Assembly (NCBI GenBank): GCA_030651765.1
Contig: JAUSBY010000011.1
Location: 186,001 to 250,000 of the forward strand
Reading direction: 5' to 3'
Length of the DNA stretch: 64,000 bases
Source: Coriobacteriia bacterium
GTDB lineage: Bacteria > Actinomycetota > Coriobacteriia > Anaerosomatales > Anaerosomataceae
The stretch's first letter is position 1, and every line of letters begins with the position of its first letter. A program made the translations under genes and the position numbers. The notes beneath the pieces were generated by a model, which worked only from the letters and a program-made list of their open reading frames with translations, searched no databases and had not been told where the DNA came from. Shown here piece after piece: positions 1-64,000 of this stretch.

Positions 1-398
1 GGGGTGACGTCCAGGTCTCCGCCGACCTGACGTTCCGGGCATTGCCGGTAGCCGCGGCCTGGGCAATCCTCGTCATCTTCCCGATCATCCATGCGTTCAC
101 CGAGCTGCCGACCTACTACGGCTACGTGATGCCGCGGCTGCAGGCGATCGCGGGAACACGGCTGTGGCCGGCGCTCCTGTGCGCCTTCGTGTTGTCGATC
201 CAGCACGTCTTCCTGCCGCTGCTGTTCGACTGGCGTTTCGTCGTCTGGCGCTCGGTCATGTTCCTGCCGTTCGCGCTCTGGCTTGCGTGGGTGCTGAGCC
301 GCCGGCCCACGGTGCTTCAGTACATGGTTCCGGTGCACTGGTTGCTCGATCTGTCGCTTCCCGTGTTCGTAGTGCTCGCATCGATCGCCGCGGCCTAA
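1..398 (+). CDS. CPBP-like intramembrane protein, 5' end outside window
   Basis: The frame is open from the first base, so the gene starts upstream; only the last 130 or so residues are seen. They are very hydrophobic, with four or so membrane segments. The stretch TELPTYYGYVMPRLQ has the shape of the CPBP (Abi/CaaX protease-like) motif usually read as EELGWRGYxLPRL, a later FVLSIQHVFLPL resembles motif 2, and VPVHWLLDL resembles the third His motif. The usual EE pair is replaced, so protease activity is doubtful. The next gene starts 9 bases after the stop, suggesting co-transcription. Family assignment is inference. Confidence 0.55.
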   Translation, partial: GDVQVSADLTFRALPVAAAWAILVIFPIIHAFTELPTYYGYVMPRLQAIAGTRLWPALLCAFVLSIQHVFLPLLFDWRFVVWRSVMFLPFALWLAWVLSRRPTVLQYMVPVHWLLDLSLPVFVVLASIAAA

Positions 399-407
399 GG
401 AGTCGTC

Positions 408-1118
408 GTGAACGTCAGGCACGCTTTGCTCGGCACTTTGAAGTGGACCGGCATCGTCATCGGTGGGCTTGTCCTGGCCCTGATCGTCGGATCGGTGATC
501 CTGCCGCCGCTCCTGCGTGGCTGGTACAACCGGCTCAGCGCCACAGATGCCGAGGTCGAGGCCGTCTTGCCCGGAGACGACCTCATCGCCGAGGCGACCA
601 GCTCCTCGACAAGGGCGGTCACCATCGAGGCGCCCTATGACCTGGTGCACAAGCTCGTCGTACAGATGGGCTACCAACGGGCCGGTTGGTACGGTTGGGA
701 CTGGTTCTACAAGGCCACCGGCTCGGCCGAGTTCATCGACGGCTCCTACTCGAGTCGCGTTGTGCCCGAGCTGCAGGATCTCGCGGTCGGCGACACCGTG
801 TACATCAACAAGGCCGTCGGCTACGAGGTCGTGCGGATCGAGCCGGGCGTGCTCGTGCTGTTCGATGCGATGGCCGCCGACGGCAAGAAACTCGGACCGA
901 ACGATCCCTCGGCACAGAGCGCGATGTCCTGGGCGTGGGTGGCCGAGCCGGTCGACGATGACACGACGCGGCTTGTCCTGCGCATCCGCAACGGCGGTTC
1001 GGGCTTCGGCGGGTTCGTAGGGTGGCTGTTCGACAACCCGCTGGACATGGGCGGGTCGGCGTTCGCGTACAAGACACTCGCGGGGCTCAAGCGCACCGCC
1101 GAGGACCTTGCCGACTGA
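408..1118 (+). CDS. Membrane-anchored SRPBCC-like protein
   Basis: This encodes 236 residues with one N-terminal membrane segment (about residues 10-35) followed by a soluble domain. The order of the soluble part (STRAVTIEAPYDLVHKLVVQMGY, then a long beta-rich stretch, then TTRLVLRIRN) fits the START/SRPBCC ligand-binding fold (polyketide cyclase-like). GTG start with AAGGAG 5 bases upstream. It lies directly behind the CPBP-like gene. The ligand is unknown; no catalytic residues can be assigned. Confidence 0.65.
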   Translation: MNVRHALLGTLKWTGIVIGGLVLALIVGSVILPPLLRGWYNRLSATDAEVEAVLPGDDLIAEATSSSTRAVTIEAPYDLVHKLVVQMGYQRAGWYGWDWFYKATGSAEFIDGSYSSRVVPELQDLAVGDTVYINKAVGYEVVRIEPGVLVLFDAMAADGKKLGPNDPSAQSAMSWAWVAEPVDDDTTRLVLRIRNGGSGFGGFVGWLFDNPLDMGGSAFAYKTLAGLKRTAEDLAD

Positions 1119-1240
1119 CCTGCCGAGGGCGGCAGTGGGCGATAGCGCGCATCGGCTGCGCGAAGTGAGGGCGGCGTTCTCCTGACGTTGGGGTATCCTG
1201 GGGGCACAGGCTCCCGACACGACCCGACAGGATCGCGCCG

Positions 1241-2870
1241 ATGCCGTCTATCTTCCATGAGATCGCGTTCATCCTGGCGCTCGCCGCGATCGCCGGTAGG
1301 TATTGCGACCGCATTGCGGCAGCCACTCATTGTGGCGTTCATCGCCGTGGGGCTCGTTGCGGGACCGCTCGGCTTCGACATCGTTCAGGACCGAGACGCG
1401 GTGGACCTGCTCGCCAAGCTCGGCATCGCCGTGTTGCTCTTTGTGGTCGGCCTCAAGCTTGATGTCGACCTCGTGCGCTCGGTGGGGCGTGTCGCGCTCG
1501 CCACCGGCATAGGGCAGGTGCTGTTCACCTCGGGGTTCGGTTTCGTGATCGCGCGCCTGCTTGGCCTCGAGCCGATGGCGGCGCTGTACGTGGCCGTCGC
1601 GCTCACGTTCTCCAGCACGATCATCATCGTCAAGCTGCTGTCGGACAAACGAGAGATCGACTCGCTTCACGGGCGCATCGCTGTCGGTTTTCTCATCGTC
1701 CAGGACATCGTCGTCATCGTGGTGATGGTGCTGTTGAGCGCGTTCGCCGGCGATCCGGGCGAGGCGACCAAAGACGCGCTCAGGATCGCCGGCAGCGGAA
1801 TCGCGTTCGTGGCTGCGGTAGCGGTGCTCTCACGGTTCGTACTGCCGTGGCTACTGGACCGGTTGGCGCGTTCGCCCGAGATGCTGATGCTCTTCGCGAT
1901 CACCTGGGCCGTCGCGCTCGCGGCGGCTGGCGACACGCTCGGGTTCAGCAAGGAGGTCGGCGCATTCATCGCCGGTGTCTCACTGGCGTCGACGCGCTAC
2001 CGTGAGGCGCTCGCCACGCGCCTGGTGAGCATCCGGGACTTCATGCTGCTGTTCTTCTTCCTCGACCTCGGCGCCAAGCTGGACGTGACGTCGATCGGCG
2101 ACCAGCTGCCACGCGCACTCGCCCTTTCGGTGTTCGTGCTCGTTGGCAACCCGCTCATCGTGCTCACGATCATGGGTCTGATGGGCTACCGGCGCCGCAC
2201 GTCGCTCCTCGCCGGTCTCACGGTGGCGCAGATCTCGGAGTTCTCGCTGATCTTCGGCGCGCTCGGCGTCACGCTCGGGCACATCACGCAGCAGACGCTC
2301 AGCCTCATCACGGTGGTGGGGATCATCACCATCGGCCTGTCCACGTACCTGATCCTGTACTCGCACAAGCTCTACGAGCTCTTCGCCGGCCCGCTGCGCA
2401 TCTTCGAGCGGAAGCACGCGCACAGCGAGCGCGCCGAGTCGACCACCGGCCCCTCGCGGGTCGACGCGATCGTGCTCGGTCTCGGCAGATACGGCGACGA
2501 CCTCGCGGTGGGCCTGTCCGAGGGCGGCATGCGCGTGCTCGGGGTCGATTTCGACCCGGGACGGGTGAGGCGCGGTCTCGAGCGGGGCATCGACGCGCAG
2601 TACGGCGACGCCGAGGACCCGGAGATCGCGTCGATACTGCCGCTCGCACGCGCCTCCTGGGTGGTGAGCACGCTGCCCGACGCTGCGGTCAACCTCGAGC
2701 TCATGCAGTCACTTGAGGCGAACGGTTACGCAGGCTCGTTCGCCGCGACGGCACACGACGTCCAGACCGCGGATCGGCTGAGGGCTGCGGGCGCCGACCT
2801 CGTGCTGCTGCCATTTGCCGACGCTGCCGAGCGGGCGGTGGAGCGTATCGCCCAGGCGGCTACCGCCTGA
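1241..2870 (+). CDS. CPA2-type cation:proton antiporter with RCK domain, apparent frameshift
   Basis: A KefB/Na+-H+ exchanger-like membrane domain of about 12 segments is followed by a Rossmann RCK/TrkA-N domain (IVLGLGRYGDDLAVGL, then VLGVDFDPGRV). The natural N-terminus is ATG at 1241 (MPSIFHEIAFILALAAIAG), with AGGA upstream. At about 1298 that frame must shift by one base to continue into GIATALRQPLIVAF, which carries the rest of the protein. Dropping the A at 1298 restores one reading of about 542 residues. Either a sequencing error or a recent one-base insertion. It would exchange K+ or Na+ for protons, gated by nucleotide binding to RCK. Confidence 0.8.
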
Positions 2871-2871
2871 G

Positions 2872-2888
2872 GCGGCGTCGGACGCCGC
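2872..2888. terminator. Hairpin between convergent genes
   Basis: A perfect 7-bp stem (GCGGCGT / ACGCCGC) with a 3-base loop lies in the 21 bases between the antiporter stop and the arsM stop. There is no T tract, as is common in GC-rich genomes. A bidirectional terminator is likely. Confidence 0.5.
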
Positions 2889-2891
2889 GGC

Positions 2892-3734
2892 TTACGGCCG
2901 ACGCGCCTGGACAGTGACGCTGTGGAAGAGTCTCGCCACGCGACGGGCCCCATCGGCATCGAGGGTGCCGGGCAGGTCCGCGCCGAACGAGGATGCGAGC
3001 GCGTCGGCTTCGTCGTCGTCCATCGCGTAGGCGGTGTCGCTCACCACGCGCACGTTGGCAAACCCGGCTTCCTCGATCGCGCCGAGGTAGTCCTCGAGCG
3101 TGGAGGCGCCGCCGAGGCACGCCACGTACGCGGCCACCGACTCGCGCGCGAGCTCGGGCAGTGGCTCGGTGGTGACGATGTCCGAGACCGAGATGCGGCC
3201 GGCCGGCTTCGTGATCCGGAACGTTTCGGCAAACGCGCGGCGCTTGTCGGGCACGAGATTGATCACGCAGTTGGAGATCACGATGTCCGCGGTCCCGTCG
3301 GCCACTGGCAGCGCTTCGATCTCGCCGAGGCGGAATTCCACGTTGGCGTGGCCGCCCAGTGCCGCATTCCGCCGCGCAAGCGCAATCATCTCGGGCGTCA
3401 TGTCGACACCGATGACGCGACCGGTCGGGCCCACCCGACCAGCCGCGAGGAAGCAGTCGATGCCGCCGCCGCTGCCGAGGTCCACCACGGTCTCGCCCTC
3501 GGTCAGCGACTCGAGCGCGAGCGGGTTGCCGCACCCGAGGCCGAGATCCGCATCGCCCGGCAGCGCCGCTAGCTCGGCGGGGTCGTACGAGCCGGGGATC
3601 ACGGCGGTCGCACCCGTCGCGCTCCCACCGCCACAGCACGAACCCCCGCCACAGCAGGACGTCTTCGTCACCGCATGCCCGGCGTACCGGTCGCGGACCG
3701 CTTCTTTGATGGTCGTCTCGTCGCGCGTGCTCAT
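2892..3734 (-). CDS. arsM: Arsenite methyltransferase ArsM
   Basis: SAM-dependent methylation of trivalent arsenic in the cytoplasm. The 280 residues show the Rossmann SAM motif VVDLGSGGGIDCF (about residues 83-95), and the three cysteines typical of ArsM: C68 in GCGNP, C156 in SNCVINL and C206 in ACLGGA. The N-terminus has a CCGGGSCCGGG stretch that may bind metal(loid). It follows an AbrB-like gene on the same strand, 37 bases apart, and both lie behind a palindromic operator. A separate acr3 operon sits near 57 kb. Confidence 0.95.
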   Translation of the reverse strand: MSTRDETTIKEAVRDRYAGHAVTKTSCCGGGSCCGGGSATGATAVIPGSYDPAELAALPGDADLGLGCGNPLALESLTEGETVVDLGSGGGIDCFLAAGRVGPTGRVIGVDMTPEMIALARRNAALGGHANVEFRLGEIEALPVADGTADIVISNCVINLVPDKRRAFAETFRITKPAGRISVSDIVTTEPLPELARESVAAYVACLGGASTLEDYLGAIEEAGFANVRVVSDTAYAMDDDEADALASSFGADLPGTLDADGARRVARLFHSVTVQARRP

Positions 3735-3771
3735 AGGACATCCTCTCGGGCGGCAGCATGCCGCGTCGGTG

Positions 3772-4032
3772 TCAGGTATCGAGGCCGAGCGCCGGGCCGA
3801 TCACCGAGCGTACGGCGCCCGCAACGGCGTCGGCCTTCACAAGCGTGATGCAGCAGATGCCGCCGTCTTCGCCTGCGTAGCTCACGAGCGCGAGCCGTTC
3901 GCCGGCTCCGATGCCGGCACGCATGCGCAGGTCCTTCGGCAACACGAGTTGGCCGCGATCGTCCACGCTCACGACCGCCTCGAGCGCGCAGCAACCGGGC
4001 GTACAGCTGGTGCAGTCATCCGGAGCAGACAT
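3772..4032 (-). CDS. AbrB/SpoVT-like DNA-binding protein with Cys-rich N-terminus
   Basis: A protein of 86 residues. The first 17 residues contain DCTSCTPGCC (four cysteines), then a swapped-hairpin AbrB-type domain (VVSVDDRGQLVLPKDLRMRAGI) and a CC pair in GGICCITLV. The start was set at ATG 4032 because GGAGG lies 5 bases upstream; a longer frame would add six residues. Similar proteins occur next to arsM and near hgcAB genes. The cysteines suggest a metal(loid)-responsive regulator, probably of this operon; that role is inference. Confidence 0.8.
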   Translation of the reverse strand: MSAPDDCTSCTPGCCALEAVVSVDDRGQLVLPKDLRMRAGIGAGERLALVSYAGEDGGICCITLVKADAVAGAVRSVIGPALGLDT

Positions 4033-4052
4033 GCGACCTCCATTCAGCACAA

Positions 4053-4075
4053 TCAGTAGAATCAGAATCTACTGA
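4053..4075. promoter_or_regulatory. Palindromic operator upstream of the AbrB-like/arsM operon
   Basis: Perfect 8-bp inverted repeat TCAGTAGA-N7-TCTACTGA, 20 bases upstream of the start of the AbrB-like gene. Its position and symmetry fit a repressor site controlling the arsM operon. The repressor could be the AbrB-like protein or a distant ArsR; the sequence does not decide. Confidence 0.65.
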
Positions 4076-4105
4076 GTGAGGTCACCTGTCAACCCCACGA
4101 ACCGC

Positions 4106-4492
4106 TCACCGGTTGAGCCACGTGATGCTCGACTGCAGCGCGGTCGCGATCATCACCCACACGAGGTAGGGGGTGAGCGCGAGTGACGCCCAGCGCGCGT
4201 GAGGCCAGATCGCGATCATCGACCAGACGATCGTTGCAAGCACGACGACGATGTCGATCTCGGCAAGCCAGAGGTTCCGCAGACCGAACTGGATCGGTGT
4301 GAACGCGACGTTGGCGACGATGTTCAGGAGGATCGGCACGAGGAGCGACGACGGGAACTCGCCGCGAGCGATGCGGTAGATGACGTAGCCGTACGCTGCG
4401 ATGATGATCGGGTACAGGATGCTCCACACGATGCCGAAGACCGACGCCGGCGGCGCCCACGCGGGCTTGGCGAGTTCCTCGTACCAGCTCAT
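4106..4492 (-). CDS. tspO: TspO/MBR family protein
   Basis: Tryptophan-rich five-helix membrane protein that binds porphyrins and similar ligands. The 128 residues start with the family signature WYEELAKPAWAPPASVFGIVWSILY and end at the fifth helix, so it is on the short side (about 150-160 is usual). GLRNLWLAEIDIVV in the middle matches the fourth-helix region. It is transcribed away from the PhzF-family gene. Confidence 0.93.
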   Translation of the reverse strand: MSWYEELAKPAWAPPASVFGIVWSILYPIIIAAYGYVIYRIARGEFPSSLLVPILLNIVANVAFTPIQFGLRNLWLAEIDIVVVLATIVWSMIAIWPHARWASLALTPYLVWVMIATALQSSITWLNR

Positions 4493-4605
4493 CGCGTCTG
4501 TCTACCTTCCGCGTACCCGAGCCCCTCAGTGCACGAATCGGTCTCGTCGGCTATCAGTATACGGTGGCGGTACTATTGGGGCCGACCCCAACGCGAGGAG
4601 CCGCC

Positions 4606-5454
4606 ATGTCCCGCACGTACCGCTTCCTGATCGTCGATGTCTTCACCGACGCTCCGCTCGCCGGCAACCAGCTCGGCGTGTTCACCGACGCGCGCGGGCT
4701 TTCAGACGACCGGATGCAGGCACTCGCCCGCGAGCTCGGCTTCTCCGAGTGCACATTCGTCCTGCCCGCCGAGTCGGGTGGCGATGTCCGCATGCGGATA
4801 TTCACCCCGGCCAGAGAGCTGCCATTCGCGGGGCATCCCACGCTCGGGACCGCGTTCGCGCTTGCCGGGCCGCTGCAGAGCAGCCTGCTCCGAATCGAGA
4901 CCGGGCGGGGTATCGTGCCGGTGGCACTCGAACGCGAGGGTGCGAAGCTCGTGTTCGGGCGAATGGAACAACCGCTCCCTACCATCGGCTTGTTCGAGCG
5001 GCGCGCCGACCTGCTCGCGGCACTCGGCGTCAGCGATTCGCTGCTGCCGGTCGGGCTGTACGACAACGGCACGCCGCACGTCTACGTCATGCTCGGGTCC
5101 GAGTCCGAGGTGGCGGCCGTGGCGCCCGACTTCACGCAGCTCGGCGCACTTGTCGGTCCACTAGGAGTGAGCTGCTTCGCGCAGTCGGGCAGCCGGGTCA
5201 AGACGCGCATGTTCGCGCCGGAGCTCGGCGTGTTCGAAGACCCGGCGACCGGCTCTGCGGCCGGTCCGCTCGCGCTGCACCTGGCGCGGCATGGCCGCAT
5301 CGCGTGGGGAGAGGAGATCGTCATCTCGCAGGGCGCCGAGATCGGCCGTCCGAGCACCCTGTACGCGACAGCCGAGGGGAGCGCCGACGGTGTCACGCGC
5401 GTCGAGGTCGGCGGGAGCGCGGTTGTCGTGGCGCGTGGCGAGTTCTCGGTCTGA
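4606..5454 (+). CDS. PhzF family isomerase-like protein
   Basis: The 282 residues match the PhzF/YddE fold, two diaminopimelate-epimerase-like halves. The first half has VDVFTDAPLAGNQLGVF with the usual GNP/GNQ region and ECTFVLP (the Glu after GFSE is the conserved acid), and FTPARELPFAGHPTLGTA is the family signature. The second half has FEDPATGSAAGPLA. Start set at ATG 4606 with GAGGAG upstream; the longer open frame has no ribosome site. The substrate is unknown. A promoter-like region is shared with tspO. Confidence 0.9.
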   Translation: MSRTYRFLIVDVFTDAPLAGNQLGVFTDARGLSDDRMQALARELGFSECTFVLPAESGGDVRMRIFTPARELPFAGHPTLGTAFALAGPLQSSLLRIETGRGIVPVALEREGAKLVFGRMEQPLPTIGLFERRADLLAALGVSDSLLPVGLYDNGTPHVYVMLGSESEVAAVAPDFTQLGALVGPLGVSCFAQSGSRVKTRMFAPELGVFEDPATGSAAGPLALHLARHGRIAWGEEIVISQGAEIGRPSTLYATAEGSADGVTRVEVGGSAVVVARGEFSV

Positions 5455-5472
5455 ACGGCTCGCTGGAGTCTC

Positions 5473-5500
5473 TTGCCATGCAGTCCAGAGATGATATGAT
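5473..5500 (+). promoter_or_regulatory. Sigma70-like promoter for the leader ORF
   Basis: TTGCCA and TATGAT separated by 16 bases, 50 bases upstream of a short ORF with a strong ribosome site. The -10 element differs from consensus at one position. Confidence 0.5.
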
Positions 5501-5549
5501 GCAACGCGTTGTCAGCTGCACCACGAGCCACCGGAAGGAGGGACTACAC

Positions 5550-5630
5550 GTGAAGACTGCGATTCCGAGAAGGGCGCCACTGTCGCCCACACGACTGTAC
5601 GTCCGTACTCCGGTGTGCCGCGCCGCCTGA
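5550..5630 (+). CDS. Short ORF, possible leader peptide (26 aa)
   Basis: GTG start with AAGGAGG 9 bases upstream. The peptide is basic (six Arg) and ends PVCRAA. It follows a promoter and precedes a hairpin that holds the ribosome site of the next ORF, the arrangement of a translational attenuator. The sequence RLYVRTPVCR loosely recalls actinobacterial cysteine-responsive leader peptides, but this is a weak resemblance. Function unproven. Confidence 0.45.
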   Translation: MKTAIPRRAPLSPTRLYVRTPVCRAA

Positions 5631-5646
5631 CCTTCAGCTTGAGCCG

Positions 5647-5678
5647 CGCGGGCACCCTGCAAGGGGAGGAGCCCCGCG
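5647..5678 (+). promoter_or_regulatory. Hairpin enclosing the ribosome site of the next ORF
   Basis: CGCGGG (5647-5652) pairs with CCCGCG (5673-5678). The loop holds GGGGAGGAG, and the stem ends at the base before ATG 5679. Folding would hide the ribosome site; translation of the leader just upstream could open or remake it. Confidence 0.4.
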
Positions 5679-5897
5679 ATGTTCGACCAGACCAACACGC
5701 GTGCCTTCACGCACGCCAGCTACACCGTCGATCTGTCCGGCTTGATCGCTCATTCGGCGGATACGTTCTCGGCATACGCGCGGCGTGTGCTCGGCGCGTT
5801 GTCGGCAGGCAGTTCGGTACTGCCCCGCAGCCGGATCGGCCCGTGTGGCAGAAGCCATGTCGACTACCACGTGCCCGACAGCGTCAGAATCCGATGA
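5679..5897 (+). CDS. Hypothetical protein (72 aa)
   Basis: ATG preceded by GGGGAGGAG. The codons are strongly G/C-ending, like real genes of this window, so it is probably coding. The product has no membrane segment and no family I recognise; it ends RSHVDYHVPDSVRIR. It is convergent with the Fe-S gene at 5965. Confidence 0.5.
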   Translation: MFDQTNTRAFTHASYTVDLSGLIAHSADTFSAYARRVLGALSAGSSVLPRSRIGPCGRSHVDYHVPDSVRIR

Positions 5898-5907
5898 GAA
5901 GTGCAAG

Positions 5908-5938
5908 CAGGCGGTCACCCACAGCGGGCGGCCGCCTG
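5908..5938. terminator. Possible hairpin terminator
   Basis: CAGGCGG and CCGCCTG form a 7-bp stem with a 17-base loop between convergent genes; TTCT follows on the plus strand. Weak. Confidence 0.3.
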
Positions 5939-5964
5939 TTCTGTGCTGGGTGCGGCGCTCGCGG

Positions 5965-6702
5965 CTATCGTGCTCGGCCGAATCCGACGCCGAGCGCGCT
6001 CCGTGGGCAGACATCAACGCACGTCTCGCACATGAAGCACTCGGTGGTCCGCATCTTGCCGGAGCTTGCCATCTCAGCCACGGGCAGTTGCATGGGGCAG
6101 GCGCGGGTGCACTTCCCGCACGCGTTGCAGGCATCCGGTGTGGCACGCAGCATCAAGCGCGGTATCCGGAGCGCATGGCCCAGGCGTTCGCCAACGATGC
6201 CCCACACGCCGAACGGGCACAGGTACCGGCAGAAGCCGCGTCTGCCCAGTGCCGCAGGCGCGAGCGTCAGGCCGACGAGCATGAAGTACGTGATCAGGTT
6301 CCCGGCCTCGGTCAGCGACACGCCGTGCTCGGTCAAGTACAGAGCGTCGAAGCGTGACCACAGCCCCGCCGACGCGAGCGCCGCGCCGAGTCCCGCCACC
6401 CACGCTGTCCACAGCGCGTACTTCACGATCGGGAGACCGCGGATCGTTCGAAGTGGACGTATGCCCACCGACTCCCAGAGTTGCTGCAGCCCGTTGAACG
6501 GGCATGCCCATCCGCAGAAGGAGCGACCGAGTACGAGCGACGTGATGAACACGCCGAGCCAGAACACCAGCGAGAACGAGGCGATCCCCTCGGCGGTGCC
6601 CGAGAGCATCAGATACGGTGAGTAGTAGTTGAGCGTGATCGGCAGCACCAGGAAGAACGCCGCGAGCAGGAGGCGCCGAAGGCGCTGGCGGCGAGTGTTC
6701 AT
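5965..6702 (-). CDS. 4Fe-4S membrane ferredoxin, YccM/NapH-like
   Basis: This encodes 245 residues with four or five membrane segments. It has the NapH/YccM/NosR-type motifs FCGWACPFNG and FCRYLCPFG in the membrane part, then two ferredoxin clusters at the C-terminus (CNACGKCTRACP and CFMCETCVDVCP). It would pass electrons between the quinone pool and a partner. Start ATG 6702 with GGAGG 5 bases upstream; the frame is open further upstream but without a ribosome site. The partner enzyme is not in the window. Confidence 0.88.
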   Translation of the reverse strand: MNTRRQRLRRLLLAAFFLVLPITLNYYSPYLMLSGTAEGIASFSLVFWLGVFITSLVLGRSFCGWACPFNGLQQLWESVGIRPLRTIRGLPIVKYALWTAWVAGLGAALASAGLWSRFDALYLTEHGVSLTEAGNLITYFMLVGLTLAPAALGRRGFCRYLCPFGVWGIVGERLGHALRIPRLMLRATPDACNACGKCTRACPMQLPVAEMASSGKMRTTECFMCETCVDVCPRSALGVGFGRAR

Positions 6703-6787
6703 GGTGCCTCCAAGACCGTGTGAGAGCGGATGACAACGACTATCATCATCGGGGTAGTGGTCACTCCGAGACAAGTGAGGGCTGTCG

Positions 6788-7450
6788 GTGGAGCTCGATA
6801 CAGGATTTCGTCCGTCTGAGCACGGCTTCTCGTTTCCAAACACGTGGCACGACACGCTCTTCGGCGTGGTCGCGTCGCGCGGACGGTGTGGCGGCATGAT
6901 CTTCGCCGCCCTCGACGCGTTTGCCGCCGACACGCCTTTGCCCGGCGCTTCTCGCAAGCACTCCCTGCCAGCGCACGACTCGGCGCTCGCGCGTTGGATC
7001 TGGCGTCGCCAGATGGACAGCGTCCTCATGCCGCCGGGCGAGAACGCGCTCAAGTTCGCGCGGTTCACCTACCTCCCAACGACACATCCACTCGGCATCG
7101 GTCCCGCTACCAGGCGTGAGCTGCTCGGTCTGTTCGACCTTCTGCGCTCCGGCCGGCCCGTGCCGCTCGGTCTCGTGAGTGCGCTCGGACTGCCCCATAT
7201 CGCGCGGAATCACCAGGTGCTCGCGTATGCCGCCGAGTTTGGCGACGGGAGTGTGCTCGTGCGCGTGTACGACCCCAACCATCCGCTGCGCGACGACATC
7301 ACGATCGAGGTGCCGCTCGAGATCACGTCCGATGTGGCCGAGCGCTTCGGCGGGCGCGTGAGGCGGTGGCGCGGCTTCTTCTGCGAGGACTACGTGCCGA
7401 GGCCACCTGTGGCCAGTCCGGCGGTGTCCGCTTCGCGGCCGGACCGGTAG
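6788..7450 (+). CDS. Uncharacterised protein with papain-like Cys/His pattern
   Basis: The 220 residues match no family I can name with certainty. The order C34 in GRCGGM, H142 in NHQVLAY and D162/N164 in YDPNHP is that of C39- or papain-like cysteine hydrolases, and the GGM after the Cys is common there. There is no signal peptide, so it acts in the cytoplasm. GTG start with AGGG upstream, divergent from the Fe-S gene. Enzyme activity is inference. Confidence 0.6.
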   Translation: MELDTGFRPSEHGFSFPNTWHDTLFGVVASRGRCGGMIFAALDAFAADTPLPGASRKHSLPAHDSALARWIWRRQMDSVLMPPGENALKFARFTYLPTTHPLGIGPATRRELLGLFDLLRSGRPVPLGLVSALGLPHIARNHQVLAYAAEFGDGSVLVRVYDPNHPLRDDITIEVPLEITSDVAERFGGRVRRWRGFFCEDYVPRPPVASPAVSASRPDR

Positions 7451-7593
7451 GGGGCTGGCCGATGCAACAGAAGGCCCGACTCGGCATGGCGGCGGACCGG
7501 GGAGCGTTCGAGGGACCCGGGATCGAGGTCATCCCAGCGTAGGTGCGCCGCGCTACTATTGCAGGTGCTGGCAGGTGAAGGAGTGAGGACGCA

Positions 7594-8100
7594 ATGGGCA
7601 CGGTACTGGTGGTCTACGGGACGAAGACGGGCTGCACGGCGGGCATAGCCGAGCAGATCGGACGCACGCTGGCCGAGGCGGGCGCCGGAGTCGACGTGAT
7701 CAGAGCCGAGGACAAACCCGACGCGTCGGGCTACGACGCGGTGGTCGTCGGCAGCGGCGTCCGTGTCGGCAGCTGGCACGGCGCTGTGAAGGAGTGGGTG
7801 GCGACGCAGGCCGATGTGCTCAAGACACGGCCGACGGCGTTCTTCACCGCGTGCCTGACGATGGCGTCTGATCCCGAGAAGGCCGATGAGGTGCGTGCGT
7901 ACACCGATCCGCTCATCGCCGAGACCGGTATCACGCCTGTGGGCGTCGGTCTGTTCGCCGGCATGAACGAACCCAAGAAGTTCTCGCTTCCCGAGCGGTT
8001 GATCATGAAGGCGATGAAGGCGCCGCAGGGTGACTTCCGTGACATGGCGGCCGTGACCGAGTGGACGCGCAGCGTGGCCGACGCGTTGGGGCTCTCGTGA
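7594..8100 (+). CDS. Flavodoxin-domain protein (HemG-like)
   Basis: The 168 residues begin VLVVYGTKTGCTAGIAEQIG, the FMN phosphate loop of flavodoxins. GSGVRVGSWHGAVKEWV and FFTACLTMASDP match the menaquinone-dependent protoporphyrinogen oxidase (HemG) branch, but no haem genes are near. GAAGGAG precedes ATG. The stop overlaps the next gene's start. Confidence 0.85.
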   Translation: MGTVLVVYGTKTGCTAGIAEQIGRTLAEAGAGVDVIRAEDKPDASGYDAVVVGSGVRVGSWHGAVKEWVATQADVLKTRPTAFFTACLTMASDPEKADEVRAYTDPLIAETGITPVGVGLFAGMNEPKKFSLPERLIMKAMKAPQGDFRDMAAVTEWTRSVADALGLS

Positions 8101-8915
8101 CCGGGGTCGTCGTGACACAGGCGATGCGCCGCCAGGCCCTCGGTCTTTCCGCAATGATAGCCGCGCTCATGGCGGTGCAGGCGGCCGGCGGGCTGCTCGT
8201 GCCGTCGCTGTACCGCGATGCCGAGTGGGCGAGGGCCGCCTGGTACGGCAACGACATCGTCACACTCGCGGTGGCGGTCCCGCTCCTCGTGGGCGCCCTC
8301 GTGTTCGCCCGGCGGGGCTCGCTTCGCGCCGAACTCGTCTGGTTCGCGATGCTCGGCTACGCGCTGTACAACTACGCGTACTACGTCTTTGGCGCACGGA
8401 TGAACGAGCTCTTCCCGCTGTACGTGGCGCTGTTCGTCGCTCCGGCAGTCGCGCTCGTGTTGGCGCTCGGCCGATTCGACGCAACCGCGCTTGCGGCTGC
8501 AGTCTCGGGGCGGGCGCCGCGACGCCTTGTTGCCGGGTACATGGCGCTTACCGGCGTCGGTCTGGCGATGGCCTGGCTCGCGCAATGGGCGGGATGGGTG
8601 TTCTCGGGCATCGAACCTGCGATCGGCGAGGAGGCGTTCAAGCTCATCGCTTCTCTCGACCTGTCGCTCATGGTGCCCTACTTCGTTCTCGGCGCGGCAC
8701 TACTGTGGCGGAGTCACCCGTGGGGCTACATCCTCGGCGCGATCATGTGCCTCAAAGGGGCGACGTACACGCTTGTGCTGACCGTGTCGTCAGCGGTTGC
8801 TGCAACGCGCGGCATCGAGGGCACCGCAGCACAGATACCCGTGTGGGCCGCATGGACGCTCGTCGGCGCGGTGGCAGCCGGCGCGCTGCTCGCGGGCGTG
8901 CGGCGCGCCGGGTGA
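8097..8915 (+). CDS. Conserved multi-spanning membrane protein
   Basis: A protein of 272 residues and about eight membrane helices, mostly Ala/Val/Leu. The start was set at GTG 8097 (GTGA overlap with the flavodoxin stop); GTG 8112 is also possible. The conserved-looking motif FAMLGYALYNYAYYVFGARMN lies in the middle. No transporter signature or catalytic residues are seen. Co-transcribed with the flavodoxin gene. Confidence 0.7.
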   Translation: MTGVVVTQAMRRQALGLSAMIAALMAVQAAGGLLVPSLYRDAEWARAAWYGNDIVTLAVAVPLLVGALVFARRGSLRAELVWFAMLGYALYNYAYYVFGARMNELFPLYVALFVAPAVALVLALGRFDATALAAAVSGRAPRRLVAGYMALTGVGLAMAWLAQWAGWVFSGIEPAIGEEAFKLIASLDLSLMVPYFVLGAALLWRSHPWGYILGAIMCLKGATYTLVLTVSSAVAATRGIEGTAAQIPVWAAWTLVGAVAAGALLAGVRRAG

Positions 8916-8931
8916 GGCGGCTACGTCCCGA

Positions 8932-9507
8932 CTAGCGCGGCGGTCGGCCATCGGCGGCCGCGCTCACCGTCTCGGCGATACGCCGCGCACGTGTCTCCGG
9001 CCGCTTCGCGCTTGCGATCCAGAAGAGCGCCATCCGCCGGGCGGAGACGGCGAGGGAGTCGAAACCTGCCCGGGCCCCGGGGTGCGCATGGAGCTCTCGA
9101 GACAGGTCGTCCGGTTCGATCAGGTCGTCCGCATCGCTCAGGATGTCCCAGGATCCGTCGGCCCGTGCGCGGTCCACGGCTGCCTGGCCAGCGGGCATCA
9201 TGAGGCCTGCGGCGGAAAGGCGCGCAACACGCTCCTTGTTGCTCTTTGCCCACACGCTGCCGGGACGCCTGGGGGTCATCGCTCCGGTGTAACGGTGTTC
9301 ATCGAGCCGCCGGGCCATCGAGTCGATCCAGCCGAAGCACAGCGCCTCTTCCACCGCATCCTCGTAGGTGAGCGCGGTGACCGGGTTGCCCTTCTTCCCG
9401 ATGGCGAGCCGGACCCCGGGCGACGTTGCATGGTGCTCGACGAGCCACGCACGCCACTCGGCGCGGTCCTTCGGCTCCAGCAGTTCGAGGGAGTCGGGGG
9501 ACGCCAT
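8932..9507 (-). CDS. YdeI/OmpD-associated family protein
   Basis: The 191 residues fit the YdeI (DUF1801-related, bacteriocin-protection) family: WLVEHHATSPGVRLAIGKK, then YEDAVEEALCFGWIDSMARRLDEHRY, then TPRRPGSVWAKSNKERV, and a C-terminal helical part. The biochemical role of the family is not established. It is followed seven bases later by the GyrI-like gene's stop and may be co-transcribed with it. Confidence 0.88.
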   Translation of the reverse strand: MASPDSLELLEPKDRAEWRAWLVEHHATSPGVRLAIGKKGNPVTALTYEDAVEEALCFGWIDSMARRLDEHRYTGAMTPRRPGSVWAKSNKERVARLSAAGLMMPAGQAAVDRARADGSWDILSDADDLIEPDDLSRELHAHPGARAGFDSLAVSARRMALFWIASAKRPETRARRIAETVSAAADGRPPR

Positions 9508-9514
9508 CGGCGCT

Positions 9515-9988
9515 CTAGTCCGCGACGATCGGGATGCGGATCTCGGTCATGTAGTCCTCCGGTGCGACCGTTGCCGGATCCGAGTAGTAGACCTCCATCG
9601 GCGGGCCGGCCGGCCTATAGCCCTGCGCGGCGATCCACGTCCAGAGTGCGTCGTAGGTGGGCGCCACGGTCTCATACGGCCCAGTATGCACGGTGCTCGC
9701 GACCGTGGTGGAGGGGACGTGTCTCACGCCGACCCCCGCGGCATCCGGTTCCTGTTCGGCGGCGTCACCGGCGATCGGGGCCCAGAGCTCCCAGCGCGCC
9801 TCTGACTCGGGCGTCTCGGGCGGCATCGTGAGGTAGACCGCGGCGGGCATCCCCGCAGGCGTGAGCCCGTGCTGGGCGATCCAACCGTAGAGCTGCCCGT
9901 AGCCCTCGGGCGTCTGCGAATACGCGCCCCGCATCGGAAGGTAGGCCACGGTCTGTGCCTCGGACTGCTTGATTTCCGCCTCGAACAT
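9515..9988 (-). CDS. GyrI-like small-molecule-binding protein
   Basis: The 157 residues form a stand-alone AraC-type effector-binding (GyrI/SHS2) domain with two repeats: QTVAYLPMRGAYSQTPEGYGQLYGWI and TVASTVHTGPYETVAPTYDALWTWI. There is no DNA-binding domain. The start was chosen at ATG 9988, with GGAGG 8 bases upstream. It probably binds a hydrophobic small molecule; the ligand is unknown. Confidence 0.88.
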   Translation of the reverse strand: MFEAEIKQSEAQTVAYLPMRGAYSQTPEGYGQLYGWIAQHGLTPAGMPAAVYLTMPPETPESEARWELWAPIAGDAAEQEPDAAGVGVRHVPSTTVASTVHTGPYETVAPTYDALWTWIAAQGYRPAGPPMEVYYSDPATVAPEDYMTEIRIPIVAD

Positions 9989-10077
9989 GAGAACCACCTC
10001 CGGACTGGCTATACCCGTTCCGGGTGCCGGAGCGCGACTCCTCACAAAGCCGCGGAGAGCAGCGCGAAGCGCAGGAA

Positions 10078-10129
10078 GCGGCCCCCCTCCGTCGATGGCA
10101 TGCACAGTGTGCGCCCGGAAGGGGGCCGC
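10078..10129 (-). terminator. Strong hairpin terminator after the lipoprotein gene
   Basis: GCGGCCCCCCTCCG pairs with CGGAAGGGGGCCGC (13 of 14 pairs). It lies 21 bases downstream of the minus-strand lipoprotein stop and upstream of the GyrI-like gene's promoter region. Confidence 0.75.
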
Positions 10130-10150
10130 CGCGAGACGGTGTTCTCTGGG

Positions 10151-10576
10151 CTACTCGGCGATACCCGTGTCGCTGAGCTCCTCGATCGAGTCGACGATGA
10201 CCTCGGGGCCGGCCATGCGGATCGATGCTCCATCGAAGCGGGTTCCGAGGATCGAGACGGTCTTGCCCTCGAGCGCCTCGAGTTCCGAGGCGAACTCGTC
10301 GGCGTTGTTCACGACCGCGATGACCGCATCGGGGCCGCCGTCTGCCTCGGTGCCGCCGGCTATCGCATACAGGCCACCCTCGAGGTCACGATACTCAAGC
10401 GTGCCGATGACCTGGACGGTACCGTCGTCGAGATCGTACATGCCGGGTGCGAGCCGCAGTCCGGCGGCGTCGCCAGGCACGTCGACAGCCGGTTCCGGCT
10501 CGGCTGTAGACGCACAGCCGACGAGAACGGCGCCGAGCGCCAGCGTCAGAATGAGTGCCGCTATTCGCGCGTACAT
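10151..10576 (-). CDS. Predicted lipoprotein
   Basis: A 141-residue product with a lipoprotein signal (hydrophobic stretch, then LVGC, lipidated Cys at residue 21). The mature part is beta-rich and acidic, with VQVIGTLEYRDLEGGLYAIAGG and GKTVSILGTRFDG resembling a small OB-fold. GGGAGG lies 6 bases before ATG. Monocistronic, with its own terminator. Function unknown. Confidence 0.75.
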   Translation of the reverse strand: MYARIAALILTLALGAVLVGCASTAEPEPAVDVPGDAAGLRLAPGMYDLDDGTVQVIGTLEYRDLEGGLYAIAGGTEADGGPDAVIAVVNNADEFASELEALEGKTVSILGTRFDGASIRMAGPEVIVDSIEELSDTGIAE

Positions 10577-10658
10577 GGTGCACCTCCCTGGTTGCAGGTC
10601 CTTCCAGGCATTCAGACGGTACCCGGCGCCGCGGGGTTCGCAAACAAGGGACCGGCCG

Positions 10659-11717
10659 TCAGGCGGTCGCGTAGTGGGTCAGGACGATGAGCGCTCGGTA
10701 CGTAAGCCATCGGCTCGGCTGGCCCTTCTCCTCGACGTCCGAGAGCATCTTGCCGTTGAACGTGGTGCGCAGCGTCCAGCGTGACCGGGTGTCGGCTGCC
10801 GAGCGGACCGCTTCGAGCGCCAGATCGTATTCCGGTCGCGTCGGCTCGCCGTGAAGCGCGAGCGCATGGAGCGCTTCCAGCGCGTCGGAGTTGTACGACA
10901 GCGGGTAGCCGAAGCGCAGCCAGCCGGGCTTGGGGCCGTAGGTGAGAGGCGCGTGCTCGGCTAAGAAACGCGCGCGATAGTCCTCGACCTCGGCAGCGGG
11001 CATGTTGAACGCACCGTCCTGGAACGCGCGAGCCTCGGCTGGCAGACTGCGAAACACCTGTCTGTCGCGGAGCGCCGTCACGCAGGCGTCCCGGAGTTCT
11101 TTGGCGCCTGCGGGCCACAGGTCGCGCGGTACCTCGGCCAAGAAGAGCAGCGTCTTGGGTGTGAGCATGTGGCAGTAGCCGTTGAGGTGGGAGCCTCTAC
11201 CGCCCCGGCAGTCGACACAGCCGAGTTCGTCGTGAAGGTCCGAGCAGTATCTGAGCGCTGCGATCACGCGTTCGTCGCGCGCGTAGCCGAGACGTGCGAG
11301 TGCGCGGGCGACGTTGGCGGTCAGGCACGGAATCGAGCCTGCCGCTCGCCCCCCGGTGCAACTCCACGATCCGTCGGGAAGCTGACGCGTGAAGGCGTAC
11401 TCGGCTGCCGCGCGCACCCTCTCGTCATCTCCGTCGGCGTACAGTTCGCCGAGGAAATGGATCTGCCACAGGCTGCCGCCGTACTTCTGGTAGTCACGAC
11501 CGGGCGGGGCCCACGACCCGTCCGGCTGCATGAGGTCGAGGATGCGCGCAACCGGCTCGTAGGTGCCGCGTCGCGCCCACATCTGCTCAAGCTCGGTCGA
11601 GTCCGACTCCCCGAGCAGCGCCCGTCGGGTGAGGACGGCGACCGCCGGATTCTCCTCCGAGGTCAGCCAGTCCAGCGTGTCGGCAGGAATGACTGGTGTG
11701 CGGTGCGCGTCCTCCAT
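10659..11717 (-). CDS. Prenyltransferase/squalene-oxidase-repeat-like protein
   Basis: A protein of 352 residues made of alpha-helical repeats with QPDGSW and QLPDGSWSC, the QW-type motifs of alpha/alpha-barrel terpene cyclases and prenyltransferase beta subunits. Cysteines and His in CVDCRGG and GYCHML may bind zinc. The catalytic DXDD motif of squalene cyclases is not seen, so cyclase activity is doubtful. ATG 11717 was chosen with GAGGAGG 8 bases upstream; the frame is open beyond it. Divergent from the lipoprotein at 11839. Confidence 0.75.
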   Translation of the reverse strand: MEDAHRTPVIPADTLDWLTSEENPAVAVLTRRALLGESDSTELEQMWARRGTYEPVARILDLMQPDGSWAPPGRDYQKYGGSLWQIHFLGELYADGDDERVRAAAEYAFTRQLPDGSWSCTGGRAAGSIPCLTANVARALARLGYARDERVIAALRYCSDLHDELGCVDCRGGRGSHLNGYCHMLTPKTLLFLAEVPRDLWPAGAKELRDACVTALRDRQVFRSLPAEARAFQDGAFNMPAAEVEDYRARFLAEHAPLTYGPKPGWLRFGYPLSYNSDALEALHALALHGEPTRPEYDLALEAVRSAADTRSRWTLRTTFNGKMLSDVEEKGQPSRWLTYRALIVLTHYATA

Positions 11718-11838
11718 GTCGGCGACCTCCTCGCGGGTATATGCCCGGAAGAGAGCGCCTCTGGCAGGATGCAGGAGGGGCTGGCTCGTTCCCGAAGGTG
11801 TCTCTTGGAGGACGTGCGTCGAGTGGGGAGGCAGTGTC

Positions 11839-12345
11839 GTGAGGAGACTACTGATAGGATCTTTCGTCATCGTTCTTGCACTCGGGCTTGTCGGCTGCAA
11901 GAGCGTCTCGGAGAAGATCGGCGAGGAGATCGCTGGAGGGGTCGTCGGCGCCGACGTCGAGGTCGACGAGGATCGTGTCACGATCGAGACGGATGAGGGC
12001 GAAACCACCATTGCCGGTGGTGAAGCCGTACTCGTTCAGGAGTTTCCCGACGACTTCCCGCTCTATGACGCGAAGGTGGAGACTTCCACGATGTTCAGCG
12101 AGAGCGGCCGTGAGCATATCTACGTCCTGCTCAGCACCGGTGACACGGTGAACGACGTCTACGACTGGTACAGGTCGAAGCTGGAGCCGGCCGGCTGGAC
12201 GCTCAAAGATGATGTGAAGATGAATACGGGGGATGGTGAGCTGGCGCAGCTGGTTGCGGAGTCGGGCGACAGGGAGGTCGCGTTGATGATCAGTGCCGGT
12301 GACGACGGCACCGAGATCGTGATCAACCTGTACTTGACCGAGTGA
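11839..12345 (+). CDS. Predicted lipoprotein
   Basis: The 168 residues begin with a lipoprotein signal ending LGLVGC, so it is anchored outside the membrane. The mature part begins with an acidic, mostly beta region and continues with FPDDFPLYD, then a domain with YDWYRSKLEPAGW, a pattern seen in many uncharacterised bacterial lipoproteins. GTG start with GGGAGG 8 bases upstream. Confidence 0.75.
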   Translation: MRRLLIGSFVIVLALGLVGCKSVSEKIGEEIAGGVVGADVEVDEDRVTIETDEGETTIAGGEAVLVQEFPDDFPLYDAKVETSTMFSESGREHIYVLLSTGDTVNDVYDWYRSKLEPAGWTLKDDVKMNTGDGELAQLVAESGDREVALMISAGDDGTEIVINLYLTE

Positions 12346-12349
12346 TACG

Positions 12350-12380
12350 CGGCGCCGGTGCCCGAGGGCGCGCGGCGCCG
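12350..12380. terminator. Hairpin between convergent genes
   Basis: CGGCGCCG occurs twice 15 bases apart; being self-complementary, the copies can pair in a hairpin in either direction. It sits between the stops at 12345 and 12386. Confidence 0.45.
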
Positions 12381-12385
12381 GGCGG

Positions 12386-12883
12386 TCACTCCACCACGAC
12401 GAGCGAGGCCGTGGTCACGCCGTCGGCCGCGGGCTCGGCGATGACGGTGACCTGCGCGCCGGGGGCGAGATCTCCCGCGCCCTCGGCGTAGGCTACGATC
12501 GTGTCCTCGTCGGTGTAGACCGTCTGCGAACCGCCACCCTCGAGCGACAGCGTGAGCGTGTCGTCCGCTACCTCGATGACCTCGCCTTCGAGGGTGCCGC
12601 CGCGCATCGGCCCGCCCGCCCGCGCGGCGTCGTCGCCGAAGTTCTCCTGCATGAACTCGAGGCGCTCCTCGTCGGTCATGTCTTCGAACTCGGCTCGCTG
12701 CTCATCGGTCATGCTGGCCATCGGTCCGCCGCCGGGCACTGCGCCGTCGGCAGCGAGCAGGCCGCCCCGGGCGAGCCCGGTGGGGCTCTGGGCGCGCTGG
12801 TACGCTGTGCCGCCCCAGAACGCCACGCCGGCGACTACGAGCATGCCGAGCATCAGGACGACGATCTTCACGGGACCCTTCAT
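12386..12883 (-). CDS. Membrane-anchored protein with small beta domain
   Basis: The 165 residues show one N-terminal membrane segment, an acidic helical stretch (residues 55-85: MTDEQRAEFEDMTDEERLEF), then a beta domain with TLEGEVIEVADDTLTLSLEGGG and GAQVTVIAEPAADG, close to the DUF5666 OB-like fold. It is last in the MacAB-like operon, 48 bases after the permease stop, and may be an accessory or sensor of the exporter. That role is inference. Confidence 0.7.
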   Translation of the reverse strand: MKGPVKIVVLMLGMLVVAGVAFWGGTAYQRAQSPTGLARGGLLAADGAVPGGGPMASMTDEQRAEFEDMTDEERLEFMQENFGDDAARAGGPMRGGTLEGEVIEVADDTLTLSLEGGGSQTVYTDEDTIVAYAEGAGDLAPGAQVTVIAEPAADGVTTASLVVVE

Positions 12884-12931
12884 GAGAACTCCTCTCGTGG
12901 CTGCGAGGTGACGTCGCGGCCGGACACTCCT

Positions 12932-14152
12932 CTACTGGTATCTGAGCGCCTCGATCGGGCTTAGCGCTGCCGCCCGACGTGCGGGGTAGTAGCCGAAGAC
13001 GATCCCGATGAACGCGCACACGCCGACGGCGAGCAGCACCGAGTCGAGGGTGATGATCGCGGTGGCCCCGAGCAGGTTCGCCGCCAGTGCGCCGATGCCC
13101 CAGCCAGCGAGTATGCCGAGCGCGCCGCCGATCAGGGTGAGCGTGATCGACTCGGCAAGGAACTGTGCCGATATCGCGGAGCTGTCGGCCCCGATCGCCT
13201 TGCGCAGGCCGATCTCGCGGGTTCGCTCGGTCACGGTCGTGAGCATCATGTTCATGATCCCGATGCCGCCCACCAGCAGCGAGATCCCGGCGATGCCTGC
13301 CAGCAGCGTCGTGAACGTACCCGTGACGGTCGAGACGGTCTCCATCAGGTCGGACATGTTCATGATGGAGAAGTCGGCGTAGTCGGCGTCGGCGATGCCG
13401 TGGCGCTCGAGGAGTAGGCCCTCAACCGACGTCTCGGCGGCGTCCATCTGCTCCTCGTCGGACACGGTGAGCGTGATCGCCGAGAGGTACTCGCTGCCGG
13501 TGACGTATCGCTGGCAGGTCGAGAGCGGGATCAAGGCCGCCGAGTCCACGCTGGTGAACCCGGAGACTCCCTTCTCCTCCAACACTCCCACAACCGTGAG
13601 CAGCATGTTGCCCGAGCGGATCCTGGCGCCCACCGGATCGGTGTCCTCGCCGAAGAGGTCGGCAGCGAGCGTGGCGCCTAGAACGACCACCTGTGCGTTG
13701 GCTGCGTCGTCGCGTTCCGAGATGAATGCCCCGGAGGTGAGCGTGAGTCCGCTCACCTCGGCGTACGCGGGGGTCACACCGATGAACTGAGCGTTTGCGT
13801 TGGTCTCGGGCGCCACCAGCTGTCCTTGACCCTGTGCGGCGGGCGCGATGCCGGCGATGAGCGAGAGGCCCGCGAGCGCCTCGGCGTCCTCACGGGTGAG
13901 CGACTCGACAGAGGCGCCAGACGCCCGCGCGCCCGGACCGCTCATGCCTCCCGCCGAGGGCGAGACCGTGAGCAGGTTGGAGCCGGCCGCCTGGATGCTC
14001 TGCTCGATGGATGCCTGGCTTCCCTGACCGATCGCCACCATCGCGATGACTGAGGCGATCCCCACGACTATGCCAAGCACGGTCAGGCCGCTTCGCACCT
14101 TGTTGGCGGTAAGCGAGTAGAGCGTCTCGCTGATGAGGTCGGCGAAGCGCAT
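12932..14152 (-). CDS. MacB-type ABC exporter permease
   Basis: The 406 residues have the MacB/FtsX layout: a first membrane segment (GLTVLGIVVGIASVIAMVAIG), a large extracytoplasmic MacB_PCD domain (about 45-270), then three C-terminal segments including GGIGIMNMMLTTVTERTREIGLRKA, the family signature. It follows the ATPase gene without a gap. With the adaptor it would export peptides or small molecules across the membrane. Confidence 0.92.
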   Translation of the reverse strand: MRFADLISETLYSLTANKVRSGLTVLGIVVGIASVIAMVAIGQGSQASIEQSIQAAGSNLLTVSPSAGGMSGPGARASGASVESLTREDAEALAGLSLIAGIAPAAQGQGQLVAPETNANAQFIGVTPAYAEVSGLTLTSGAFISERDDAANAQVVVLGATLAADLFGEDTDPVGARIRSGNMLLTVVGVLEEKGVSGFTSVDSAALIPLSTCQRYVTGSEYLSAITLTVSDEEQMDAAETSVEGLLLERHGIADADYADFSIMNMSDLMETVSTVTGTFTTLLAGIAGISLLVGGIGIMNMMLTTVTERTREIGLRKAIGADSSAISAQFLAESITLTLIGGALGILAGWGIGALAANLLGATAIITLDSVLLAVGVCAFIGIVFGYYPARRAAALSPIEALRYQ

Positions 14153-14947
14153 CTATACGTCACCGTCAGGAGCCGCGGCCGGGTGGAGAGCGTCGTCCGC
14201 GACCGGTATCGCGCCGGCGCCGTACTGCCGCACGTGAGCATCGGCGATTGCGGCATCCTCGACGATGAAGCCGTCCTGCAGGCGAACGATGCGGTGCGTT
14301 CGGGCGGCGATGTCCGGCTCGTGAGTGATGAGTACGATCGTGCGTCCCTCGGCATTGAGGCTGCCGAAGAGCTCCATGACCGAGTCTCCGGTTGCCGTGT
14401 CGAGGTTGCCCGTCGGCTCGTCGGCCAGCACGAGCGAGGGGTCGTTGACGAGCGAGCGGGCGATCGCCACGCGCTGCATCTGTCCACCGGAGAGTTCGTT
14501 GGAGCGGTGGGTCCAGAGCTTCTCCTCAAGCCCGACCGCGCGCAGCGCCGCCGCTGCGCGCTCGTCGCGCTCGTCGCGCGCCACGCGCGTGTAGAGCATC
14601 GGCATCAGCACGTTGCGCAGCACCGTCGAGCGGGGGAGGAGATTGAACGCCTGGAAGACGAACCCCACGGTCGTCCGGCGCACCTCGGCAAGCTCGTAGT
14701 CGTCGAGTGCCGAGACGTCTTGCCCGGCGAGCGCGTACGTGCCGGTGGTGGGTATGTCGAGGCAGCCGAGGATGTGCATGAGCGTGGACTTGCCCGAGCC
14801 GGATGGCCCCATGATCGCGGTGAACTCACCCGGTGCGATCGCGAGTGACACGCCGCGCAGGGCGTGCGTCTCGGCGCCTGCGCCGTCGTAGACCTTGGTG
14901 AGGTCGCGGGCTTCGATGACCGGCGTCACCGGCGCGGCGCTACCCAC
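14153..14947 (-). CDS. MacB/LolD-type ABC transporter ATPase
   Basis: A protein of 264 residues with Walker A GPSGSGKST, Q-loop in VGFVFQAFNLLPRSTV, signature LSGGQMQR, Walker B LVLADEPTGNLD and the H-loop in IVLITHE. It is the energising subunit of the exporter encoded on both sides: it overlaps the adaptor gene by 8 bases and abuts the permease gene. Confidence 0.95.
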   Translation of the reverse strand: MGSAAPVTPVIEARDLTKVYDGAGAETHALRGVSLAIAPGEFTAIMGPSGSGKSTLMHILGCLDIPTTGTYALAGQDVSALDDYELAEVRRTTVGFVFQAFNLLPRSTVLRNVLMPMLYTRVARDERDERAAAALRAVGLEEKLWTHRSNELSGGQMQRVAIARSLVNDPSLVLADEPTGNLDTATGDSVMELFGSLNAEGRTIVLITHEPDIAARTHRIVRLQDGFIVEDAAIADAHVRQYGAGAIPVADDALHPAAAPDGDV

Positions 14948-16199
14948 GGAAGCCGCCGCCCATGCCCGGAACCATCATGCCGCCTCCGCCGGGAGTCCCG
15001 GTATCGCTGTCGGTGGCGTCGATCGTCTGGGTCACCACGACGTCGCCCTCGGCCAGGCCGGAGAGGATCTCCGTCTGCGTGGCGCTTGCCAGTCCGGTCT
15101 CAACCGGTACCTGACGCGGCTCGATCGCACCGCTGTCCATGACGAGCACGTAGTAGTCGCCGTCGCCGTCGGAGTGAAGCGCCGAGTTCGAGACGATGAG
15201 CGTGTCGCGCGCGACCTCGGTCACGATGGTGGCCGCCGCAGACATGCCCGAGCGCAACGCTGAATCGGCCACGTCGATCGACAGCCAGACGTCGAAGGTG
15301 ACCACGCCGGAGGAGTTGGCGCCCTCGCTCGCTATGTCATACACCTTGCCGGTAGCGGCCAGGTCGGGAAGCGCGTCGAACTCGATATCGGCCCGCTGGC
15401 CTGGCAGGAGAGACGGCAGGTCGACCTCGTTCACCGTGAGACGCACCGCCAGCGGCTGTTCAGGTGCGATCGTGACAGGGGCGCTCGAAGTCCCGGATGA
15501 ACTGTCGTTTGCGGGGGTGTTCGACGAGCTGTCATCGCCGCCAGAGCCGCCGCTTATCGTGACGCTGTCGCCCTCCTCGATCCCGAGCGCGTGCACGATT
15601 CCGCTGCAAGGCGCGGTGACCGAGAGGTCCTCCTCGGCGGACTGTGCGACCGCGTACTCCGCCGAAGCGTTGACAAGCTGTGCCTGCGCCGAGGCGAGTT
15701 GCGCCTTGGCGACCGTCACGTCTGCCTCGGCCACGTCAACCTCGGCCGCGCTCACGGTGCGACTTGGGTCCGCGCTGCGTTGCTCGAGCGTCGAGAGCGC
15801 GGACTCGGCCTTGGTTACCTGGAGCTTCGCCTGTGCAACGCCCTGTTGCGCCTGCCGAAGGCTGGCGAGCGCTTTGGCGGTGCCCGCCTCCGCCGAGGCC
15901 GCGTCGAGCGTGAACAGCACGTCGCCGGTCGCTACGGTGGAGCCCTCGGCCACTGCGATCGACGCGATCGTTCCGGCTGCGTCGGGCCAGACCTCCGTTG
16001 TCCCGTCGACCTGTACGTTTCCGGTCCCGGCCACGGTGACCGAGATCGTGCCGAGCGTGACGGCCTCTGTTTCGTACGAGATGGCCGGCGCGGTCGTACC
16101 GCCGCCGCGCAGCGCGAGATACGTCGCCGCGCCGACCACTACGAGCGCGCCAAGCGCCACCTGCCCACGATGACGTCGGAGCCAGTTCCTGGGTGCCAT
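14940..16199 (-). CDS. HlyD/MacA-type periplasmic adaptor
   Basis: The 419 residues contain an N-terminal anchor, a lipoyl half-domain (GTIASIAVAEGSTVATGDVLFTL), a coiled-coil hairpin (about residues 95-190), the second lipoyl half (VTAPCSGIVHALGIEEGD), a beta-barrel and a Gly/Met-rich tail. A Ser/Gly/Asp linker (about 215-245) interrupts the lipoyl part. First gene of the four-gene exporter operon, divergent from ppcA. Confidence 0.92.
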   Translation of the reverse strand: MAPRNWLRRHRGQVALGALVVVGAATYLALRGGGTTAPAISYETEAVTLGTISVTVAGTGNVQVDGTTEVWPDAAGTIASIAVAEGSTVATGDVLFTLDAASAEAGTAKALASLRQAQQGVAQAKLQVTKAESALSTLEQRSADPSRTVSAAEVDVAEADVTVAKAQLASAQAQLVNASAEYAVAQSAEEDLSVTAPCSGIVHALGIEEGDSVTISGGSGGDDSSSNTPANDSSSGTSSAPVTIAPEQPLAVRLTVNEVDLPSLLPGQRADIEFDALPDLAATGKVYDIASEGANSSGVVTFDVWLSIDVADSALRSGMSAAATIVTEVARDTLIVSNSALHSDGDGDYYVLVMDSGAIEPRQVPVETGLASATQTEILSGLAEGDVVVTQTIDATDSDTGTPGGGGMMVPGMGGGFRG

Positions 16200-16343
16200 T
16201 ACCCCTCCCCCGAAGATGAGTCCTGCTGGTAGTCCACGTTAGCCAGCGGTCGCGGAGCGGCTGTCGGGAGCGTGTGGTGATGTTGTGGGGAATCGCCGCG
16301 TCGCGTAACGTCACAGGCACACGCGCGACCCCGAGGAGGCCGT

Positions 16344-17804
16344 ATGCGTCGCATCCCCCGCTGCATGAGCACCCAGCACCCGGACAACGCGTCGGTCCCG
16401 TTCTTCGCGTCCACGCAGGTGCTTGCGGGCGAAGACGAGATCAAGGAGGCCTTCTACGCATACTCGCACCTCGGCTGTGACGAGCAGATGTGGGACGTGG
16501 AGGGCAAGGAGATCGACTCGTTCGTCGTCAAGAAGCTCCTGAGCTACTACGAGCCGTACTTCCGCACCAACACGCTGGGCGAGGACGTCTACCTGACGCT
16601 CCGCGTGCCCAATCCGACGGTGGAGACCGCCGAGGCGAAGGTCCTGCTCGAGACGCTCGAGTCCATCCCGCGCTCTTTCGACGCAGCGCGCCTGTTCTAC
16701 GGCCGCGACGTGAACCCGATCTTCGAGGTCATCCTGCCGATGACCACGTCGGTCGCCGACATCGACCGCATCTATCACTACTACGCCGACTTCATCGTCG
16801 GCAGGCAGCACCTGCCGCTCCGGAACGGTGACGTGTCGGTGGCCGAGTGGGTCGGCCGCACGTGTCCCGAGCGCATCTCGGTGATCCCGCTGTTCGAGGA
16901 CCTCGACGGCATGTACAACGCCGCCGATGTGGTGGAGGGCTACCTGGCCGACAAGGACGTCGCCGACCAGCGCGTGTTCCTGGCGCGCTCGGACACCGCG
17001 ATGAACTACGGCCTGGTGAGCGCGGCGCTCTCCAACAAGATCGCTCTTGCGCGCCTCGATGCGCTTTCGACCCGTATCGGCGTGCGGTTGCATCCAATCC
17101 TCGGCATGGGCTCGGCACCGTTCAGGGGCGGTCTCAGACCTGACACCGCCGAGCGCGTGGGCCTCGAGTATCCGAGTGTGGTGACGTTCACCATCCAGTC
17201 GGCGTTCAAGTTCGACTTCCCGCCTGATGAAGTGCGGGCCGCCGTGGGGCACCTCGAGGCGCGGCCCATCGGATCCGCGCGGCCGATCGACGAGGAACGG
17301 GCCGGCGAGCTCATCACCCGCTACAGCGCGGCGTACCGCGCGCGCGTCGTTGAGCTCTCGGATGCGGTCAACAGGCTCGCGGTGTTCGTGCCGCGCCGCC
17401 GGGCGCGCAAGCTGCATGTGGGGCTGTTCGGCTATGCACGACAGCTCGGCGGCGTGACCCTGCCGCGCGCCATCTCGTTCACGTGTGCCTTGTACACCGG
17501 CGGCCTGCCGCCGGAGCTGCTCGCGCTCGAGGCGCTATCCGCCGACGACCTGGCGTTCGTGCGTGAGACCTACCCGTCGTTCGATGCCAAGATTGCTGAA
17601 GCACTGACGTACGCCGATCTCGACGGGCCACTCGTGCCCTCGGCCGTCCGCGACGCGGTCCTGCGGGCAGGTTACGACTGGCAGCCCGACGACGGCCACC
17701 TCGGACTCGTTCGGCGGATCCGTGAAGCGCTCGCCTCGGGCCAAGACACCTTCGTGCCCGACCTCGTGTTGCAAGCCGCATTGGTGCGCCGGTTCATCGG
17801 CTAA
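16344..17804 (+). CDS. ppcA: Archaeal-type phosphoenolpyruvate carboxylase
   Basis: Converts PEP and bicarbonate to oxaloacetate, refilling the citric-acid cycle. The 486 residues match the short archaeal-type PpcA (about 500), not the 900-residue bacterial enzyme: MSTQHPDNASVPFF near the start, HLGCDEQMWDVEGKEID, and LHPILGMGSAPFRGGLRP. ATG with GAGGAGG upstream. This form is rare in bacteria, present in some anaerobes. Confidence 0.96.
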   Translation: MRRIPRCMSTQHPDNASVPFFASTQVLAGEDEIKEAFYAYSHLGCDEQMWDVEGKEIDSFVVKKLLSYYEPYFRTNTLGEDVYLTLRVPNPTVETAEAKVLLETLESIPRSFDAARLFYGRDVNPIFEVILPMTTSVADIDRIYHYYADFIVGRQHLPLRNGDVSVAEWVGRTCPERISVIPLFEDLDGMYNAADVVEGYLADKDVADQRVFLARSDTAMNYGLVSAALSNKIALARLDALSTRIGVRLHPILGMGSAPFRGGLRPDTAERVGLEYPSVVTFTIQSAFKFDFPPDEVRAAVGHLEARPIGSARPIDEERAGELITRYSAAYRARVVELSDAVNRLAVFVPRRRARKLHVGLFGYARQLGGVTLPRAISFTCALYTGGLPPELLALEALSADDLAFVRETYPSFDAKIAEALTYADLDGPLVPSAVRDAVLRAGYDWQPDDGHLGLVRRIREALASGQDTFVPDLVLQAALVRRFIG

Positions 17805-17812
17805 CGCAAAGC

Positions 17813-17840
17813 GGCCCGCCTCGGGTATCCCGGGCGGGCC
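17813..17840. terminator. Strong bidirectional terminator
   Basis: GGCCCGCC-T-CGGG-TAT-CCCG-GGCGGGCC forms a 12-bp stem with one bulge, between the convergent ppcA and rubrerythrin genes. Confidence 0.8.
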
Positions 17841-17863
17841 GTCGTGCGTTGCGGGTCCGAGCC

Positions 17864-18436
17864 TTAGTACGGCTCGCAGAACAGCTCGTAGTGCGCCTGC
17901 GGATGCGCGCACGCGGGGCAGAGGTCAGGCGCCTCGGGACCCTCATGGATGTAGCCGCAGTTGCGGCACTTCCAGCGGACAACGCCCTCGCGCTGGAAGA
18001 AGCCACCGCTCTCAACGAGCGCCAGCAGCGTGCGGTACCGCGCCTCGTGGTGCTGCTCGACGTCCGCGATCTCGCGGAATGACTCGGCGACTCTGGGGAG
18101 GCCTTCCTCCTCGGCGATGGCTGCGAAGTCGGGGTAGAGCGTTCCCCACTCCTCGAGCTCGCCGTCGGCTGCGGCGAGCAGGTTCTCGGCGGTGGTGCCG
18201 ATGACGCCGGCAGGGTACATCGCCGTGATTTCGACCATGCCACCTTCCAGGTGCTTGAAGAAGACCTTGGCGTGCTCCTTCTCGTTGTCCGCGGTCTCGA
18301 GGAAGAGCGCCGCGATCTGCTCGTAGCCCTCCTTCTTGGCAACGCTCGAGAAGTACGTGTACCGCGTGCGTGCCTGGCTCTCGCCGGCGAACGCCTTCAG
18401 GAGGTTCTGTTCGGTGCGGGTTCCCTTGATGCCCAT
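17864..18436 (-). CDS. Rubrerythrin
   Basis: Non-haem peroxidase that reduces H2O2 in anaerobes. The 190 residues have a ferritin-like di-iron four-helix bundle with the expected Glu/His pattern (AFAGESQARTRYTYF, DNEKEHAKVFF, EVEQHHEARY-like IADVEQHHEARYR) and a C-terminal rubredoxin-like domain (CRNCGYIHEG and CPACAHP). ATG 18436 follows the Fur-family gene on the same strand by 41 bases, so the two are probably one operon. Confidence 0.96.
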   Translation of the reverse strand: MGIKGTRTEQNLLKAFAGESQARTRYTYFSSVAKKEGYEQIAALFLETADNEKEHAKVFFKHLEGGMVEITAMYPAGVIGTTAENLLAAADGELEEWGTLYPDFAAIAEEEGLPRVAESFREIADVEQHHEARYRTLLALVESGGFFQREGVVRWKCRNCGYIHEGPEAPDLCPACAHPQAHYELFCEPY

Positions 18437-18477
18437 GCCCTGGTGGCTCCTCTCGATCGGGTCACGTACCTGACAGT

Positions 18478-18990
18478 CTACCGCGACGCCGCCACCGAGT
18501 GCTTTTCGGCTTGCTGACAGACGGGGCAGACGCCGAGGACCACGAGCCGCACGTCCTCGACGCGCCACTCGCGCGTGGCGATCGTCACCTCGGTGGCCAC
18601 CTGGCCGACACACTCGGTCACCGGTGCGTCGGTCTCGAGGTTCGTGATGCGCGTACAGCGCGTGCAGGCCAGATGGTGGTGGTGGGACCGGTCGGCATCG
18701 AACCGGTAGCGGCCCCGGTCGTCGAGGAATCTCGACACGAGGCCGACCTCGACCAGACGCTCGAGATTCTGGTACACCGTGGCAGCACTGAGCGGGTGTC
18801 CGTGCGCCGCGAGCAGTGTCATCAGCTCTTCGACCGTAGGGTGGTCCGTTGAGAGGCGCAGGTGGGACAGGACGTACCGTCGGGCGGGCGTGGCGCGCAG
18901 GCCCCGCCGGTGCAGCTCCACGTCGAGTCTGCCCGAAATGCCGTCGTCGGTTGGCCGTGTCGCCTCTGTTGCGCGGGATGGCTTCTGCAT
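18478..18990 (-). CDS. Fur family regulator, PerR-like
   Basis: The 170 residues carry a winged helix (RATPARRYVLSHLRLSTDHPTVEELMTLL) and the metal-binding half with DRSHHHHLACTRC and a final CPVC. Both CxxC pairs of the structural zinc site are present. Its place directly before rubrerythrin suggests a peroxide-sensing PerR role; the deciding residues cannot be settled by eye. ATG 18990 chosen, with GGAG 6 bases upstream. Confidence 0.9.
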   Translation of the reverse strand: MQKPSRATEATRPTDDGISGRLDVELHRRGLRATPARRYVLSHLRLSTDHPTVEELMTLLAAHGHPLSAATVYQNLERLVEVGLVSRFLDDRGRYRFDADRSHHHHLACTRCTRITNLETDAPVTECVGQVATEVTIATREWRVEDVRLVVLGVCPVCQQAEKHSVAASR

Positions 18991-19122
18991 GCGTATCTCC
19001 GGACGGACGGTTCGTCGTGCGATGACGTGACGGTAGCACGGGAGCGTGTCGCGAGACGAGCGCGCATCCTTTCTCGGCGGTATCCTAGGCACATCAGTCC
19101 GAGAACGGCGGGAGTTGACGAG

Positions 19123-19785
19123 ATGAGCGCGGATCCCACCCAGGGCCCACACGTCGAGGCCATCGAAGACGGACCGTTTCGGTATCGACGCGGAAGCGAG
19201 ACCGATACGCGCGCACGGTTGTGCGGCTCCGATCGCGACGACATCCCGAGCAGGGACCCGGTACTCCTGTGCCGGTGCGGAGCCTCGGAACGCAAGCCGT
19301 TCTGTGACGGTTCGCACGTCGATGTCGGGTTCTCGAGCGCGCGAAAGTGGAAGCCGGGCGCGGGGTCGGAGATCGACCACCACGGTACGAACATCACCAT
19401 TCACGACAACCGGGCGCTCTGCGCCCATGTGGAGTACTGCGTGCTCGAGCTCCCGGGAGTCTTCGATCGGAGCAAGCGTCCGTGGGTGAACCCCGACGGG
19501 GCCAGCGTCGAGGAGATCATCGCCCTGTGCGACAAGTGTCCGTCCGGAGCACTCGGCTACTCGATCGACGGCGTGCGTGGTGTTTCCCCGGATCGCCCGC
19601 CGACGGTGGTCGTCTCGGCCGGGGGGCCCTACTTCCTCGAGGGCGGCGTCGGGGTCGTTGACCCGAACCTGCCCGAGGGCGCACATGACGAGCACTGTAC
19701 GCTGTGCCGTTGTGGCGCGTCGCGGAACAAGCCGTTGTGCGATGGCAAGCACGTGCAGGCCGGCTTCACGGGTTCGAGCGAGTAG
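19123..19785 (+). CDS. CDGSH iron-sulfur protein with central Fer4_19 domain
   Basis: The 220 residues carry two CDGSH-type [2Fe-2S] sites: CRCGASERKPFCDGSH (about residues 47-62) and CRCGASRNKPLCDGKH near the end. Between them lies a divergent mono-cluster domain (NRALCAHVEYC with CDKCPSGAL). Such three-part proteins occur in many anaerobes; the redox partner is unknown. GGGAG precedes ATG 19123. Divergent from the Fur-family gene, followed two bases later by the DUF6483 gene. Confidence 0.9.
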   Translation: MSADPTQGPHVEAIEDGPFRYRRGSETDTRARLCGSDRDDIPSRDPVLLCRCGASERKPFCDGSHVDVGFSSARKWKPGAGSEIDHHGTNITIHDNRALCAHVEYCVLELPGVFDRSKRPWVNPDGASVEEIIALCDKCPSGALGYSIDGVRGVSPDRPPTVVVSAGGPYFLEGGVGVVDPNLPEGAHDEHCTLCRCGASRNKPLCDGKHVQAGFTGSSE

Positions 19786-19786
19786 C

Positions 19787-20188
19787 GTGTACCAGAGCGA
19801 CTGGCTGCTGCGGCAGATCGAGATGATGGGCCTGGCGTTCCGCCGACTGCTCGATGCGATACGCGAGCACCGGCCCGACGATGCCGTGGAGATCTCGCGC
19901 GAGGCGGCAGGAGAGCTCCTCGAGAGCGATCCCGCGATCATCGATGCGCTCACCGGCGAGGGCCTGGTGACGCTGCTGTCCGCGGGCGGCGAGTTCGACG
20001 TGTTCCGCGCACACATGCTCGGCGAACTGCTCGTCGCGCGCGCCGAGGCGTACGGCGAACTCGGGCGGGTGGCCGAGGCGGCTGCCGAGCGTACCCGCGC
20101 GCTCACGCTCCTCCGGGCGGCCCTGCCCTTAGCCGAGGGAGATGACGCCGTGCGTATGACCGAGCTGATCGGGTGGCTGACGCACTAG
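19787..20188 (+). CDS. DUF6483-like helical protein
   Basis: A protein of 133 residues, all alpha-helical by appearance, starting YQSDWLLRQIEMMGLAFRRLL, which matches the DUF6483 family as I recall it. The C-terminal AEAAAERTRALTLLRAAL looks like one TPR-type helix pair. GTG start just after the CDGSH stop; co-transcribed. No function is known. Confidence 0.7.
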   Translation: MYQSDWLLRQIEMMGLAFRRLLDAIREHRPDDAVEISREAAGELLESDPAIIDALTGEGLVTLLSAGGEFDVFRAHMLGELLVARAEAYGELGRVAEAAAERTRALTLLRAALPLAEGDDAVRMTELIGWLTH

Positions 20189-20192
20189 CCCA

Positions 20193-22889
20193 CTAGGCCA
20201 CCGATGCCTCGGCCTGCGCATCGCGTCGGCGCTTGAAGACCTTCTCTATCTCGACGGCCCAGAAGACCACGGTCGAGATCGCGAGCGCCAGTAGCAGGTC
20301 GGGCAGGGAGAGCGCCTCGGTCTTGAACACCGGCTGCAGGAACGGCACGTAGATCGTGGCCATCTGCAGTGCGAACGTGAGCGCCACGGCACCGAGAAGC
20401 GGCTTGTTAGAGAGCAACCCTATGTCGAAGAGCGACTGGCGGTCCGACCGGATGGCCATGGCGTGGCCCATCTGCGAAAGGCAGAGCACGGTGAAGACCA
20501 TCGTGCGCCAGTAGAGGTCGTGCTCGCCCGTCACCTGGCCCATCGACCACGCCTGGGTGAAGAGCGATGCGCCACCCATGAGCAGGCCGACCCAGAGCAG
20601 ATGCGTGCCGAGCCCGTCGGCGAAGATCGACTCCTTTGGCGCGCGAGGCGGCCGCTTCATGATGTTCTTCTCGTGGGGTTCGCTTGCCAGTGCCAGTCCC
20701 GGAAGGCCGTCGGTCACGAGGTTGATCCACAGGATATGGATCGGAAGCAGCGGGATCGGCATGCCGAGCAGCGGCGCGAGCAGGATCGTCCAGATCTCGC
20801 CCGAGTTGGACGTCATCGTGTACTTGATGAACTTGCGAATGTTGTCGAAGATGCGACGACCCTCGCGCACCGACGAGACGATCGACGCGAAGTTGTCGTC
20901 GAGCAGCACCATGTCCGCGGCTTCTTTGGCAACGTCAGTGCCGGTGATGCCCATCGCCACGCCGATGTCGGCGCGTGCGAGCGCGGGCGCGTCGTTCACG
21001 CCGTCGCCGGTCATCGCTACATATTCGCCGCGGTCCTGCAGCGCCTGGACGATCTTGAGCTTCTGCTCGGGCGCGACGCGCGCGTAGACACGGATGCCTT
21101 CGACGCGTCCCTCGAAGTCCTCGAGGCTGAGCGCGTCGAGATCGGCGCCCGTGACCATCTGGTTCGCGCTCTCGGCGATGCCGAGCCGGCGGGCGATGGC
21201 GAGCGCGGTGGCGGGATGGTCGCCGGTGATCATGACCGGTACGATGCCGGCGTCCACGCACTCGGCTACCGCGGACCGGGCCTCCTCGCGTGGCGGGTCG
21301 ACCAGACCGGCGTACCCGATGATCGTGAGGTCGTGCTCCAGTTCGTCGAAGCCGTCGGCGCCGGGCAGCGTGTCGAGGCGGCGCATGCCGAAGGCCAGCA
21401 CGCGCAGGCCCTTGGCCGACCAGTCGTCGACGAGGCGTTCGGCGGCAGCGCGGTCGACCGGCTGGATGCTTCCATCGGCACCCAGCACGCCGGTGGCCCG
21501 GTCGAGTACCGCCTCGGCGGCGCCTTTGGTGAAACTCGTGTACCCGGCGCCGGGTGAGTCGTGGACGGTGGTCATGAGCTTGCGATCCGAGTCGAACGGC
21601 AGTTCCGCCGAGCGGGGAAGTTCGAGACGGAGTGCGGTCGGATCGAACCCGGCGGACTCGGCGGCCCGGTAGAAGGCGATCTCGGTGGGGTCGCCCACGA
21701 GAGCGTCCGTCGGGCCCTCCACGTCGTTGGAGATCGCCAGTGCCCGGGCGAACCACAGCGCGCTCTCGACGGGAGCGTCGGGCGAGATATCCAGGCCGGT
21801 CTCGGCGTCGCCGGATGCCAGGTGTTCCACCGTCATCCGGTTCAGGGTGAGCGTGCCGGTCTTGTCCGTGCAGATGTACGTGACCGAACCAAGCGTCTCG
21901 ACCGCGGGCAGCTTGCGTACGAGCGTGTTCGTCTTGACCAGGCGGCTCGCGCCGAACGCGAGCGCGATGGTCGCGACCGCCGGGAGCGCCTCGGGCACCG
22001 CCGCGACCGCGAGGCTCACCGAGGTGAGGAACATGACGAGCAGGTCCTCGCCACGGATCGCGCCGACCGCGAAGACGATGGTGCACAGGCCGAGAGCCGC
22101 CAGCCCGAGCTGCTTGCCAAACTGCGCGAGTCGCTTCTGCAGCGGCGTCTTCACATCGCCGGCGCCGCCGAGCAGATGCGCGATGCGGCCCAGCTCGGTG
22201 GAAAGGCCTACGCCGGTGACGACGCCTGCGCCGCGACCGTGGACGATCTGCGTGCCCCGGTACGCCATGCTCGTCCGATCGCCGATAGGGGCGTCGGGCT
22301 CCTCGATCGGATCGATGTACTTGTCCACCGGCAGGGACTCGCCGGTGAGCGCGGCCTCGGCGGCTCGCAGCCCGGCCGACTCGACCAGACGCAGGTCGGC
22401 AGGGACGATGCGGCCGGCCTCGAGGAGCACGATGTCGCCGATCGTGAGCTCGGCGGCGGTGATCTCGACGACGCGGCCGTCCCGGCGGACGGTGGCTGTC
22501 TCCGCGGCCATCTGCCTGAGTGCTTCCATCGCGCGCTCGGCGCGGTACTCCTGCACCACGCCGATGACGGCGTTCAGCACGACGATCACGAGGATGGCGA
22601 TCGTGTCGGCCAACTCGCCGAGGAAGCCGGATACGAGCGCGGCTCCCAGGAGCAGCAGGATCAGGAAGTCCTTGAACTGGTCGAGGACCATCGCGGCTAT
22701 GGTGCGCACCTCGCCCTCGGGCAGGGTGTTGCCGCCGATGATCGCGATGCGACGCGCGGCCTCGGCGTCGGTAAGACCGTCGGGCGTGCTGCCGACGTGG
22801 CCGAGCACCTCGTCAACGGATGTGGTGTGGGGCGCCGGGACGGCGAACTCGGCAGGCAGTTCGGCCGGCGCGGGAGTCAGCTTGGGCAT
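20193..22889 (-). CDS. P2-type cation ATPase, probable Mn2+/Ca2+ exporter
   Basis: The 898 residues have the full P2 layout: N-terminal cation-ATPase domain, actuator TGES (LTGESLPVDKY), CTDKTGTLTLN with phosphorylated Asp at about 342, the nucleotide domain, GDGVNDAPAL hinge and ten membrane helices. PEALPAVATIALAFGA is the helix-4 metal motif of the Ca2+/Mn2+ group. A yybP-ykoY riboswitch in its leader argues for Mn2+ export. Convergent with the DUF6483-like gene. Confidence 0.93.
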   Translation of the reverse strand: MPKLTPAPAELPAEFAVPAPHTTSVDEVLGHVGSTPDGLTDAEAARRIAIIGGNTLPEGEVRTIAAMVLDQFKDFLILLLLGAALVSGFLGELADTIAILVIVVLNAVIGVVQEYRAERAMEALRQMAAETATVRRDGRVVEITAAELTIGDIVLLEAGRIVPADLRLVESAGLRAAEAALTGESLPVDKYIDPIEEPDAPIGDRTSMAYRGTQIVHGRGAGVVTGVGLSTELGRIAHLLGGAGDVKTPLQKRLAQFGKQLGLAALGLCTIVFAVGAIRGEDLLVMFLTSVSLAVAAVPEALPAVATIALAFGASRLVKTNTLVRKLPAVETLGSVTYICTDKTGTLTLNRMTVEHLASGDAETGLDISPDAPVESALWFARALAISNDVEGPTDALVGDPTEIAFYRAAESAGFDPTALRLELPRSAELPFDSDRKLMTTVHDSPGAGYTSFTKGAAEAVLDRATGVLGADGSIQPVDRAAAERLVDDWSAKGLRVLAFGMRRLDTLPGADGFDELEHDLTIIGYAGLVDPPREEARSAVAECVDAGIVPVMITGDHPATALAIARRLGIAESANQMVTGADLDALSLEDFEGRVEGIRVYARVAPEQKLKIVQALQDRGEYVAMTGDGVNDAPALARADIGVAMGITGTDVAKEAADMVLLDDNFASIVSSVREGRRIFDNIRKFIKYTMTSNSGEIWTILLAPLLGMPIPLLPIHILWINLVTDGLPGLALASEPHEKNIMKRPPRAPKESIFADGLGTHLLWVGLLMGGASLFTQAWSMGQVTGEHDLYWRTMVFTVLCLSQMGHAMAIRSDRQSLFDIGLLSNKPLLGAVALTFALQMATIYVPFLQPVFKTEALSLPDLLLALAISTVVFWAVEIEKVFKRRRDAQAEASVA

Positions 22890-22929
22890 GTGGACCTCCG
22901 GTGCAGCTTCTCAGGACAGGACGGTGCCG

Positions 22930-23036
22930 TTCCTGAAGGTCTCGCACGCGAGGTGTCTCGTTGGCAGGACCGGGGCGCGTTCGCCCGTGATGACGGCCTG
23001 CCGCCCGGAGTTCGTCCGGGCTGCTACTCCCCTTCG
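22930..23036 (-). ncRNA. yybP-ykoY (Mn2+) riboswitch
   Basis: Read on the minus strand, the leader of the P-type ATPase has the conserved yybP-ykoY blocks: GGGGAGTAGC (23032 down to 23023), a CCCGG/CCGGG hairpin, the GTCATC element, and the closing GAGACCTT (22943 to 22936). It ends about 40 bases before the ATG, which is preceded by GGAGG, so Mn2+ could control translation or termination. This class senses Mn2+ and commonly controls Mn exporters including P-type ATPases. Confidence 0.88.
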
Positions 23037-23107
23037 GTGGCGATGATACGCCACGCGAATCGAGTGCGCGAGGGGTATCGGCGATGCCCACGATGCGTGC
23101 GACCGGC

Positions 23108-23932
23108 CTAAGGCCGACGGCGGCTGCCCGGAGGATCGGTGATGATCGGCACGTCGCCGGTTCTGATGGCGCCGCGAAAGAGGCGCTCGCCGAAGGACCC
23201 GAACCCCGGGACGGTCACCCGGCCGCTGACGCGGTCGGCGATGCGTTCGTGCAGGGCCTCATCGGAGATCTCCGCGTCGCTTGCGAGCATCACGACGTTT
23301 TCCGGAACGATGCCGCCGGGGTCGATGGTGCCGACAGGGAACAGCCACACCCGCGGCCACACATTGCGTGCCGTGCGGTGCAGACTGCGCAGCGGCTTGC
23401 TGTGGGCGCCGCTGATCGTGCCGATGACGTTGTAGGCGAGCACGCCACCCGGTGTCAGCCGTTCGTATGCGGTCCGCATGAACTCCTCGGTAGTGAGCGG
23501 TCGGGGAAGGTGATCGTCGTCGAACGCGTCGATGACGATGATGTCGTAGGCGTCCGTGCACCCGTCGAGGAACGTGCGGCCGTCGGCCACATGAACCCGG
23601 ACGCGCTCGTCGGCGGGTAGCGCGAAGAGCTCCCGCGCTATTGCCACCACCTCGGGATCGAGCTCCACCGCATCGATCAGCATCGCCGGGTGATCGCGCC
23701 ACAACTGCTTCACCAGCATGCCGCCACCGAGACCGACCACAAGCACGCGTGACGCATGCGGCGCGATGGCGAGCGTGAGATGCAGATAGCCGACGTACTC
23801 GATGTCGGTCTCGTAGGGCGCGTCGAGTCGCATCGATGACTGTTGGTTGCGCTCGAAGCGCAGCGTGCGCACGCCGTTGTTGTCCGCAACATGGAGGTGG
23901 TGGAACGAGGAGATGTGTGAGTACTCAGCCAT
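23108..23932 (-). CDS. Spermidine-synthase-like methyltransferase-fold protein
   Basis: The 274 residues show a short N-terminal beta region (RTLRFERNQQSSMRL), then the spermidine synthase core: VLVVGLGGGMLVKQLWRDHP, DAVELDPEVVAIARELF, and YDIIVIDAFDDDHLP. The D-A-Y/F-D motif fits the family, but membrane-free short forms without a decarboxylated-SAM partner are often not true polyamine enzymes. A related protein with a membrane domain is encoded at 39885. Divergent from purB. Confidence 0.82.
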   Translation of the reverse strand: MAEYSHISSFHHLHVADNNGVRTLRFERNQQSSMRLDAPYETDIEYVGYLHLTLAIAPHASRVLVVGLGGGMLVKQLWRDHPAMLIDAVELDPEVVAIARELFALPADERVRVHVADGRTFLDGCTDAYDIIVIDAFDDDHLPRPLTTEEFMRTAYERLTPGGVLAYNVIGTISGAHSKPLRSLHRTARNVWPRVWLFPVGTIDPGGIVPENVVMLASDAEISDEALHERIADRVSGRVTVPGFGSFGERLFRGAIRTGDVPIITDPPGSRRRP

Positions 23933-24119
23933 GTCCCCGAGCATAGCGCAGCCCGCCGAATCGGCTCTGCCGATCGTGATCGGACGCCGCTCGTCGCATA
24001 GCGCCTCGCGCCTGCGGGCGCGCTCGGCGATAATGGGGGTCACGGAGGGGTGCCGTATCGTGGGCGAATCTGATCTGCCCGCTTCCGCCCCGCGCCGACT
24101 CACCCATAAGGAGCCGACG

Positions 24120-25460
24120 ATGATCGAGCGATACACCCGCCCCGAGATGGGCGCCATCTTCGACCTCGAGAACAAGTTCGAGATCTGGAAGCGGATCGAG
24201 GTCCTCGCCTGCGAGGCGCAGGCCTCACTCGGCGTGGTGCCAGCCGCCGACGTGGCGATCATCCGCGATCGCGCCGCCTTCGAGGTGGAGCGCATCGCCG
24301 AGATCGAGCGTGAGACCAACCACGACGTGATCGCGTTCCTCACCAACATGGCCGAGCACATCGACGCCGGCTACGGCCCGGACGACCCCAAGCCCAGCCG
24401 CTGGGTGCACTACGGCATGACGTCGAGCGACCTCGGCGACACCGCGCTCTGCTACCAGATGACGCAGGCGCAGGACATCATCATCGACGACGTGCGCCGC
24501 CTCGGCCGGATCTGCCAGCGTCGGGCCGCCGAGTTCCAGGACACCCTGTGTGTCGGCCGCACGCACGGCATCCACGCCGAGCCGATGTACTTCGGCATGA
24601 AGTGGGCAGCGTGGGCCCAGGCGCTCAAGCGTGCCGAGAGCCGACTGATCGCTACGCGGAAGTACTCGTGTGCGTGGGGCGCGATCTCCGGTGCGGTGGG
24701 CAGCTACTCCAACATCGACCCGTACGTGGAGACCTACGTCTGCGAGAAGCTCGGCCTCACGCCGGACCCCGCCTCGCAGCAGGTGATCGCGCGCGACCGT
24801 CACGCGCACGTGCTTGCCGTACTCGCCACTATCGCCGCCACCGCCGAGTGGATCGCCACCGAGATCCGCGCGCTGCAGAAGAGTGACACGATCGAGGCCG
24901 AGGAGCCGTTCACGAAAGGCCAGAAGGGTTCGAGTGCGATGCCGCACAAGCGTAATCCGATCACCGCCGAGCGCGTGTGCGGACTGGCGCGCGTGGTGAA
25001 GGCCAACGCGCAGGTGGGCTTCGACAACGTGGCGCTGTGGCACGAGCGCGACATCTCCCACTCCTCGGCCGAGCGCGTCGTGCTCGCCGACAGCTTCATC
25101 GCCACCGATTACCTGCTCGCCAAGCTCGAGTGGATCCTCGACGGGCTCGTGGTGTATCCCGAGGTCATGCGGGCCAACCTGGAGAAGACGCGCGGACTCA
25201 TCTACTCGAGCCGCGTGTTGCTTGAGCTCGTGGACGCCGGCATGAAGCGCGAGGAGGCGTACCTCGTGGTGCAGCGGAACGCGATGGCCGTGTGGGACGA
25301 CATCCAGCACGCACGCGAGGGCGCGAGTTATCGCGAGCGGCTCGAGGCGGATGCCGAGTGCGTGCTCACGGCCGAGCAGCTCGACGCGATCTTCGACCCG
25401 CACGCGTTCCTCGAGCGGGCCGGCGTGGTGTTCGAGCGAGTGCGAGGGCTGGAGTTCTAG
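24120..25460 (+). CDS. purB: Adenylosuccinate lyase
   Basis: Cleaves SAICAR and adenylosuccinate in purine synthesis. The 446 residues start MIERYTRPEMGAIFDLENK, contain HYGMTSSDLGDTA (substrate-binding), VGRTHGIHAEPMYFG (catalytic His) and the fumarase/lyase signature GSSAMPHKRNPI. The frame is open upstream, but ATG 24120 matches the family start. A broken partial copy lies at 28036. purC is at the end of the window, not in the same operon. Confidence 0.97.
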   Translation: MIERYTRPEMGAIFDLENKFEIWKRIEVLACEAQASLGVVPAADVAIIRDRAAFEVERIAEIERETNHDVIAFLTNMAEHIDAGYGPDDPKPSRWVHYGMTSSDLGDTALCYQMTQAQDIIIDDVRRLGRICQRRAAEFQDTLCVGRTHGIHAEPMYFGMKWAAWAQALKRAESRLIATRKYSCAWGAISGAVGSYSNIDPYVETYVCEKLGLTPDPASQQVIARDRHAHVLAVLATIAATAEWIATEIRALQKSDTIEAEEPFTKGQKGSSAMPHKRNPITAERVCGLARVVKANAQVGFDNVALWHERDISHSSAERVVLADSFIATDYLLAKLEWILDGLVVYPEVMRANLEKTRGLIYSSRVLLELVDAGMKREEAYLVVQRNAMAVWDDIQHAREGASYRERLEADAECVLTAEQLDAIFDPHAFLERAGVVFERVRGLEF

Positions 25461-25502
25461 GGATGGCGCACGTGACGCCCGCCGGACCCACGCCCGATCC
25501 TG

Positions 25503-25604
25503 ATGCCTAGAATCGGGTTCTGCCACGCGTGCGGTGGTTCGTGCTGGTGCCTGAACCATCCGCTGCTGTGCGACGAGTACCGCTGCGAGCTGTGGGGAGG
25601 GTAG
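25503..25604 (+). CDS. Possible Cys-rich mini-protein (33 aa)
   Basis: ATG-initiated frame with six Cys and two His in 33 residues: CHACGGSCWC at residues 7-16, then C23 and C28. The codons mostly end in G or C. There is no clear ribosome site, so read-through coupling with purB (43 bases upstream) would be needed. The cysteine spacing suggests a zinc or Fe-S knuckle. It could also be chance. Confidence 0.35.
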   Translation: MPRIGFCHACGGSCWCLNHPLLCDEYRCELWGG

Positions 25605-25610
25605 GGCGGT

Positions 25611-26396
25611 CTACTGGGCGTTGTCAGCGAAGCGCAGCTGCGCCGTCGTTGCGGCGATGCCCATCACGAACGTGAGTGCGAGGATCACGTAGCTGCCCGC
25701 CGGAAGCGTCTCGACCGGATCGGCCACCATGCCTATCAGCAGCGGTACGATCGACCACGGGAACCACACCGCCCATCCGGTCTTGCCGAACAGGTTGCCA
25801 AGCGCCAGCATGGCGATCGCGAATCCGATGGGAGCCGTGTTCCCGCGGCCCCACACGGTGATCCAGGCAATAACGGGCACGAGCAGGTACGAGAGCCCTG
25901 CCGCGACAAGCAAGTTGACCACCGCGCCCGTCACAAGACCTGCCGAGAAGCCGGGCAGTCCGAGCGCGAACCCGATCGCGATGGACTCGACGAGCACGAA
26001 CGCAACGAGGATCACCCACCACACGGCCGTGACCGCGAGTTTCGTGACCACGAACCAGTGTCGCCCTACCGGTAGCGCGAGCATGTTCTTCGCGGTCTCG
26101 TTGTCGTATTCGCGGCCGAAGACGTAGGCCACGATGAATGCCAGGAGTATCATCCCGCCGATTCCGACGATCAGCGTGAGCATGGACAGGTACGACGGCC
26201 ACGTCGCCTCGAGCCCGGCCAGGTTTGCCTTCGTGCCGAGAAGGCCCATCTGAGCCGCTCGTCCCGGCTCGCGGACGATCCACATGAACAGCGCGATGCC
26301 CAGGGGGCCCATGGAGAGGCCGCCGAGGGTGGCCCACGTGACCTTGCAGCGACGAAGCTTCATGAACTCGGTGGTGAGGACTGCGGTGAGCATCAT
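25611..26396 (-). CDS. ABC-2 type transporter permease
   Basis: The 261 residues begin MLTAVLTTEFMKLRRCKVTW, the usual N-terminus of ABC-2 permeases, and contain six membrane segments and FIVAYVFGREYDNETAKNMLALPVGR between helices 2 and 3, a family signature. It overlaps the ATPase gene by 4 bases and belongs to the TetR-controlled operon. The substrate is unknown. Confidence 0.9.
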   Translation of the reverse strand: MMLTAVLTTEFMKLRRCKVTWATLGGLSMGPLGIALFMWIVREPGRAAQMGLLGTKANLAGLEATWPSYLSMLTLIVGIGGMILLAFIVAYVFGREYDNETAKNMLALPVGRHWFVVTKLAVTAVWWVILVAFVLVESIAIGFALGLPGFSAGLVTGAVVNLLVAAGLSYLLVPVIAWITVWGRGNTAPIGFAIAMLALGNLFGKTGWAVWFPWSIVPLLIGMVADPVETLPAGSYVILALTFVMGIAATTAQLRFADNAQ

Positions 26397-27346
26397 GCCG
26401 CGCTCCCTTCGGCCGGCGATGCCGTCTCCGTGACGGCCTCGCCCCCAGTCAGGCGCAGGAAGTACGCCTCGAGGTCCTCGCGCGAGGGTGTGAGCTGCGT
26501 GAGCTCCAGACCGGCACCCACGAGCAGCCGGGCGATCTCGGGAGCGCGGTTCTCGGCATCGAAGACACGCAGGGTCCCGTCACCGCCGCGCTCGACGTGC
26601 GAGAAACCACTGCCCAGCAGCAGAGACTCGGCGCGGGAGATGTCCTTGGCCGCGATCTCCACGTACGCGCGGGCCTTGGCGTGCAACTCCTCGCGGTCGA
26701 GCTCTTCGAGCAACCGGCCGTCGTGGATGATGCCGATGCGGTCGGCGAGGTGCGCGACCTCGGCCAGGATGTGGCTCGACATGAATACCGTGACACCGTC
26801 GCGATCGGCCAGCGTGCGCAGCAACTCTCGCACCTCGACGATTCCTGCGGGGTCGAGGGCGTTGGCGGGCTCGTCGAGCACGAGCACCTGCGGCGCGTGC
26901 AGCAGAGCTCGGGCGAGCGAGAGGCGCTGCTTGTTGCCCAGCGACAGGCGTCCAGCGCGCCGATCCGCCACCGGTGCGAGTCCGAGCCTATCTATGGCGT
27001 CGTCGGTGCGGGTTCCCGGCGCACCTGTGAGCCGGCGCTGGATATCCAGGTTCTCGCGAACGGTGAGGTTAGGGTAGGCACTCGCGCTCTCGACCAGGTA
27101 GCCCACGTGCGCGAACACGTCCGTTCGGCCGGAGGCGATACGCGCACCGAGCACACTCACCTCTCCACTCGTGGGTCGGATCAGGCCCAGCAGCATGCGG
27201 ATGGTGGTCGTCTTGCCGGCTCCGTTGCGCCCCAGGAAGCCGTAGATCTCTCCGCGCCGCACGTCGAGATCGAGGACGTCGACCGCGAGTACTTCCCGAT
27301 AGCGCTTGGTGAGTGCGCTTGTGGCGATGACGGTGTCCGCACTCAT
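26393..27346 (-). CDS. ABC transporter ATPase with altered signature
   Basis: A protein of 317 residues with Walker A GRNGAGKTTTIRML, Walker B VLVLDEPANALDP and SSHILAEV. The signature LSGGQ is replaced by LSLGNKQR, seen in some antibiotic and bacitracin-type ABC-2 exporters. About 95 C-terminal residues form an extra domain. ATG 27346 overlaps the TetR stop, so the operon is tetR-ATPase-permease. Confidence 0.93.
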   Translation of the reverse strand: MSADTVIATSALTKRYREVLAVDVLDLDVRRGEIYGFLGRNGAGKTTTIRMLLGLIRPTSGEVSVLGARIASGRTDVFAHVGYLVESASAYPNLTVRENLDIQRRLTGAPGTRTDDAIDRLGLAPVADRRAGRLSLGNKQRLSLARALLHAPQVLVLDEPANALDPAGIVEVRELLRTLADRDGVTVFMSSHILAEVAHLADRIGIIHDGRLLEELDREELHAKARAYVEIAAKDISRAESLLLGSGFSHVERGGDGTLRVFDAENRAPEIARLLVGAGLELTQLTPSREDLEAYFLRLTGGEAVTETASPAEGSAA

Positions 27347-27939
27347 GAGGTCGCTCCCCTGTAGCCGAGTGTACGCAACGCGAGATCGGTCGCCGCCTCG
27401 ATGGCCTTGGGCATGTCGGCGGCTGCGGTACCTGCGAGTTCGATGCTCTGGAGCCCCGCCCCCACGAACCATGCCGCGGCGTGAGGATCGGGGACGTCGA
27501 AAGAGCCTTCCGCGATGCCCCGGACGATGATCTCCTCCACCAGCGACACCATCCGGGTCGCGAGGTGCTCGGTCAGCCGGTCGTGCAGGGCACGGTTCTC
27601 GGGGCGGTGGATGAAGTCGGCGAGCTCCACAACTCCGCGATCGGCGTCGAATCCGGTGAGCACATCGCGCAGGCCGAGGAGCTTCTCGACGGCGGTCGCC
27701 CCGGGCTTGCTGACGGCGGCCTCGATGGCCGCCAGCATCGCGTTCGCGATCTGGTCGACCACGGCGACGAGGACATCGCTCTTGGAGTCGAAGTAGAGGT
27801 AGAAGGTGCCCTGGGCGACCCCGGCCGCCTTCACGATATCGCTGATCGTCGTGTCGGCGACGCCCCGTTCGGCGAAAGCGGTCGCGGCCGCCAAGGCGAG
27901 ATCGGCGCGACGGGCGGCACGGTCGACGATCTTGGGCAC
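27343..27939 (-). CDS. TetR family regulator
   Basis: The 198 residues open with the TetR helix-turn-helix: FAERGVADTTISDIVKAAGVAQGTFYLYFDSKSDVL (about 22-58). The C-terminal part is a ligand/dimer domain. It is the first gene of the ABC operon, and a perfect 14-bp-arm palindrome lies 20 bases upstream, so autoregulation is likely. Confidence 0.95.
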   Translation of the reverse strand: MPKIVDRAARRADLALAAATAFAERGVADTTISDIVKAAGVAQGTFYLYFDSKSDVLVAVVDQIANAMLAAIEAAVSKPGATAVEKLLGLRDVLTGFDADRGVVELADFIHRPENRALHDRLTEHLATRMVSLVEEIIVRGIAEGSFDVPDPHAAAWFVGAGLQSIELAGTAAADMPKAIEAATDLALRTLGYRGATS

Positions 27940-27958
27940 GGGGACTCGGTTCTCGCAG

Positions 27959-27987
27959 GTATTATGACTGACCGTCAGTCATAATAC
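27959..27987. promoter_or_regulatory. TetR operator, perfect palindrome
   Basis: Two 14-base arms, GTATTATGACTGAC and GTCAGTCATAATAC, around a single C. The core TGACTGAC-C-GTCAGTCA is a typical TetR-family site. The arms also contain TATTAT and TATAAT-like sequence, so the site overlaps promoter elements. Confidence 0.85.
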
Positions 27988-28035
27988 GCCCCCGAAGGAC
28001 GGACCGCAAGTGCTTCTCGGCAGGTGAACCGACGG

Positions 28036-28280
28036 CGAGTCCAAGCCCGGCCGCTGGGTGCACTACGGCATGACGTCGAGCGACCTGGGCGCAGGCGCTC
28101 AAGCGTGCGGAGAGCCCCGACCGTCACGCGCCCGTACTCGCGGTGCGTGCCACCGTGGTCGCCACCGCCGAGCGCGTCGTGCTCGGCGACAGCTTCATCG
28201 CCACCGACTACCTCCTGGCCAAGCTCGAATGGATCCTCGACGGGCTCGTGGTGTATCCCGAGGCTACCGCGAGCGGCCGA
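28036..28280 (+). pseudogene. Remnant of a purB duplicate made of colinear fragments
   Basis: Five or six pieces match purB (24120) in the same order with large gaps removed: 28038-28090 matches about 24386-24439, 28091-28115 matches about 24618-24642, 28116-28140 matches about 24795-24834, 28148-28170 matches about 24828-24850, 28168-28264 matches about 25069-25166, and a last short piece matches 25328. Differences inside pieces are few and mostly silent. No complete protein can be made. It lies between the tetR operator and an unrelated gene. Confidence 0.8.
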
Positions 28281-28363
28281 CCGCCCGTCGGACGACGCTC
28301 ATCTGATCCGACGATCGCGCCGATACTTCGAACACCTGGTACTTCCCACGGATCAGGAGTGAG

Positions 28364-29065
28364 GTGGCCGTGCGCTCCGTCGAACCCATGCTTGCAGACG
28401 CGCGGTCGCACTACGCGTCCGACCCCGACCTCGGCCGGGTGGCGCTCAACGCGACCTCGTGGGTCGAGGCCAATCTCGCGCTGGAGCTGCTCGCCGAGGC
28501 CGTGCCGGAAAAGGCGCTCGTGACGCTCGCGAACATCCGTGAGGCCATCAAGGAGCTCCCGCGCTGCCCACTTTCGATGGCGCTCGACTTCGAGCGACTG
28601 GCCGAGGTATGGGAACTCACGCGCGAGGGCATGGCGTGGGTTCGCGCCTTCGAAGACACCGACGGCGGATTCAGCATCGCGCTCCTCGGTGACGGCAACC
28701 ACTGCTACGACATCGTCGTGCGTACGGAGCATCGCACGCTCATGTGGATGCCGAAGTGCAGCGAAGACGACTTCCTCAACCCCGACATCATCGACCTTGT
28801 CATGGAGCGGCCGGCCATACTCGGCAACGTCGTGGAACTCCTCAAGGCCATGGGGCTGCCGTTCTACCCGACGTTCTATCTCTCGCTCGAAGACTGGCGG
28901 CAGGAGTACGCCCAGGCGGTCTTCGAGGAGGTCGTTAACGGCTTCGGCAGCGACGCAAAGGCCGGCCCGGTTCGCGAGAAGCGTACCGATGAAGCGAACC
29001 CTCACGGGACGCAGGTCAGGTTCCGGGGCGTGAGTGACGACGGCGGGCTTGCCTGGCTCATCTGA
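28364..29065 (+). CDS. Hypothetical soluble protein
   Basis: A protein of 233 residues without signal peptide or membrane segment and no family I recognise. The first 100 residues are helical (VEANLALELLAEAVPEKALV), followed by a beta part (GGFSIALLGDGNHCYDIVVRTEH) and helices. AGGAG lies 4 bases before GTG 28364. It is convergent with the CopB-like ATPase. Its upstream DNA is the purB remnant. Confidence 0.7.
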   Translation: MAVRSVEPMLADARSHYASDPDLGRVALNATSWVEANLALELLAEAVPEKALVTLANIREAIKELPRCPLSMALDFERLAEVWELTREGMAWVRAFEDTDGGFSIALLGDGNHCYDIVVRTEHRTLMWMPKCSEDDFLNPDIIDLVMERPAILGNVVELLKAMGLPFYPTFYLSLEDWRQEYAQAVFEEVVNGFGSDAKAGPVREKRTDEANPHGTQVRFRGVSDDGGLAWLI

Positions 29066-29075
29066 GCCGGACATC

Positions 29076-31136
29076 TCAGCGCGCGGAGGTCCAACGCCGG
29101 AGCAGCTGCGCGTTTGCCGCCACGATCACGGTGCTTGCCGACATGAGCACCGCCCCCACCGCCGGTGAGAGCACGATCCCCCACCCTGCCAGCACGCCGG
29201 CCGCAAGCGGGATGGCCACGATGTTGTAACCCGCCGCCCACCACAGGTTCTGAAGCATCTTGCGGTACGTAGCGCGCGAGAGCGAGATGATCGCCGGCAC
29301 ATCGCGCGGGTCCGAGCGCACGAGCACCACGTCGCCGGCCTCGACAGCCACCTCGGTTCCCGCGCCGATGGCGATGCCCACATCGGCGGTCACGAGCGCG
29401 GGCGCGTCGTTGACGCCGTCGCCCACCATCGCCACACGTTTGCCGCCAGCCTGCAGCTTCTCGATCTCGGCCGCCTTGTCGGCGGGCAGTACCTCGGCAA
29501 GCACGCGGTCGATGCCGAGTTCGTCGGCCACCGAGCGTGCCACGGCCTCCGCGTCGCCGGTGAGCATCGCAACCTCGATGCCGACCTCGTGCAGGCGCTC
29601 GATGGCCTCGCGCGACTCGGGGCGTACCGCGTCGGCGATCGCGAAGAGTGCGCGAACCGCGCCCGCGTCGACCAGGTATACGACCGAGCGGCCCGCCTCG
29701 GCGGCACGTGAGGCGGCATTGGCGAGGGCCTGCGGAACGTCGAGCCCTTCCGACGCGAGCAGCGCCGGTCCGCCGACCGCGACCTCGCGACCGTCCACGG
29801 TGGCGCGGACGCCGGTGCCGGGAAGCGCCGCGAAGCCCTGCGCGTGCGGCACGTCGACGCCCTCCTCGGCAGCGCGTGTGGCGATCGCGCGTGCCACCGG
29901 GTGCTCGGAGTCGCCTTCCACAGCCGCGGCCAGACGCAGGGCTTCGGTAAGCGTGATCCCGTCTGTGGCCGCGTCCACCACGCGGTGCTCGGCGAGTGTG
30001 AGCGTGCCGGTCTTGTCGAACACGACGATGTCGAGCAGTCGCGCCTCCTCCAGGCCGCGCCGGTCGCGGACGAGCAGCCCGTTGCGCGCACCGAGCGTCG
30101 TTGAGATCGCCACCACGAGGGGCACGGCGAGGCCGAGCGCATGCGGGCATGCGATGACGAGCACGGTGACCACCCGCTCGATCACGTATGCCCACTCGGC
30201 GCCCATGGCCGACCAGATCACGGCTGTCAGCGCCGCGGAGCCGATGGCGACGAAGGTCAGGAGACGCGCGGCGCGGTCGGCTAGGTCCTGCGCGCGCGAG
30301 CGCGAGGCCTGCGCGCCAGCCACGAGCCGCATGATGCCCGCAAGCGCGGTCGCGTCGCCGGTGTGGGTGACCCGCACGCGCAGCGACCCGGCGCCGTTGA
30401 CGGTCCCCGCGATCACGCGGGCGTCGGGAGTCTTGTCCACCAGCCGGGACTCACCGGTGATCATCGACTCGTCGACGCTGCTCTCACCCTCGGTCACGGT
30501 GCCGTCGGCAGGCAGGCGCGCGCCGGGACGTACGAGCACGAGGTCGTCGGTCACGAGTTCGTGGATCGGCACCTCGGCGGTCCCGCCGCTCGCGTTGAGG
30601 CGAACCGCCACGTCGGGCATGAGTTTCGCGAGTTCGGCGAGCGCGCCGCGAGCCTGTGTGACGGAGCGCATCTCTATCCAGTGTCCGAGGAGCATGATCG
30701 TCACGAGCGTGGCGAGCTCCCACCACAGATCGTCGCCGGGCACGCCGAGCGTGACCGCCATGCTGAAGACGAACGCCACCGAGATCGCGAGCGAGATGAG
30801 CGTCATCATCCCCGGCAGGCGGTCACGCAGCTCGGCGAGTGCGCCGCGCAGGAATGGCAGGCCGCCGTAGAGGAAGACGATGGTGCCGAGAACCGGCGGG
30901 ATGTATGCCGAGCCCGGGAAGACGGGGGCCGAGTAGCCGAGGAGGTGCTGGACCATCCCGGACCACACCACGGTGGGGACGGTCAGCGCGAGCGAGAGCC
31001 AGAAGCGGTCGCGGAACATCGCCACGCTGTGTCCCGCATGACGTTCGTGACCGGCGGGATGCCCGGTGTGAGCGCCGTCGGTCGCGCCGTGTGCCGCGTC
31101 ACCGCTCTGTGTGTGGCCTGCGTGCTCGTCGTCCAT
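29076..31136 (-). CDS. Heavy-metal P1B-type ATPase, CopB-like
   Basis: The 686 residues start with a His-rich tail (HAGHTQSG to HAGHSV, residues 5-37) in place of a CxxC metal domain. The membrane metal motif is CPH at 330-332, TGES lies in the actuator, DKTGT with Asp 374 and GDGVNDAPALVTADVG close the set. CPH and the His-rich tail are marks of the CopB subgroup (Cu+/Ag+ or Cu2+ export). GGAGG lies 7 bases upstream of ATG. Confidence 0.92.
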   Translation of the reverse strand: MDDEHAGHTQSGDAAHGATDGAHTGHPAGHERHAGHSVAMFRDRFWLSLALTVPTVVWSGMVQHLLGYSAPVFPGSAYIPPVLGTIVFLYGGLPFLRGALAELRDRLPGMMTLISLAISVAFVFSMAVTLGVPGDDLWWELATLVTIMLLGHWIEMRSVTQARGALAELAKLMPDVAVRLNASGGTAEVPIHELVTDDLVLVRPGARLPADGTVTEGESSVDESMITGESRLVDKTPDARVIAGTVNGAGSLRVRVTHTGDATALAGIMRLVAGAQASRSRAQDLADRAARLLTFVAIGSAALTAVIWSAMGAEWAYVIERVVTVLVIACPHALGLAVPLVVAISTTLGARNGLLVRDRRGLEEARLLDIVVFDKTGTLTLAEHRVVDAATDGITLTEALRLAAAVEGDSEHPVARAIATRAAEEGVDVPHAQGFAALPGTGVRATVDGREVAVGGPALLASEGLDVPQALANAASRAAEAGRSVVYLVDAGAVRALFAIADAVRPESREAIERLHEVGIEVAMLTGDAEAVARSVADELGIDRVLAEVLPADKAAEIEKLQAGGKRVAMVGDGVNDAPALVTADVGIAIGAGTEVAVEAGDVVLVRSDPRDVPAIISLSRATYRKMLQNLWWAAGYNIVAIPLAAGVLAGWGIVLSPAVGAVLMSASTVIVAANAQLLRRWTSAR

Positions 31137-31194
31137 GCCCCGACCTCCGGATGCCGAGGGGGTCTCCGGGGATTATGGCCGAGGAGGGTGCGTC

Positions 31195-31695
31195 TCAACC
31201 CTCGAGCGGAAGGTGAGCGAGCGACGCGCCCCATGCGCGTGCCCGCTCGATCTCGCCGTCGCGCATCGGTCCGTACGAGCCCGCCACGATGAAGCGTTCC
31301 GGTTTGGCGATGGCCCGGTAGCCGACTCGCGCGAGTCCCCGGCCGATGACACGCCCCGAGCTTCCGGGCGACCAGGTGAACCCCGTCTCGAACGTGGCAT
31401 AGCGGCCGCTGCCCCGGGGCAGGTCGTCTAACCACTCGCGCATCGGCGTGTGCGACAGGTCCGCCGCCTGCGGCGCCTTGCGGTCCTGGGAGATGCTCTT
31501 GCGCATGTTGGCGGTGGTGAGGCTGAAGCCGAGGATCGGAGCGCCCGCCACGACGAGGTCGGCGGAGCCGAGCGCCTCGGCGGTCGCCTCGTCGGTGGAG
31601 AGCACCGGGGTCCCCGGTCCCATGCCCTCGGCTATGGCGCGGGCGACGTGCGCGGTGTTCCCCCAGAACGACTCGTACACCACGATCGCGCTCAC
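31195..31695 (-). CDS. Flavodoxin family protein
   Basis: The 166 residues begin AIVVYESFWGNTAHVARAIAEG, the FMN phosphate loop, and VVAGAPILGFSL matches the second flavin loop. GTG 31695 overlaps the preceding gene's stop by 4 bases. The partner is unknown. It differs clearly from the flavodoxin-like protein at 7594. Confidence 0.85.
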   Translation of the reverse strand: MSAIVVYESFWGNTAHVARAIAEGMGPGTPVLSTDEATAEALGSADLVVAGAPILGFSLTTANMRKSISQDRKAPQAADLSHTPMREWLDDLPRGSGRYATFETGFTWSPGSSGRVIGRGLARVGYRAIAKPERFIVAGSYGPMRDGEIERARAWGASLAHLPLEG

Positions 31696-33185
31696 TTGGC
31701 GCTTCTCCTGACGCCGACGACGATGACGGCGGCAGCCGCCAGCAGCCCGACAGCGACGAGAGCGCCGAGGTACGGCTTGGTGCTGACTCCCTTTGGCGGC
31801 GCCTCGGTGGTCTCTTCTTCAGACTCTGCGGGCTCTCCTGAGTCGGGCAGACTCCCGGACGGGTCCGTGAGTTGCGCGAGCGCCGCTGGCTCCTCGAAGG
31901 CGGCCGGCGGTGCGATCCCCGTCACCGCTTCGAACGTGGCGAGCTTCGGCAGGGGCGCCTCGGAGAACGTGACTTCCGAGATGTACGTCTCGTCGCGCTC
32001 ATTGGTACCCGGATAGACGTCGACGATCGTCACTCTGGCCGAGTCGGCCTCGGCCCGTACCGTGAAGACCTGGAGCCCCATCTCGTCGGCCAGCGGGAGC
32101 TCCACTCCGGTGCCGTCGGAGAAATCGACCTTGAGCGTCTTGGGGCGGTTGTACTTGGCGAAGAGATCCGCGCGCTTCTGGTAGCCGGGGAGCACGCGGA
32201 TCTCGCGTACGTCCCGGCTCTCCCCGAAGCCGATGTCGACCCACTCGCCGATGCCGGGGCCGTCGGCGTCCTCGGCCCAGGCCGTCGACGGCTGGCCGTC
32301 GCGGATCGCGTACGGATCGTACGTGTACTCTCCGAGTTCGAGGTGGCCGGAGGCCTTCGTCGCCTCGACCGGATCGAACTCCCGCGTCCACTCGGAGAAC
32401 CATGCGAAGGCGAGGAGCGGATCGTGGTCGCGAGTGGGCTCGTAGTCTTCGTAGACCCACTCGTAGACGTTCGGTGCCGGTTTACCGAACGCACGAAGCA
32501 GCCGCGCGCGCTCGGGCTCGGTCCACTCGTACCCGGCTTCGGTCTCCATGACGAGGTCGACCTGTTCGCCGTCGAAGTCCTCGGCCAGGGTGTAGCGGAC
32601 CACGGTCTTGCCGATGGTGCCGGCCCAGCCGGCTCCGGTGTGTACGAGGTACGGGTAGTAGCCCGCTCCGCTCGCCTCGGACCCCGCCGGGCTCAGCGCC
32701 TCGGCCAGCTCGCCGCTCATCACGGAGACATCGGGTGTGCCGAGATAGGTGACGGTCATCATCGACTCGCCGGGCGGGAAGACCGCGTCTCGTGTGAACC
32801 AGATGACCGGCCACTCGGCATCGCCGTCCGAGTCGAAGCCCGGCTCCTGTGTGACCGCGAGTTCCTGGCCGTTCAGCCACGCCCGGAACGCCGCGGGCGG
32901 GACGCCGCGGTTACCCTCTTCGTTCTCGAAGTCAGGGAAGGGGAAGCCGATCTTGAGGGCTTTGTCGGCATCCGAGCTGTTCACGAACTTGAAGTCGATG
33001 CGGTACAGCGCGTAGCCGCGCATGCAGATGATCTGGACCGCCTCCGAGTCCATGCGGATATCAGTGTCGGTCAGTGGTCGCACGGCCGCGCCTTGCGTGC
33101 CTACCGCCGAGTCGTTGGCGAGCGCGACAGGCGCCGAGATGACGAGTGCGCACAGGATGATCATCACGAGCCCGGTCCGTCTCAT
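31692..33185 (-). CDS. Secreted, membrane-tethered protein with discoidin-like domain
   Basis: The 497 residues begin with a signal peptide (cleaved near ALAND, residue 24), followed by a beta-rich domain (FKFVNSSDADKALKIGFPFPDF), a galactose/glycan-binding discoidin-like domain of the NADase-associated type (about residues 285-415, DGQPSTAWAEDADGPGIGEW), an acidic linker and one C-terminal membrane helix. It is exposed on the outer face. Overlaps dusB by 4 bases. Ligand unknown. Confidence 0.75.
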   Translation of the reverse strand: MRRTGLVMIILCALVISAPVALANDSAVGTQGAAVRPLTDTDIRMDSEAVQIICMRGYALYRIDFKFVNSSDADKALKIGFPFPDFENEEGNRGVPPAAFRAWLNGQELAVTQEPGFDSDGDAEWPVIWFTRDAVFPPGESMMTVTYLGTPDVSVMSGELAEALSPAGSEASGAGYYPYLVHTGAGWAGTIGKTVVRYTLAEDFDGEQVDLVMETEAGYEWTEPERARLLRAFGKPAPNVYEWVYEDYEPTRDHDPLLAFAWFSEWTREFDPVEATKASGHLELGEYTYDPYAIRDGQPSTAWAEDADGPGIGEWVDIGFGESRDVREIRVLPGYQKRADLFAKYNRPKTLKVDFSDGTGVELPLADEMGLQVFTVRAEADSARVTIVDVYPGTNERDETYISEVTFSEAPLPKLATFEAVTGIAPPAAFEEPAALAQLTDPSGSLPDSGEPAESEEETTEAPPKGVSTKPYLGALVAVGLLAAAAVIVVGVRRSAK

Positions 33186-34186
33186 GATCCGCTCCCCTCG
33201 AGATACGCCAGGTACTCGGCAAGCAACGCGTCGAGCCCCTCGGGCGACGTGACCGAGTTTACCTGTTCGCGCACCCGCGCGGCACCTGGCATGCCGACGA
33301 TGTACCAGCCGACGTGCTTGCGCATGCGCGTCACGGCGTGCTCGCCGCTGAAGGCGACGAGTGCCCGGGCGTGCTCGCGCGCCATCGCCACGCGCTCCAG
33401 CGCGGTGGGCGACGCGAGCTCCTCCCCTCCGTCGAGCAGTGCGCGCGTCTCGCGGAAGATCCACGGGTTGCCCTGCGCGCCGCGGGCGACCATGATCGCG
33501 TCGACGCCGGTCTGCTCGAGCATCGCTTTGGCGTCAGCGGCCGAGAACACGTCTCCCGAGCCGATCACGGGGATCAACACCGCACCTGCGACTGCGGCGA
33601 TGACACCCCAGTCGGCCTCTCCCCGGTAGAACTGCGCGCGGGTCCGGCCGTGGACGCACACGGCCGCCGCTCCCGCCGCTTCCATCGCGCGGGCGAACTC
33701 GGCGGCGTTGATCTCGGAGCTGTCCCAGCCGCTGCGGAACTTCGCGGTCACGGGGACGCTGACAGCGGCTGCAACGCGCTCGACGATCTCGGCGGCAAGC
33801 GCGGGAGTCCGCATGAGCGCGCTGCCCTCGCCTCTTGCGACGACCTTGCTGACCGGACAGCCCATGTTGATGTCGATCAGCGCGACATCGGGGCCGTACT
33901 CGGCCACGATGCGAGCGGCCTGCTCGGCCATGACCACCGGCTCGGAGCCGAAGAGCTGCACGCCGCACGGAGTCTCGGCAGGGTCGAAGGTCAGCAGTGC
34001 GCGCGTGACGGCGCCGTCCGGGTTGTAGTGCAGGCCCTTCGCGCTGATCATCTCGGTGTACGTGAGGGCCGCACCCATGCGCTTGCAGATGCCGCGGAAC
34101 GGCGCCTCGGTCACGCCGGCCATCGGGCCGAGGACGACCGAGCCGGGTGGCAGCAGCGAGCGGATATCGGAACGGGCCGTGTTCAT
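33182..34186 (-). CDS. dusB: tRNA-dihydrouridine synthase
   Basis: Flavin enzyme reducing uridine in tRNA D-loops. The 334 residues show a TIM-barrel start (LGPMAGVTEAPFRGICKRMGA), the signature DINMGCPVSKVV with the catalytic Cys, then VHGRTRAQFY, GSGDVFSA and ARGAQGNPWIF (FMN phosphate). Length is normal. It leads the operon with the discoidin-like and flavodoxin genes. Confidence 0.95.
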   Translation of the reverse strand: MNTARSDIRSLLPPGSVVLGPMAGVTEAPFRGICKRMGAALTYTEMISAKGLHYNPDGAVTRALLTFDPAETPCGVQLFGSEPVVMAEQAARIVAEYGPDVALIDINMGCPVSKVVARGEGSALMRTPALAAEIVERVAAAVSVPVTAKFRSGWDSSEINAAEFARAMEAAGAAAVCVHGRTRAQFYRGEADWGVIAAVAGAVLIPVIGSGDVFSAADAKAMLEQTGVDAIMVARGAQGNPWIFRETRALLDGGEELASPTALERVAMAREHARALVAFSGEHAVTRMRKHVGWYIVGMPGAARVREQVNSVTSPEGLDALLAEYLAYLEGSGS

Positions 34187-34190
34187 CCCC

Positions 34191-35237
34191 CTATGGTACG
34201 GCAGGAGGCAGGAACGGCTCGTACATCATGAGCGCGTCGTTGACGGCGACCCTTCTCTGGGTCACCAGGAGCCCGTCGAGGTCGTGCTCCAGACGCCAGA
34301 GCTCGTTGCGGCGCACATAGGCGCCGGGTCCCTCATGCGTGATGCGGTGGGACCGCTCCTCGATGACGTACCGCCGCGAGGGCGGTCCGGGCGCCTGCCA
34401 GGCGCCGGTGAGGAGGGTGTCGGTCAGCGCGACCCGCAGCCGGTACGGGACGCCGGTGACGTTCTCGATCTGCAGGTCGAGAGACGGCCACGCGCAGGTC
34501 GCGCCGCTGCCGAAGGGCTGCGTGCGCCCGGCGTCCGGGAACACGTCGTAGCTGTGCCGCCAGCGCTCGGTCACCTGAAGCGGCGTATGCAGTGTCATCC
34601 AGTACAGCAGGTTCGTCAGCTGGCACAGGCCGCCGCCGACGCCGGCCGTGAGGCGGCCGTGATCAAGGACGAGCCCGTCGAGGAAGCCCCGCCGGTACGA
34701 GGGTCTTCCCACCTCGCGCCAGAACGACAGCCGCACGCCCGGCTCGAGCACGATGCCATCGAGGCGCTCGGCGGCGAGTCGCAGGTTGGTCACCTTGTTG
34801 CGCTGGAGAGCGGGGTCGAGTCCGACAAGGTCGCGGACGAGGGGCGTCGCGTGTTCGGCGACCGTGTGCCCGAAGGCACCCTCAACGGCGCGACGGACGC
34901 GGTAGTGGCCGCCGGCAGTCCGCCATTGCAGTTCGCGCCTGAGGCGCCGGTATGCCGCTCCCGCCGTCGAGTGGGCGAACGTCTGTCGCGCTCGGAAGTC
35001 AGCCACGTCGTCGTCCCGTCCGAATCGCGCCGCCCCCGCGGCGCCGACGAACAGCGTAGCGGAGAGCGGTATCGGCTGCCAGAAGCCGGGCCTCACCTGG
35101 CGGCGCGGGGGTGTGAGCTCTTCGGCGCGGTCCTCACCGGCAGCCCGGACGTCCTGCTGCGGCTGGCCGACGATCCGTGTGTCACCGCGGTCTGCTACGG
35201 CCTGTCCGTGGGGCCCTGGGAGTAGCAGCGGACCCAT
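34191..35237 (-). CDS. VanW family protein
   Basis: The core matches VanW: NKVTNLRLAAERLDGIVLEPG, VGRPSYRRGFLDG, GVGGGLCQLTNLLYW, HSYDVFPDAGRTQPFGSGA. The family is named from a vancomycin-resistance cluster, but its activity is not known and most members are chromosomal housekeeping genes. There is no signal peptide. The start is uncertain: ATG 35237 is given; the frame runs open to 35345, and conserved sequence begins only near PPRRQVRPGFWQP (about 35110). Confidence 0.8.
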   Translation of the reverse strand: MGPLLLPGPHGQAVADRGDTRIVGQPQQDVRAAGEDRAEELTPPRRQVRPGFWQPIPLSATLFVGAAGAARFGRDDDVADFRARQTFAHSTAGAAYRRLRRELQWRTAGGHYRVRRAVEGAFGHTVAEHATPLVRDLVGLDPALQRNKVTNLRLAAERLDGIVLEPGVRLSFWREVGRPSYRRGFLDGLVLDHGRLTAGVGGGLCQLTNLLYWMTLHTPLQVTERWRHSYDVFPDAGRTQPFGSGATCAWPSLDLQIENVTGVPYRLRVALTDTLLTGAWQAPGPPSRRYVIEERSHRITHEGPGAYVRRNELWRLEHDLDGLLVTQRRVAVNDALMMYEPFLPPAVP

Positions 35238-35528
35238 ACGCAACGAGGCGATGCCCCTCTCCATGGCCGTGTTCGTGTCGTACGTCTGGCCGTGGCCACT
35301 CTCCTGGCCGCTGCTGGCCGCGAGTTGGGACCGAGAGCTCGCCATTCTTCGCCAGTGCTAGCAAGGAGTTCCCGGGCAATGGTGCTCCTCTCGGCGGGGC
35401 TGTGTTAGGTAGGTGCCTGGATTGGGGGAGAGAGGTGGGGGGCCTGGCAGCCCATCGGCCGCTCCGGGTTATAGTGGATGAGTCCAGACAGGCTCACAAA
35501 GCGCTCTTCGACAGGCCCAGTTGGTGAC
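35238..35528. other. Intergenic region at the left edge of the restriction island
   Basis: There is no confident gene. It holds the possible upstream region of the VanW gene, a G-rich stretch near 35424-35444 and a TATAGT (35470-35475) that could be the -10 element of the island promoter. No direct repeat, tRNA or integrase was seen. Confidence 0.4.
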
Positions 35529-36050
35529 ATGGTCTCCATTCCTCCCCCAACCAACGAAAACACCTCGCGCTCCATGCGCGGTAATCGAGGCAAGGACACG
35601 TCACTCGAGCTTGCCCTGCGAAGTGCGCTGCGCGAAGCAGGCCTGTCGGGATACCGGATTCACTGGAAGACCCCCGCAGGACGTCCGGATATCGCCTACC
35701 CTGGCAAGCGCATTGCGATCTACGTGAACGGTTGCTGGTGGCATCGATGCGCAGTGTGCAAACCGAGAATGCCAAAATCGCATGCCGAGTACTGGAATGG
35801 GAAGTTCGAGCGGAACATCGCCCGCGACAGGGAGAAGCAGTCACAGCTTGAGAACCTGGGGTGGGTGGTTCTGGTTGTCTGGGAGTGCCAGGTGAGAGAT
35901 GACCTGCCGTCGTGTGTCCAGACTATCAGGATGGCGATAGCGGAATCCGAGCGCCACTTGAGAGAGCCACGGCCTCGAGCCGAAGTGGACACGCAGCCTA
36001 GACGGTGTGTTCGGACTCCGGCTAAGCAGAGTCGCCCTGCACAGGTCTGA
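35529..36050 (+). CDS. vsr: Very-short-patch-repair endonuclease Vsr
   Basis: Nicks DNA at T:G mismatches left by deaminated 5-methylcytosine. It shows RGNRGKDTSLELALRSAL, GRPDIAYP with the catalytic Asp, VNGCWWHRC and VVWEC (zinc ligands). The start is uncertain: ATG 35529 gives 173 residues, ATG 35478 gives 190; GGTGA lies before the former. Lower GC than flanks. First gene of the restriction-modification set. Confidence 0.92.
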   Translation: MVSIPPPTNENTSRSMRGNRGKDTSLELALRSALREAGLSGYRIHWKTPAGRPDIAYPGKRIAIYVNGCWWHRCAVCKPRMPKSHAEYWNGKFERNIARDREKQSQLENLGWVVLVVWECQVRDDLPSCVQTIRMAIAESERHLREPRPRAEVDTQPRRCVRTPAKQSRPAQV

Positions 36051-36098
36051 GCAGGCGGTGCCAATCATAATCGGGGCAATTCTCGCATAGGAGACTAG

Positions 36099-37622
36099 AT
36101 GGACAGCCGCGCTACGAATCCCGACTACTTGGTTCGCAATGTTGATGAGATGGACGCCGATGAGCTTGAGGCGTATTCGAAGCAGCTGGAAGGGATGACC
36201 TTCCGAGAGGTCCTTGAGGCAGGGTTTGTGGGGGAAGAGGAGGCGCCGGCGCTCAGCTCTCGTGATTACAGTCCGAAAGAGTACAAAGGCGGTGTTGGGA
36301 CTCTCATCGAGGAACGTTTCTTCGGCTATAGGGCGAACAGTGATGATCGTCCTGATTTCCCGAATGCGGGTGTTGAGCTGAAGACCACGTGCTTCGACGT
36401 CAAGAAGAACGGCGACTACTCCGCAGGAGAACGGGTCTCCATCACGATGATCCCGTTCAACCGAGAAGTCGAACCTGATTTCTACAGGTCTCACGTGTGG
36501 TCCAAGGCTGAGAAGACTCTGCTTGTCTACTATCAGCGCGACAGGAGTGTCGACACCTACGACCAGCGCATCTGGTTCACGAGACTCTTCACACCCTCGG
36601 ATATCGACCTGAAGATCATCGTCGACGACTACGAGAAGATATGTAGCATCATCGAGGAGGGCAAAGCCGAGGAGTTGAGTGAGAGTCTGACGTCCTATCT
36701 TGGCGCCGCGACTAAGGGTTCAACCGAAGCCACTATGTGGGTGGAGCAGTTCTACCCCCCACACACAAAGGCTAAGCGACGCGCGTTCTGCTTCAAGCGC
36801 CAGTACATGGACTATGTCTTGCACAACCACGTTATGCCAGCGCAAGACACTGATGCCTCCGTGGAGAGCGAGCCCGCCGAGCCAATCATCAAGGACATCG
36901 AAGTACTGGGCGACAAGACGTTTGAGGAGTTCGTTGTCTCGGTCATCGGCCGCTATGCCGGGAAGACCGACCGGGAGTTGTGTGAGATCTTCGACATCGA
37001 CTACTCAGGGAACAAGGCGCAATGGACGCAGCTCTCGTATCTCATGCTCGGTGTACGAGGAGCGCATGCTGAGGAGTTCGAGAAAGCGAATGTGAGTGTG
37101 CGCACTGTGCGTAAGGAGCCAAGTGGGAAGATCAAGGAGTCCTTGTCGCTTGCAACTTTCACTTTCGAGGATATCGCCACGCAGAACTGGGACGAATCCG
37201 CGCTTCTCGAGTACTTGGAGCAAACTCGCTTCTTCTTCGTGGTGTTTGAGAAGTGTCGGGGAGTGGCAGTGCTGAAGGGAGCGACCTTCTGGAGCATGCC
37301 TGTCTCGGATGTCTTGGGCAGCGCGAGGGATTGCTGGGAGTGCACGAAGCGGACCATCCGCCAGGGCGTGGAGTTGACACCTCGTCGCCGGAAGGATGGA
37401 AAGGTGATTGTCTATAACAATCTACCTAAGAGGGCCGACAATGCCGTTGCGCATGTTCGACCCCATACCGGTCTTGCTGCTTACCGGTTAGCGGATGGCA
37501 CGGAAATCGGGGATGTCGCTCGACATGCTCATGAGTTGCCTGACGGGCAATGGATGACGAAACAGAGCTTCTGGCTCAATAGCCATTACGTGGCGAACAT
37601 CCTCAGAGGTGCTGGACTCTAG
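36099..37622 (+). CDS. Sau3AI-type restriction endonuclease
   Basis: The 507 residues match the Sau3AI family, two MutH-like halves. The first half has the active-site pattern with E71/E72, D86 (RPDFPNAG) and E93-x-K95 (VELKTT). The second half (FEEFVVSVIGRYAGKTDREL onward) lacks an obvious ExK and is probably the allosteric, DNA-binding copy. Sau3AI cuts GATC; the same target here is inference. 48 bases after vsr. Confidence 0.9.
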   Translation: MDSRATNPDYLVRNVDEMDADELEAYSKQLEGMTFREVLEAGFVGEEEAPALSSRDYSPKEYKGGVGTLIEERFFGYRANSDDRPDFPNAGVELKTTCFDVKKNGDYSAGERVSITMIPFNREVEPDFYRSHVWSKAEKTLLVYYQRDRSVDTYDQRIWFTRLFTPSDIDLKIIVDDYEKICSIIEEGKAEELSESLTSYLGAATKGSTEATMWVEQFYPPHTKAKRRAFCFKRQYMDYVLHNHVMPAQDTDASVESEPAEPIIKDIEVLGDKTFEEFVVSVIGRYAGKTDRELCEIFDIDYSGNKAQWTQLSYLMLGVRGAHAEEFEKANVSVRTVRKEPSGKIKESLSLATFTFEDIATQNWDESALLEYLEQTRFFFVVFEKCRGVAVLKGATFWSMPVSDVLGSARDCWECTKRTIRQGVELTPRRRKDGKVIVYNNLPKRADNAVAHVRPHTGLAAYRLADGTEIGDVARHAHELPDGQWMTKQSFWLNSHYVANILRGAGL

Positions 37623-37730
37623 ACATCCGAGTTTACGCGCGGTTTGTCAGGCGCGGTAGCCCAGGGGTTTGATCGAGTCAGAGGCTTTCATTACAATCAC
37701 TCCAGTAGGACTACTATCGATAAGGGACGC

Positions 37731-39026
37731 ATGGAATCCAGTGAGAAGATACGGGTGATTGAGCTGTTTGCGGGCGTCGGAGGCTTCCGCCTCGGCCTGG
37801 AAGGTCATCCTGACAAGAAGTGGAAGATGCGGGGTGCGGGCGGCTTTGAGACCGTCTGGGCGAACCAGTGGGAGCCCCCTGGCACCAAGTCGCGCCAGTT
37901 CGCCTTCGAGTGCTATCGAGAGCGCTTCCAGGTCGAAGGGACTATTGCTGACTCGGTCGTCAACGATGACCTCGCTGTTGTCCTTGACAGGGCCGAAGCG
38001 GGTGATTACGAGATTCCTGGTTGCGACATGATTGTCGGGGGGTTCCCTTGTCAAGACTACTCGGTCGCGAAGACGCTCTCGAAGGCCGGCGGCATCGAAG
38101 GCAAGAAGGGTGTGTTGTGGTGGGAGATTCTCCGTCTTGTGGATCTGAAGAAGCCTCGTTATCTGTTATTGGAGAATGTTGACAGACTACTCAAGTCACC
38201 GGCGTACCAGAGGGGTCGCGATTTTGCCATTATGCTGTCGTGCTTGAACGACCGAGGCTTCTCTGTCGAATGGCGGGTAGTGAATGCTGCAGACTACGGG
38301 TTTCCGCAAAAGCGGAAGAGGGTCTTCATATACGCAGAGCACACCGCTGAGACTTGGGACTTGAGACTGCGCCTGGTCGATGAAGGGGTTCTCGCAGAGG
38401 CGCTTCCTATCCGTGGGCTGTGCGAGAGGGAAGGCCAGGTGGTCATCCCCAACGATGTGCGGAGTGTCTCGGCTAGCTTCGGCGTAGGAGACAAGATCTC
38501 TAGGTTTCAGGATGCTGGCGTCATGCAGGGCGGGCGTGTCCATACCGCACGAGTGACACCTTGTTATCGCGGCAAGAAGCGGGTCCTAGGTGATGTGCTC
38601 GTACCCGAAGACCAGGTTCCTGCTGGTTTTTACGTCTCGGACGCGGCCCTCAGTCAATGGAGAATTCTCAAGGACAAGAAGGCCATCGAAAGGGTGTCAA
38701 TGGCCGGACACAAGTATCGCTATTCAGAGGGAAGCATGGCCTTTCCTGATCAGCACACGAATCCTGCTAGGACGATACTGACTGGGGAGGGGGGGGCGAC
38801 CCCGTCACGGTTCAAGCACATCATCCGCACCGACGACGGACGTTTCCGCCGACTCGTGCCGGATGAGCTCGATCAACTCCAAGGCTTCCCCAAGGGCTGG
38901 ACTGATACAGGGATGTCCGACAGAGAGCGTGCATTCTGTATGGGCAACGCGCTTGTGGTGGGGCTGCCAAAGCGTATCGGCAAGGTGATTCGGAGCAGGC
39001 ACGCCGAGGCCCTCTCTAACGCCTGA
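37731..39026 (+). CDS. DNA (cytosine-5) methyltransferase
   Basis: The 431 residues have motif I (ELFAGVGGFRLGL), motif IV GGFPCQDYS with catalytic Cys 107, motif VI LENVDRLL, motif VIII QKRKRVFIY and motif X GNALVVGLP, in normal order. The large target region between VIII and IX determines the site. Start set at ATG 37731 with AAGGGA upstream. It would protect host DNA from the nuclease encoded 109 bases before. Confidence 0.95.
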   Translation: MESSEKIRVIELFAGVGGFRLGLEGHPDKKWKMRGAGGFETVWANQWEPPGTKSRQFAFECYRERFQVEGTIADSVVNDDLAVVLDRAEAGDYEIPGCDMIVGGFPCQDYSVAKTLSKAGGIEGKKGVLWWEILRLVDLKKPRYLLLENVDRLLKSPAYQRGRDFAIMLSCLNDRGFSVEWRVVNAADYGFPQKRKRVFIYAEHTAETWDLRLRLVDEGVLAEALPIRGLCEREGQVVIPNDVRSVSASFGVGDKISRFQDAGVMQGGRVHTARVTPCYRGKKRVLGDVLVPEDQVPAGFYVSDAALSQWRILKDKKAIERVSMAGHKYRYSEGSMAFPDQHTNPARTILTGEGGATPSRFKHIIRTDDGRFRRLVPDELDQLQGFPKGWTDTGMSDRERAFCMGNALVVGLPKRIGKVIRSRHAEALSNA

Positions 39027-39060
39027 GTGGCTGGTTCCCCTCCCCCGAAAGGCCCTCTCC

Positions 39061-39882
39061 ATGGACACCACCTCTCGCATCGCCGCCAATCGCGCCATCT
39101 GGCAGCGCTGGACCGAGCTCCACGTCCCCTCGGACTTCTACGATGTCGAGGGCTTCGTGGCCGACCCCGACGCGCGCCCGTTCGACTCGATCGTGGCGGG
39201 CCTTGTCGGCAACGACCTCTCCGGCCGGCGCGCGCTGCATCTGCAGTGCCACTTCGGCATGGACACCATCCGCCTGGCGCGGCTCGGCGCCGAGGCGACC
39301 GGCTTCGACTTCTCCCCGGCGGCCATCGAGGCTGCCCGTGAGTTGTCGGCGCGCATGGGCGTGCCGGCCACCTTCATCGAGGGCGACGTGCTCGAGCCGC
39401 CTGCCGAGGTGCCCGAGGCGGCCTTCGACCTCGTGTTCACCTCGTACGGCGTGATCTCGTGGTTGCCGGACCTCAGGCCGTGGGCGGAGACGATCGCAAG
39501 CCGACTCGCGCCCGGTGGCGTCTTCAAGCTCGCCGACTCGCACCCGACGCTGTGGGTCTTCGATGACGAGGCCGACGATCCCGAGCTGCGTGTGAGGTAC
39601 TCGTACTTCGGGCGCGACGCGCTCGAGTGGGAGGAGTTCGGCAGCTACGCCGCGCCGGGTGACGAGCGCGTCGGCACGTCGCACTCCTGGCAGCACACGT
39701 TCGAGGAGATCATCGGCGTGCTTGTCGGCGCAGGGCTCGTGATCGAGGAACTCAGGGAGTTCCCGCTCCTCGCGTGGAAGTACACGCCCGCGATGGTCGA
39801 GCGAGAGCCGGGTCTGTTCGGACAGCCCGACGGACAGCCCGATTTGCCGCTCATGTTCACGCTGACGGCGCGCAAGCCGTAG
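39061..39882 (+). CDS. Class I SAM-dependent methyltransferase
   Basis: A protein of 273 residues with a SAM motif in the shape ALHLQCHFGMDTIRLARLGAEATGFDFS (residues 59-86). A His replaces the usual acidic residue in the first loop, as in a known group of uncharacterised enzymes. SYGVISWLPDL and LAPGGVFKLADSHP complete the core. GC content returns to the chromosomal level, so it is outside the restriction island. Substrate unknown. Confidence 0.85.
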   Translation: MDTTSRIAANRAIWQRWTELHVPSDFYDVEGFVADPDARPFDSIVAGLVGNDLSGRRALHLQCHFGMDTIRLARLGAEATGFDFSPAAIEAARELSARMGVPATFIEGDVLEPPAEVPEAAFDLVFTSYGVISWLPDLRPWAETIASRLAPGGVFKLADSHPTLWVFDDEADDPELRVRYSYFGRDALEWEEFGSYAAPGDERVGTSHSWQHTFEEIIGVLVGAGLVIEELREFPLLAWKYTPAMVEREPGLFGQPDGQPDLPLMFTLTARKP

Positions 39883-39884
39883 CG

Positions 39885-41450
39885 CTACTGCACCTTGATG
39901 AGCGAGTCGACCGGGGCGTGCGCGTCGGTCAGCAGCGGTACGTCAGCTACCGGGACCGGCGCCGTGTAGAGGTCATCGGCCATCGAGTCGAACCCGGGGA
40001 TCGTCACGGTGTCGCCCACCCGGTCGCCGATCCGCGCCCGCAGCTCGCTTTCGGGCAGCCGGGTGTCGGTAGCGATCACGGCGATGTTGCGTACGCGTGC
40101 GGGCGAGTCGTCCCCGGCCAGGCCGATAGGGAAGACCCAGACGTCGTCGAAGACGGTCTCCGCGGTGCGGTACATGCTGCGGAACAGATCGCTCCTGTCT
40201 CCCTCGGCAGCCGCTATCACGTTGTAGGCGACCACACCCCCGGGCGACATGATCGCCTCGAGTTCGGCAAAGAACTCGGCGGTGGTGAGGTGGAACGGCA
40301 GTGAGTCGGACGTGTAGGCGTCCACGACGATGATGTCGTAGGTGTCTCCCGTGCGCTGTACGTACCGGCGCGCGTCCTCGTTGAACACGCGCATCCGCTC
40401 GTCTTCGGGCAGCCAGAAGTAGCGTCGCGCCACATCGATGACGACCGGGTCGATCTCGACCGAGTCCACGCGCACGCCGGGATAGTCGCGCCAGAAGCGT
40501 TTGGTGATCGCCCCGCCGCCGAGGCCGAGAACGAGCACCCGTTCGGGGTCGGGCTTGAGTGCGAGCGCGAGGTGCATGTAGTCGGGGTAGCGGATGAGGC
40601 TCTCGTACGGGTCGTCGAGCGCGATGGCCGACTGGTGGCTGCGATCGAAGCGAAGGTGCCGCACCTCGTCGTCCTCGGTCACGGTGATGCGGTGGTACTG
40701 GGTGTCGGCGCGAAAGAGCACGGTCTCGCCGAGCTCGTTCGTGGCCGGTGCGGGGGCGATCTTCCACAGCACCCACCCGCCGACGCCGAGCGCCGCCACC
40801 GCGAGTACGAGCGTGCCGGGCACCGCCACTCGCGCGAAGGTCGCGAGCGCCGAGCGATGCGTAGCCTGTGCCGGTAGCTGGTCGGGAGCGAGGCGGAGTG
40901 CCACGAGCGACATGGCCAGCAGCACGAAGCCTGTCCAGACGACGAGCGGCTCGATGGAGAGCAGCGGGATGAGCCAGAACGATGTCGCGACCGTACCGAC
41001 GATGCTTCCGGCGGTCGAGACCGCATACAGATTGCCTGCCGAGCGGCCCAGGTGCGTGAGATCGGCCCGGGCGGCGAGCTTCACGCCCATCGGCGAGACC
41101 ATCGCGAGCAGGATCGCCGGGACGAAGTAGATGGCGGTTGCGGCGGCAAGCGAACCAAGCCGCGGGCCGAGGGCAGCCGTTGACGGCAGGACCGCCTCGG
41201 CCACCAGTGGTGCGGCGACCGTCGCCAGTCCCGCTGCGGCGATCACGAGCGGCAGCGCCCGCGCGGCGCCGAGCCGGTCGGCGATCTGTCCGCCGAGGGC
41301 GTAGCCAAGCGAGAGGGCGACCATCACGACCGAGATCACAGCGCCCCACACGTAGATGGAGTTGCCGAGGTACGGGGCCAGCACGCGCGCGGCCACCATC
41401 TCGAGGCCCATGAGAGCGGCTCCGCACCCGAACACGATCAGTCGCAACAT
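39885..41450 (-). CDS. Spermidine-synthase-like protein with membrane domain
   Basis: The 521 residues have about seven membrane segments (residues 1-240), as in the MFS-like half of fused spermidine synthases, followed by a spermidine-synthase core: YHRITVTEDDEVRHLRF, VLVLGLGGGAITKRFWRDYP, DSVEIDPVVIDVARRYF, YDIIVVDAYTSDSLP. True spermidine synthase activity is uncertain for this fusion type. A related soluble copy is at 23108. Confidence 0.88.
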   Translation of the reverse strand: MLRLIVFGCGAALMGLEMVAARVLAPYLGNSIYVWGAVISVVMVALSLGYALGGQIADRLGAARALPLVIAAAGLATVAAPLVAEAVLPSTAALGPRLGSLAAATAIYFVPAILLAMVSPMGVKLAARADLTHLGRSAGNLYAVSTAGSIVGTVATSFWLIPLLSIEPLVVWTGFVLLAMSLVALRLAPDQLPAQATHRSALATFARVAVPGTLVLAVAALGVGGWVLWKIAPAPATNELGETVLFRADTQYHRITVTEDDEVRHLRFDRSHQSAIALDDPYESLIRYPDYMHLALALKPDPERVLVLGLGGGAITKRFWRDYPGVRVDSVEIDPVVIDVARRYFWLPEDERMRVFNEDARRYVQRTGDTYDIIVVDAYTSDSLPFHLTTAEFFAELEAIMSPGGVVAYNVIAAAEGDRSDLFRSMYRTAETVFDDVWVFPIGLAGDDSPARVRNIAVIATDTRLPESELRARIGDRVGDTVTIPGFDSMADDLYTAPVPVADVPLLTDAHAPVDSLIKVQ

Positions 41451-41565
41451 CGGTGCCCCTTCAGCGAGCGCGGACGGTTCTGCCTATAGTGCCAGAATCT
41501 CGGGCGCTCGATGCACCCGCAGACGGGCATACTTGTCTACGAACACCAGGAGGGAGGCAGACGAC

Positions 41566-42054
41566 ATGAGCGAGAACTCAGAAGAGGTCTTCACAGGCGA
41601 CCCCGCGCCACCGGTATCCGAGGCAGCGGCAAGCGACGCTTCGACCGCCTGGCGCGAGGTGGTCGCCGAACTCGAGTCACTCGGTGAAGCGATCGGGCGG
41701 TGGGCCAAGGCCGCAGTGAACGACCCCGACACCAAACGGAGAGCCGATGAGCTGTCATCCCGGCTGGACGGCTTCATGTCGGACGTGTCGGGTACCGTGA
41801 AGGAGGCTGCGGGTTCGGACGTGGGCCAGTCGTTCCGCGAAGCGGCCGACAAGACCGGCGAGGCGTTCGGGAAGGCGGGAGAGCGGCTGTCCGAGGAGGT
41901 GGGGCCACGCCTGACGGGCGCACTCAAGTCCGCAGCCGAGCGGCTCGGCAGGGCTGCCGAGCGGATGGAAGAGCGTGTCGGACGCGAGACGGATCAGGAG
42001 TCGGACTCCCAGCCTCCGACGAACGGTGACGCGGGGGATGCGAACGGCAGCTGA
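41566..42054 (+). CDS. Amphipathic helical protein
   Basis: The 162 residues are rich in Ala, Glu and Arg, forming long amphipathic helices (about 25-145) with acidic ends, similar to YtxH-like or late-embryogenesis-like stress proteins. There is no signal peptide. GGGAGG lies 8 bases upstream of ATG 41566; the open frame upstream has no start with a ribosome site. Confidence 0.6.
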   Translation: MSENSEEVFTGDPAPPVSEAAASDASTAWREVVAELESLGEAIGRWAKAAVNDPDTKRRADELSSRLDGFMSDVSGTVKEAAGSDVGQSFREAADKTGEAFGKAGERLSEEVGPRLTGALKSAAERLGRAAERMEERVGRETDQESDSQPPTNGDAGDANGS

Positions 42055-42199
42055 GTGCCGCTCGTCATGTGCCTGGACGGTCCGTCGACAAGCGGGCGAC
42101 AGTACGGAGCGTTGGGTCTACAGTGAAGTGTTAGGGGCGCAGTGTCCGCGCGCGAGCGCAGACCGGCTCTTGTGGTACGGGCGACGAGGGGAGACACGC

Positions 42200-45046
42200 A
42201 TGCACGGCTTATCGGCTTCTCACGCACGCGTACGGCCGGTGGTGTTGATCGCGATCCTGGCGCTTGTTGCTGCGCTGGTGCCGATCGTACCCGTGGCCGC
42301 TGCGCCGATTCGCGCGCAGGTGGTGCCCGAAGGCGACGTCATCTACGTCGACAACAGCGTTGACGGTCCCGGTACGGGTTCGGCCGAAGACCCCTTCGCG
42401 CTGCTCGGCGACGGACTCGCCGCCGCGGACGCCGGCGACACCGTCATGGTTGCGCCAGGCGAGTACGGTCCCTACACAGGGGAGACGCTCCCGTTCGTGG
42501 TGCCTTCTGATGTCTCGGTAATCGGCACGTACGCCGAGGGCATCGGTTGGCAGACCATCTTGAGCGGTGGCCTGTCGATGACCGAACCGGCGGCGCAGAT
42601 CGCGCCTGACACTCAGATCATGGTGCTGGGTGACCGCGTGGATACGTTCGACGCCCGCGTGACTGAGGTTGTCGGGGAGGGTGTCGAGGGTGTCACGCTC
42701 GCGAATCTGCTCTTCGCGAGCAACCTGTTCGGCGATGCCGGTGCAGGGCTCGGCGTCTACAACTCCCAGGTCGACATCGATAACTGCGCGTTCACCGAGC
42801 TCATCGCGGATCTCGGCTCGGCCATCGACGCGCACAACAGCGACGTGTCGGTGTCACGTTCGATCTTCGTGGGCAACGGTGGCGGAAACTCCGCCCCACT
42901 GTTGGCACAGCAGGAGATACCGTTTGATATCGACATGGACTCACTCCGCCTGGACCAGATCCCGGCGGGTGTTGACGGCGCGTCCGCCCAGTTCACGCAG
43001 ACGGCCAGCTACGGCGGCGCGATCTGGAGTGTCGACACGGACCTCGACATGCGAGATTGCGTGCTGTTTGCGAACTACGCCTATACCTCCGGCGGTGCCA
43101 TCCTGATCGACGGCGGAACCTGCACCACCACTGATTCGGTGTTCTTCCTCAACGGCACGGCAGGCGGCTTCATCGACAGCGCCGAGTTCAGGGGCACCGA
43201 ACTGGACGACTATGCCGAAATCCTCGCGTCGCAGTTCCTCGATCCGTTCGGCGGAGGTGCCGTGAGCAACCTGACCGGCACCTACATCGCGAAGCGCTCC
43301 TTCTTCGTACTCAACCAGTCGAATCAGGGCGCGGCTGTCATGACGCAGGCCGGCAGTACCAAGCTGGATCAGTGCGGCATCGGCATGAACTGGGGCACCG
43401 CGGTCGTCAGTGTGGCCGAGGGGCTCCTGCTCGGATCTGCGGATGCCGGGTACCGGGCCGCCATTGCGTTGCCCGAGCCCACCGACTATCCGACCGGCTT
43501 GGACATCGACCGGTGTCAGATCATCCTCAATGACGGGGTCTTCACGGTCTACTCGGAGAGTCACCCGACGCGGGTCACGAACTCCCTCTTCTCGGAGAAC
43601 GGGGCCATGGCCGTGGTTGCGATCGAAGCTGGCGGCTTGGCGCTGAATGACGTCACCTTCCAGCCCGCAGAGTCGATCAACAGCTCCGTAGAAGGCTGCA
43701 CGATGGTCGGCAACTCTGTCGAGTACGCGACCGTGGTCGGACCGATCCAGGACTACACATCGCTCGTGAACACCATTCTGTGGGACAACGATGAGTGGGA
43801 TCCGTTCGCGGACGCATCCAACGTCGACGCCTTCAACGTGTGCTACCAGGGCGAACTCGACTCGGGCTTCGAGGTCGACTGCTTCAGCGACGATCCGATG
43901 CTGCAGTCGGACCTCTCGCTTGCCGAGGGTTCGCCCTGCATCGACGCCGGAACGAGCAGCCCCGAGTACGTCGCTGAGGCCGCAGGCGAGCCCGGGCTTG
44001 CCTGGGACCTGCGCCCGTGGGACCTGTACAACCTGAGCCGTCCGCTTGACGGGGATGGTGACGGTGAGGCCGCGTACGACATCGGCGCGATCGAGCTTCT
44101 GATCGACGGCCGCGTGAGCGGGCTCGATCGCTTTGCCACCTCGGTCGAGGTGTCCAAGCAGCACTTCGGCACGGCGGACACGGTCGTGATCGCGACCGGC
44201 CGCGAGTTCGCCGACGGGCTCTCCGGCTCCGGTCTGGCCGGTGTGTACTACGCGCCGATTCTGCTCACCGAGCCCGGCGCGCTGCCCGCGGATGTGGCAG
44301 CCGAGATAACCCGTCTGGGCGCGACCCGTGCGTTCATCCTCGGCGGCCCGGCGGCTGTCGGCCCTGCAGTCGAGTCGGCGCTCGTCGGTCTCGGCCTTGA
44401 GATTGAGCGTATCGGCGGTATCGACCGTTACGAGACGGCCGCGCTCATCGCCGACCACGTGATGGAGCACAGGGACGGTCTGATGTTCTTCACGGAACCG
44501 CTGAGCGAAGCGTTCATAGCGCGCGGCGATCTGTTCGCCGATGCGCTTGCGGTCGCGCCTGTCGCATACGCCAATCGCATGCCCGTGCTTCTCGTCCAGC
44601 CGGACGCACTGCCGGCGCATACGGTGGACGTGCTCGGTGAGTACGGGATCACCAGCGCGGTCGTGCTTGGTGGCAACATCGCCGTGAGCGGCGCAGTAGC
44701 CGCCGAGGTCCGCGCGCTCGATGTCACCGTGACGCGGATCGACGGTGCCAACCGCTACGAAACCGCTGCCAACATCGCCGAGTGGGCGTGGGAGAACTAC
44801 CTGGCCGGGTTTGCCACCACGGGCATCGCAACCGGCGACGACTTCGCCGACGCGCTGTCCGGCGGGGCGGGGATTGGCAGCAGGAACGGCGTGCTGCTTC
44901 TCAATCCGAGCACGAGTGTGAATGTTGCCTGCGAGTCCGCGATCGAAGATCACGCGGACGAGATCGTAGCGCTTCAGATTCTCGGCGGGCCTGCCGCGCT
45001 TTCGGGTTCGGTCTACGACTATCTGATGGGCCTGCTCGCGCCGTAG
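42200..45046 (+). CDS. Surface protein: beta-helix plus three cell-wall-binding repeats
   Basis: The 948 residues start with a signal peptide (residues 1-35, cleavage near VAAAP). Residues about 48-630 are a right-handed beta-helix of the parallel (pectate-lyase/DUF1565) type, with VIYVDNSVDGPGTGSAEDPF at its start. Three CWB2 repeats follow (about 637-948), each with a DRFATS/DRYETA/NRYETA start and an ILGG/VLGG motif; they hold proteins on the cell wall. No catalytic residues seen; probably adhesin or carbohydrate-binding. Confidence 0.9.
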   Translation: MHGLSASHARVRPVVLIAILALVAALVPIVPVAAAPIRAQVVPEGDVIYVDNSVDGPGTGSAEDPFALLGDGLAAADAGDTVMVAPGEYGPYTGETLPFVVPSDVSVIGTYAEGIGWQTILSGGLSMTEPAAQIAPDTQIMVLGDRVDTFDARVTEVVGEGVEGVTLANLLFASNLFGDAGAGLGVYNSQVDIDNCAFTELIADLGSAIDAHNSDVSVSRSIFVGNGGGNSAPLLAQQEIPFDIDMDSLRLDQIPAGVDGASAQFTQTASYGGAIWSVDTDLDMRDCVLFANYAYTSGGAILIDGGTCTTTDSVFFLNGTAGGFIDSAEFRGTELDDYAEILASQFLDPFGGGAVSNLTGTYIAKRSFFVLNQSNQGAAVMTQAGSTKLDQCGIGMNWGTAVVSVAEGLLLGSADAGYRAAIALPEPTDYPTGLDIDRCQIILNDGVFTVYSESHPTRVTNSLFSENGAMAVVAIEAGGLALNDVTFQPAESINSSVEGCTMVGNSVEYATVVGPIQDYTSLVNTILWDNDEWDPFADASNVDAFNVCYQGELDSGFEVDCFSDDPMLQSDLSLAEGSPCIDAGTSSPEYVAEAAGEPGLAWDLRPWDLYNLSRPLDGDGDGEAAYDIGAIELLIDGRVSGLDRFATSVEVSKQHFGTADTVVIATGREFADGLSGSGLAGVYYAPILLTEPGALPADVAAEITRLGATRAFILGGPAAVGPAVESALVGLGLEIERIGGIDRYETAALIADHVMEHRDGLMFFTEPLSEAFIARGDLFADALAVAPVAYANRMPVLLVQPDALPAHTVDVLGEYGITSAVVLGGNIAVSGAVAAEVRALDVTVTRIDGANRYETAANIAEWAWENYLAGFATTGIATGDDFADALSGGAGIGSRNGVLLLNPSTSVNVACESAIEDHADEIVALQILGGPAALSGSVYDYLMGLLAP

Positions 45047-45068
45047 GCGCGGCGGTCGCACAAACACG

Positions 45069-45099
45069 GCGGAGGGTCGCGCGTCACGCGGCCCTCCGC
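45069..45099 (+). terminator. Hairpin terminator after the surface-protein gene
   Basis: GCGGAGGG...CCCTCCGC with an inner CGCG/CGCG pair, followed by TTCGTT. It starts 22 bases after the stop. Confidence 0.75.
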
Positions 45100-45204
45100 T
45101 TCGTTGACCACATCCGGGTGCGGCATCCCGGCAGTGGATCGTCCGCGACGGTGGTATAGTCTCGGGCACACTATGCACGCGAAATGTGTCCGAAGGGGAT
45201 GGCT

Positions 45205-46143
45205 GTGCGCGTCGGTCTGCCGAGAGCGCTGCTCTACCACAAATACCACGTGCTTTGGACGACGTTCCTCGAGGAGTGCGGCTTCACGACGGTCGTGAGT
45301 CCGCCAACCAACCGGCGCATCCTGGAGCGCGGCGTGGCCCTTGCGGTCGACGAGTCCTGCCTGCCGATGAAGGTGCTGCTCGGTCACATCGAATCGCTCT
45401 CCGGGCGTTGTGACGCGGTCTTCGTGCCCCGGCAGGAGGCGTTCGAGCGCGGCGAGCACCTGTGCGTCAAGTTCATGGGCGCGTACGACATCGTGCGCAA
45501 CACGATTCCCGACCTGAGGCTCGTGACCTACGACGTCAATGCCGACCACGGCGTCGACGAGCGTCGCTCGATGATCGCGATGGCTCGCTCGCTCGGCGTA
45601 CCGGCGCGCGTCGCACGTCGCGCCTACGTGCTTGCGGAGGCCGCTCAGCACGCACACGAGGTTGAACTCGCGCGCCTGCAGCAGTCGGTCGCCGACTCGC
45701 CGCGCTCCGGCGACGTGCGCATCCTGGTGGTCGGCCACTCCTACAACCTGGCCGACGAGCTCATCGGCGCGCCGATCCTCGGCTACCTGCGCACGTTGGG
45801 TGCCGAGGTCGTCACCTCCGACGAGGTGGACAAGGCGCTCGCCAGGCGCACCGGTGCCAGTATGTCGCCCACGATGAAGTGGCGCTACAACAAAGAACTG
45901 CTCGGCTCGGTAGAACTCTACCGCGACATGGTCGACGGCATCGTCTTCGTCGTGACGTTTCCGTGCGGGCCCGACTCGCTCATGGCCGAGCTCTGCGCCC
46001 GGCGCGTCACCGGCATCCCGATGACGACGCTCGTGCTCGACGAGCTTGCCGGCGAGGCTGGCACGCGCACGCGCCTCGAGAGTTTCGTCGACATCTTGCG
46101 CGAGCGTCGACGTCGCGCGCATCTCACGGTGGTGGGCGCGTGA
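45205..46143 (+). CDS. Acyl-CoA dehydratase activase-related protein (DUF2229)
   Basis: The 312 residues match the DUF2229 part of 2-hydroxyacyl-CoA dehydratase activases: VGLPRALLYHKYHVLWTTFLEECGF, DESCLPMKVLLGHIESL and VVTFPCGPDSLMAEL. GTG 45205 was chosen because AAGGGG ends 6 bases before it. It overlaps the next gene by 4 bases. In many clostridia this domain is fused with the next two proteins; here all three are separate. Confidence 0.88.
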   Translation: MRVGLPRALLYHKYHVLWTTFLEECGFTTVVSPPTNRRILERGVALAVDESCLPMKVLLGHIESLSGRCDAVFVPRQEAFERGEHLCVKFMGAYDIVRNTIPDLRLVTYDVNADHGVDERRSMIAMARSLGVPARVARRAYVLAEAAQHAHEVELARLQQSVADSPRSGDVRILVVGHSYNLADELIGAPILGYLRTLGAEVVTSDEVDKALARRTGASMSPTMKWRYNKELLGSVELYRDMVDGIVFVVTFPCGPDSLMAELCARRVTGIPMTTLVLDELAGEAGTRTRLESFVDILRERRRRAHLTVVGA

Positions 46144-47219
46144 GCGAGCGGCTCGTCACCTTCCCGCACATGGGCGAGTACTGGATCGCGTTCGAGACGC
46201 TCGTGCTCGAGCTCGGCGCCACGCCGCTCGTACCGCCGCGCATGACCAAGCACACGCTTGAGGTGGGTGCCCGGCATAGCCCCGAGTTCGTGTGCGTGCC
46301 GTTCAAGTACAACCTCGGCAACTTCATCGAAGCCCTCGATGCCGGCGCGAGCGTGATCGGCCAGGCGGGCGGTGGGTGCCGCTTCGGTTACTATGCCGAG
46401 GTGCAGGAGGCGATCCTGCGGGACCTGGGCTACGAGTTCGAGATGGTGAACCTCACGAGTTCGTGGAGCATCGGTGAGTTCATCGCCGACTTCAAGCGCA
46501 TCGCACCGGGGGTGTCCACGCTGCGCATCGCGCGCGCGTTTGCGATCGCGTACCGAAAGGCCAAAGCGCTCGAGGCCATAGACGATCGGGTGCGCAAGAA
46601 CGTCGGGTTCGAGAGCGAGCATGGTGCGCACGACCGGATCGTCGGGCGCTTCCATCGCGAGTTGCGGGCTGCGGGGGCGTTTCGCGATGTGGCGCGGCTC
46701 GAGGAGCGCACCCTCGCCGAGCTCGCGGCCCTCCCGCTCGATAAGCCCGAGCGCCCGCTTCGTGTCGGGGTGGTGGGCGAGTTGTACGTCCTCATGGAGC
46801 CGTTCGCCAACCACAGCATCGAGCGGCGCCTGGCCGAACACGGGGTCGAGGTGCATCGCTTCGTGACGCTCACCAAACTCATCGAGCACGGCATCCGCCA
46901 CCGGCCGCACGTGCGCGCGCTCCTCGGCGAGGCCGACCCGTGGGTGAAGTATCATCTCGGCGCGGACGGCACCGAGAGCGTGGCGATGACCTGGAAGCTC
47001 ATGCAGGAGGGCTTCGACGGTATGGCGCACTTGAAGCCGTTCGGCTGCATGCCCGAGGTCAGCGCGATGTCCGTTCTGCAGCGCATCTCGCGGGAGCACA
47101 CGTTCCCGGTCCTGTTCGTAAGCTACGACGCGCAGACCGCCGAGACCGGCATCCGCACGCGGATCGAGGCGTTTGCCGACATGCTCGCAATGCGTGTTCA
47201 AGGGAGGACCAGTGCGTAA
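46140..47219 (+). CDS. CoA-dehydratase activase-related protein
   Basis: The 359 residues are related to the 2-hydroxyglutaryl-CoA dehydratase subunit fold: VTFPHMGEYWIAFETLVLELGATPLVPP, GQAGGGCRFGYYAEVQE and HLKPFGCMPEVSAMSVLQ, with Cys in both loops as possible Fe-S ligands. GTG start, GTGA overlap with the upstream stop; 8-base overlap with the downstream gene. Confidence 0.88.
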   Translation: MSERLVTFPHMGEYWIAFETLVLELGATPLVPPRMTKHTLEVGARHSPEFVCVPFKYNLGNFIEALDAGASVIGQAGGGCRFGYYAEVQEAILRDLGYEFEMVNLTSSWSIGEFIADFKRIAPGVSTLRIARAFAIAYRKAKALEAIDDRVRKNVGFESEHGAHDRIVGRFHRELRAAGAFRDVARLEERTLAELAALPLDKPERPLRVGVVGELYVLMEPFANHSIERRLAEHGVEVHRFVTLTKLIEHGIRHRPHVRALLGEADPWVKYHLGADGTESVAMTWKLMQEGFDGMAHLKPFGCMPEVSAMSVLQRISREHTFPVLFVSYDAQTAETGIRTRIEAFADMLAMRVQGRTSA

Positions 47220-48183
47220 GGGGTATCTCGGCGTCGACATCGGATCGATCTCGACCAAGGCAGTCGTGGTGGCCGCGGATGGCGACATCGTCGCCTCGGC
47301 GTATCTATGGACCGAGGGCAATCCGATCGGGGCGGTCAAGCGCGTCCTGAGCGAGATCGAGGGTCAGGCCGCGGGTACCGACGTGAGGGTGGTGGCCGTC
47401 GGCACCACCGGCTCGGCACGGGAGCTCATCGGCTCGGTGCTCGGCGCGCAGGTCGTGAAGAACGAGATCACCGCGCACGCGATGGGGACGCTTTCGATGC
47501 ACCCCGACGTGCGCACGATCTTTGAGATCGGCGGGCAGGACTCGAAGATCATCGTGCTCCGCGATGGCGTGCCGGTGGACTACGCGATGAACACGCTGTG
47601 CGCCGCCGGGACCGGCTCCTTCCTCTCGTCGCAGGCCCGTCGCCTCGGCATACCGGTGGAGGACTTTGGCGACTACGCGCTGCGCTCGACGCGTCCCACC
47701 AAGATCGCGGGCCGCTGTACGGTCTTTGCCGAGTCGGACCTCGTGCACAAGGCGCAGATCGGCTACGCGATCGAGGACATCGTGGCGGGGCTGTGCAATG
47801 CCATCGTGAACAACTATCTGAACAACGTCGGCAAGGGCAAGGAGATCGAGCCGCCGATCGTCTTCCAGGGCGGCGTGAGCAAGAACGTCGGTGTCGTCGA
47901 GGCCTTCAAGCGACTGACCGGTCACGACGTGATCGTCGACGAGGTGGGGCACCTGATGGGCGCCGTGGGCATCGCGCTACTCGCGAAGTCCTCAGGCCTC
48001 GAGGGCGACTTCGACTTCGCCGTGCGCGAGTTCGAGTTCCAGACGATGGGCGACGAGTGTGGCGGCTGTGCCAACAACTGCGAGGTCGTCTACGTGCTCC
48101 GCGATGGCGAGTTTCTCGACGGCTGGGGCGCGCGCTGCGGCACGGGCATCGAGCGGGCGCGCACGGCGTCCGCGGGTCGCTAG
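47212..48183 (+). CDS. BadF/BcrD-type acyl-CoA dehydratase activase ATPase
   Basis: ATP-driven electron donor to radical dehydratases. A protein of 323 residues, ASKHA fold: YLGVDIGSISTKAVVV (phosphate 1), IGGQDSKII, CAAGTGSFLSSQA and FQGGVSKNVGVVEAF. A C-terminal extension holds CGGCANNC, possible additional Fe-S ligands. GTG 47212 with GGGAGG upstream. Confidence 0.93.
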   Translation: MRKGYLGVDIGSISTKAVVVAADGDIVASAYLWTEGNPIGAVKRVLSEIEGQAAGTDVRVVAVGTTGSARELIGSVLGAQVVKNEITAHAMGTLSMHPDVRTIFEIGGQDSKIIVLRDGVPVDYAMNTLCAAGTGSFLSSQARRLGIPVEDFGDYALRSTRPTKIAGRCTVFAESDLVHKAQIGYAIEDIVAGLCNAIVNNYLNNVGKGKEIEPPIVFQGGVSKNVGVVEAFKRLTGHDVIVDEVGHLMGAVGIALLAKSSGLEGDFDFAVREFEFQTMGDECGGCANNCEVVYVLRDGEFLDGWGARCGTGIERARTASAGR

Positions 48184-48198
48184 AGGCGGCGGATCCAC

Positions 48199-48639
48199 AT
48201 GGGCGAGTGTGCCTTCCATCCCGGTGTGGAGACGAGCGTTCGCTGCGTCGAGTGCGAGCGGCCGATCTGCCCGAAGGACTTCGTGCCGACGCCGGTGGGC
48301 TACAAGTGTCCCGAGTGCGGGCATTTGCCCCGCTCGGCGCTCCGCGCGGTCAAGCCGCGGCAGCTCGTGTTCGCGGCACTCGCAGCCGGCGCTGTCGGTA
48401 TCGGCGGACCGCTGCTTGCCGCGATGCTCGGCTTCCGCTTCTGGCTCGTTTCGCTCCTGCTCGGCGTGCTCACGGCCGAGGCCGCCCGGCGAGCCTCGGG
48501 CGGTCATCGCGATGGGTCGGTGGCCGCTGTCGCGGGCACGGCCGTCCTGATCGGCACGTTCGTGGCGGGGTATGGCTACCTGGGTATGGCGCTCGCGGCG
48601 GGAGCCGCCGTCTTCTCGGTGATGTCGAACAGGTGGTGA
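48199..48639 (+). CDS. Small zinc-finger membrane protein
   Basis: The 146 residues: an N-terminal B-box-like zinc domain (C4, H7, CVECERPICPKDF and CPECGH) then three membrane helices. This N-terminus is common in rhomboid and membrane proteins of actinobacteria. ATG 15 bases after the activase stop. Function unknown. Confidence 0.75.
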   Translation: MGECAFHPGVETSVRCVECERPICPKDFVPTPVGYKCPECGHLPRSALRAVKPRQLVFAALAAGAVGIGGPLLAAMLGFRFWLVSLLLGVLTAEAARRASGGHRDGSVAAVAGTAVLIGTFVAGYGYLGMALAAGAAVFSVMSNRW

Positions 48640-48643
48640 ACGC

Positions 48644-49177
48644 ATGAGTGACGCGGCTCTGAGCTCGTTTCGCCCCGCCCGCTCGTTCGGGTGGGCGTGG
48701 CTGATGGCGATCATGGCGTTGGTGCTGGCACCGATGGCGCCGATACTTGTCCAGCCCGGCGTGTTCTCGGGGGACGAGGCCGTGGGCGCGTGGATCGCGA
48801 TCGCCGTCATAGCGCCGATCGTCGCGCTCATGCTCCTCGCACTCGTCTCGCTACCGCAGATGCGCTACGACCTCGAGCGAGACGCGCTCGTGATCTCCTG
48901 CGGGCGGATGCTGCGGTACCGGGTCCCGTTCTCGGAGATAACGGACGTCCGTCGCGCCGACCTCACGCCGTCGCTGTGGTCGAGCATGCGCATGCCGGGG
49001 CTTGCGCTGTGGACCGTGCCGTACGCCGACATCGGCCGTGTCCGCATGTGCGCGACACGCATGGCCACGGGGATCCTGCTCATCGAGGCAGGCGGCATGC
49101 GGTACGGCATCACACCCGCCGACGAGCAGGCGTTCGTGACAGCGCTCATGATGATGCTGCCGAAGCGCGGCCACTGA
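48644..49177 (+). CDS. Membrane protein with PH-like domain
   Basis: A 177-residue protein with two membrane helices, then a beta domain of about 90 residues (YDLERDALVISCGRMLRYRVPFSEITDVRR), matching the bacterial PH (bPH) type. ATG starts 4 bases after the previous stop. Role unknown. Confidence 0.7.
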   Translation: MSDAALSSFRPARSFGWAWLMAIMALVLAPMAPILVQPGVFSGDEAVGAWIAIAVIAPIVALMLLALVSLPQMRYDLERDALVISCGRMLRYRVPFSEITDVRRADLTPSLWSSMRMPGLALWTVPYADIGRVRMCATRMATGILLIEAGGMRYGITPADEQAFVTALMMMLPKRGH

Positions 49178-49178
49178 C

Positions 49179-49919
49179 GTGCCGACGATCCTGCCCATGG
49201 CGATCATCACGATCGTCGCCTCGGCGCTCCTGTGGGGCGCGTTCCTCTACGCCTACTCCGGTCGCACCTGGCGCTTCGTCCGGCTCATGGTGTGGGGCCT
49301 GCCGCTCTCGGCGGTGGTGAACCTGTTCGTGAAGTCACCGGTCGGGCAGGGCGTGGGCGCGCTCGCCGGCATCGATCCCGGTCAGGGGCTCGATACCCCG
49401 GTGTGGTTCCTCGTGTTCCTGTTCCTGCTCGCACCGGTCTTCGAGGAGCTCATCAAGGTCGCCCCCGCGCTCCTGCCGTCGGTGCGTCCGCACGCGACCA
49501 CGCCGGACGACGCGCTGTGGACGGGCCTGGCGCTCGGCATGGGGTTCGGTATCGGGGAGGCGGCGTATCTCGGCTGGCAGATCGCGCTTTCGAGCGCCTA
49601 CGAGCAGTACGCCTGGTACATGTTCTCGGGCTTTCTCGGCGAGCGTCTGGTCGTGGTGCTGCTCCACGGGTTCATGACCGCGCTGCTCATGTGGTTCGCC
49701 GCGCGCGGGCGTCCGGTCATCGGTTATCTGGCCGCCGTGGGTGCGCACGCGCTGCTCAACTCGGGCGCGATGCTCTTCCAGCTCGGTTTGGTCGCCGAGG
49801 GAGTCGCGGGGCTGTCGCTCCTGGTCGTGCTCGTGGTCGCGGTCATCGTCTTCGAACGCATCCGGCCTCGCTATCGCCGAGACGAAAGCGACGTCGTCTA
49901 CTACTCGGCGGACGACTGA
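49179..49919 (+). CDS. PrsW family intramembrane protease-like protein
   Basis: The 246 residues with eight or so helices. The conserved motifs are present: FEELIKV (E89/E90), GEAAYLGWQ, HGFMTALLM and AHALLNSG, which form the presumed metal site. In Bacillus PrsW cleaves an anti-sigma factor; no such partner is seen here. GTG start two bases after the previous stop. Confidence 0.88.
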   Translation: MPTILPMAIITIVASALLWGAFLYAYSGRTWRFVRLMVWGLPLSAVVNLFVKSPVGQGVGALAGIDPGQGLDTPVWFLVFLFLLAPVFEELIKVAPALLPSVRPHATTPDDALWTGLALGMGFGIGEAAYLGWQIALSSAYEQYAWYMFSGFLGERLVVVLLHGFMTALLMWFAARGRPVIGYLAAVGAHALLNSGAMLFQLGLVAEGVAGLSLLVVLVVAVIVFERIRPRYRRDESDVVYYSADD

Positions 49920-49980
49920 CGCCGCGCGTGTGCCCACAGTGCCGTCGCGGTACCATCGCATCCGAGAGGAGGTGGCGCCG

Positions 49981-51567
49981 GTGGGTGACAGGACGATTCG
50001 CGTGCGGTTCGAGCCTGGTGGGCTTGATGCCGATGTCGCACCCGGCACCACGCTGCTCGATGCGGCTCACGCCGCCGGTGCGAGTATCGACGCGCCGTGC
50101 GGTGGTGTGGGCCGATGCGGGGCGTGCCGGGTGCGCGTGAGCGGCGAGGTCTCGGCGCTCACCCCCGAGGAGGCCGACATCCTGGGCGGCGCGAGTGTGG
50201 CCGCCGGCAGGCGGCTCGCGTGCCGCGCCCGCGCGATCGGCGACGCGGTCGTCACGCTCGGTCGCGTGCGGGGCCAGGCGAAGGTCGTCATCGGCTCCGG
50301 GCGCGCAGAGTCCGAGGGCACAGGGCCGGAGGCGTCGGGAGACGTCGGCGCGGCGGTCGATATCGGTACGACCACCATCGCCGTGGCGATAGTCGATATG
50401 GCAACCGGGGACGTTGTCGCCAGCCGGGGCGCCTTGAACGCGCAGGACGCATTCGGCGCCGACGTGATGAGCCGGGTGACCGCGGCGCTCGATGGAGCCA
50501 CCGCGGAACTGCGCGCGACGGTCCTCGAACAGGTCGGGGATCTCGTGGCCGAAGCGCTCGACGAGAGCGGGTCCTCGGCCGATGACCTCATCGAGCTGGC
50601 CATCTGCGGCAACACCGCGATGACCGGCATCTTCCTCGGGCGGGACATCTCACCGCTTGCCGCGGCACCGTATGAGGGTGCCGACATCTCCGGGGCGGCC
50701 GGGACCGCCCGCGCGCTCGGCCTGCCCGGCTTCGACCGGGCGGAGGCGTACGTGCTTCCGGGCATCTCGGCCTTCGTCGGTGCCGACATCACCGCCGGGC
50801 TGCTCGTCACGCGCCTGGACGAGCGCACCGCCCCGACGCTCTTCGTCGACCTGGGCACCAACGGAGAGATCGTGCTCGCCGGAGCCGGGCGTATGCGGGC
50901 CACGTCCACCGCGGCCGGACCTGCGCTCGAGGGCGCGGCCATCGAGTGCGGCATGCTTGCCGAGACAGGTGCGATCGAGCGCGTCAGGCTCGAAGGAGAC
51001 GCCCTCTCACTCGATGTCATCGGAGACGTGGCGCCGGCCGGGATTTGCGGGAGCGGCGTGCTCGATCTTGTGGCTGCGCTGCTGGACGCGGGCGTCCTCG
51101 ATGCGAGCGGACGGCTGCTCGAGGTGCCGGGTCCGCTCGGCGCGCGCGTGGCCGAGCGCGACGGTCAGCGCGTTTTCGAGTTGGACCCCGGGCGCGACGT
51201 GGTCCTCACCCAGAAGGACGTGCGCCAGGTCCAGCTCGCCGTCGCGGCGGTGCGCACCGGGATCGAGCTGCTGCTCGCCGATGCCGGGGTGCGCGTGTCC
51301 GATATCGGTGAGGTCATCGTCGCCGGCGGCTTCGGGTTCCACATCGATGCTGCATCGGTCACGCGCATCGGGCTCCTGCCTGCCGAGTGGCGGGATCGCA
51401 TCACCTTCGCCGGCAACACCGCACTCGCCGGCGCACACCTCACGCTCGGCGATGATGCCTGGCGCAGGCGGGCGACCACGCTGGCGGGTCGCGTCCTCGC
51501 GATCGATCTTGCCGCACACCCGGAGTTCCAGGACCGCTTCATCGCAGCGCTCGGGTTTCCGGAGTGA
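49981..51567 (+). CDS. RACo-like corrinoid-protein activator
   Basis: The 528 residues begin with a plant-type [2Fe-2S] ferredoxin domain (C40, C46, C49, C81), then the linker and an ASKHA domain (VGAAVDIGTTTIAVAIVD, FVDLGTNGEIVLA, GICGSGVLDLVAALLDAG). This is the architecture of the reductive activators of corrinoid-dependent methyltransferases (acetogenesis, O-demethylation). GTG with GAGGAGG 8 bases upstream. The corrinoid protein is not in the window. Confidence 0.93.
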   Translation: MGDRTIRVRFEPGGLDADVAPGTTLLDAAHAAGASIDAPCGGVGRCGACRVRVSGEVSALTPEEADILGGASVAAGRRLACRARAIGDAVVTLGRVRGQAKVVIGSGRAESEGTGPEASGDVGAAVDIGTTTIAVAIVDMATGDVVASRGALNAQDAFGADVMSRVTAALDGATAELRATVLEQVGDLVAEALDESGSSADDLIELAICGNTAMTGIFLGRDISPLAAAPYEGADISGAAGTARALGLPGFDRAEAYVLPGISAFVGADITAGLLVTRLDERTAPTLFVDLGTNGEIVLAGAGRMRATSTAAGPALEGAAIECGMLAETGAIERVRLEGDALSLDVIGDVAPAGICGSGVLDLVAALLDAGVLDASGRLLEVPGPLGARVAERDGQRVFELDPGRDVVLTQKDVRQVQLAVAAVRTGIELLLADAGVRVSDIGEVIVAGGFGFHIDAASVTRIGLLPAEWRDRITFAGNTALAGAHLTLGDDAWRRRATTLAGRVLAIDLAAHPEFQDRFIAALGFPE

Positions 51568-51642
51568 TGGTCCGGTCCGAGTAGTTCCACATTGGGTGAT
51601 CCTTCAGTCCCCTGACTCTGGCACTCCGCCCACCTGCCCCAC

Positions 51643-51671
51643 TTGCATCTGCGTGCCTGAAGGCATAAACT
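51643..51671 (+). promoter_or_regulatory. Promoter of the arsR-permease-selenoprotein run
   Basis: TTGCAT and TAAACT, 17 bases apart, 34 bases before arsR. The -10 element overlaps the operator, as for a repressor-controlled promoter. Confidence 0.5.
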
Positions 51672-51689
51672 TCGAAACTCATCGAAGTT
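51668..51689. promoter_or_regulatory. ArsR-type operator 1
   Basis: Perfect inverted repeat AACTTCGA-N6-TCGAAGTT, 15 bases upstream of arsR. Its core TTCGA-N6-TCGAA recurs at 52071. Confidence 0.75.
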
Positions 51690-51704
51690 GACATGTGAGG
51701 ACAC

Positions 51705-52028
51705 ATGACCACCGCTACGCGACCCGCACTCACCGAGGCACAGCTGGACGCAGCGCTCAAGGCGCTGGCTTCAGCGCAGCGGCGTGAGATCCTGCGCATC
51801 CTCGCCGCGAGTACCGACGTACCGGGCAAGACCTGCTGCGCCCAGGATGAGATGTGCGGATGCACGCTCGCCGAGCGGCTCGGGCTTGCGGCATCGACCA
51901 TCTCTCACCATATGTCGGTCTTGCGCGCCGCCGGACTGATCACCTCCCGCAAGGACGGAACCTGGGTGTATTACACGGCCCGCACGGACGTACTCTCCTC
52001 AGTCGCGGAAGCGGTGCAGGTGCTCTAG
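51705..52028 (+). CDS. ArsR/SmtB family metal(loid) regulator
   Basis: The 107 residues: winged helix with LAERLGLAASTISHHMSVLRAAGLI. The cluster CCAQDEMCGC (C44, C45, C51, C53) sits in or just before the recognition region and is the likely thiol sensor site for As(III), Hg, Cd or similar. Two matching operators flank the gene. First gene of a run extending to the selenoprotein at 55804. Confidence 0.93.
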   Translation: MTTATRPALTEAQLDAALKALASAQRREILRILAASTDVPGKTCCAQDEMCGCTLAERLGLAASTISHHMSVLRAAGLITSRKDGTWVYYTARTDVLSSVAEAVQVL

Positions 52029-52070
52029 ACACCCCGGCGAGTCATGCACGGGCGATTTACGGTCGAGTGA

Positions 52071-52086
52071 TTCGACGAATATCGAA
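52071..52086. promoter_or_regulatory. ArsR-type operator 2
   Basis: TTCGA-N6-TCGAA, the same core and spacing as operator 1, in the 87 bases between arsR and the thioredoxin-like gene. A TTTACG (52056) and TATCGA (52080) 18 bases apart could be a second promoter under the site. Confidence 0.6.
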
Positions 52087-52115
52087 ATGAAGTACATGAC
52101 AGAAGGGTGGACGAC

Positions 52116-52349
52116 ATGGTCGTCAAGATCCTGGGGCCGGGGTGCATGAACTGCCAGAAGCTGGAGGCGCTCGCACGGAAGGCCGTCGATGAGCTCGGTT
52201 TGGACGCCGAGATCGTCAAGGTGGACGATTACGCCGACATCATGGCCTACGGCATCATGTCGACGCCCGCTCTCGTGGTGGACGAACAGGTGAAGATCGC
52301 CGGCTTCGTGCCATCGCTCGATCAGGTCAAAGCCGCGCTCCGGGCATAG
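52116..52349 (+). CDS. Small thioredoxin-like (glutaredoxin-type) protein
   Basis: The 77 residues of the TM0996/MTH895-type: VKILGPGCMNCQKLE, active-site C10 and C13, and TPALVVDEQVKIAGF with the cis-Pro. These proteins often accompany DUF318/ArsP permeases. ATG 52116 with AAGGGTGG upstream. Cytoplasmic thiol reductant or metal(loid) carrier for the permease encoded next. Confidence 0.92.
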   Translation: MVVKILGPGCMNCQKLEALARKAVDELGLDAEIVKVDDYADIMAYGIMSTPALVVDEQVKIAGFVPSLDQVKAALRA

Positions 52350-52366
52350 CCGGAAGGGACAGTCAC

Positions 52367-53383
52367 GTGAGCGGTGTAGTCGCATTCTTCGGCTGGCTCA
52401 ACGACGCACTGCTCAAGATGACGTGGCTGAACGACCTCGTAGGCCAGCTGGTCGAGAAGGTCTTCGGGCTGCCGCTCGACGGCCGCGCTGGGGCAAGCGT
52501 GCAGTTCTTCATCTACGACACCATCAAGATCTTCGTGCTGCTCTCCACGCTCATCTTCGTGATCTCGTACGTGCAGAGCTTCTTCCCACCGGAGCGCACC
52601 CGGAGGATCCTCGGCCGGTTCTCTGGTGTGTGGGCCAACGTGCTCGGCGCGCTCCTTGGTACCATCACGCCGTTCTGTTCGTGCTCTTCGATACCGCTCT
52701 TCATCGGCTTCACGTCGGCAGGTCTGCCCATCGGCGTGACGTTCTCGTTCCTGATCTCCTCGCCGTTGGTGGACCTTGCCTCGGTCATCCTGCTCGCGAG
52801 CATCTTCAACTGGAAGATCGCCATCGCGTACGTGGTGGTCGGCCTGATCCTCGCTGTCATCGGTGGAACGCTGATCAGTGCGCTCAAGCTCGAGCGCTTC
52901 GTCGAGCCGTTCGTGTACGGAACGCACATGGCCGAGGCCGACATGCCAGAACTCACGAGGCGCGATCGACTGTCGTTCGCCTGGCGCGCGGTCCTCGATA
53001 TCGTGAAGAAGGTGTGGCCGTACGTGCTCGCAGGCGTGGGAATCGGGGCCGTGATTCATGGATGGATCCCCGAGTCGTTCATCTCCGCGATCCTCGGTGA
53101 CCGCAATCCGTTCTCGGTGGTGCTCGCCACGATCGTCGGTGTGCCGATGTACGCGGACATCTTCGGGACACTGCCCATCGCCGAGGCCCTCGTGACCAAG
53201 GGCGTGGGGATCGGAACGGTGTTGGCGTTCATGATGGCGGTGACCGCGCTCTCGCTGCCGTCACTGATCATGCTCAAGAAGGTCGTGAAGACGCCGCTAC
53301 TCGCGACGTTCTTCGGAATCGTCGTAACGGGCATCCTCGTCATCGGCTACACGTTCAACGCGTTCAGCGGCCTGCTCCTGTAG
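52367..53383 (+). CDS. ArsP/DUF318-type permease
   Basis: A protein of 338 residues with eight or so helices in two inverted halves. TPFCSCSSIPLFIGF (C104, C106) is the family signature, and VPMYADIFGTLPIAEAL is the matching part of the second half. ArsP members export trivalent organoarsenicals; which substrate applies here is inference. GTG start (52367), 17 bases after the thioredoxin-like gene. Confidence 0.92.
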   Translation: MSGVVAFFGWLNDALLKMTWLNDLVGQLVEKVFGLPLDGRAGASVQFFIYDTIKIFVLLSTLIFVISYVQSFFPPERTRRILGRFSGVWANVLGALLGTITPFCSCSSIPLFIGFTSAGLPIGVTFSFLISSPLVDLASVILLASIFNWKIAIAYVVVGLILAVIGGTLISALKLERFVEPFVYGTHMAEADMPELTRRDRLSFAWRAVLDIVKKVWPYVLAGVGIGAVIHGWIPESFISAILGDRNPFSVVLATIVGVPMYADIFGTLPIAEALVTKGVGIGTVLAFMMAVTALSLPSLIMLKKVVKTPLLATFFGIVVTGILVIGYTFNAFSGLLL

Positions 53384-53416
53384 GCACGCCTCACCCCAGA
53401 CGAAGGAGGGCGCTTC

Positions 53417-53497
53417 ATGGATAGTCCGAACATCCCGGAGGGCTCCACTACCTCCGCAGTGCTCGTTGCCCTCGTGCCGCCGAAAGCCGAGGACTAG
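53417..53497 (+). CDS. Small peptide (26 aa)
   Basis: ATG 53417 preceded by AAGGAGG at 9 bases, one of the stronger ribosome sites here. Peptide sequence begins MDSPNIPEGSTTSAVL and ends PPKAED; there is no Cys. Its stop is one base before the ATG of the next permease, so it may couple translation or be a small partner of the permeases. Confidence 0.55.
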   Translation: MDSPNIPEGSTTSAVLVALVPPKAED

Positions 53498-53498
53498 G

Positions 53499-53987
53499 AT
53501 GCTCGAGCGCTACATCGGCTACGCCTACCTGGTTCTGGCAGCGATCGGGTTCGCGTACACGTACGCGAAGAGCCATGACAAGGCCCGCAAGGCAGCGCAA
53601 GGAGGCCTGAAGGCGCTCCGCGGTGTCGCGCTCACCTTCGCGGGGGTGTTCGGGCTTGTCGGACTTCTCGACATCTTCGTGCCGCCGGCGTTCATCGAGC
53701 GCGTGCTGGGATCTCAGGGCGGGTTCATGTCATTGCTCGCAGGAAGCGCGCTGGGCTCGGTCGCCGCGGGGCCGCCCGTGGCTGCTTATCCGATCGCGGC
53801 CTCGCTGCTCAAGAGCGGCGCCTGGGCGCCTGCGGTTGCGGCATTCATCGTATCGTGGACACTGGTCGGCTTCGTCTCGCTTCCGTTCGAGGCACGCACA
53901 TTCGGCCCGAGGTTCGCCCTCGCGCGCAACGGGCTTTCCTTTGTCTTCGCGATGATCATCGGACTCTTGATGGGGTGGGTCTTGTGA
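53499..53987 (+). CDS. Half-size permease, N-terminal half-like
   Basis: The 162 residues with four or five helices. GGFMSLLAGSALGSVAAGPPVAAYPIAASLLKSG resembles the repeat half of the DUF318/ArsP permeases, without the CSCSS motif. ATG is one base after the small peptide's stop. It overlaps the second half-size gene (GTGA). Confidence 0.8.
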   Translation: MLERYIGYAYLVLAAIGFAYTYAKSHDKARKAAQGGLKALRGVALTFAGVFGLVGLLDIFVPPAFIERVLGSQGGFMSLLAGSALGSVAAGPPVAAYPIAASLLKSGAWAPAVAAFIVSWTLVGFVSLPFEARTFGPRFALARNGLSFVFAMIIGLLMGWVL

Positions 53988-54535
53988 AGCGGCTGCTGGA
54001 GTGGATGAGAGACGAGTTGCTGTTCGTGCTCGCGGTGGCGCTGTACGTGTGGGCGTTCGCCGTCGCACCGGACAAGGCGCTTCAGGCTCTTGCTGTCGGC
54101 GGGCGGACATTCCTCGGCATCCTGCCGATCATTGCGGCGGTGTTCGCGGCGCTGGGGCTCTTCAACGTGTGGGTCGACAAGAAGAAGATCGCAGCCGTGC
54201 TCGGCAAGGGTGGCGGCATAAGGGCGGTCGCGATCGCGAGTCTGGCCGGAACCATCCTCGTCGGCCCTGTGTACGTGATCTTCCCGCTCCTGAAAGCGGT
54301 ACGCGAGCACGGCGCCAGATGGGCCGTCATCGGTGCGGTACTTGCCGCATGGGCGGTCAAGGTACCCATGGTGCCGATGGAGATCGGCATGCTGGGCCTG
54401 CGCTTCTCCGTTGCGCGCATCGCGCTGGTCGCACTTGCTGCAATCCCGATCGGCTATCTGCTGGAATGGGTGATGGGCATCCGTCGCCCGGTTGCTGCAA
54501 TCGAATCTGACGAGAGGATCGTGATCGATGAGTGA
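53984..54535 (+). CDS. Half-size permease, C-terminal half-like
   Basis: The 183 residues with about five helices. GTILVGPVYVIFPLLKAVREHGARWAVIGAVL parallels the GPPVAAYPI region of the preceding gene, so the two proteins probably assemble as a heterodimer equal to one full permease. GTG start inside the upstream stop. Ends in an acidic tail. Confidence 0.8.
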   Translation: MKRLLEWMRDELLFVLAVALYVWAFAVAPDKALQALAVGGRTFLGILPIIAAVFAALGLFNVWVDKKKIAAVLGKGGGIRAVAIASLAGTILVGPVYVIFPLLKAVREHGARWAVIGAVLAAWAVKVPMVPMEIGMLGLRFSVARIALVALAAIPIGYLLEWVMGIRRPVAAIESDERIVIDE

Positions 54536-55073
54536 GAAGGCGCAACCCGCGCGGACGGCAACGAAGGGGCAGCAACCCTCGGATGACCTCGTAGCGACCG
54601 GGCGCTCGAAGAGCCCGATCGTACTCCTGATCGTCGCCATCTTCCTGGGCTTCATCGTGATGAAGCTGGTGCTCGACAGCGCCGCGCCAGCCGTGTCGCC
54701 CGCTGATACGGGTTCTCCGGCCGGCACGACCATCACCTCGGTCCGCAACGACGCGGTGGCCGACTTCGATGCGGCCGTCGCATCGGGAAGGCCGATATAT
54801 GTGCTCTTCCACTCGCTCACGTGTGTTCCGTGCGTCGAGATATCGGAAGTCGCTGATGTCGTGATGCCTGAGTACGAGGGTGAAGTGGTATTCGTCAACG
54901 CGATCACTGACGATCCGTCCGGGCAGCAGCTGGCTGCGAACTTCGCGTTCCAGTACATCCCGACATCGTTCTTCCTCTCGCCCGGCGGTGCCGAGGTGGT
55001 TGACTCGTTCACCGGGGCGATGGACGAGCCGCAGATGCGCGCCTACCTGGACGCACTGGTGCAGGCCCGGTGA
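54528..55073 (+). CDS. Membrane-anchored thioredoxin-family protein
   Basis: The 181 residues: cytoplasmic tail, one membrane segment (about 30-49), then an extracytoplasmic thioredoxin domain with LFHSLTCVPCVEISEV (C99, C102) and IPTSFFLSPGG with cis-Pro. Probably re-reduced by the CcdA encoded next. ATG overlaps the permease stop by 8 bases. Confidence 0.9.
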   Translation: MSEKAQPARTATKGQQPSDDLVATGRSKSPIVLLIVAIFLGFIVMKLVLDSAAPAVSPADTGSPAGTTITSVRNDAVADFDAAVASGRPIYVLFHSLTCVPCVEISEVADVVMPEYEGEVVFVNAITDDPSGQQLAANFAFQYIPTSFFLSPGGAEVVDSFTGAMDEPQMRAYLDALVQAR

Positions 55074-55786
55074 ACATCGAGAGCCTGGCATCCGGTCTGA
55101 CTTCAGGGAACGTTGGCGGTATCGCGGCGTTCGGCGTCGCCTTCCTGGGCGGTCTCGTGGCGGGGTTCGGCCCGTGCATCCTGCCGATGTTGCCTGCGGT
55201 CTTCGGCTATGTCACCGGCATGGTCACTCGCGACGCCTCGGCCGAGGAGCCTCGCGCACTACTCGTTCGGGCGTTGGGGCTCTCGATGGTCTTCGTGCTC
55301 GGCATGAGCGTCGTGTTCGCGGCCATCGGCGCGGTTGCAGGATTCCTCGGGCGCGCACTCATGTTCGGCGCGTGGGCGTACTACGTGATCGCGGCGATCT
55401 GTGTGGTCATCGCGCTGCAGATGCTGGAGCTGATCGATCTTCCGGTGGACAGACTCAACGCCTTGTTGCCGATGAAGCGACCTGAGCGGCGCGGCGTCAT
55501 CGGTGCCTTCATATTCGGGATGCTGTTCGGCCTCGTCGCGTCCCCGTGCTCGACGCCGATCCTGGCGGCCATCGCGGCGATTGCCGCGACGACCGGCAGC
55601 GCCGCCAAGGGCGGTGCACTCCTGTTCGTGTACGGACTCGGCAAGGGCGTACCCCTGTTGCTGCTCGGTCTCGCCTCGGGCTCACTCGGTCTGATGCGAA
55701 AGGTGTCGCGCGTGACGCCTGTGCTCACCAAGATCGGCGGCATCGGTCTGCTGGGCGCGGCTGCGTATCTCATCTATCTTGCATGA
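55070..55786 (+). CDS. ccdA: CcdA-type thiol-electron transporter
   Basis: The 238 residues with six helices and the two repeats: VAGFGPCILPMLPAVF (C36) and LVASPCSTPILAAI (about C162), the membrane thiols that move electrons from cytoplasmic thioredoxin to the outside. GTGA overlap with the thioredoxin gene. Its place here suggests thiol supply for metal(loid) handling rather than cytochrome assembly. Confidence 0.92.
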   Translation: MNIESLASGLTSGNVGGIAAFGVAFLGGLVAGFGPCILPMLPAVFGYVTGMVTRDASAEEPRALLVRALGLSMVFVLGMSVVFAAIGAVAGFLGRALMFGAWAYYVIAAICVVIALQMLELIDLPVDRLNALLPMKRPERRGVIGAFIFGMLFGLVASPCSTPILAAIAAIAATTGSAAKGGALLFVYGLGKGVPLLLLGLASGSLGLMRKVSRVTPVLTKIGGIGLLGAAAYLIYLA

Positions 55787-55803
55787 TGTTCAAAGGAGGA
55801 TGT

Positions 55804-56160
55804 ATGGAAGAGATCGTCATCCAGGTCGTGCCGGAACCCGCCTGTGGTTGAGGCGGCGGCACCGACTGCTGCGACACGCCTGAGTCGCTGCCCGGTGAGA
55901 TCACCGAGGGAGCGACTTGAGAGATGCCGCTGCAGTGGCGCCTCCACGTGCTGGAGGTACAGTTGAAAGAGCGGATCGGCAGACCGGTACGCGTCGTTCA
56001 GAGGAGTCTGTACCATCTCGCGGGCACTGAGCGCACCGCCGCTGTCGACGTTCTCGTGAGTGGAGCCGAGTTGCCGTTGGTGCTCGTGGGCGATCGAGTC
56101 GCGTGCACGGGTTCGCTGGACCCGGACGCCGTCAGCGCGGCCATTCGCGAACTCGGGTAG
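55804..56160 (+). CDS. Candidate thioredoxin-like selenoprotein, two in-frame UGA codons
   Basis: ATG with AAAGGAGG 4 bases upstream. The frame reads 15 residues, then TGA (55849-55851) in VPEPACG-U-GGGTDCC, then TGA (55918-55920), then open to TAG at 56160, for 118 residues. The N-terminal EEIVIQVV, a helix with VLEVQLKERIG, PVRVVQ and PLVLVGDRVACTG follow thioredoxin-fold order, so the whole frame looks like one protein with Sec 16 and perhaps Sec 39. Alternatively the second TGA ends a 38-residue selenopeptide and ATG 55924 (GAGGGAG upstream) starts a separate 78-residue protein. Hairpins follow both UGAs. Confidence 0.68.
55858..55892 (+). promoter_or_regulatory. Possible bacterial SECIS hairpin for the first UGA
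   Basis: GGCACCGACT pairs with AGTCGCTGCC (9 of 10 pairs, one C-C mismatch); the loop begins with G. The stem starts 7 bases and the loop about 16 bases after the UGA, within the known range for bacterial SECIS elements. Confidence 0.55.
55941..55957 (+). promoter_or_regulatory. Possible bacterial SECIS hairpin for the second UGA
   Basis: CCTCCA-CGTGC-TGGAGG, a perfect 6-bp stem with GU in the loop; the loop lies about 27 bases after the UGA at 55918. Short palindromes are common in GC-rich DNA, so this is weaker than the cluster context. Confidence 0.4.
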
Positions 56161-56164
56161 CTGC

Positions 56165-56968
56165 TCAGCCGGTTCTAAGCGCCTCGGCGAGCGTCGGCGG
56201 CAGGCCGGCGGCTACGACCGCCTCTGCCACCCGCTCGATGTCGTAAGCGACTCGATGCACGACCACGCCGAGCCAGACTCGCTCGCCGCCCGGTGCGCCG
56301 GCGGGTCCTGCGGCGTGATCGTCAGGGCACGCGGCGTTCACCTCGGCCTTGCTGCCGAAGACGAGTTCGACCCATCCCGCGCGCGGGTCGCCGTCCTTGG
56401 GCTTGCCGACCGAGCCGCTGCTCACGTAGTGGACCGCGCGGCCGTCCTCGGCCGTGAGCACCCGGTGATAAGGGATGTGGATGTGGCCAACGCACACGAC
56501 GTCGGCCACCGCCTGGTCGGCGAGTCTCGCCAGCTGGGCGTCCTTCCGGTCGAGCAGCAGGTACTCGTTGATCTTGCGTGGGCTGCCATGTGCCAGCAGG
56601 ATGCGGGCTCCCTCGTGCACGAGCCGGAACTCCGTCGGCAGCGTTGCGAGCCACTCGTGGTCGGCATCGTCGAGCGCCTCGTCGGTGAACGCATACGAGG
56701 CCGCGCCGTCTGACTTCGCCTGCTCTGTGGCGTAGTAGCAGCCGCAATCGCCGCGCCGGGTGCCGATGCCCTCGTCGTAGTTGCCGCGGATCGTCGGTAT
56801 GCCGAGGGTGCGGATGCGCTCCACGACGCCGGACGGATCCGGCCCGTAGCCCACCAGATCGCCGAGGCAGTAGGTCTCCTCGATCTCCGCCGACGCGATG
56901 TCTGCGAGGACCTCCTCGAGGGCAAGGGAGTTCGCGTGGATGTCCGAGAAGAGCGCGATGCGCCTCAT
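56165..56968 (-). CDS. Metallophosphoesterase, YfcE/DUF-type
   Basis: The 267 residues have the calcineurin-like motifs ALFSDIHANSLAL (D-x-H), YCLGDLVGYGPDP (GD), TIRGNYDE (GN with D in place of H), LLAHGSP and CVGHIHIPY (GH-x-H). ATG 56968 overlaps the acr3 stop; GTG 56975 is also possible. Third gene of the arsR-acr3 operon; its link to arsenic is not obvious. Confidence 0.88.
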   Translation of the reverse strand: MRRIALFSDIHANSLALEEVLADIASAEIEETYCLGDLVGYGPDPSGVVERIRTLGIPTIRGNYDEGIGTRRGDCGCYYATEQAKSDGAASYAFTDEALDDADHEWLATLPTEFRLVHEGARILLAHGSPRKINEYLLLDRKDAQLARLADQAVADVVCVGHIHIPYHRVLTAEDGRAVHYVSSGSVGKPKDGDPRAGWVELVFGSKAEVNAACPDDHAAGPAGAPGGERVWLGVVVHRVAYDIERVAEAVVAAGLPPTLAEALRTG

Positions 56969-58107
56969 GAGTCGCACGCCTCACCTTCCACGAGAGACGA
57001 GACCAAGGCGACCGGCTCCACACACACGGACCCCTCGCCCGAGCGCTCCATGTAGCGCGTGCGGGTGCGGTTGGCTATCCACACGAGCGAGAGCATCACC
57101 GGAACCTCGACGAGCACGCCGACGACGGTCGCGAGCGCCGCGGCTGACTTGAGGCCGAAGAGCGCGATCGCCACAGCTACAGCAAGCTCGAAGAAGTTCG
57201 AGGCGCCGATGAAGCCTGCGGGCGCACCGATCCGGTGCGGGATCCTCCAGCGCCACGACCATCCGTAGGCGATCGCGAAGATGAGGAACGTCTGGATCGT
57301 GAGCGGGATCGCGATGAGGAGGATGTGGAGCGGATTGTCCACGATGATCTCACCCTGGAAGATGAAGATGATCACGAGTGTGACGAGCAGGGCGATGATC
57401 GTGACGGGGCCGAATCGCGGCAGGAAGTCGCGCTCGAACCAGGCCAGGCCCCTGGCCGCGATCAGACGGGTGCGCACGAGCCACCCGGCAGCGAGCGGCA
57501 CGACCACGAAGAGCACGACGGAGAGCGCCATCGTGTCCCACGGCACCGGAATGCCACCCACGCCGAGCAGGAACGACACGATCGGAACGAACGCCACGAG
57601 CATGATCAGATCGTTCAAGGCGACCTGGACGAGCGTGTAGGCGGGATCCCCGTCGGCCAGATATGACCATACGAACACCATCGCCGTGCACGGCGCGGCG
57701 CCCAGGAGCACGGCACCAGCAAGGTACTGCTGCGCCAGCTCGGGCGTGATCTGATTCTTGAAGATGACGTTGAAGAACAGCCAGGCGATGCCGAACATGG
57801 TGAACGGCTTGATGAGCCAGTTGACCACGGTCGTGACGATCAGTCCGTTCTTGCGCTCGCCGACGCGCCTGATCGATGCGAAGTCGATCTGCAGCATCAT
57901 CGGGAAGATCATGAGCCAGATCAGGATGGCCACCGGCATCGAGATCTCGGCGTAGGTGAAACGCGAGAGTCCGTCGGCTACGCCCGGCCAGGCATTCCCG
58001 ATGAACGTGCCGGCGGCGATGCAGAGCGCCACCCAGAGCGTGAGGTAGCGCTCGAAGAAGCTCATGCGCTTCTTCTCGGCGGGTGCTGCGGGTGCGGTTC
58101 CGCTCAT
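56965..58107 (-). CDS. acr3: Acr3 family arsenite efflux permease
   Basis: Exports As(OH)3 from the cell. The 380 residues with ten helices; the family signature LLGAAPCTAMVFVWS with the essential Cys at 140, and FIGASNFFELAVAVAIALFG near the end. It follows arsR with an ATGA overlap. Confidence 0.96.
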   Translation of the reverse strand: MSGTAPAAPAEKKRMSFFERYLTLWVALCIAAGTFIGNAWPGVADGLSRFTYAEISMPVAILIWLMIFPMMLQIDFASIRRVGERKNGLIVTTVVNWLIKPFTMFGIAWLFFNVIFKNQITPELAQQYLAGAVLLGAAPCTAMVFVWSYLADGDPAYTLVQVALNDLIMLVAFVPIVSFLLGVGGIPVPWDTMALSVVLFVVVPLAAGWLVRTRLIAARGLAWFERDFLPRFGPVTIIALLVTLVIIFIFQGEIIVDNPLHILLIAIPLTIQTFLIFAIAYGWSWRWRIPHRIGAPAGFIGASNFFELAVAVAIALFGLKSAAALATVVGVLVEVPVMLSLVWIANRTRTRYMERSGEGSVCVEPVALVSSLVEGEACDS

Positions 58108-58415
58108 CGGTCGTCTCCTTGTCCCGGGTCACATATTGCCGCGTCGGAGGCGATCCCGCCTAAGGCGTTCAGGAACTCCTCGAGCACGGGCTTGCTCAGG
58201 CAGTACACCATCGAGGTGCCGACCGCGTGCGCGCTGATGACACCGGCGGACTTCAGAACGCGCAGGTGTTGCGAGATGGTCGACTGCGCGAGCGGCAGTC
58301 CGGCGAACACGTCGTGACCGCGGCATTCGCTCTGCGCTGCCAGCAGTCGGACGATACGTACACGCGCGGGGTGGGCGAGTGCCTTGGCTATCCCGGCCAG
58401 CTGTTCGTCGGTCAC
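58104..58415 (-). CDS. ArsR family arsenic regulator
   Basis: The 103 residues: winged helix with AQSTISQHLRVLKSAGVIS. Cysteines 31, 72 and 95 may form the As(III) site. GTG 58415 was chosen because GGAGG lies 4 bases upstream; the frame continues to 58454 without a ribosome site. Heads the acr3 operon, divergent from yedE. Confidence 0.92.
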   Translation of the reverse strand: MTDEQLAGIAKALAHPARVRIVRLLAAQSECRGHDVFAGLPLAQSTISQHLRVLKSAGVISAHAVGTSMVYCLSKPVLEEFLNALGGIASDAAICDPGQGDDR

Positions 58416-58424
58416 GGAGCCTCC

Positions 58425-58446
58425 TTCATCGTCAATCGTAGATGAA
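58425..58446. promoter_or_regulatory. Operator upstream of arsR-acr3
   Basis: TTCATC-N10-GATGAA, 9 bases upstream of the arsR start, with ATCGT direct repeats inside. It differs from the TTCGA-N6-TCGAA site of the other ArsR. Confidence 0.45.
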
Positions 58447-58567
58447 CGATACACAGGGAGGAGGCCTTACACAAGTAGCGTAGAGCAGAGGACCCGCTCT
58501 TGACACAGACCGATGCTTATAGCAATCATCGGCAGGGGTTATGCCGCGTCCGAGAAAGGGGAGTTCT

Positions 58568-59809
58568 ATGACCAAGCGTCGTGTGATCGGCCCTACCGCC
58601 TGGATACTCGGCGGAGCGGGCCTGTTCATCGGGGCGGTCGCCGCGTGGCTGGTGAGTCAGGGGAATCCGGGCAACATGGGCCTGTGTATCGCGTGCTTCC
58701 TGCGCGACATCATGGGCTTCTTCGTGGGCGGATCGACCAACCAGGCCGCCGTCGCCTACATCCGGCCCGAGATCATCGGCATCATTTTGGGCGCGATGGG
58801 CGCCGCACTTGTCACGCGCGAGTTCCGCCCGCGCGGCGGAAGCCAGCCGATCGTCAGGTTCGTGCTCGGGTTCATCTTCATGGCCGGCGCGCTCATCTTC
58901 CTCGGGTGTACCGTGCGCGCGTGGCTGCGCCTCGGTGGCGGCGACCTGTCGGCGCTGTGGGGGGTGGCCGGAATCGTCGCCGGCGTGATCGTCGGCATCG
59001 TATTCCTGAAGCGTGGCTTCAACATGGGGCGGGCGAAGAACCTGGCCAAGCCACTCGGCTGGTTGCTTCCCGCCGTCGGCGTGGCGATGCTCGCCTTCCT
59101 GCTCCTCTCGACGTACGGCGCCAAGCCCGACTGGGCCACCGTCACTCCGGCCAACGGCAAGGCGGTCGTGCCGGGTGAGGTCGTCGTCACGACTGACGGC
59201 ACCGTGATCAAGCCCACGGACGCCGCGCTCGTGGACGGCGCCGTGGTGGCCGCCGACGGGACGGTGCTGGCCGACGCCGAGAAGGTGGCCGCGACCAAGC
59301 CGATGCCTGGCGGTAAGCGGGCGCCGTTGTGGATCTCGCTTGTCGCCGGCCTTGCCATCGGCGTCGTGGCGCAGCGCAGCCGCTTCTGCTCGATCGGAGG
59401 CATCCGCGACGCGATTCTCGTCCGCCGATTCGACCTGCTCTTCGGCGTGGTAGGCCTGCTCATCGGTGCCACGGTCGTGAACATGATCTTCGGGCAGTAC
59501 AACCTCGGCTTCACCGGCCAGCCCGTGGCGCACAACGACGCGCTCGGCAGCTTCGCGGCGATGACGGTGGCCACCTTCGCGGCCATCCTGCTCGGCGGAT
59601 GCCCGTTCCGTCAGGTGATCATGGGCTCCGAAGGCGATGCCGACTCGTTCATGGCGGTTGCGGGCATGCTCGTGGGCGCGGGAGCCACGCACTTCTTCAA
59701 GCTCGCATCGTCCGCCGCCGGCCTTGCCGACATCGCGTGGCCGGCGCTCGGCGTGATGGCAGTCGTCCTCGTCGCGGTGGCCGTTCTCGGCTCCCGCACA
59801 ACCGCATAG
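58568..59809 (+). CDS. yedE: YedE-family (selenium-associated) transporter
   Basis: The 413 residues have about ten helices in two halves, each with a Cys motif: GLCIACFLRDIMGFF (C43, C46 region) and RSRFCSIGGIRDAIL, plus LLGGCPFRQVIMGSEGD. A soluble loop of about 80 residues (residues 200-265) lies between halves. The family (YeeE/YedE) takes up sulfur species; the YedE subgroup is tied to selenium use. ATG 58568 with GGGGAG upstream. Confidence 0.9.
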   Translation: MTKRRVIGPTAWILGGAGLFIGAVAAWLVSQGNPGNMGLCIACFLRDIMGFFVGGSTNQAAVAYIRPEIIGIILGAMGAALVTREFRPRGGSQPIVRFVLGFIFMAGALIFLGCTVRAWLRLGGGDLSALWGVAGIVAGVIVGIVFLKRGFNMGRAKNLAKPLGWLLPAVGVAMLAFLLLSTYGAKPDWATVTPANGKAVVPGEVVVTTDGTVIKPTDAALVDGAVVAADGTVLADAEKVAATKPMPGGKRAPLWISLVAGLAIGVVAQRSRFCSIGGIRDAILVRRFDLLFGVVGLLIGATVVNMIFGQYNLGFTGQPVAHNDALGSFAAMTVATFAAILLGGCPFRQVIMGSEGDADSFMAVAGMLVGAGATHFFKLASSAAGLADIAWPALGVMAVVLVAVAVLGSRTTA

Positions 59810-59830
59810 CGCGAGAGAAGGGAAGACCTC

Positions 59831-60040
59831 ATGACTGAACTCGACGTGCGCGGGCTGTCGTGTCCGATGCCGCTGATGCACACCAAGAAGGCACTCGAGA
59901 GCGACCCGGCCGAGATCGTGGTCCACGCCGACAGCGGGACCGCCAAGGCCAACGTCGCGGCGCTGCTGGCCGACGAAGGCTACACGGTCACGATCGAGGA
60001 GTCGGGCGAGGAGTACCGCATCAAGGGCGTTCGCGCGTGA
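59831..60040 (+). CDS. TusA/SirA-like sulfur (selenium) carrier
   Basis: The 69 residues: VRGLSCPMPLMHTKKAL with the carrier Cys at residue 11, ending EEYRIKGVRA. In yedE operons this protein, called YedF when fused, is thought to carry Se. AAGGGA upstream. GTGA overlap with the next gene. Confidence 0.93.
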   Translation: MTELDVRGLSCPMPLMHTKKALESDPAEIVVHADSGTAKANVAALLADEGYTVTIEESGEEYRIKGVRA

Positions 60041-60588
60041 GGCTGTTCGGCCGCAAGGACGCGGATCCGAGCCCGGGCGCCGAGGAGGCGCTCGGGCTGT
60101 TCCTCTTCGATGCCGTCAACGACGCGATCGCCGCCGAGCGAGCGCTCAAGGTGGCGGGCTACGGCGTGCACCTGGTCGCGCCGCCGCCGCACCTGCGCGC
60201 CGGCTGCGATCTCTCGGTCGCGCTCGAGCGCGTGGAGCACGTCGGTGCCGAGCGTGTGCTGGCCGAGGCGGGTGTGCACGTTCGGGAGTGGGTGAATGAC
60301 GCCGAAGGCACCGCGAGCGTGTGCGACCTCGTGACCACGGTGGACTTCGGCGACTGGCTGATGGTGCGCGCCGGGAACATGAAGATCGTCGTGGAGAAGG
60401 CCACCGGCGTGATCGTGAACACGTCCGGCGGCGGCTGCCCGGACATCCCGTACCTGAACCTCGCGCTTGTGGGCAGGCGCCTCGATGAGGTGCCGCGCCC
60501 CAAGGATTTCGGCTACACCCTGTGCGGGCTGATGCTCGATCGGGCGTACGTGGAGGTTCGCGCGCTGCTTGAGGTTGATGGCCGATGA
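60037..60588 (+). CDS. DUF3343-containing Se/S-associated protein
   Basis: The 183 residues: the DUF3343 region (LFLFDAVNDAIAAERALKVAGYGVHLVAPPPHLRAGCDLSVA) with Cys 49 in RAGCDLS, and a second domain with TSGGGCPDIPYLNLALVG. DUF3343 proteins occur with YedE/YedF as presumed Se or S carriers. Tight overlaps on both sides. Confidence 0.88.
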   Translation: MRLFGRKDADPSPGAEEALGLFLFDAVNDAIAAERALKVAGYGVHLVAPPPHLRAGCDLSVALERVEHVGAERVLAEAGVHVREWVNDAEGTASVCDLVTTVDFGDWLMVRAGNMKIVVEKATGVIVNTSGGGCPDIPYLNLALVGRRLDEVPRPKDFGYTLCGLMLDRAYVEVRALLEVDGR

Positions 60589-61472
60589 CGCTGCTGGTCA
60601 TCGCTACCTATCCGGTCGTCGAAGGGCCGGTCCTCGATGGTCCGGTCACGCTCGAGGCCGACGGCGGCATCGCCATCGGCGGGACGCGGGTGCCGAGCTC
60701 CCAGGGGACTTCGGCGATGCTGGGTGCGGCGACCCGGGTCGCTGCTCACCTCGGCACGCCGGCGCCGCACGCGCTCGTTGCCGGCGACATCGGACGTGGC
60801 GATGGAACGCGTCACGTATACGAGCGCCTGGCCGAGGTAGCGACGCGCATCCGTCCCTCGGTCATCGCGTTCCACTACATGCAGCCGGTGATGGCACTGA
60901 TGCGCAGAGCGGTCGAGCAGCTGGCCGAGGTAGCTCCTGCGGCGCTGCTTGTCGCCGATGCGGGCGGGATGTACGCGGCCAAGGCGGCAGGGCTGGCGAG
61001 CCGCTTCGAGCTCATGACTCCGGACGTGGGAGAGCTCGGCTTCCTGGCCGATCCCGACGTCACGCACCCTGCCTACGTCTCTCACTACCTCTTCGGCAAC
61101 GAGGGGTTCGATCCCATCGCGTTAGCCGCGACGGCGCATGCTACCGGTGGCGCCGCCCGCGTGCTGCTGATCAAGGGCGTGCGCGACCACATCACGCTCG
61201 ACGGTGCGATCGCCGAGGTCGTCGAGGAGCCGTGCGTACCCGAGCTCGAGGCCATCGGCGGAACGGGCGACACGGTCACGGGTCTCGCCTCGGCGTTTCT
61301 CGCTGCGGGTTTCCCCACGGTGGATGCGGCGCGCTGCGCGTGTCTGGCCAACCGTGAGGCGGGACGGGCGATGGGGGCGACACCTGCGATGCACGCCGAA
61401 GATCTGGTCGCGGCCCTGCCGAACGTCCTCGGCGACAACCTCTGCGGATGGGGCGGCGCGTGCGTGGTCTAG
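60585..61472 (+). CDS. PfkB/ribokinase-fold or NAD(P)HX dehydratase-like protein
   Basis: The 295 residues: VADAGGMYAAKAAGLASRFELMTPDVGELGFLADPD and GGTGDTVTGLASAFLAAGFP, the P-loop region and catalytic Asp (GTGDT) of the ribokinase-like NAD(P)H-hydrate dehydratase group. The C-terminus CGWGGACVV carries two Cys. It is the fourth gene of the yedE operon. Substrate unknown; a role in selenium metabolism is inference from position. Confidence 0.8.
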   Translation: MTLLVIATYPVVEGPVLDGPVTLEADGGIAIGGTRVPSSQGTSAMLGAATRVAAHLGTPAPHALVAGDIGRGDGTRHVYERLAEVATRIRPSVIAFHYMQPVMALMRRAVEQLAEVAPAALLVADAGGMYAAKAAGLASRFELMTPDVGELGFLADPDVTHPAYVSHYLFGNEGFDPIALAATAHATGGAARVLLIKGVRDHITLDGAIAEVVEEPCVPELEAIGGTGDTVTGLASAFLAAGFPTVDAARCACLANREAGRAMGATPAMHAEDLVAALPNVLGDNLCGWGGACVV

Positions 61473-61552
61473 GCTGCTGCGTGGTGTAGCATGAAGCGCG
61501 CGTTTATCGGTACGATGATCGCGCACGCGCGGCCGACACGCAGGGAGGGTCC

Positions 61553-61771
61553 ATGCTCTTCGGCATCGTCATCACCCGCACTATCCTCATCGCCGGCGGT
61601 GCCGTGATCCTGGCGCTCATCCTGTTCCAGGTCATGCAGGGCAAGCGGAAGATCAAATTCAAGGGCCCGCTGCACATGAAGGTTCACCGCATGAGCGCGT
61701 ACACGCTTGTCGTCCTTGCGGTGCTGCACGCGCTTGCGGGACTCGTCTACGTCAACGTCGTCCGGCTCTAG
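61553..61771 (+). CDS. Small membrane protein (72 aa)
   Basis: Two hydrophobic segments (residues 5-28 and 46-70) with a basic loop (GKRKIKFKGPLHMKVHRMS). GGGAGG lies 5 bases upstream of ATG. Possibly co-transcribed with sppA, 24 bases downstream. No family recognised. Confidence 0.65.
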   Translation: MLFGIVITRTILIAGGAVILALILFQVMQGKRKIKFKGPLHMKVHRMSAYTLVVLAVLHALAGLVYVNVVRL

Positions 61772-61795
61772 ACCATGCCGACCACCGGAGGAACA

Positions 61796-62800
61796 ATGGA
61801 TACCCCCTCAGACCCGTCACCGGAGCAGCCCGCATTCTCGCCGCCCGCCGCACCGGTCGCGTTCGCTCCCGCCCCGGCGAAGGCGCCGATGTCGGCCGGC
61901 GCTAAGTGGGCCATCGGTCTGACCATCGGCTTTGTCATCCTGACGCTGCTCTCGTGCGTGGGGCTCGTGGTGGTCGCCGCCACGGACGGTCCTGCGCTGG
62001 GATCGTACGGCGACAGTATCGCGCTCATCCACATCGGTGGCGTGATCGCCGGGAGCGGCACGACCTACCAGGGCGTGGCATCCCCGGAGTACGTTCTCGA
62101 CCAGCTCGACCAGGCGCTCGCCGATGACAGCGTGCGTGCGATCCTGTTGCGCATCGACTCTCCCGGCGGGACCGTCGCGGCCTCACAGGAGATATCGCTC
62201 GCGGTACGTCGTGCCGCCGAGGAGAAGCCGGTCGTCGCGAGCATCGGCGACATCGGCGCGTCTGGGGCGTACATGGTTGCATCGCAGTGCAGCGAGATCG
62301 TCGCCTCGCCCGGATCCTCCGTGGGCAGCATCGGCGTGATCATGGAGATCCCCAACGTCGCGGGCCTGCTCGACAAGCTCGGCGTCGAGTTCACCGTCCT
62401 GACGGAAGGCGAGCACAAGGACGTCGGCAACCCCTACAGGAGCGTGACGACCACCGAGAGCGCGATGCTCCAGGGTCAGATGGAGATCGCCTACGAGCAG
62501 TTCATCGCGGACGTGGCCACCGGCCGCGGCATGTCGGAGGCCGAGGTGCGCGAACTCGCCACGGGCTGGGTCTGGCTCGGTAGCGAGGCTATCGAGCTCG
62601 GGCTCGTGGACACGCTTGGCAACTACGACGACGCGGTCGATGCGGCCGCCGAACTCGGCGGTATCGAGGGCGAGCCGTACATCATGACCTACGGCCAGGA
62701 CTACTCGCTCGAGAACCTGATCTGGGACATGTTCGGGATGACGGCGCGCTCCATGTCGCTCGACGCAGACGCGCTGCGGCGGGTCGGACTGCCCCGGTGA
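61796..62800 (+). CDS. sppA: Signal peptide peptidase SppA
   Basis: Degrades cleaved signal peptides in the membrane. The 334 residues: Pro/Ala-rich N-terminal tail, one membrane segment (about 40-62), then the protease domain with RIDSPGGTVAASQEI, the nucleophile S156 in GDIGASGAYM and the likely base K208 in GEHKDVGNPYR. Short, single-domain form. ATG 61796 with GGAGG 4 bases upstream. Confidence 0.95.
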   Translation: MDTPSDPSPEQPAFSPPAAPVAFAPAPAKAPMSAGAKWAIGLTIGFVILTLLSCVGLVVVAATDGPALGSYGDSIALIHIGGVIAGSGTTYQGVASPEYVLDQLDQALADDSVRAILLRIDSPGGTVAASQEISLAVRRAAEEKPVVASIGDIGASGAYMVASQCSEIVASPGSSVGSIGVIMEIPNVAGLLDKLGVEFTVLTEGEHKDVGNPYRSVTTTESAMLQGQMEIAYEQFIADVATGRGMSEAEVRELATGWVWLGSEAIELGLVDTLGNYDDAVDAAAELGGIEGEPYIMTYGQDYSLENLIWDMFGMTARSMSLDADALRRVGLPR

Positions 62801-63612
62801 GCGTGGGTCGCGATGACCACGCGATAACGGTGCGCGAGGCCTTCCGTGCGGTGGTGGCCGACCGGTCGTGGTTCAAGAAGACCGCCATCGGCGTCGGCAT
62901 CATGATGATCCCGTACGTCGGCGCGATCTGGTTCATGGGCTACGGGCTCGCCTGGGTTCGTGCAGCGGCCTGGGACCCTGAGGCGCAACTGCCCGAGTGG
63001 CAGCCGGTGGGTCCGCGCCTGCGCACGGGTCTCATCGCGTTCGTGGTGAGCCTCATCTACTCTCTACCGCTTTCCGCACTCATGATCGGTGGGATCTTCC
63101 TGCTCATCGCGCGCGGTGCCTTCGGCCTTGCCGAGATGGCGAGCGTGTGGGACTTCGTGGTCCCGCTCATCGCGTTCACGGTCGGCATGACCCTCGTGTC
63201 GGTTGTCTACGGGGTCGCTATCTGGCCGGTCTTCGCGCAGGTCGCACTGTACGATTCGATCGAGGCCGGCTTCGATCTGCGGCGCATCTTCGACCGGATC
63301 CGCGAGCATGCGGCGGCGTATCGCTCGGTGTTTTGGCGGGCTCTCGCGGTCGGGTTGCTCTCCTCGTTCATCGTGCTCACAGGCATGCTGATCGTTGTCG
63401 GGGGCGTGGTCTTCGGGGCCGCGGTTCTGCTGCCCGACGAGATGGCCGGACTCGTGTGGATGCTCGTCATGCCCGCGCAGATGGTCTCCTCGGTGCTCAC
63501 CGGGTTCGTGAGCGTTCTTGCGGCGCTCGTGTCGTACCGTTTGTGGGCCGGGTACACGCGGACAGCCTACGGACTCGGCAGCCCCGCATCCGTACCGGAC
63601 GTGGCGGTCTGA
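62797..63612 (+). CDS. DUF4013-type membrane protein
   Basis: The 271 residues with five or six helices. Early motif IGVGIMMIPYVGAIWFMGYGLAWVRAA and LPEWQPVGPRLRTGLIAFVVSLIY match the DUF4013 family. GTG 62797 overlaps the sppA stop by 4 bases. Function unknown. Confidence 0.85.
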   Translation: MSVGRDDHAITVREAFRAVVADRSWFKKTAIGVGIMMIPYVGAIWFMGYGLAWVRAAAWDPEAQLPEWQPVGPRLRTGLIAFVVSLIYSLPLSALMIGGIFLLIARGAFGLAEMASVWDFVVPLIAFTVGMTLVSVVYGVAIWPVFAQVALYDSIEAGFDLRRIFDRIREHAAAYRSVFWRALAVGLLSSFIVLTGMLIVVGGVVFGAAVLLPDEMAGLVWMLVMPAQMVSSVLTGFVSVLAALVSYRLWAGYTRTAYGLGSPASVPDVAV

Positions 63613-63628
63613 CGGGCCGCGAGTGCCC

Positions 63629-63657
63629 TTACCGCGCCTGTCCGTATCGCCTACAAT
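63629..63657 (+). promoter_or_regulatory. Promoter of purC
   Basis: TTACCG and TACAAT separated by 17 bases. A GC hairpin (about 63664-63690) lies between the promoter and the gene. Confidence 0.6.
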
Positions 63658-63739
63658 GCACCCATGACGCGCGGGCAGGGGCGCCCGCGTCGTCTCCCCG
63701 CCGTCCGCCCCGCGACGCCCGATCAGAAAGGACGTCTGC

Positions 63740-64000
63740 GTGCAGCCGATCGATCTCAAGCCGAGTGCTCAGGGTAAGGTCCGCGACATCTTCGACATGG
63801 GTTCGGAGCTTCTCATCGTCGCGACCGACCGCATCAGTGCCTTCGACGTCGTTCTCCCCGATCCGATCCCCTACAAGGGTGAGGTCCTCACGAAGATCTC
63901 GCTCTTCTGGTTCGACCTGCTCGGCGACGTGGTGCCGAACCACCTCATCTCGGCCGACGAGTGCGATCTTCCCGATGCGCTCACCGATCACGCCTCGTCG
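63740..64000 (+). CDS. purC: SAICAR synthetase, 3' end outside window
   Basis: Makes SAICAR from CAIR and aspartate in purine synthesis. The first 87 residues include [10 protein letters not shown], the ATP-binding start, and [24 protein letters not shown], a family signature. GTG start with AAAGGA upstream. Confidence 0.95.

Follow-up and report, generated by a model that had tools for sequence, protein, structure and literature searches.

The arsenite chaperone ArsD (PF06953) has a thioredoxin fold with a cysteine cluster after its first strand and is encoded in ars operons; its known partner is ArsA, and its CC-x4-C pattern, present in the seven ArsD rows examined here, is what we take to be the arsenite site. 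ArsD is also known as a fusion to DUF2703 (PMC3091736). A second kind of arsenic locus, the CcdA–thioredoxin–RDP2 ars operons, was described by Castillo and Saier, who proposed for it an arsenate-reductase role; in the available portion of their text arsC is present in seven of eight such operons and selenoproteins have no mention (PMC2963123). Selenocysteine (Sec) proteins are found alongside metal(loid) transport in the SAO set, SaoB/C/E/L/P/T/X (Haft and Gwadz 2023, as far as summarized in PMC13188914), and the same 2026 review lists MbdU (NF045648), a metal-binding double selenoprotein. Prokaryotic Sec proteins are mostly redox proteins, and whether Sec can act as a metal(loid) ligand is treated there as an open point (PMC13188914, section 7).

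The window, by which is meant the whole 64 kb stretch of DNA analysed, contains an operon that looks fitted to sense, reduce and export arsenic-like poisons (Table 1). Profile searches bear out most of the gene calls of a preliminary description, namely an ArsR with a thiol cluster, a CxxC thioredoxin-like protein, a full CSCSS permease, two half permeases, an outward-facing thioredoxin (now a membrane-anchored CxxC protein with a visible hydrophobic N-terminal segment) and CcdA. In the clusters drawn from related loci, CC-x4-6-CxC is present in 19 of 22 ORFs of the arsR cluster, CxxC in all 22 Trx3 members and CSCS in 22 of 24 ArsP members; the full permease has both this motif and a PF03773 score above gathering. 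The half permeases share about 30% identity, and half permease A was found in 15 of the 61 genomes searched. Two details of the earlier layout were mistaken: genes were said to lie at most about 90 bases apart, but 115 bases separate the full permease from the first half permease and contain a 26-codon ORF, whose frame is intact in the same-genus relative L031 despite substitutions, and the set was said to end at 56160, but beyond it lie a divergent acr3 and a second arsR, which overlap and are probably cotranscribed. No ArsC model matched the genes scanned between 49.7 and 60.0 kb, and among these no ArsA was identified in the operon. The locus resembles the CcdA–thioredoxin–RDP2 operons in having the same three redox genes within an ars-type set, but differs from them in the missing arsC and in the extra ArsP, half permeases and two-Sec protein.

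Table 1. Features of the operon and its surroundings, with profile scores where available (positions in the window).
Feature	Position	Strand	Remarks
ArsR-type operator 1 (putative)	51671..51686	.	TTCGA-N6-TCGAA; 18 bases upstream of arsR start
arsR, ArsR/SmtB repressor	51705..52028	+	Cys cluster TCC-x5-MCGC; NF033788 80 bits, cut-off 55
ArsR-type operator 2 (putative)	52071..52086	.	TTCGA-N6-TCGAA; between arsR and thioredoxin gene
Trx3, MTH895/ArsE-family thioredoxin-like protein	52116..52349	+	CMNC; TIGR00412 101 bits, cut-off 62
ArsP-family permease	52367..53383	+	CSCSS; PF03773 221 bits, cut-off 32
26-codon ORF, possible gene	53417..53497	+	purine-rich start region; open in L031
Half permease A	53499..53987	+	without CSCSS; PF03773 37.3 bits, above cut-off, N-terminal half
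Half permease B	53984..54535	+	without CSCSS; PF03773 24.0 bits, below cut-off 32.3
TlpA-like membrane-anchored thioredoxin	54528..55073	+	CVPC; PF00085 30.8 bits
CcdA/DsbD transmembrane electron carrier	55070..55786	+	PF02683 109 bits
Usp, 118-residue two-selenocysteine thioredoxin-fold protein (predicted)	55804..56160	+	last gene of operon
Sec codon 1 (predicted), TGA, residue 16	55849..55851	+	context C-G-U; TGA in 31/31 members
Sec codon 2 (predicted), TGA, residue 39	55918..55920	+	formerly read as stop
acr3, arsenite efflux transporter	56965..58107	-	faces operon; TIGR00832 382 bits, cut-off 282.8
Second arsR	58104..58454	-	NF033788 72.8 bits, cut-off 55
YedE selenium transporter	58541-59806		366 bits, cut-off 200

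The palindrome TTCGA-N6-TCGAA has two exact sites in the window, where 0.05 would be expected, and only three in the genome, two of them within the operon; in 458,544 bases of related loci it occurs 28 times against an expectation of 0 or 1. With one copy ahead of arsR, another ahead of the thioredoxin gene and further copies at related operons, a putative ArsR regulon is likely. A scan for promoter and terminator consensus sequences gave nothing beyond chance.

The last gene of the operon encodes Usp. The preliminary description had recognized a candidate selenoprotein here, and its TGA is indeed conserved, but the gene does not end at TGA 55918 as was then supposed; judged by comparison with relatives, the ORF at 55924-56160 continues the protein begun at 55804-55920 and supplies its C-terminal part, and the intervening TGA is a predicted second selenocysteine codon and not a stop. 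Codons were counted in 31 of 34 family matches (left out were L106, a C-terminal piece at a contig end, L045, a broken row of 55 residues, and a 27-residue piece of L102). Site 1 is invariably TGA, with zero Cys homologues within the family, whilst site 2 is TGA in 21 members, Cys (TGC/TGT) in eight, Ser (TCC) in one and Trp (TGG) in one; a conserved in-frame UGA with Cys in homologues, one mark by which bacterial selenoproteins are recognized, is found at site 2. The reading frame is unbroken across both TGAs among relatives, and dN/dS is well under 1 on each side of the second. The genome holds the machinery for Sec insertion in the form of SelB (372 bits, cut-off 242) and two tRNA-Sec genes with a TCA anticodon, and Usp appears to carry two selenocysteines, with selenium presumably incorporated by this route. 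SECIS-like folding (mean z -0.56 at site 1 and -1.02 at site 2) is barely above the control (-0.15) and equally so in members with Cys at site 2 (-1.06), and it was dropped as proof of Sec because the signal is not Sec-specific. The short list of two-Sec families thereby gains an unnamed member, and a UGA that gene callers will treat as a stop is corrected.

Structure prediction gave Usp a thioredoxin fold with a mean pLDDT of 82, the confident part of the model leaving out the disordered Sec loop (residues 15-38). The predicted active-site loop, which like the Cys cluster of ArsD follows strand 1, holds Cys14, Sec16, Cys22 and Cys23 and ends at Sec39, immediately before helix 1. The best fold match was 1xg8 (DUF1462/YuzD, PF07315; Z 7.7, rmsd 3.6, 93 aligned); that of ArsD, 3kgk, was within the range of common arrangements (Z 6.8, rmsd 3.5, 81 aligned). 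Direct sequence homology to ArsD was not established by any of three routes: PF06953 has no match on Usp, a PDB profile search returned only chance-looking matches, and hhalign gave 11% with seven ArsD rows and 44% with a larger set from which 3 of 19 ArsD loci were left out. The link to ArsD would run only through a second unnamed selenoprotein family, Y: profile comparison gave 95% between Usp and Y and 96% between Y and ArsD, the Y Sec being aligned with the third Cys of the ArsD CCxxxxCGP. Family Y scores above the cut-off of PF07315, a model without a match on Usp itself, and reaches E 4.8e-4 with Pfam ArsD, yet below cut-off. G309 has the gene order arsD-arsR-arsA-arsA (arsD assigned by profile, the others by reading), and there arsA and an exporter-like ORF flank a Sec protein of the Y type; in about ten genomes Usp, as has been reported of ArsD, is fused to DUF2703. 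Usp is set apart from ArsD by its two Sec, by a C-x-U-x5-CC pattern instead of CC-x4-C and by the want of an identified ArsA in its operon, and the genome that encodes it gave no match to ArsD at E<=0.1. We would tentatively, and at a little short of an even chance, regard Usp, with its two-Sec loop, and family Y as a selenium-based lineage within the ArsD/YuzD group, in which Sec would replace the arsenite-binding Cys of metalloid carriers. The preliminary description had neither the second Sec nor the fusion to DUF2703, and it mentioned no operators and no relationship of the ArsD type.

The gene neighbourhood points in the same direction. Within 5 kb of 33 Usp places, ArsR, an ArsE-type thioredoxin and ArsP each occur at 21, TlpA at 20, a half permease at 18, ACR3 at 13 and CcdA at 12, whilst eight places have at most one gene of the ars set and none of six control loci (around family Y and SelB/tRNA-Sec) has any. 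This favours the earlier proposal of a thiol/selenol metal(loid) system under ArsR; the expectation that the selenoprotein always accompanies half permeases and CcdA was not supported, and judged by gene order these are optional partners. We regard it as about as probable as not that the operon, under ArsR control, exports a soft trivalent metalloid, for which As(III) or methyl-As(III) is the likeliest candidate, with Usp as a two-Sec, ArsD-like carrier. The Cys/Sec loop of Usp would capture cytosolic metalloid as ArsD does and hand it to ArsP, with its CSCSS motif, or to ACR3; the ArsE-type thioredoxin would reduce the loop, and CcdA with the anchored thioredoxin would pass electrons outward, so that exported or exofacial thiol partners stay reduced. 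If this is true, Usp and Y are Sec-based arsenic chaperones in which Sec is a metalloid ligand and not a catalyst. The ArsD-like fold would tie selenium to arsenic-type resistance and would mean that selenium chemistry helps these bacteria to grip toxic metalloids. Whether Sec can be a metal(loid) ligand is a question that Usp, as one small soluble protein, makes testable.

It is possible, though unlikely, that Usp is a selenol oxidoreductase and not a carrier, in which case Sec16 or Sec39 would attack an oxidised or thiolated metalloid (arsenate or thioarsenate) or a disulfide of the permease, and a relay of Trx3, TlpA and CcdA would recycle Usp. The active site of thioredoxins normally lies just before helix 1, where the model puts Sec39; three further thiol-redox proteins are encoded in the operon, and both the redox character of most prokaryotic Sec proteins and the role proposed for the CcdA–thioredoxin–RDP2 operons (PMC2963123) would fit. 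Against this, arsC is absent among the scanned genes though common in those published operons, the long disordered loop with three Cys and two Sec has no CxxC-like motif, and two members carry Ser or Trp at site 2. That the same machinery handles another soft element is improbable. Hg(II) or organomercury might be concerned, or selenium itself, selenide traffic being considered because the YedE transporter adjoins; YedE homologues (cluster c43), however, are confined to the window and L031 among the 40 sequences clustered, and ACR3 stands near 13 of the 33 Usp places counted above. The permease is distantly SaoE-like, but its 111 bits fall short of the SaoE cut-off of 325 and its likeness to the SAO set, as summarized in the review, ends at the broad family; CcdA reaches 62 bits against 805 for TsoB of the TsoA/B/C set, and no Sao or Tso model matches Usp, so that the suggested membership in a described selenoprotein metal set was not supported. 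MbdU shares two Sec and presumed metal binding with Usp but gave no match at E<=10, nor any for the 31 members at E<=1. That 55804-56160 holds two genes, the first for a single-Sec peptide of 38 residues and the second for a protein of 78 residues from the ATG at 55924, one codon past the second TGA in the window, is scarcely credible and was ruled out by the Cys codons at site 2 of eight members in a continuous frame, by L041 and L032, which have no ATG, GTG or TTG in the nine codons after that TGA, and by the modelled fold, whose strand 1 precedes the first TGA and whose remainder follows the second. TGA as a genome-wide sense codon was rejected because the genes for RACo, half permease B, TlpA and CcdA end in it, as do 120 of 281 conserved ORFs.

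Usp thus stands for a two-Sec selenoprotein family that had no name before: it is named by no model in either Pfam or NCBIfam, no Pfam match was found at E<=10, and a literature search, whose scope excluded the full texts of two Haft papers, met with no paper describing it. Plasmids and phages gave no match. The family profile picks out relatives (E<=0.001) in 30 of the order's 69 genomes, nine of the rows found having served to build that profile. A phylum sample of 396 genomes yielded four members from the order and four marginal partial matches (E 0.002-0.009), one of which is a Y-type Sec protein, and a scan of genome contigs gave two loci, UBA2272 and HGW-Actinobacteria-7.

Usp, the protein that closes the operon, is encoded by a single gene in which two TGA codons (site 1 and site 2) are predicted to be read as selenocysteine. 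The preliminary description had ended this selenoprotein at the second TGA, but the next open reading frame lies in the same frame, and reading both TGAs gives a product of 118 residues, with which relatives align across both codons (tblastn). The family was found in 30 of the 69 genomes of the order using a nine-member profile, whose nine founding members match by construction. Codons were counted in 31 members out of 34 matches, three fragments being left out: site 1 is TGA in all 31, and site 2 is TGA in 21, TGC or TGT in eight, TCC in one (L039) and TGG in one (L105), and never TAA or TAG. Stop codon usage does not explain why site 1 is always TGA, because TGA ends 120 of the 281 conserved ORFs of the Usp loci, though the sequences are related rather than independent. 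No start codon was found within nine codons past the site-2 TGA in loci L041 and L032, both of which have TGA at this site. In comparisons with two relatives, dN/dS (NG86) stays under 1: it is 0.042/0.128 and 0.063/0.289 for the stretch separating the two TGAs, and 0.035/0.183 and 0.158/1.237 for the part beyond site 2. Hairpins 3' of the TGAs have a small stability advantage over the control, which is not specific to Sec. The genome itself encodes SelB and two tRNA-Sec genes with a TCA anticodon, of which one is close to the end of its contig and adjoins a partial SelB match.

Coordinates of features (bare positions refer to the window; G, genome, with G000 the window's own; C, contig; L, related locus)
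Feature	Position	Remark
Seven-gene run with Usp	51643-56160	plus strand
Usp gene	55804-56160	plus strand
Site 1 TGA	55849-55851
Site 2 TGA	55918-55920
ORF after site 2	55924-56160
26-codon ORF	53417-53497
RACo-type corrinoid activator	49741-51567	PF14574, 239 bits
YedE and YedF-like TusA protein	58541-60040	YedE: TIGR04112, 366 bits
tRNA-Sec genes	G000:C8:63627-63719; C13:12178-12270
Family Y gene	G000:C7:188885-189217	= L154:1886-2218
Usp variants, CSU-SG, Cys at site 2	L041:10166-10573; L103:5800-6180; L104:5808-6173
Gene order with divergent Y-type protein	L153:1982-7279	G309
Palindromes near one ORF cluster	L040:9185; L045:8313; L093:4451

Neither Pfam nor NCBIfam gave any match for the Usp of the window, and all 31 members yielded only scattered weak matches in NCBIfam (best E 0.0029), the best being to a tRNA selenouridine synthase model touched by six members. 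Usp is predicted to have a thioredoxin fold: the AlphaFold2 model (mean pLDDT 82, below 50 at residues 15-38) runs strand, 33-residue loop, helix, strand, helix, strand, strand, helix. In this model the loop holds Cys14, Sec16, Cys22 and Cys23, Sec39 lies near its end ahead of helix 1, and Pro91 lies just ahead of strand 3. The top fold match was 1xg8 (DUF1462; Z 7.7, rmsd 3.6, 93 aligned), followed by the arsenite chaperone ArsD (3kgk/3mwh; Z 6.8, rmsd 3.5-3.6, 81 aligned) and, below both, SelW-like proteins (Z ~5.5); every Z is under 8.

A second selenoprotein family, Y (motif GGGU-GPSW in the genome's own copy, which lies outside the window), appears from profile comparison to be the bridge from Usp to ArsD. 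Usp matches Y at 95.2% (E 2.6e-8) and Y matches ArsD at 96.5% (E 1e-9), both being single-comparison E-values, with the Sec of Y aligned to the third Cys of CC-x4-C-G-P in ArsD; control comparisons of Usp with Trx3 (an ArsE/MTH895-type thioredoxin), TlpA (a membrane-anchored thioredoxin), ArsR, ArsP and CcdA gave 0.05-1.4%. In Pfam the Y gene reaches 28.7 bits for DUF1462 (cut-off 25) and 20.8 bits for ArsD (cut-off 27), and two Y proteins tested had no NCBIfam match. Its structure matches 1xg8 (Z 9.4, 102 aligned, rmsd 3.3) and ArsD (Z 9.0, 86 aligned, rmsd 2.8), the latter level with some thioredoxins. Family Y occurs once per genome in 62 of the 69 genomes of the order, with an in-frame TGA in 61 of the 62 matches, and in 25 of 396 genomes of the phylum sample. 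A divergent Y-type Sec protein (U) was seen in G309 within the order arsD-arsR-arsA-arsA-U-exporter, arsD being identified by profile and the others by reading ORFs; in L207, L209 and L210 the Y gene lies directly 3' of a small ferredoxin-like gene.

In ten genomes (loci L032, L033, L087, L090, L092, L094, L097, L098, L099 and L100), the cluster 8 ORF continues in frame into the first Sec codon, and both fused genes tested of these ten carry DUF2703 (97 bits, cut-off 23.6). Since DUF2703-ArsD fusions are described in PMC3091736, Usp takes the place of ArsD in these fusions. Section 7 of a 2026 selenoprotein inventory (PMC13188914) has no ArsD, DUF1462 or DUF2703 selenoprotein among its entries; apparently new here are the two-Sec family Usp, its DUF2703 fusion, the Usp-operon operators and the sister family Y. 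In L032, L033, L086, L090, L096 and L100, genes of the DUF2703-Usp type tend to close with a Cys-rich tail, for example GCC, ahead of a TGA that may be a stop. The CSU-SG variants of Usp adjoin an OsmC-like gene (PF02566 in L041), mostly away from the ars set.

The plus-strand order is arsR, trx3, arsP, half permease A, half permease B, anchored thioredoxin and ccdA. This run lies where the preliminary description had placed it, and all genes match the expected families, half permease B only under the Pfam cut-off; gaps of at most about 90 bases had been claimed, and spacings indeed range from -8 to 87 bases, with one exception: arsP and half permease A are 115 bases apart, and a 26-codon ORF lies between them. 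The latter is also open, with substitutions, in the same-genus relative L031. The half permeases share ~30% identity and lack CSCSS; at a guess, they might form a heterodimer like one full permease.

Among 33 Usp places, ArsR, Trx3 and ArsP were each found no more than 5 kb away at 21, TlpA at 20, half permeases at 18, the arsenite exporter ACR3 at 13 and CcdA at 12, as counted with HMMs built from these same loci and with some contigs ending early; none of six control loci had these ars-set neighbours. The core partners of Usp are ArsR, Trx3 and ArsP, and the half permeases and CcdA are optional, being near only 18 and 12 places, so that the constant company of both, proposed earlier as a test, does not hold.

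The ArsR-type palindrome TTCGA-N6-TCGAA, a likely operator, occurs twice in the window (expected 0.05), 18 bases 5' of arsR and 29 bases 5' of trx3, and at three places genome-wide. Across 39 related loci (458,544 bases) there are 28 copies, compared with 0 or 1 in five simulations, and 24 of these copies have a match to arsR, trx3 or arsP within 130 bases. It also precedes the Usp gene in seven fused-type loci (one of them, L086, shortened) and lies near the 5' end of one ORF cluster in L040, L045 and L093. The L040 member is an MFS protein (PF07690, 171 bits), and this MFS-type transporter ORF is probably a further member of the regulon.

The anatomy of the operon suggests a mechanism in which the thiol cluster of ArsR would bind the metalloid and ArsR would leave both operators. 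The Usp loop, held in a reduced state by Trx3, would grip the metalloid by Cys and Sec; ArsP and ACR3 would export it, and CcdA and the anchored thioredoxin would carry electrons outward.

Upstream of the operon lies a RACo-type corrinoid activator gene, and RACo-like genes are also found near Usp in L031, L042, L085, L088 and L089. A YedE selenium transporter and a YedF-like TusA protein (48.5 bits, cut-off 110) adjoin the operon, a pair kept there, among the clustered loci, only in the same-genus relative.

Follow-up and report, generated by a model that had tools for sequence, protein, structure and literature searches.

Introduction

Small thioredoxin-like selenoproteins with a CxU motif are known from Brachyspira, where Sec.1 belongs to PF13192 (PMC5330540, PMC13188914), and two selenocysteine (Sec) residues per protein are found in the catalogued families MbdU (NF045648), TsoB (NF045694) and UXX-star (NF041114). 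ArsD (PDB 3MWH, 3KGK, 3KTB) combines a thioredoxin-like fold with a setting in arsenic operons, and DUF2703, described as a thioredoxin-fold family, is found in Rhodococcus within an ars cluster that arsenate induces (PMC6514093). The bacterial SECIS hairpin has been modelled (bSECIS) with a stem of 4-16 bp, a loop of 3-9 nt that lies 16-37 nt from the UGA and has a G in its first two positions, and an energy of at most -7.5 kcal/mol (PMC13188914).

Here we analysed a window of 64,000 nucleotides, the whole stretch of DNA under study, from a Coriobacteriia genome (2.26 Mb, 97% complete), which holds a gene that resembles several of these systems in part. Its predicted product shares the small thioredoxin-like build and the CxU motif with Sec.1, the two Sec residues with the catalogued double selenoproteins, and a thioredoxin-like fold and the arsenic setting with ArsD. 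It differs from Sec.1 by a second Sec, by other neighbours and by the lack of a PF13192 match in the new family, and from ArsD in having Sec where ArsD has Cys and in a much longer loop; none of the 31 family members collected matches the NF045648, NF045694 or NF041114 models. Comparative evidence shows, as far as comparison of genes can, that the gene encodes one protein of 118 residues in which both UGAs would be read as Sec by the SelA/SelB/tRNA-Sec system.

The Gene, Its Family and the Two UGA Codons

The initial annotation of the window had singled out the frame at 55804-56160 as a candidate thioredoxin-like selenoprotein gene with a very strong ribosome site and two in-frame TGAs, open beyond them to 56160. 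This observation is confirmed: the frame runs on the forward strand from an ATG at 55804 to a TAG at 56158-56160 and yields 118 residues when the TGAs at codons 16 and 39 are both read through. Its elements are:

55792..55799, forward strand: Shine-Dalgarno sequence AAAGGAGG, with the ATG 4 nt further on (from the sequence)
55804..56160, forward strand: gene for the predicted double-selenocysteine thioredoxin-like protein, 118 codons plus TAG (frame kept in a 31-member family)
55849..55851, forward strand: inferred first Sec codon, UGA, residue 16, in the CGU motif C-G-U-G-G-G (TGA in 31 of 31 members)
55918..55920, forward strand: inferred second Sec codon, UGA, residue 39 (TGA 21, TGC 5, TGT 3, TGG 1 and TCC 1 among 31 members)

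The predicted product is MEEIVIQVVPEPACGUGGGTDCCDTPESLPGEITEGATUEMPLQWRLHVLEVQLKERIGRPVRVVQRSLYHLAGTERTAAVDVLVSGAELPLVLVGDRVACTGSLDPDAVSAAIRELG, with a CxU motif followed by a distant second U; with UGA read as stop, all that is left of the gene product is a stub of 15 residues and a fragment of 78.

The family was collected by one contig scan, which matched UBA2272 (Actinomycetota) with both TGAs present, by a search of the phylum, and by a search of 398 genomes of the class with a five-row profile. The phylum and class searches gave matches in 31 genomes, all but one in the same order, probably Anaerosomatales, the sole match outside it being marginal (4.9e-4). A second search of the phylum found no convincing family member outside the order, and tblastn of plasmids gave no family match; whole-genome searches were limited to Actinomycetota, other phyla being covered only by one close-relative scan. 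The resulting alignment holds 31 full or nearly full members, the window protein included, which are 31-92% identical to it and all come from this one order.

Homologues ending at the first TGA had been named in advance as a finding that would refute the candidate, and all 31 members run on through it. The 30 homologues thus retain the frame and the first TGA, and 20 of them retain the second as well. At site 2, eight members have Cys instead of TGA, a change that requires two to three events on the tree and is classically taken to mark a Sec position; the remaining two, with TGG and TCC, no longer have either. At site 1 no Cys homologue was found among the 31 members, with phyla beyond Actinomycetota hardly searched, so the support there consists of a TGA conserved in every member within a frame under purifying selection. 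Of the Cys or TGA anticipated at the two codons, the members show both kinds at codon 39, the two with neither aside, and TGA only at codon 16.

Selection acts on the protein across the whole frame. Over eight pairs of relatives, pN is lower than pS in all three segments into which the UGAs divide the frame (window and L063: pS/pN of 0.53/0.12 before UGA 1, 0.24/0.06 between the two and 0.62/0.14 after UGA 2), contrary to the non-conserved downstream frame that would also have refuted the candidate. Because the segment between the UGAs is untranslated under the ordinary reading, its constraint at the protein level is direct evidence of recoding. By default, two in-frame stops would be read as nonsense codons of a pseudogene or as sequencing errors, and four MAGs carry the gene without detectable sec genes; against this, both TGAs are found again in independent genomes, at identities of 37-92% and under purifying selection. 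Homologues with both TGAs already refute such a reading for the family, and it retains practically no credibility. On these comparisons we regard recoding of both UGAs to Sec in the window gene as near certain.

Some members have peculiarities of their own. Genome G453 encodes three paralogues (L071 8776-9117 and 13172-13543; L087); all have TGA at site 1, and at site 2 one has TGA and the other two have Cys. In L065, L066, L069, L070, L072, L073 and L075, the 3' end of the gene encodes a Cys-rich tail (GCC, CGCC or GCGC) followed by a TGA stop, and in these Cys-tailed relatives the gene end overlaps or abuts an ArsR gene.

Hairpins After the UGA Codons

Two hairpins had been proposed to place their loops within the bacterial SECIS range behind the UGAs. 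Our scan, which required a stem of 5 bp and allowed loops of up to 14 nt, and folding of the region bear this out for the second UGA and leave the first outside the strict bSECIS model:

55858..55892, forward strand: SECIS candidate for the first UGA; 55858-55867 pairs with 55883-55892 (9 bp, one mismatch) around a 15-nt loop (MFE fold)
55940..55958, forward strand: SECIS-type hairpin of the second UGA, GCCTCCA-CGTGC-TGGAGGT (bSECIS criteria met)

The loop of the first hairpin begins 16 nt past the UGA, and its 15 nt exceed the 3-9 nt of the model; since, in addition, L019, a relative with 92% identity, does not preserve the stem, the first-UGA SECIS hairpin of the window stays unproven. In the paralogues L071, L083 and L087 a stem with the loop GGTCT follows UGA 1, a loop that we take to resemble that of E. 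coli fdhF.

The second hairpin has a 7-bp stem (55940-55946 with 55952-55958) and a 5-nt loop, CGTGC, 26 nt past the UGA. A bSECIS-type hairpin with an energy below -7.5 follows all 21 second UGAs, compared with 51% of control positions. In most of these hairpins, a 7-bp stem at 18 nt carries a CGTGY-type loop; in the window's group, a stem of 6-7 bp at 26 nt carries the loop [CG]GTNN. Pairing in the two designs reaches 98.9% and 95.9% of cells (the latter in the window's group, over 7 sequences), against 29-62% and 33-51% in slid versions. Each design shows one compensatory pair and, with so little variation, covariation is only suggestive. Individually, the second-UGA hairpins are mostly unremarkable against synonymous randomisation, and MFE z-scores alone do not separate UGA sites from Cys sites; Cys-type members have similarly stable folds at site 2, so that folding energy by itself proves little. 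Rfam gave no match in the selenoprotein region.

The case for an RNA signal therefore rests on hairpin placement and on conservation at synonymous sites. In seven of the eight pairs, the stretch past UGA 2 shows more synonymous change than that between the UGAs, and identity at fourfold sites averages 66% over the columns of the zones after the UGAs against 47% elsewhere (p = 0.00025, in a permutation that treats columns as independent). This is what an overlapping RNA signal would predict and supports some signal of the kind; the few Cys-type members show similar fourfold conservation after site 2.

These data also bear on a reading in which only UGA 1 is recoded, giving a 38-residue selenopeptide and a separate 78-residue protein restarted at the ATG two codons past UGA 2. 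The Met in question (55924-55926) is present in 19 of the 21 two-UGA members and only two of the eight Cys members, as reinitiation might prefer, but Cys replaces UGA 2 in eight homologues, which makes one continuous protein from site 1, a hairpin follows every second UGA, and no Shine-Dalgarno sequence precedes the internal ATG in the window. We consider this reading very improbable. The conservation of Met41 may reflect a reinitiation start or plain protein constraint, and beside full recoding, the conserved ATG may act as a switch by which selenium determines whether the full-length or a short product is made.

Selenocysteine Machinery and Selenium Supply

Absence of the Sec machinery from the genome would have refuted the candidate, and a search instead recovered two tRNA-Sec genes (anticodon TCA) along with selA (604 bits) and selB (372 bits); one selA, one selB and one tRNA-Sec gene lie together inside about 10.5 kb on contig 8. 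A reassignment of UGA to sense throughout the genome, for which we found no support, is already refuted, given this tRNA-Sec system and the use of UGA as an ordinary stop, e.g. at 55784-55786 in the adjacent CcdA gene; we see next to no chance of it.

Among relatives, selA is present in 23 of 29 with a family sequence and in 16 of the 20 from the same order where the family was not found; the machinery is thus general in the order and no marker of the two-UGA gene. The four MAGs in which selA, selB and tRNA-Sec were not found, G423, G425, G503 and G436, are 93-98% complete and all carry both TGAs. As the three genes span only about 10.5 kb in the window genome, a single assembly gap could remove them together, and one missing contig could explain each case, though four are more than expected.

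A second tRNA-Sec, differing in 3 of 97 bases, occurs at G000:C13:12178-12654 (L002, L018) together with the end of a closely similar second SelB, a piece that sits at the contig end. This may be either a duplicated sel locus or a binned-in piece of a close relative.

Fold and Nearest Known Families

AlphaFold returned the same model with 5 or with 31 sequences, in the order strand, disordered loop (residues 14-38), helix, strand, helix, two strands and helix; the loop aside, pLDDT is mostly around 90. The predicted fold is thioredoxin-like, and structure comparison agrees with the model that a single fold of this type continues across both TGAs, as initially suggested. In the model, a single long flexible loop joins strand 1 to helix 1 and holds C14, U16, C22, C23 and U39 or has them at its edge; C101 is part of a later strand.

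Among solved structures, the closest are SA0789, a YuzD-type protein of the DUF1462 family (PDB 1XG8, VIA Z 7.9), and ArsD (VIA Z 6.4-6.9, under 8; at Z 6.8-6.9, rmsd 3.5-3.6 over 81 residues). Scores of 7-8 are middling, and values like these indicate a common arrangement, not homology. In ArsD, the metal-binding residues presumably sit on the loop after strand 1, like the Sec and Cys residues here; in sequence, no member scores above the gathering threshold of the ArsD model (PF06953), the only match being one of the 31 at E = 0.68. The DUF1462/YuzD model (PF07315) likewise gives nothing above the Pfam threshold, with a weak signal in three members (best E 0.013) and no match to the window protein; we know of no Sec form of YuzD/DUF1462 and of no link of it to arsenic. 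Searches with PDB sequence profiles gave chance matches only.

Classical thioredoxin (PF00085, CxxC/UxxC) was rejected, the motif here being CxU plus a distant U without a Pfam match. Membership in ArsD, YuzD, PF13192 or the catalogued double selenoproteins was considered and is not claimed.

Genomic Neighbourhood and Proposed Function

The gene lies among genes of the arsenic and thiol-redox type, with the yedE-type selenium operon noted initially nearby, whose Sulf_transp, TusA and Se/S-carrier domains we recovered:

51705..52028, forward strand: ArsR-family regulator (PF01022; conserved neighbour)
52107..52349, forward strand: ArsE/MTH895-type small thioredoxin (TIGR00412, above cut-off)
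52367..53383, forward strand: ArsP_1 permease (PF03773, 2.8e-65)
53466..54535, forward strand: two further short ArsP_1-type permease genes (PF03773, 2.1e-9 and 2.4e-5, the second below cut-off)
54528..55073, forward strand: thioredoxin with a probable N-terminal membrane anchor (PF00085; hydrophobic N-terminus in the sequence)
55070..55786, forward strand: CcdA/DsbD-type transmembrane electron carrier (PF02683, 3.2e-31; the selenoprotein starts 17 nt on)
56965..58107, reverse strand: ACR3 arsenite efflux transporter (TIGR00832, 2.3e-114, above cut-off)
58104..58454, reverse strand: second ArsR-family regulator (PF01022)
58541..60588, forward strand: yedE, tusA and Se/S-carrier genes, likely selenium supply (PF04143, PF01206, PF11823)

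A phosphoesterase gene also lies downstream of the selenoprotein gene, on the opposite strand with ACR3 and ArsR. Much of the same set (ArsR, ArsE, ArsP, thioredoxin, CcdA) surrounds most family members; many also have Acr3 or DUF2703 nearby, and the selenoprotein domain is often joined to a DUF2703 domain in one protein or follows it directly. Upstream of the arsenic operon of the window, a RACo-type corrinoid reductive activator is encoded at 50101-51567 (PF14574, PF17651).

From neighbourhood, fold and chemistry we infer that the protein is probably an arsenic-handling redox protein. We lean, with no arsenic-binding data at hand, towards an ArsD-like selenoprotein with two Sec residues that binds or reduces trivalent arsenic. 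In such a module, ArsR would act as the sensor of the arsenical, electrons would come from CcdA and from both thioredoxins (ArsE and the second one), and the two-Sec protein would bind or reduce the trivalent arsenical and deliver it for export by ArsP or Acr3. Selenolates are deprotonated at neutral pH and have a high affinity for As(III), which would account for the absence of Cys at site 1.

The operon may, on the other hand, merely be shared by a two-Sec redox enzyme for another substrate (peroxide, mercury or selenite), with the recoding unchanged. In its favour, redox enzymes make up most selenoproteins (PMC13188914), the ArsP_1 permease has sub-threshold similarity to SaoE/SO_0444 transporters as well, and some members lack the full setting, L084 and L087 having no ars-type neighbours in the fetched stretch and L067 and L068 only DUF2703. 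Set against this are Acr3 and ArsE, both above curated cut-offs in the window, and the recurrence of ars-type neighbours around most members, so that we rate another substrate as rather unlikely, if a serious alternative. Within the preferred arsenic role, a more specific proposal is that both Sec residues contribute to a single As(III) site of mixed selenolate/thiolate type, carried by an ArsD-like scaffold, to which the short-product switch may add; without arsenic-binding data this remains doubtful. If true, it would amount to a genetically encoded, selenium-based arsenic chaperone or reductase.

Novelty and Distant Relatives

None of the 31 members matches a selenoprotein family in Pfam above threshold, nor does any give a plausible match to a selenoprotein model in NCBIfam (June 2026), a release that reportedly includes models of families from Haft and Gwadz 2023 and Haft and Tolstoy 2025. 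A 2026 inventory of 119 prokaryotic selenoprotein families and subfamilies contains nothing with such a motif pair and setting. We therefore consider the two-UGA family new in that it matches no catalogued selenoprotein family; an earlier description elsewhere is not excluded. The initial reading as a two-UGA thioredoxin-like selenoprotein was essentially right, and a family with two Sec residues is added to the known prokaryotic selenoproteins, suggesting that in this lineage arsenic resistance draws on selenium chemistry. The protein would escape standard gene annotation and, as UGA read as stop splits the gene, other annotated genomes of the order are likely to be in error too; with no Cys form at site 1, screens relying on Cys counterparts would also tend to miss it.

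In another class of the phylum (G244, G020, G083, G060) we observed distant small thioredoxin-like proteins (L092/L095, L099, L098, L097 and L100), of which L092 has no NCBIfam match. Some carry one TGA, in GGUGP, SGUGP or SGUSS, and others none (SGLGP, CNIC); the group is possibly a further undescribed selenoprotein family.
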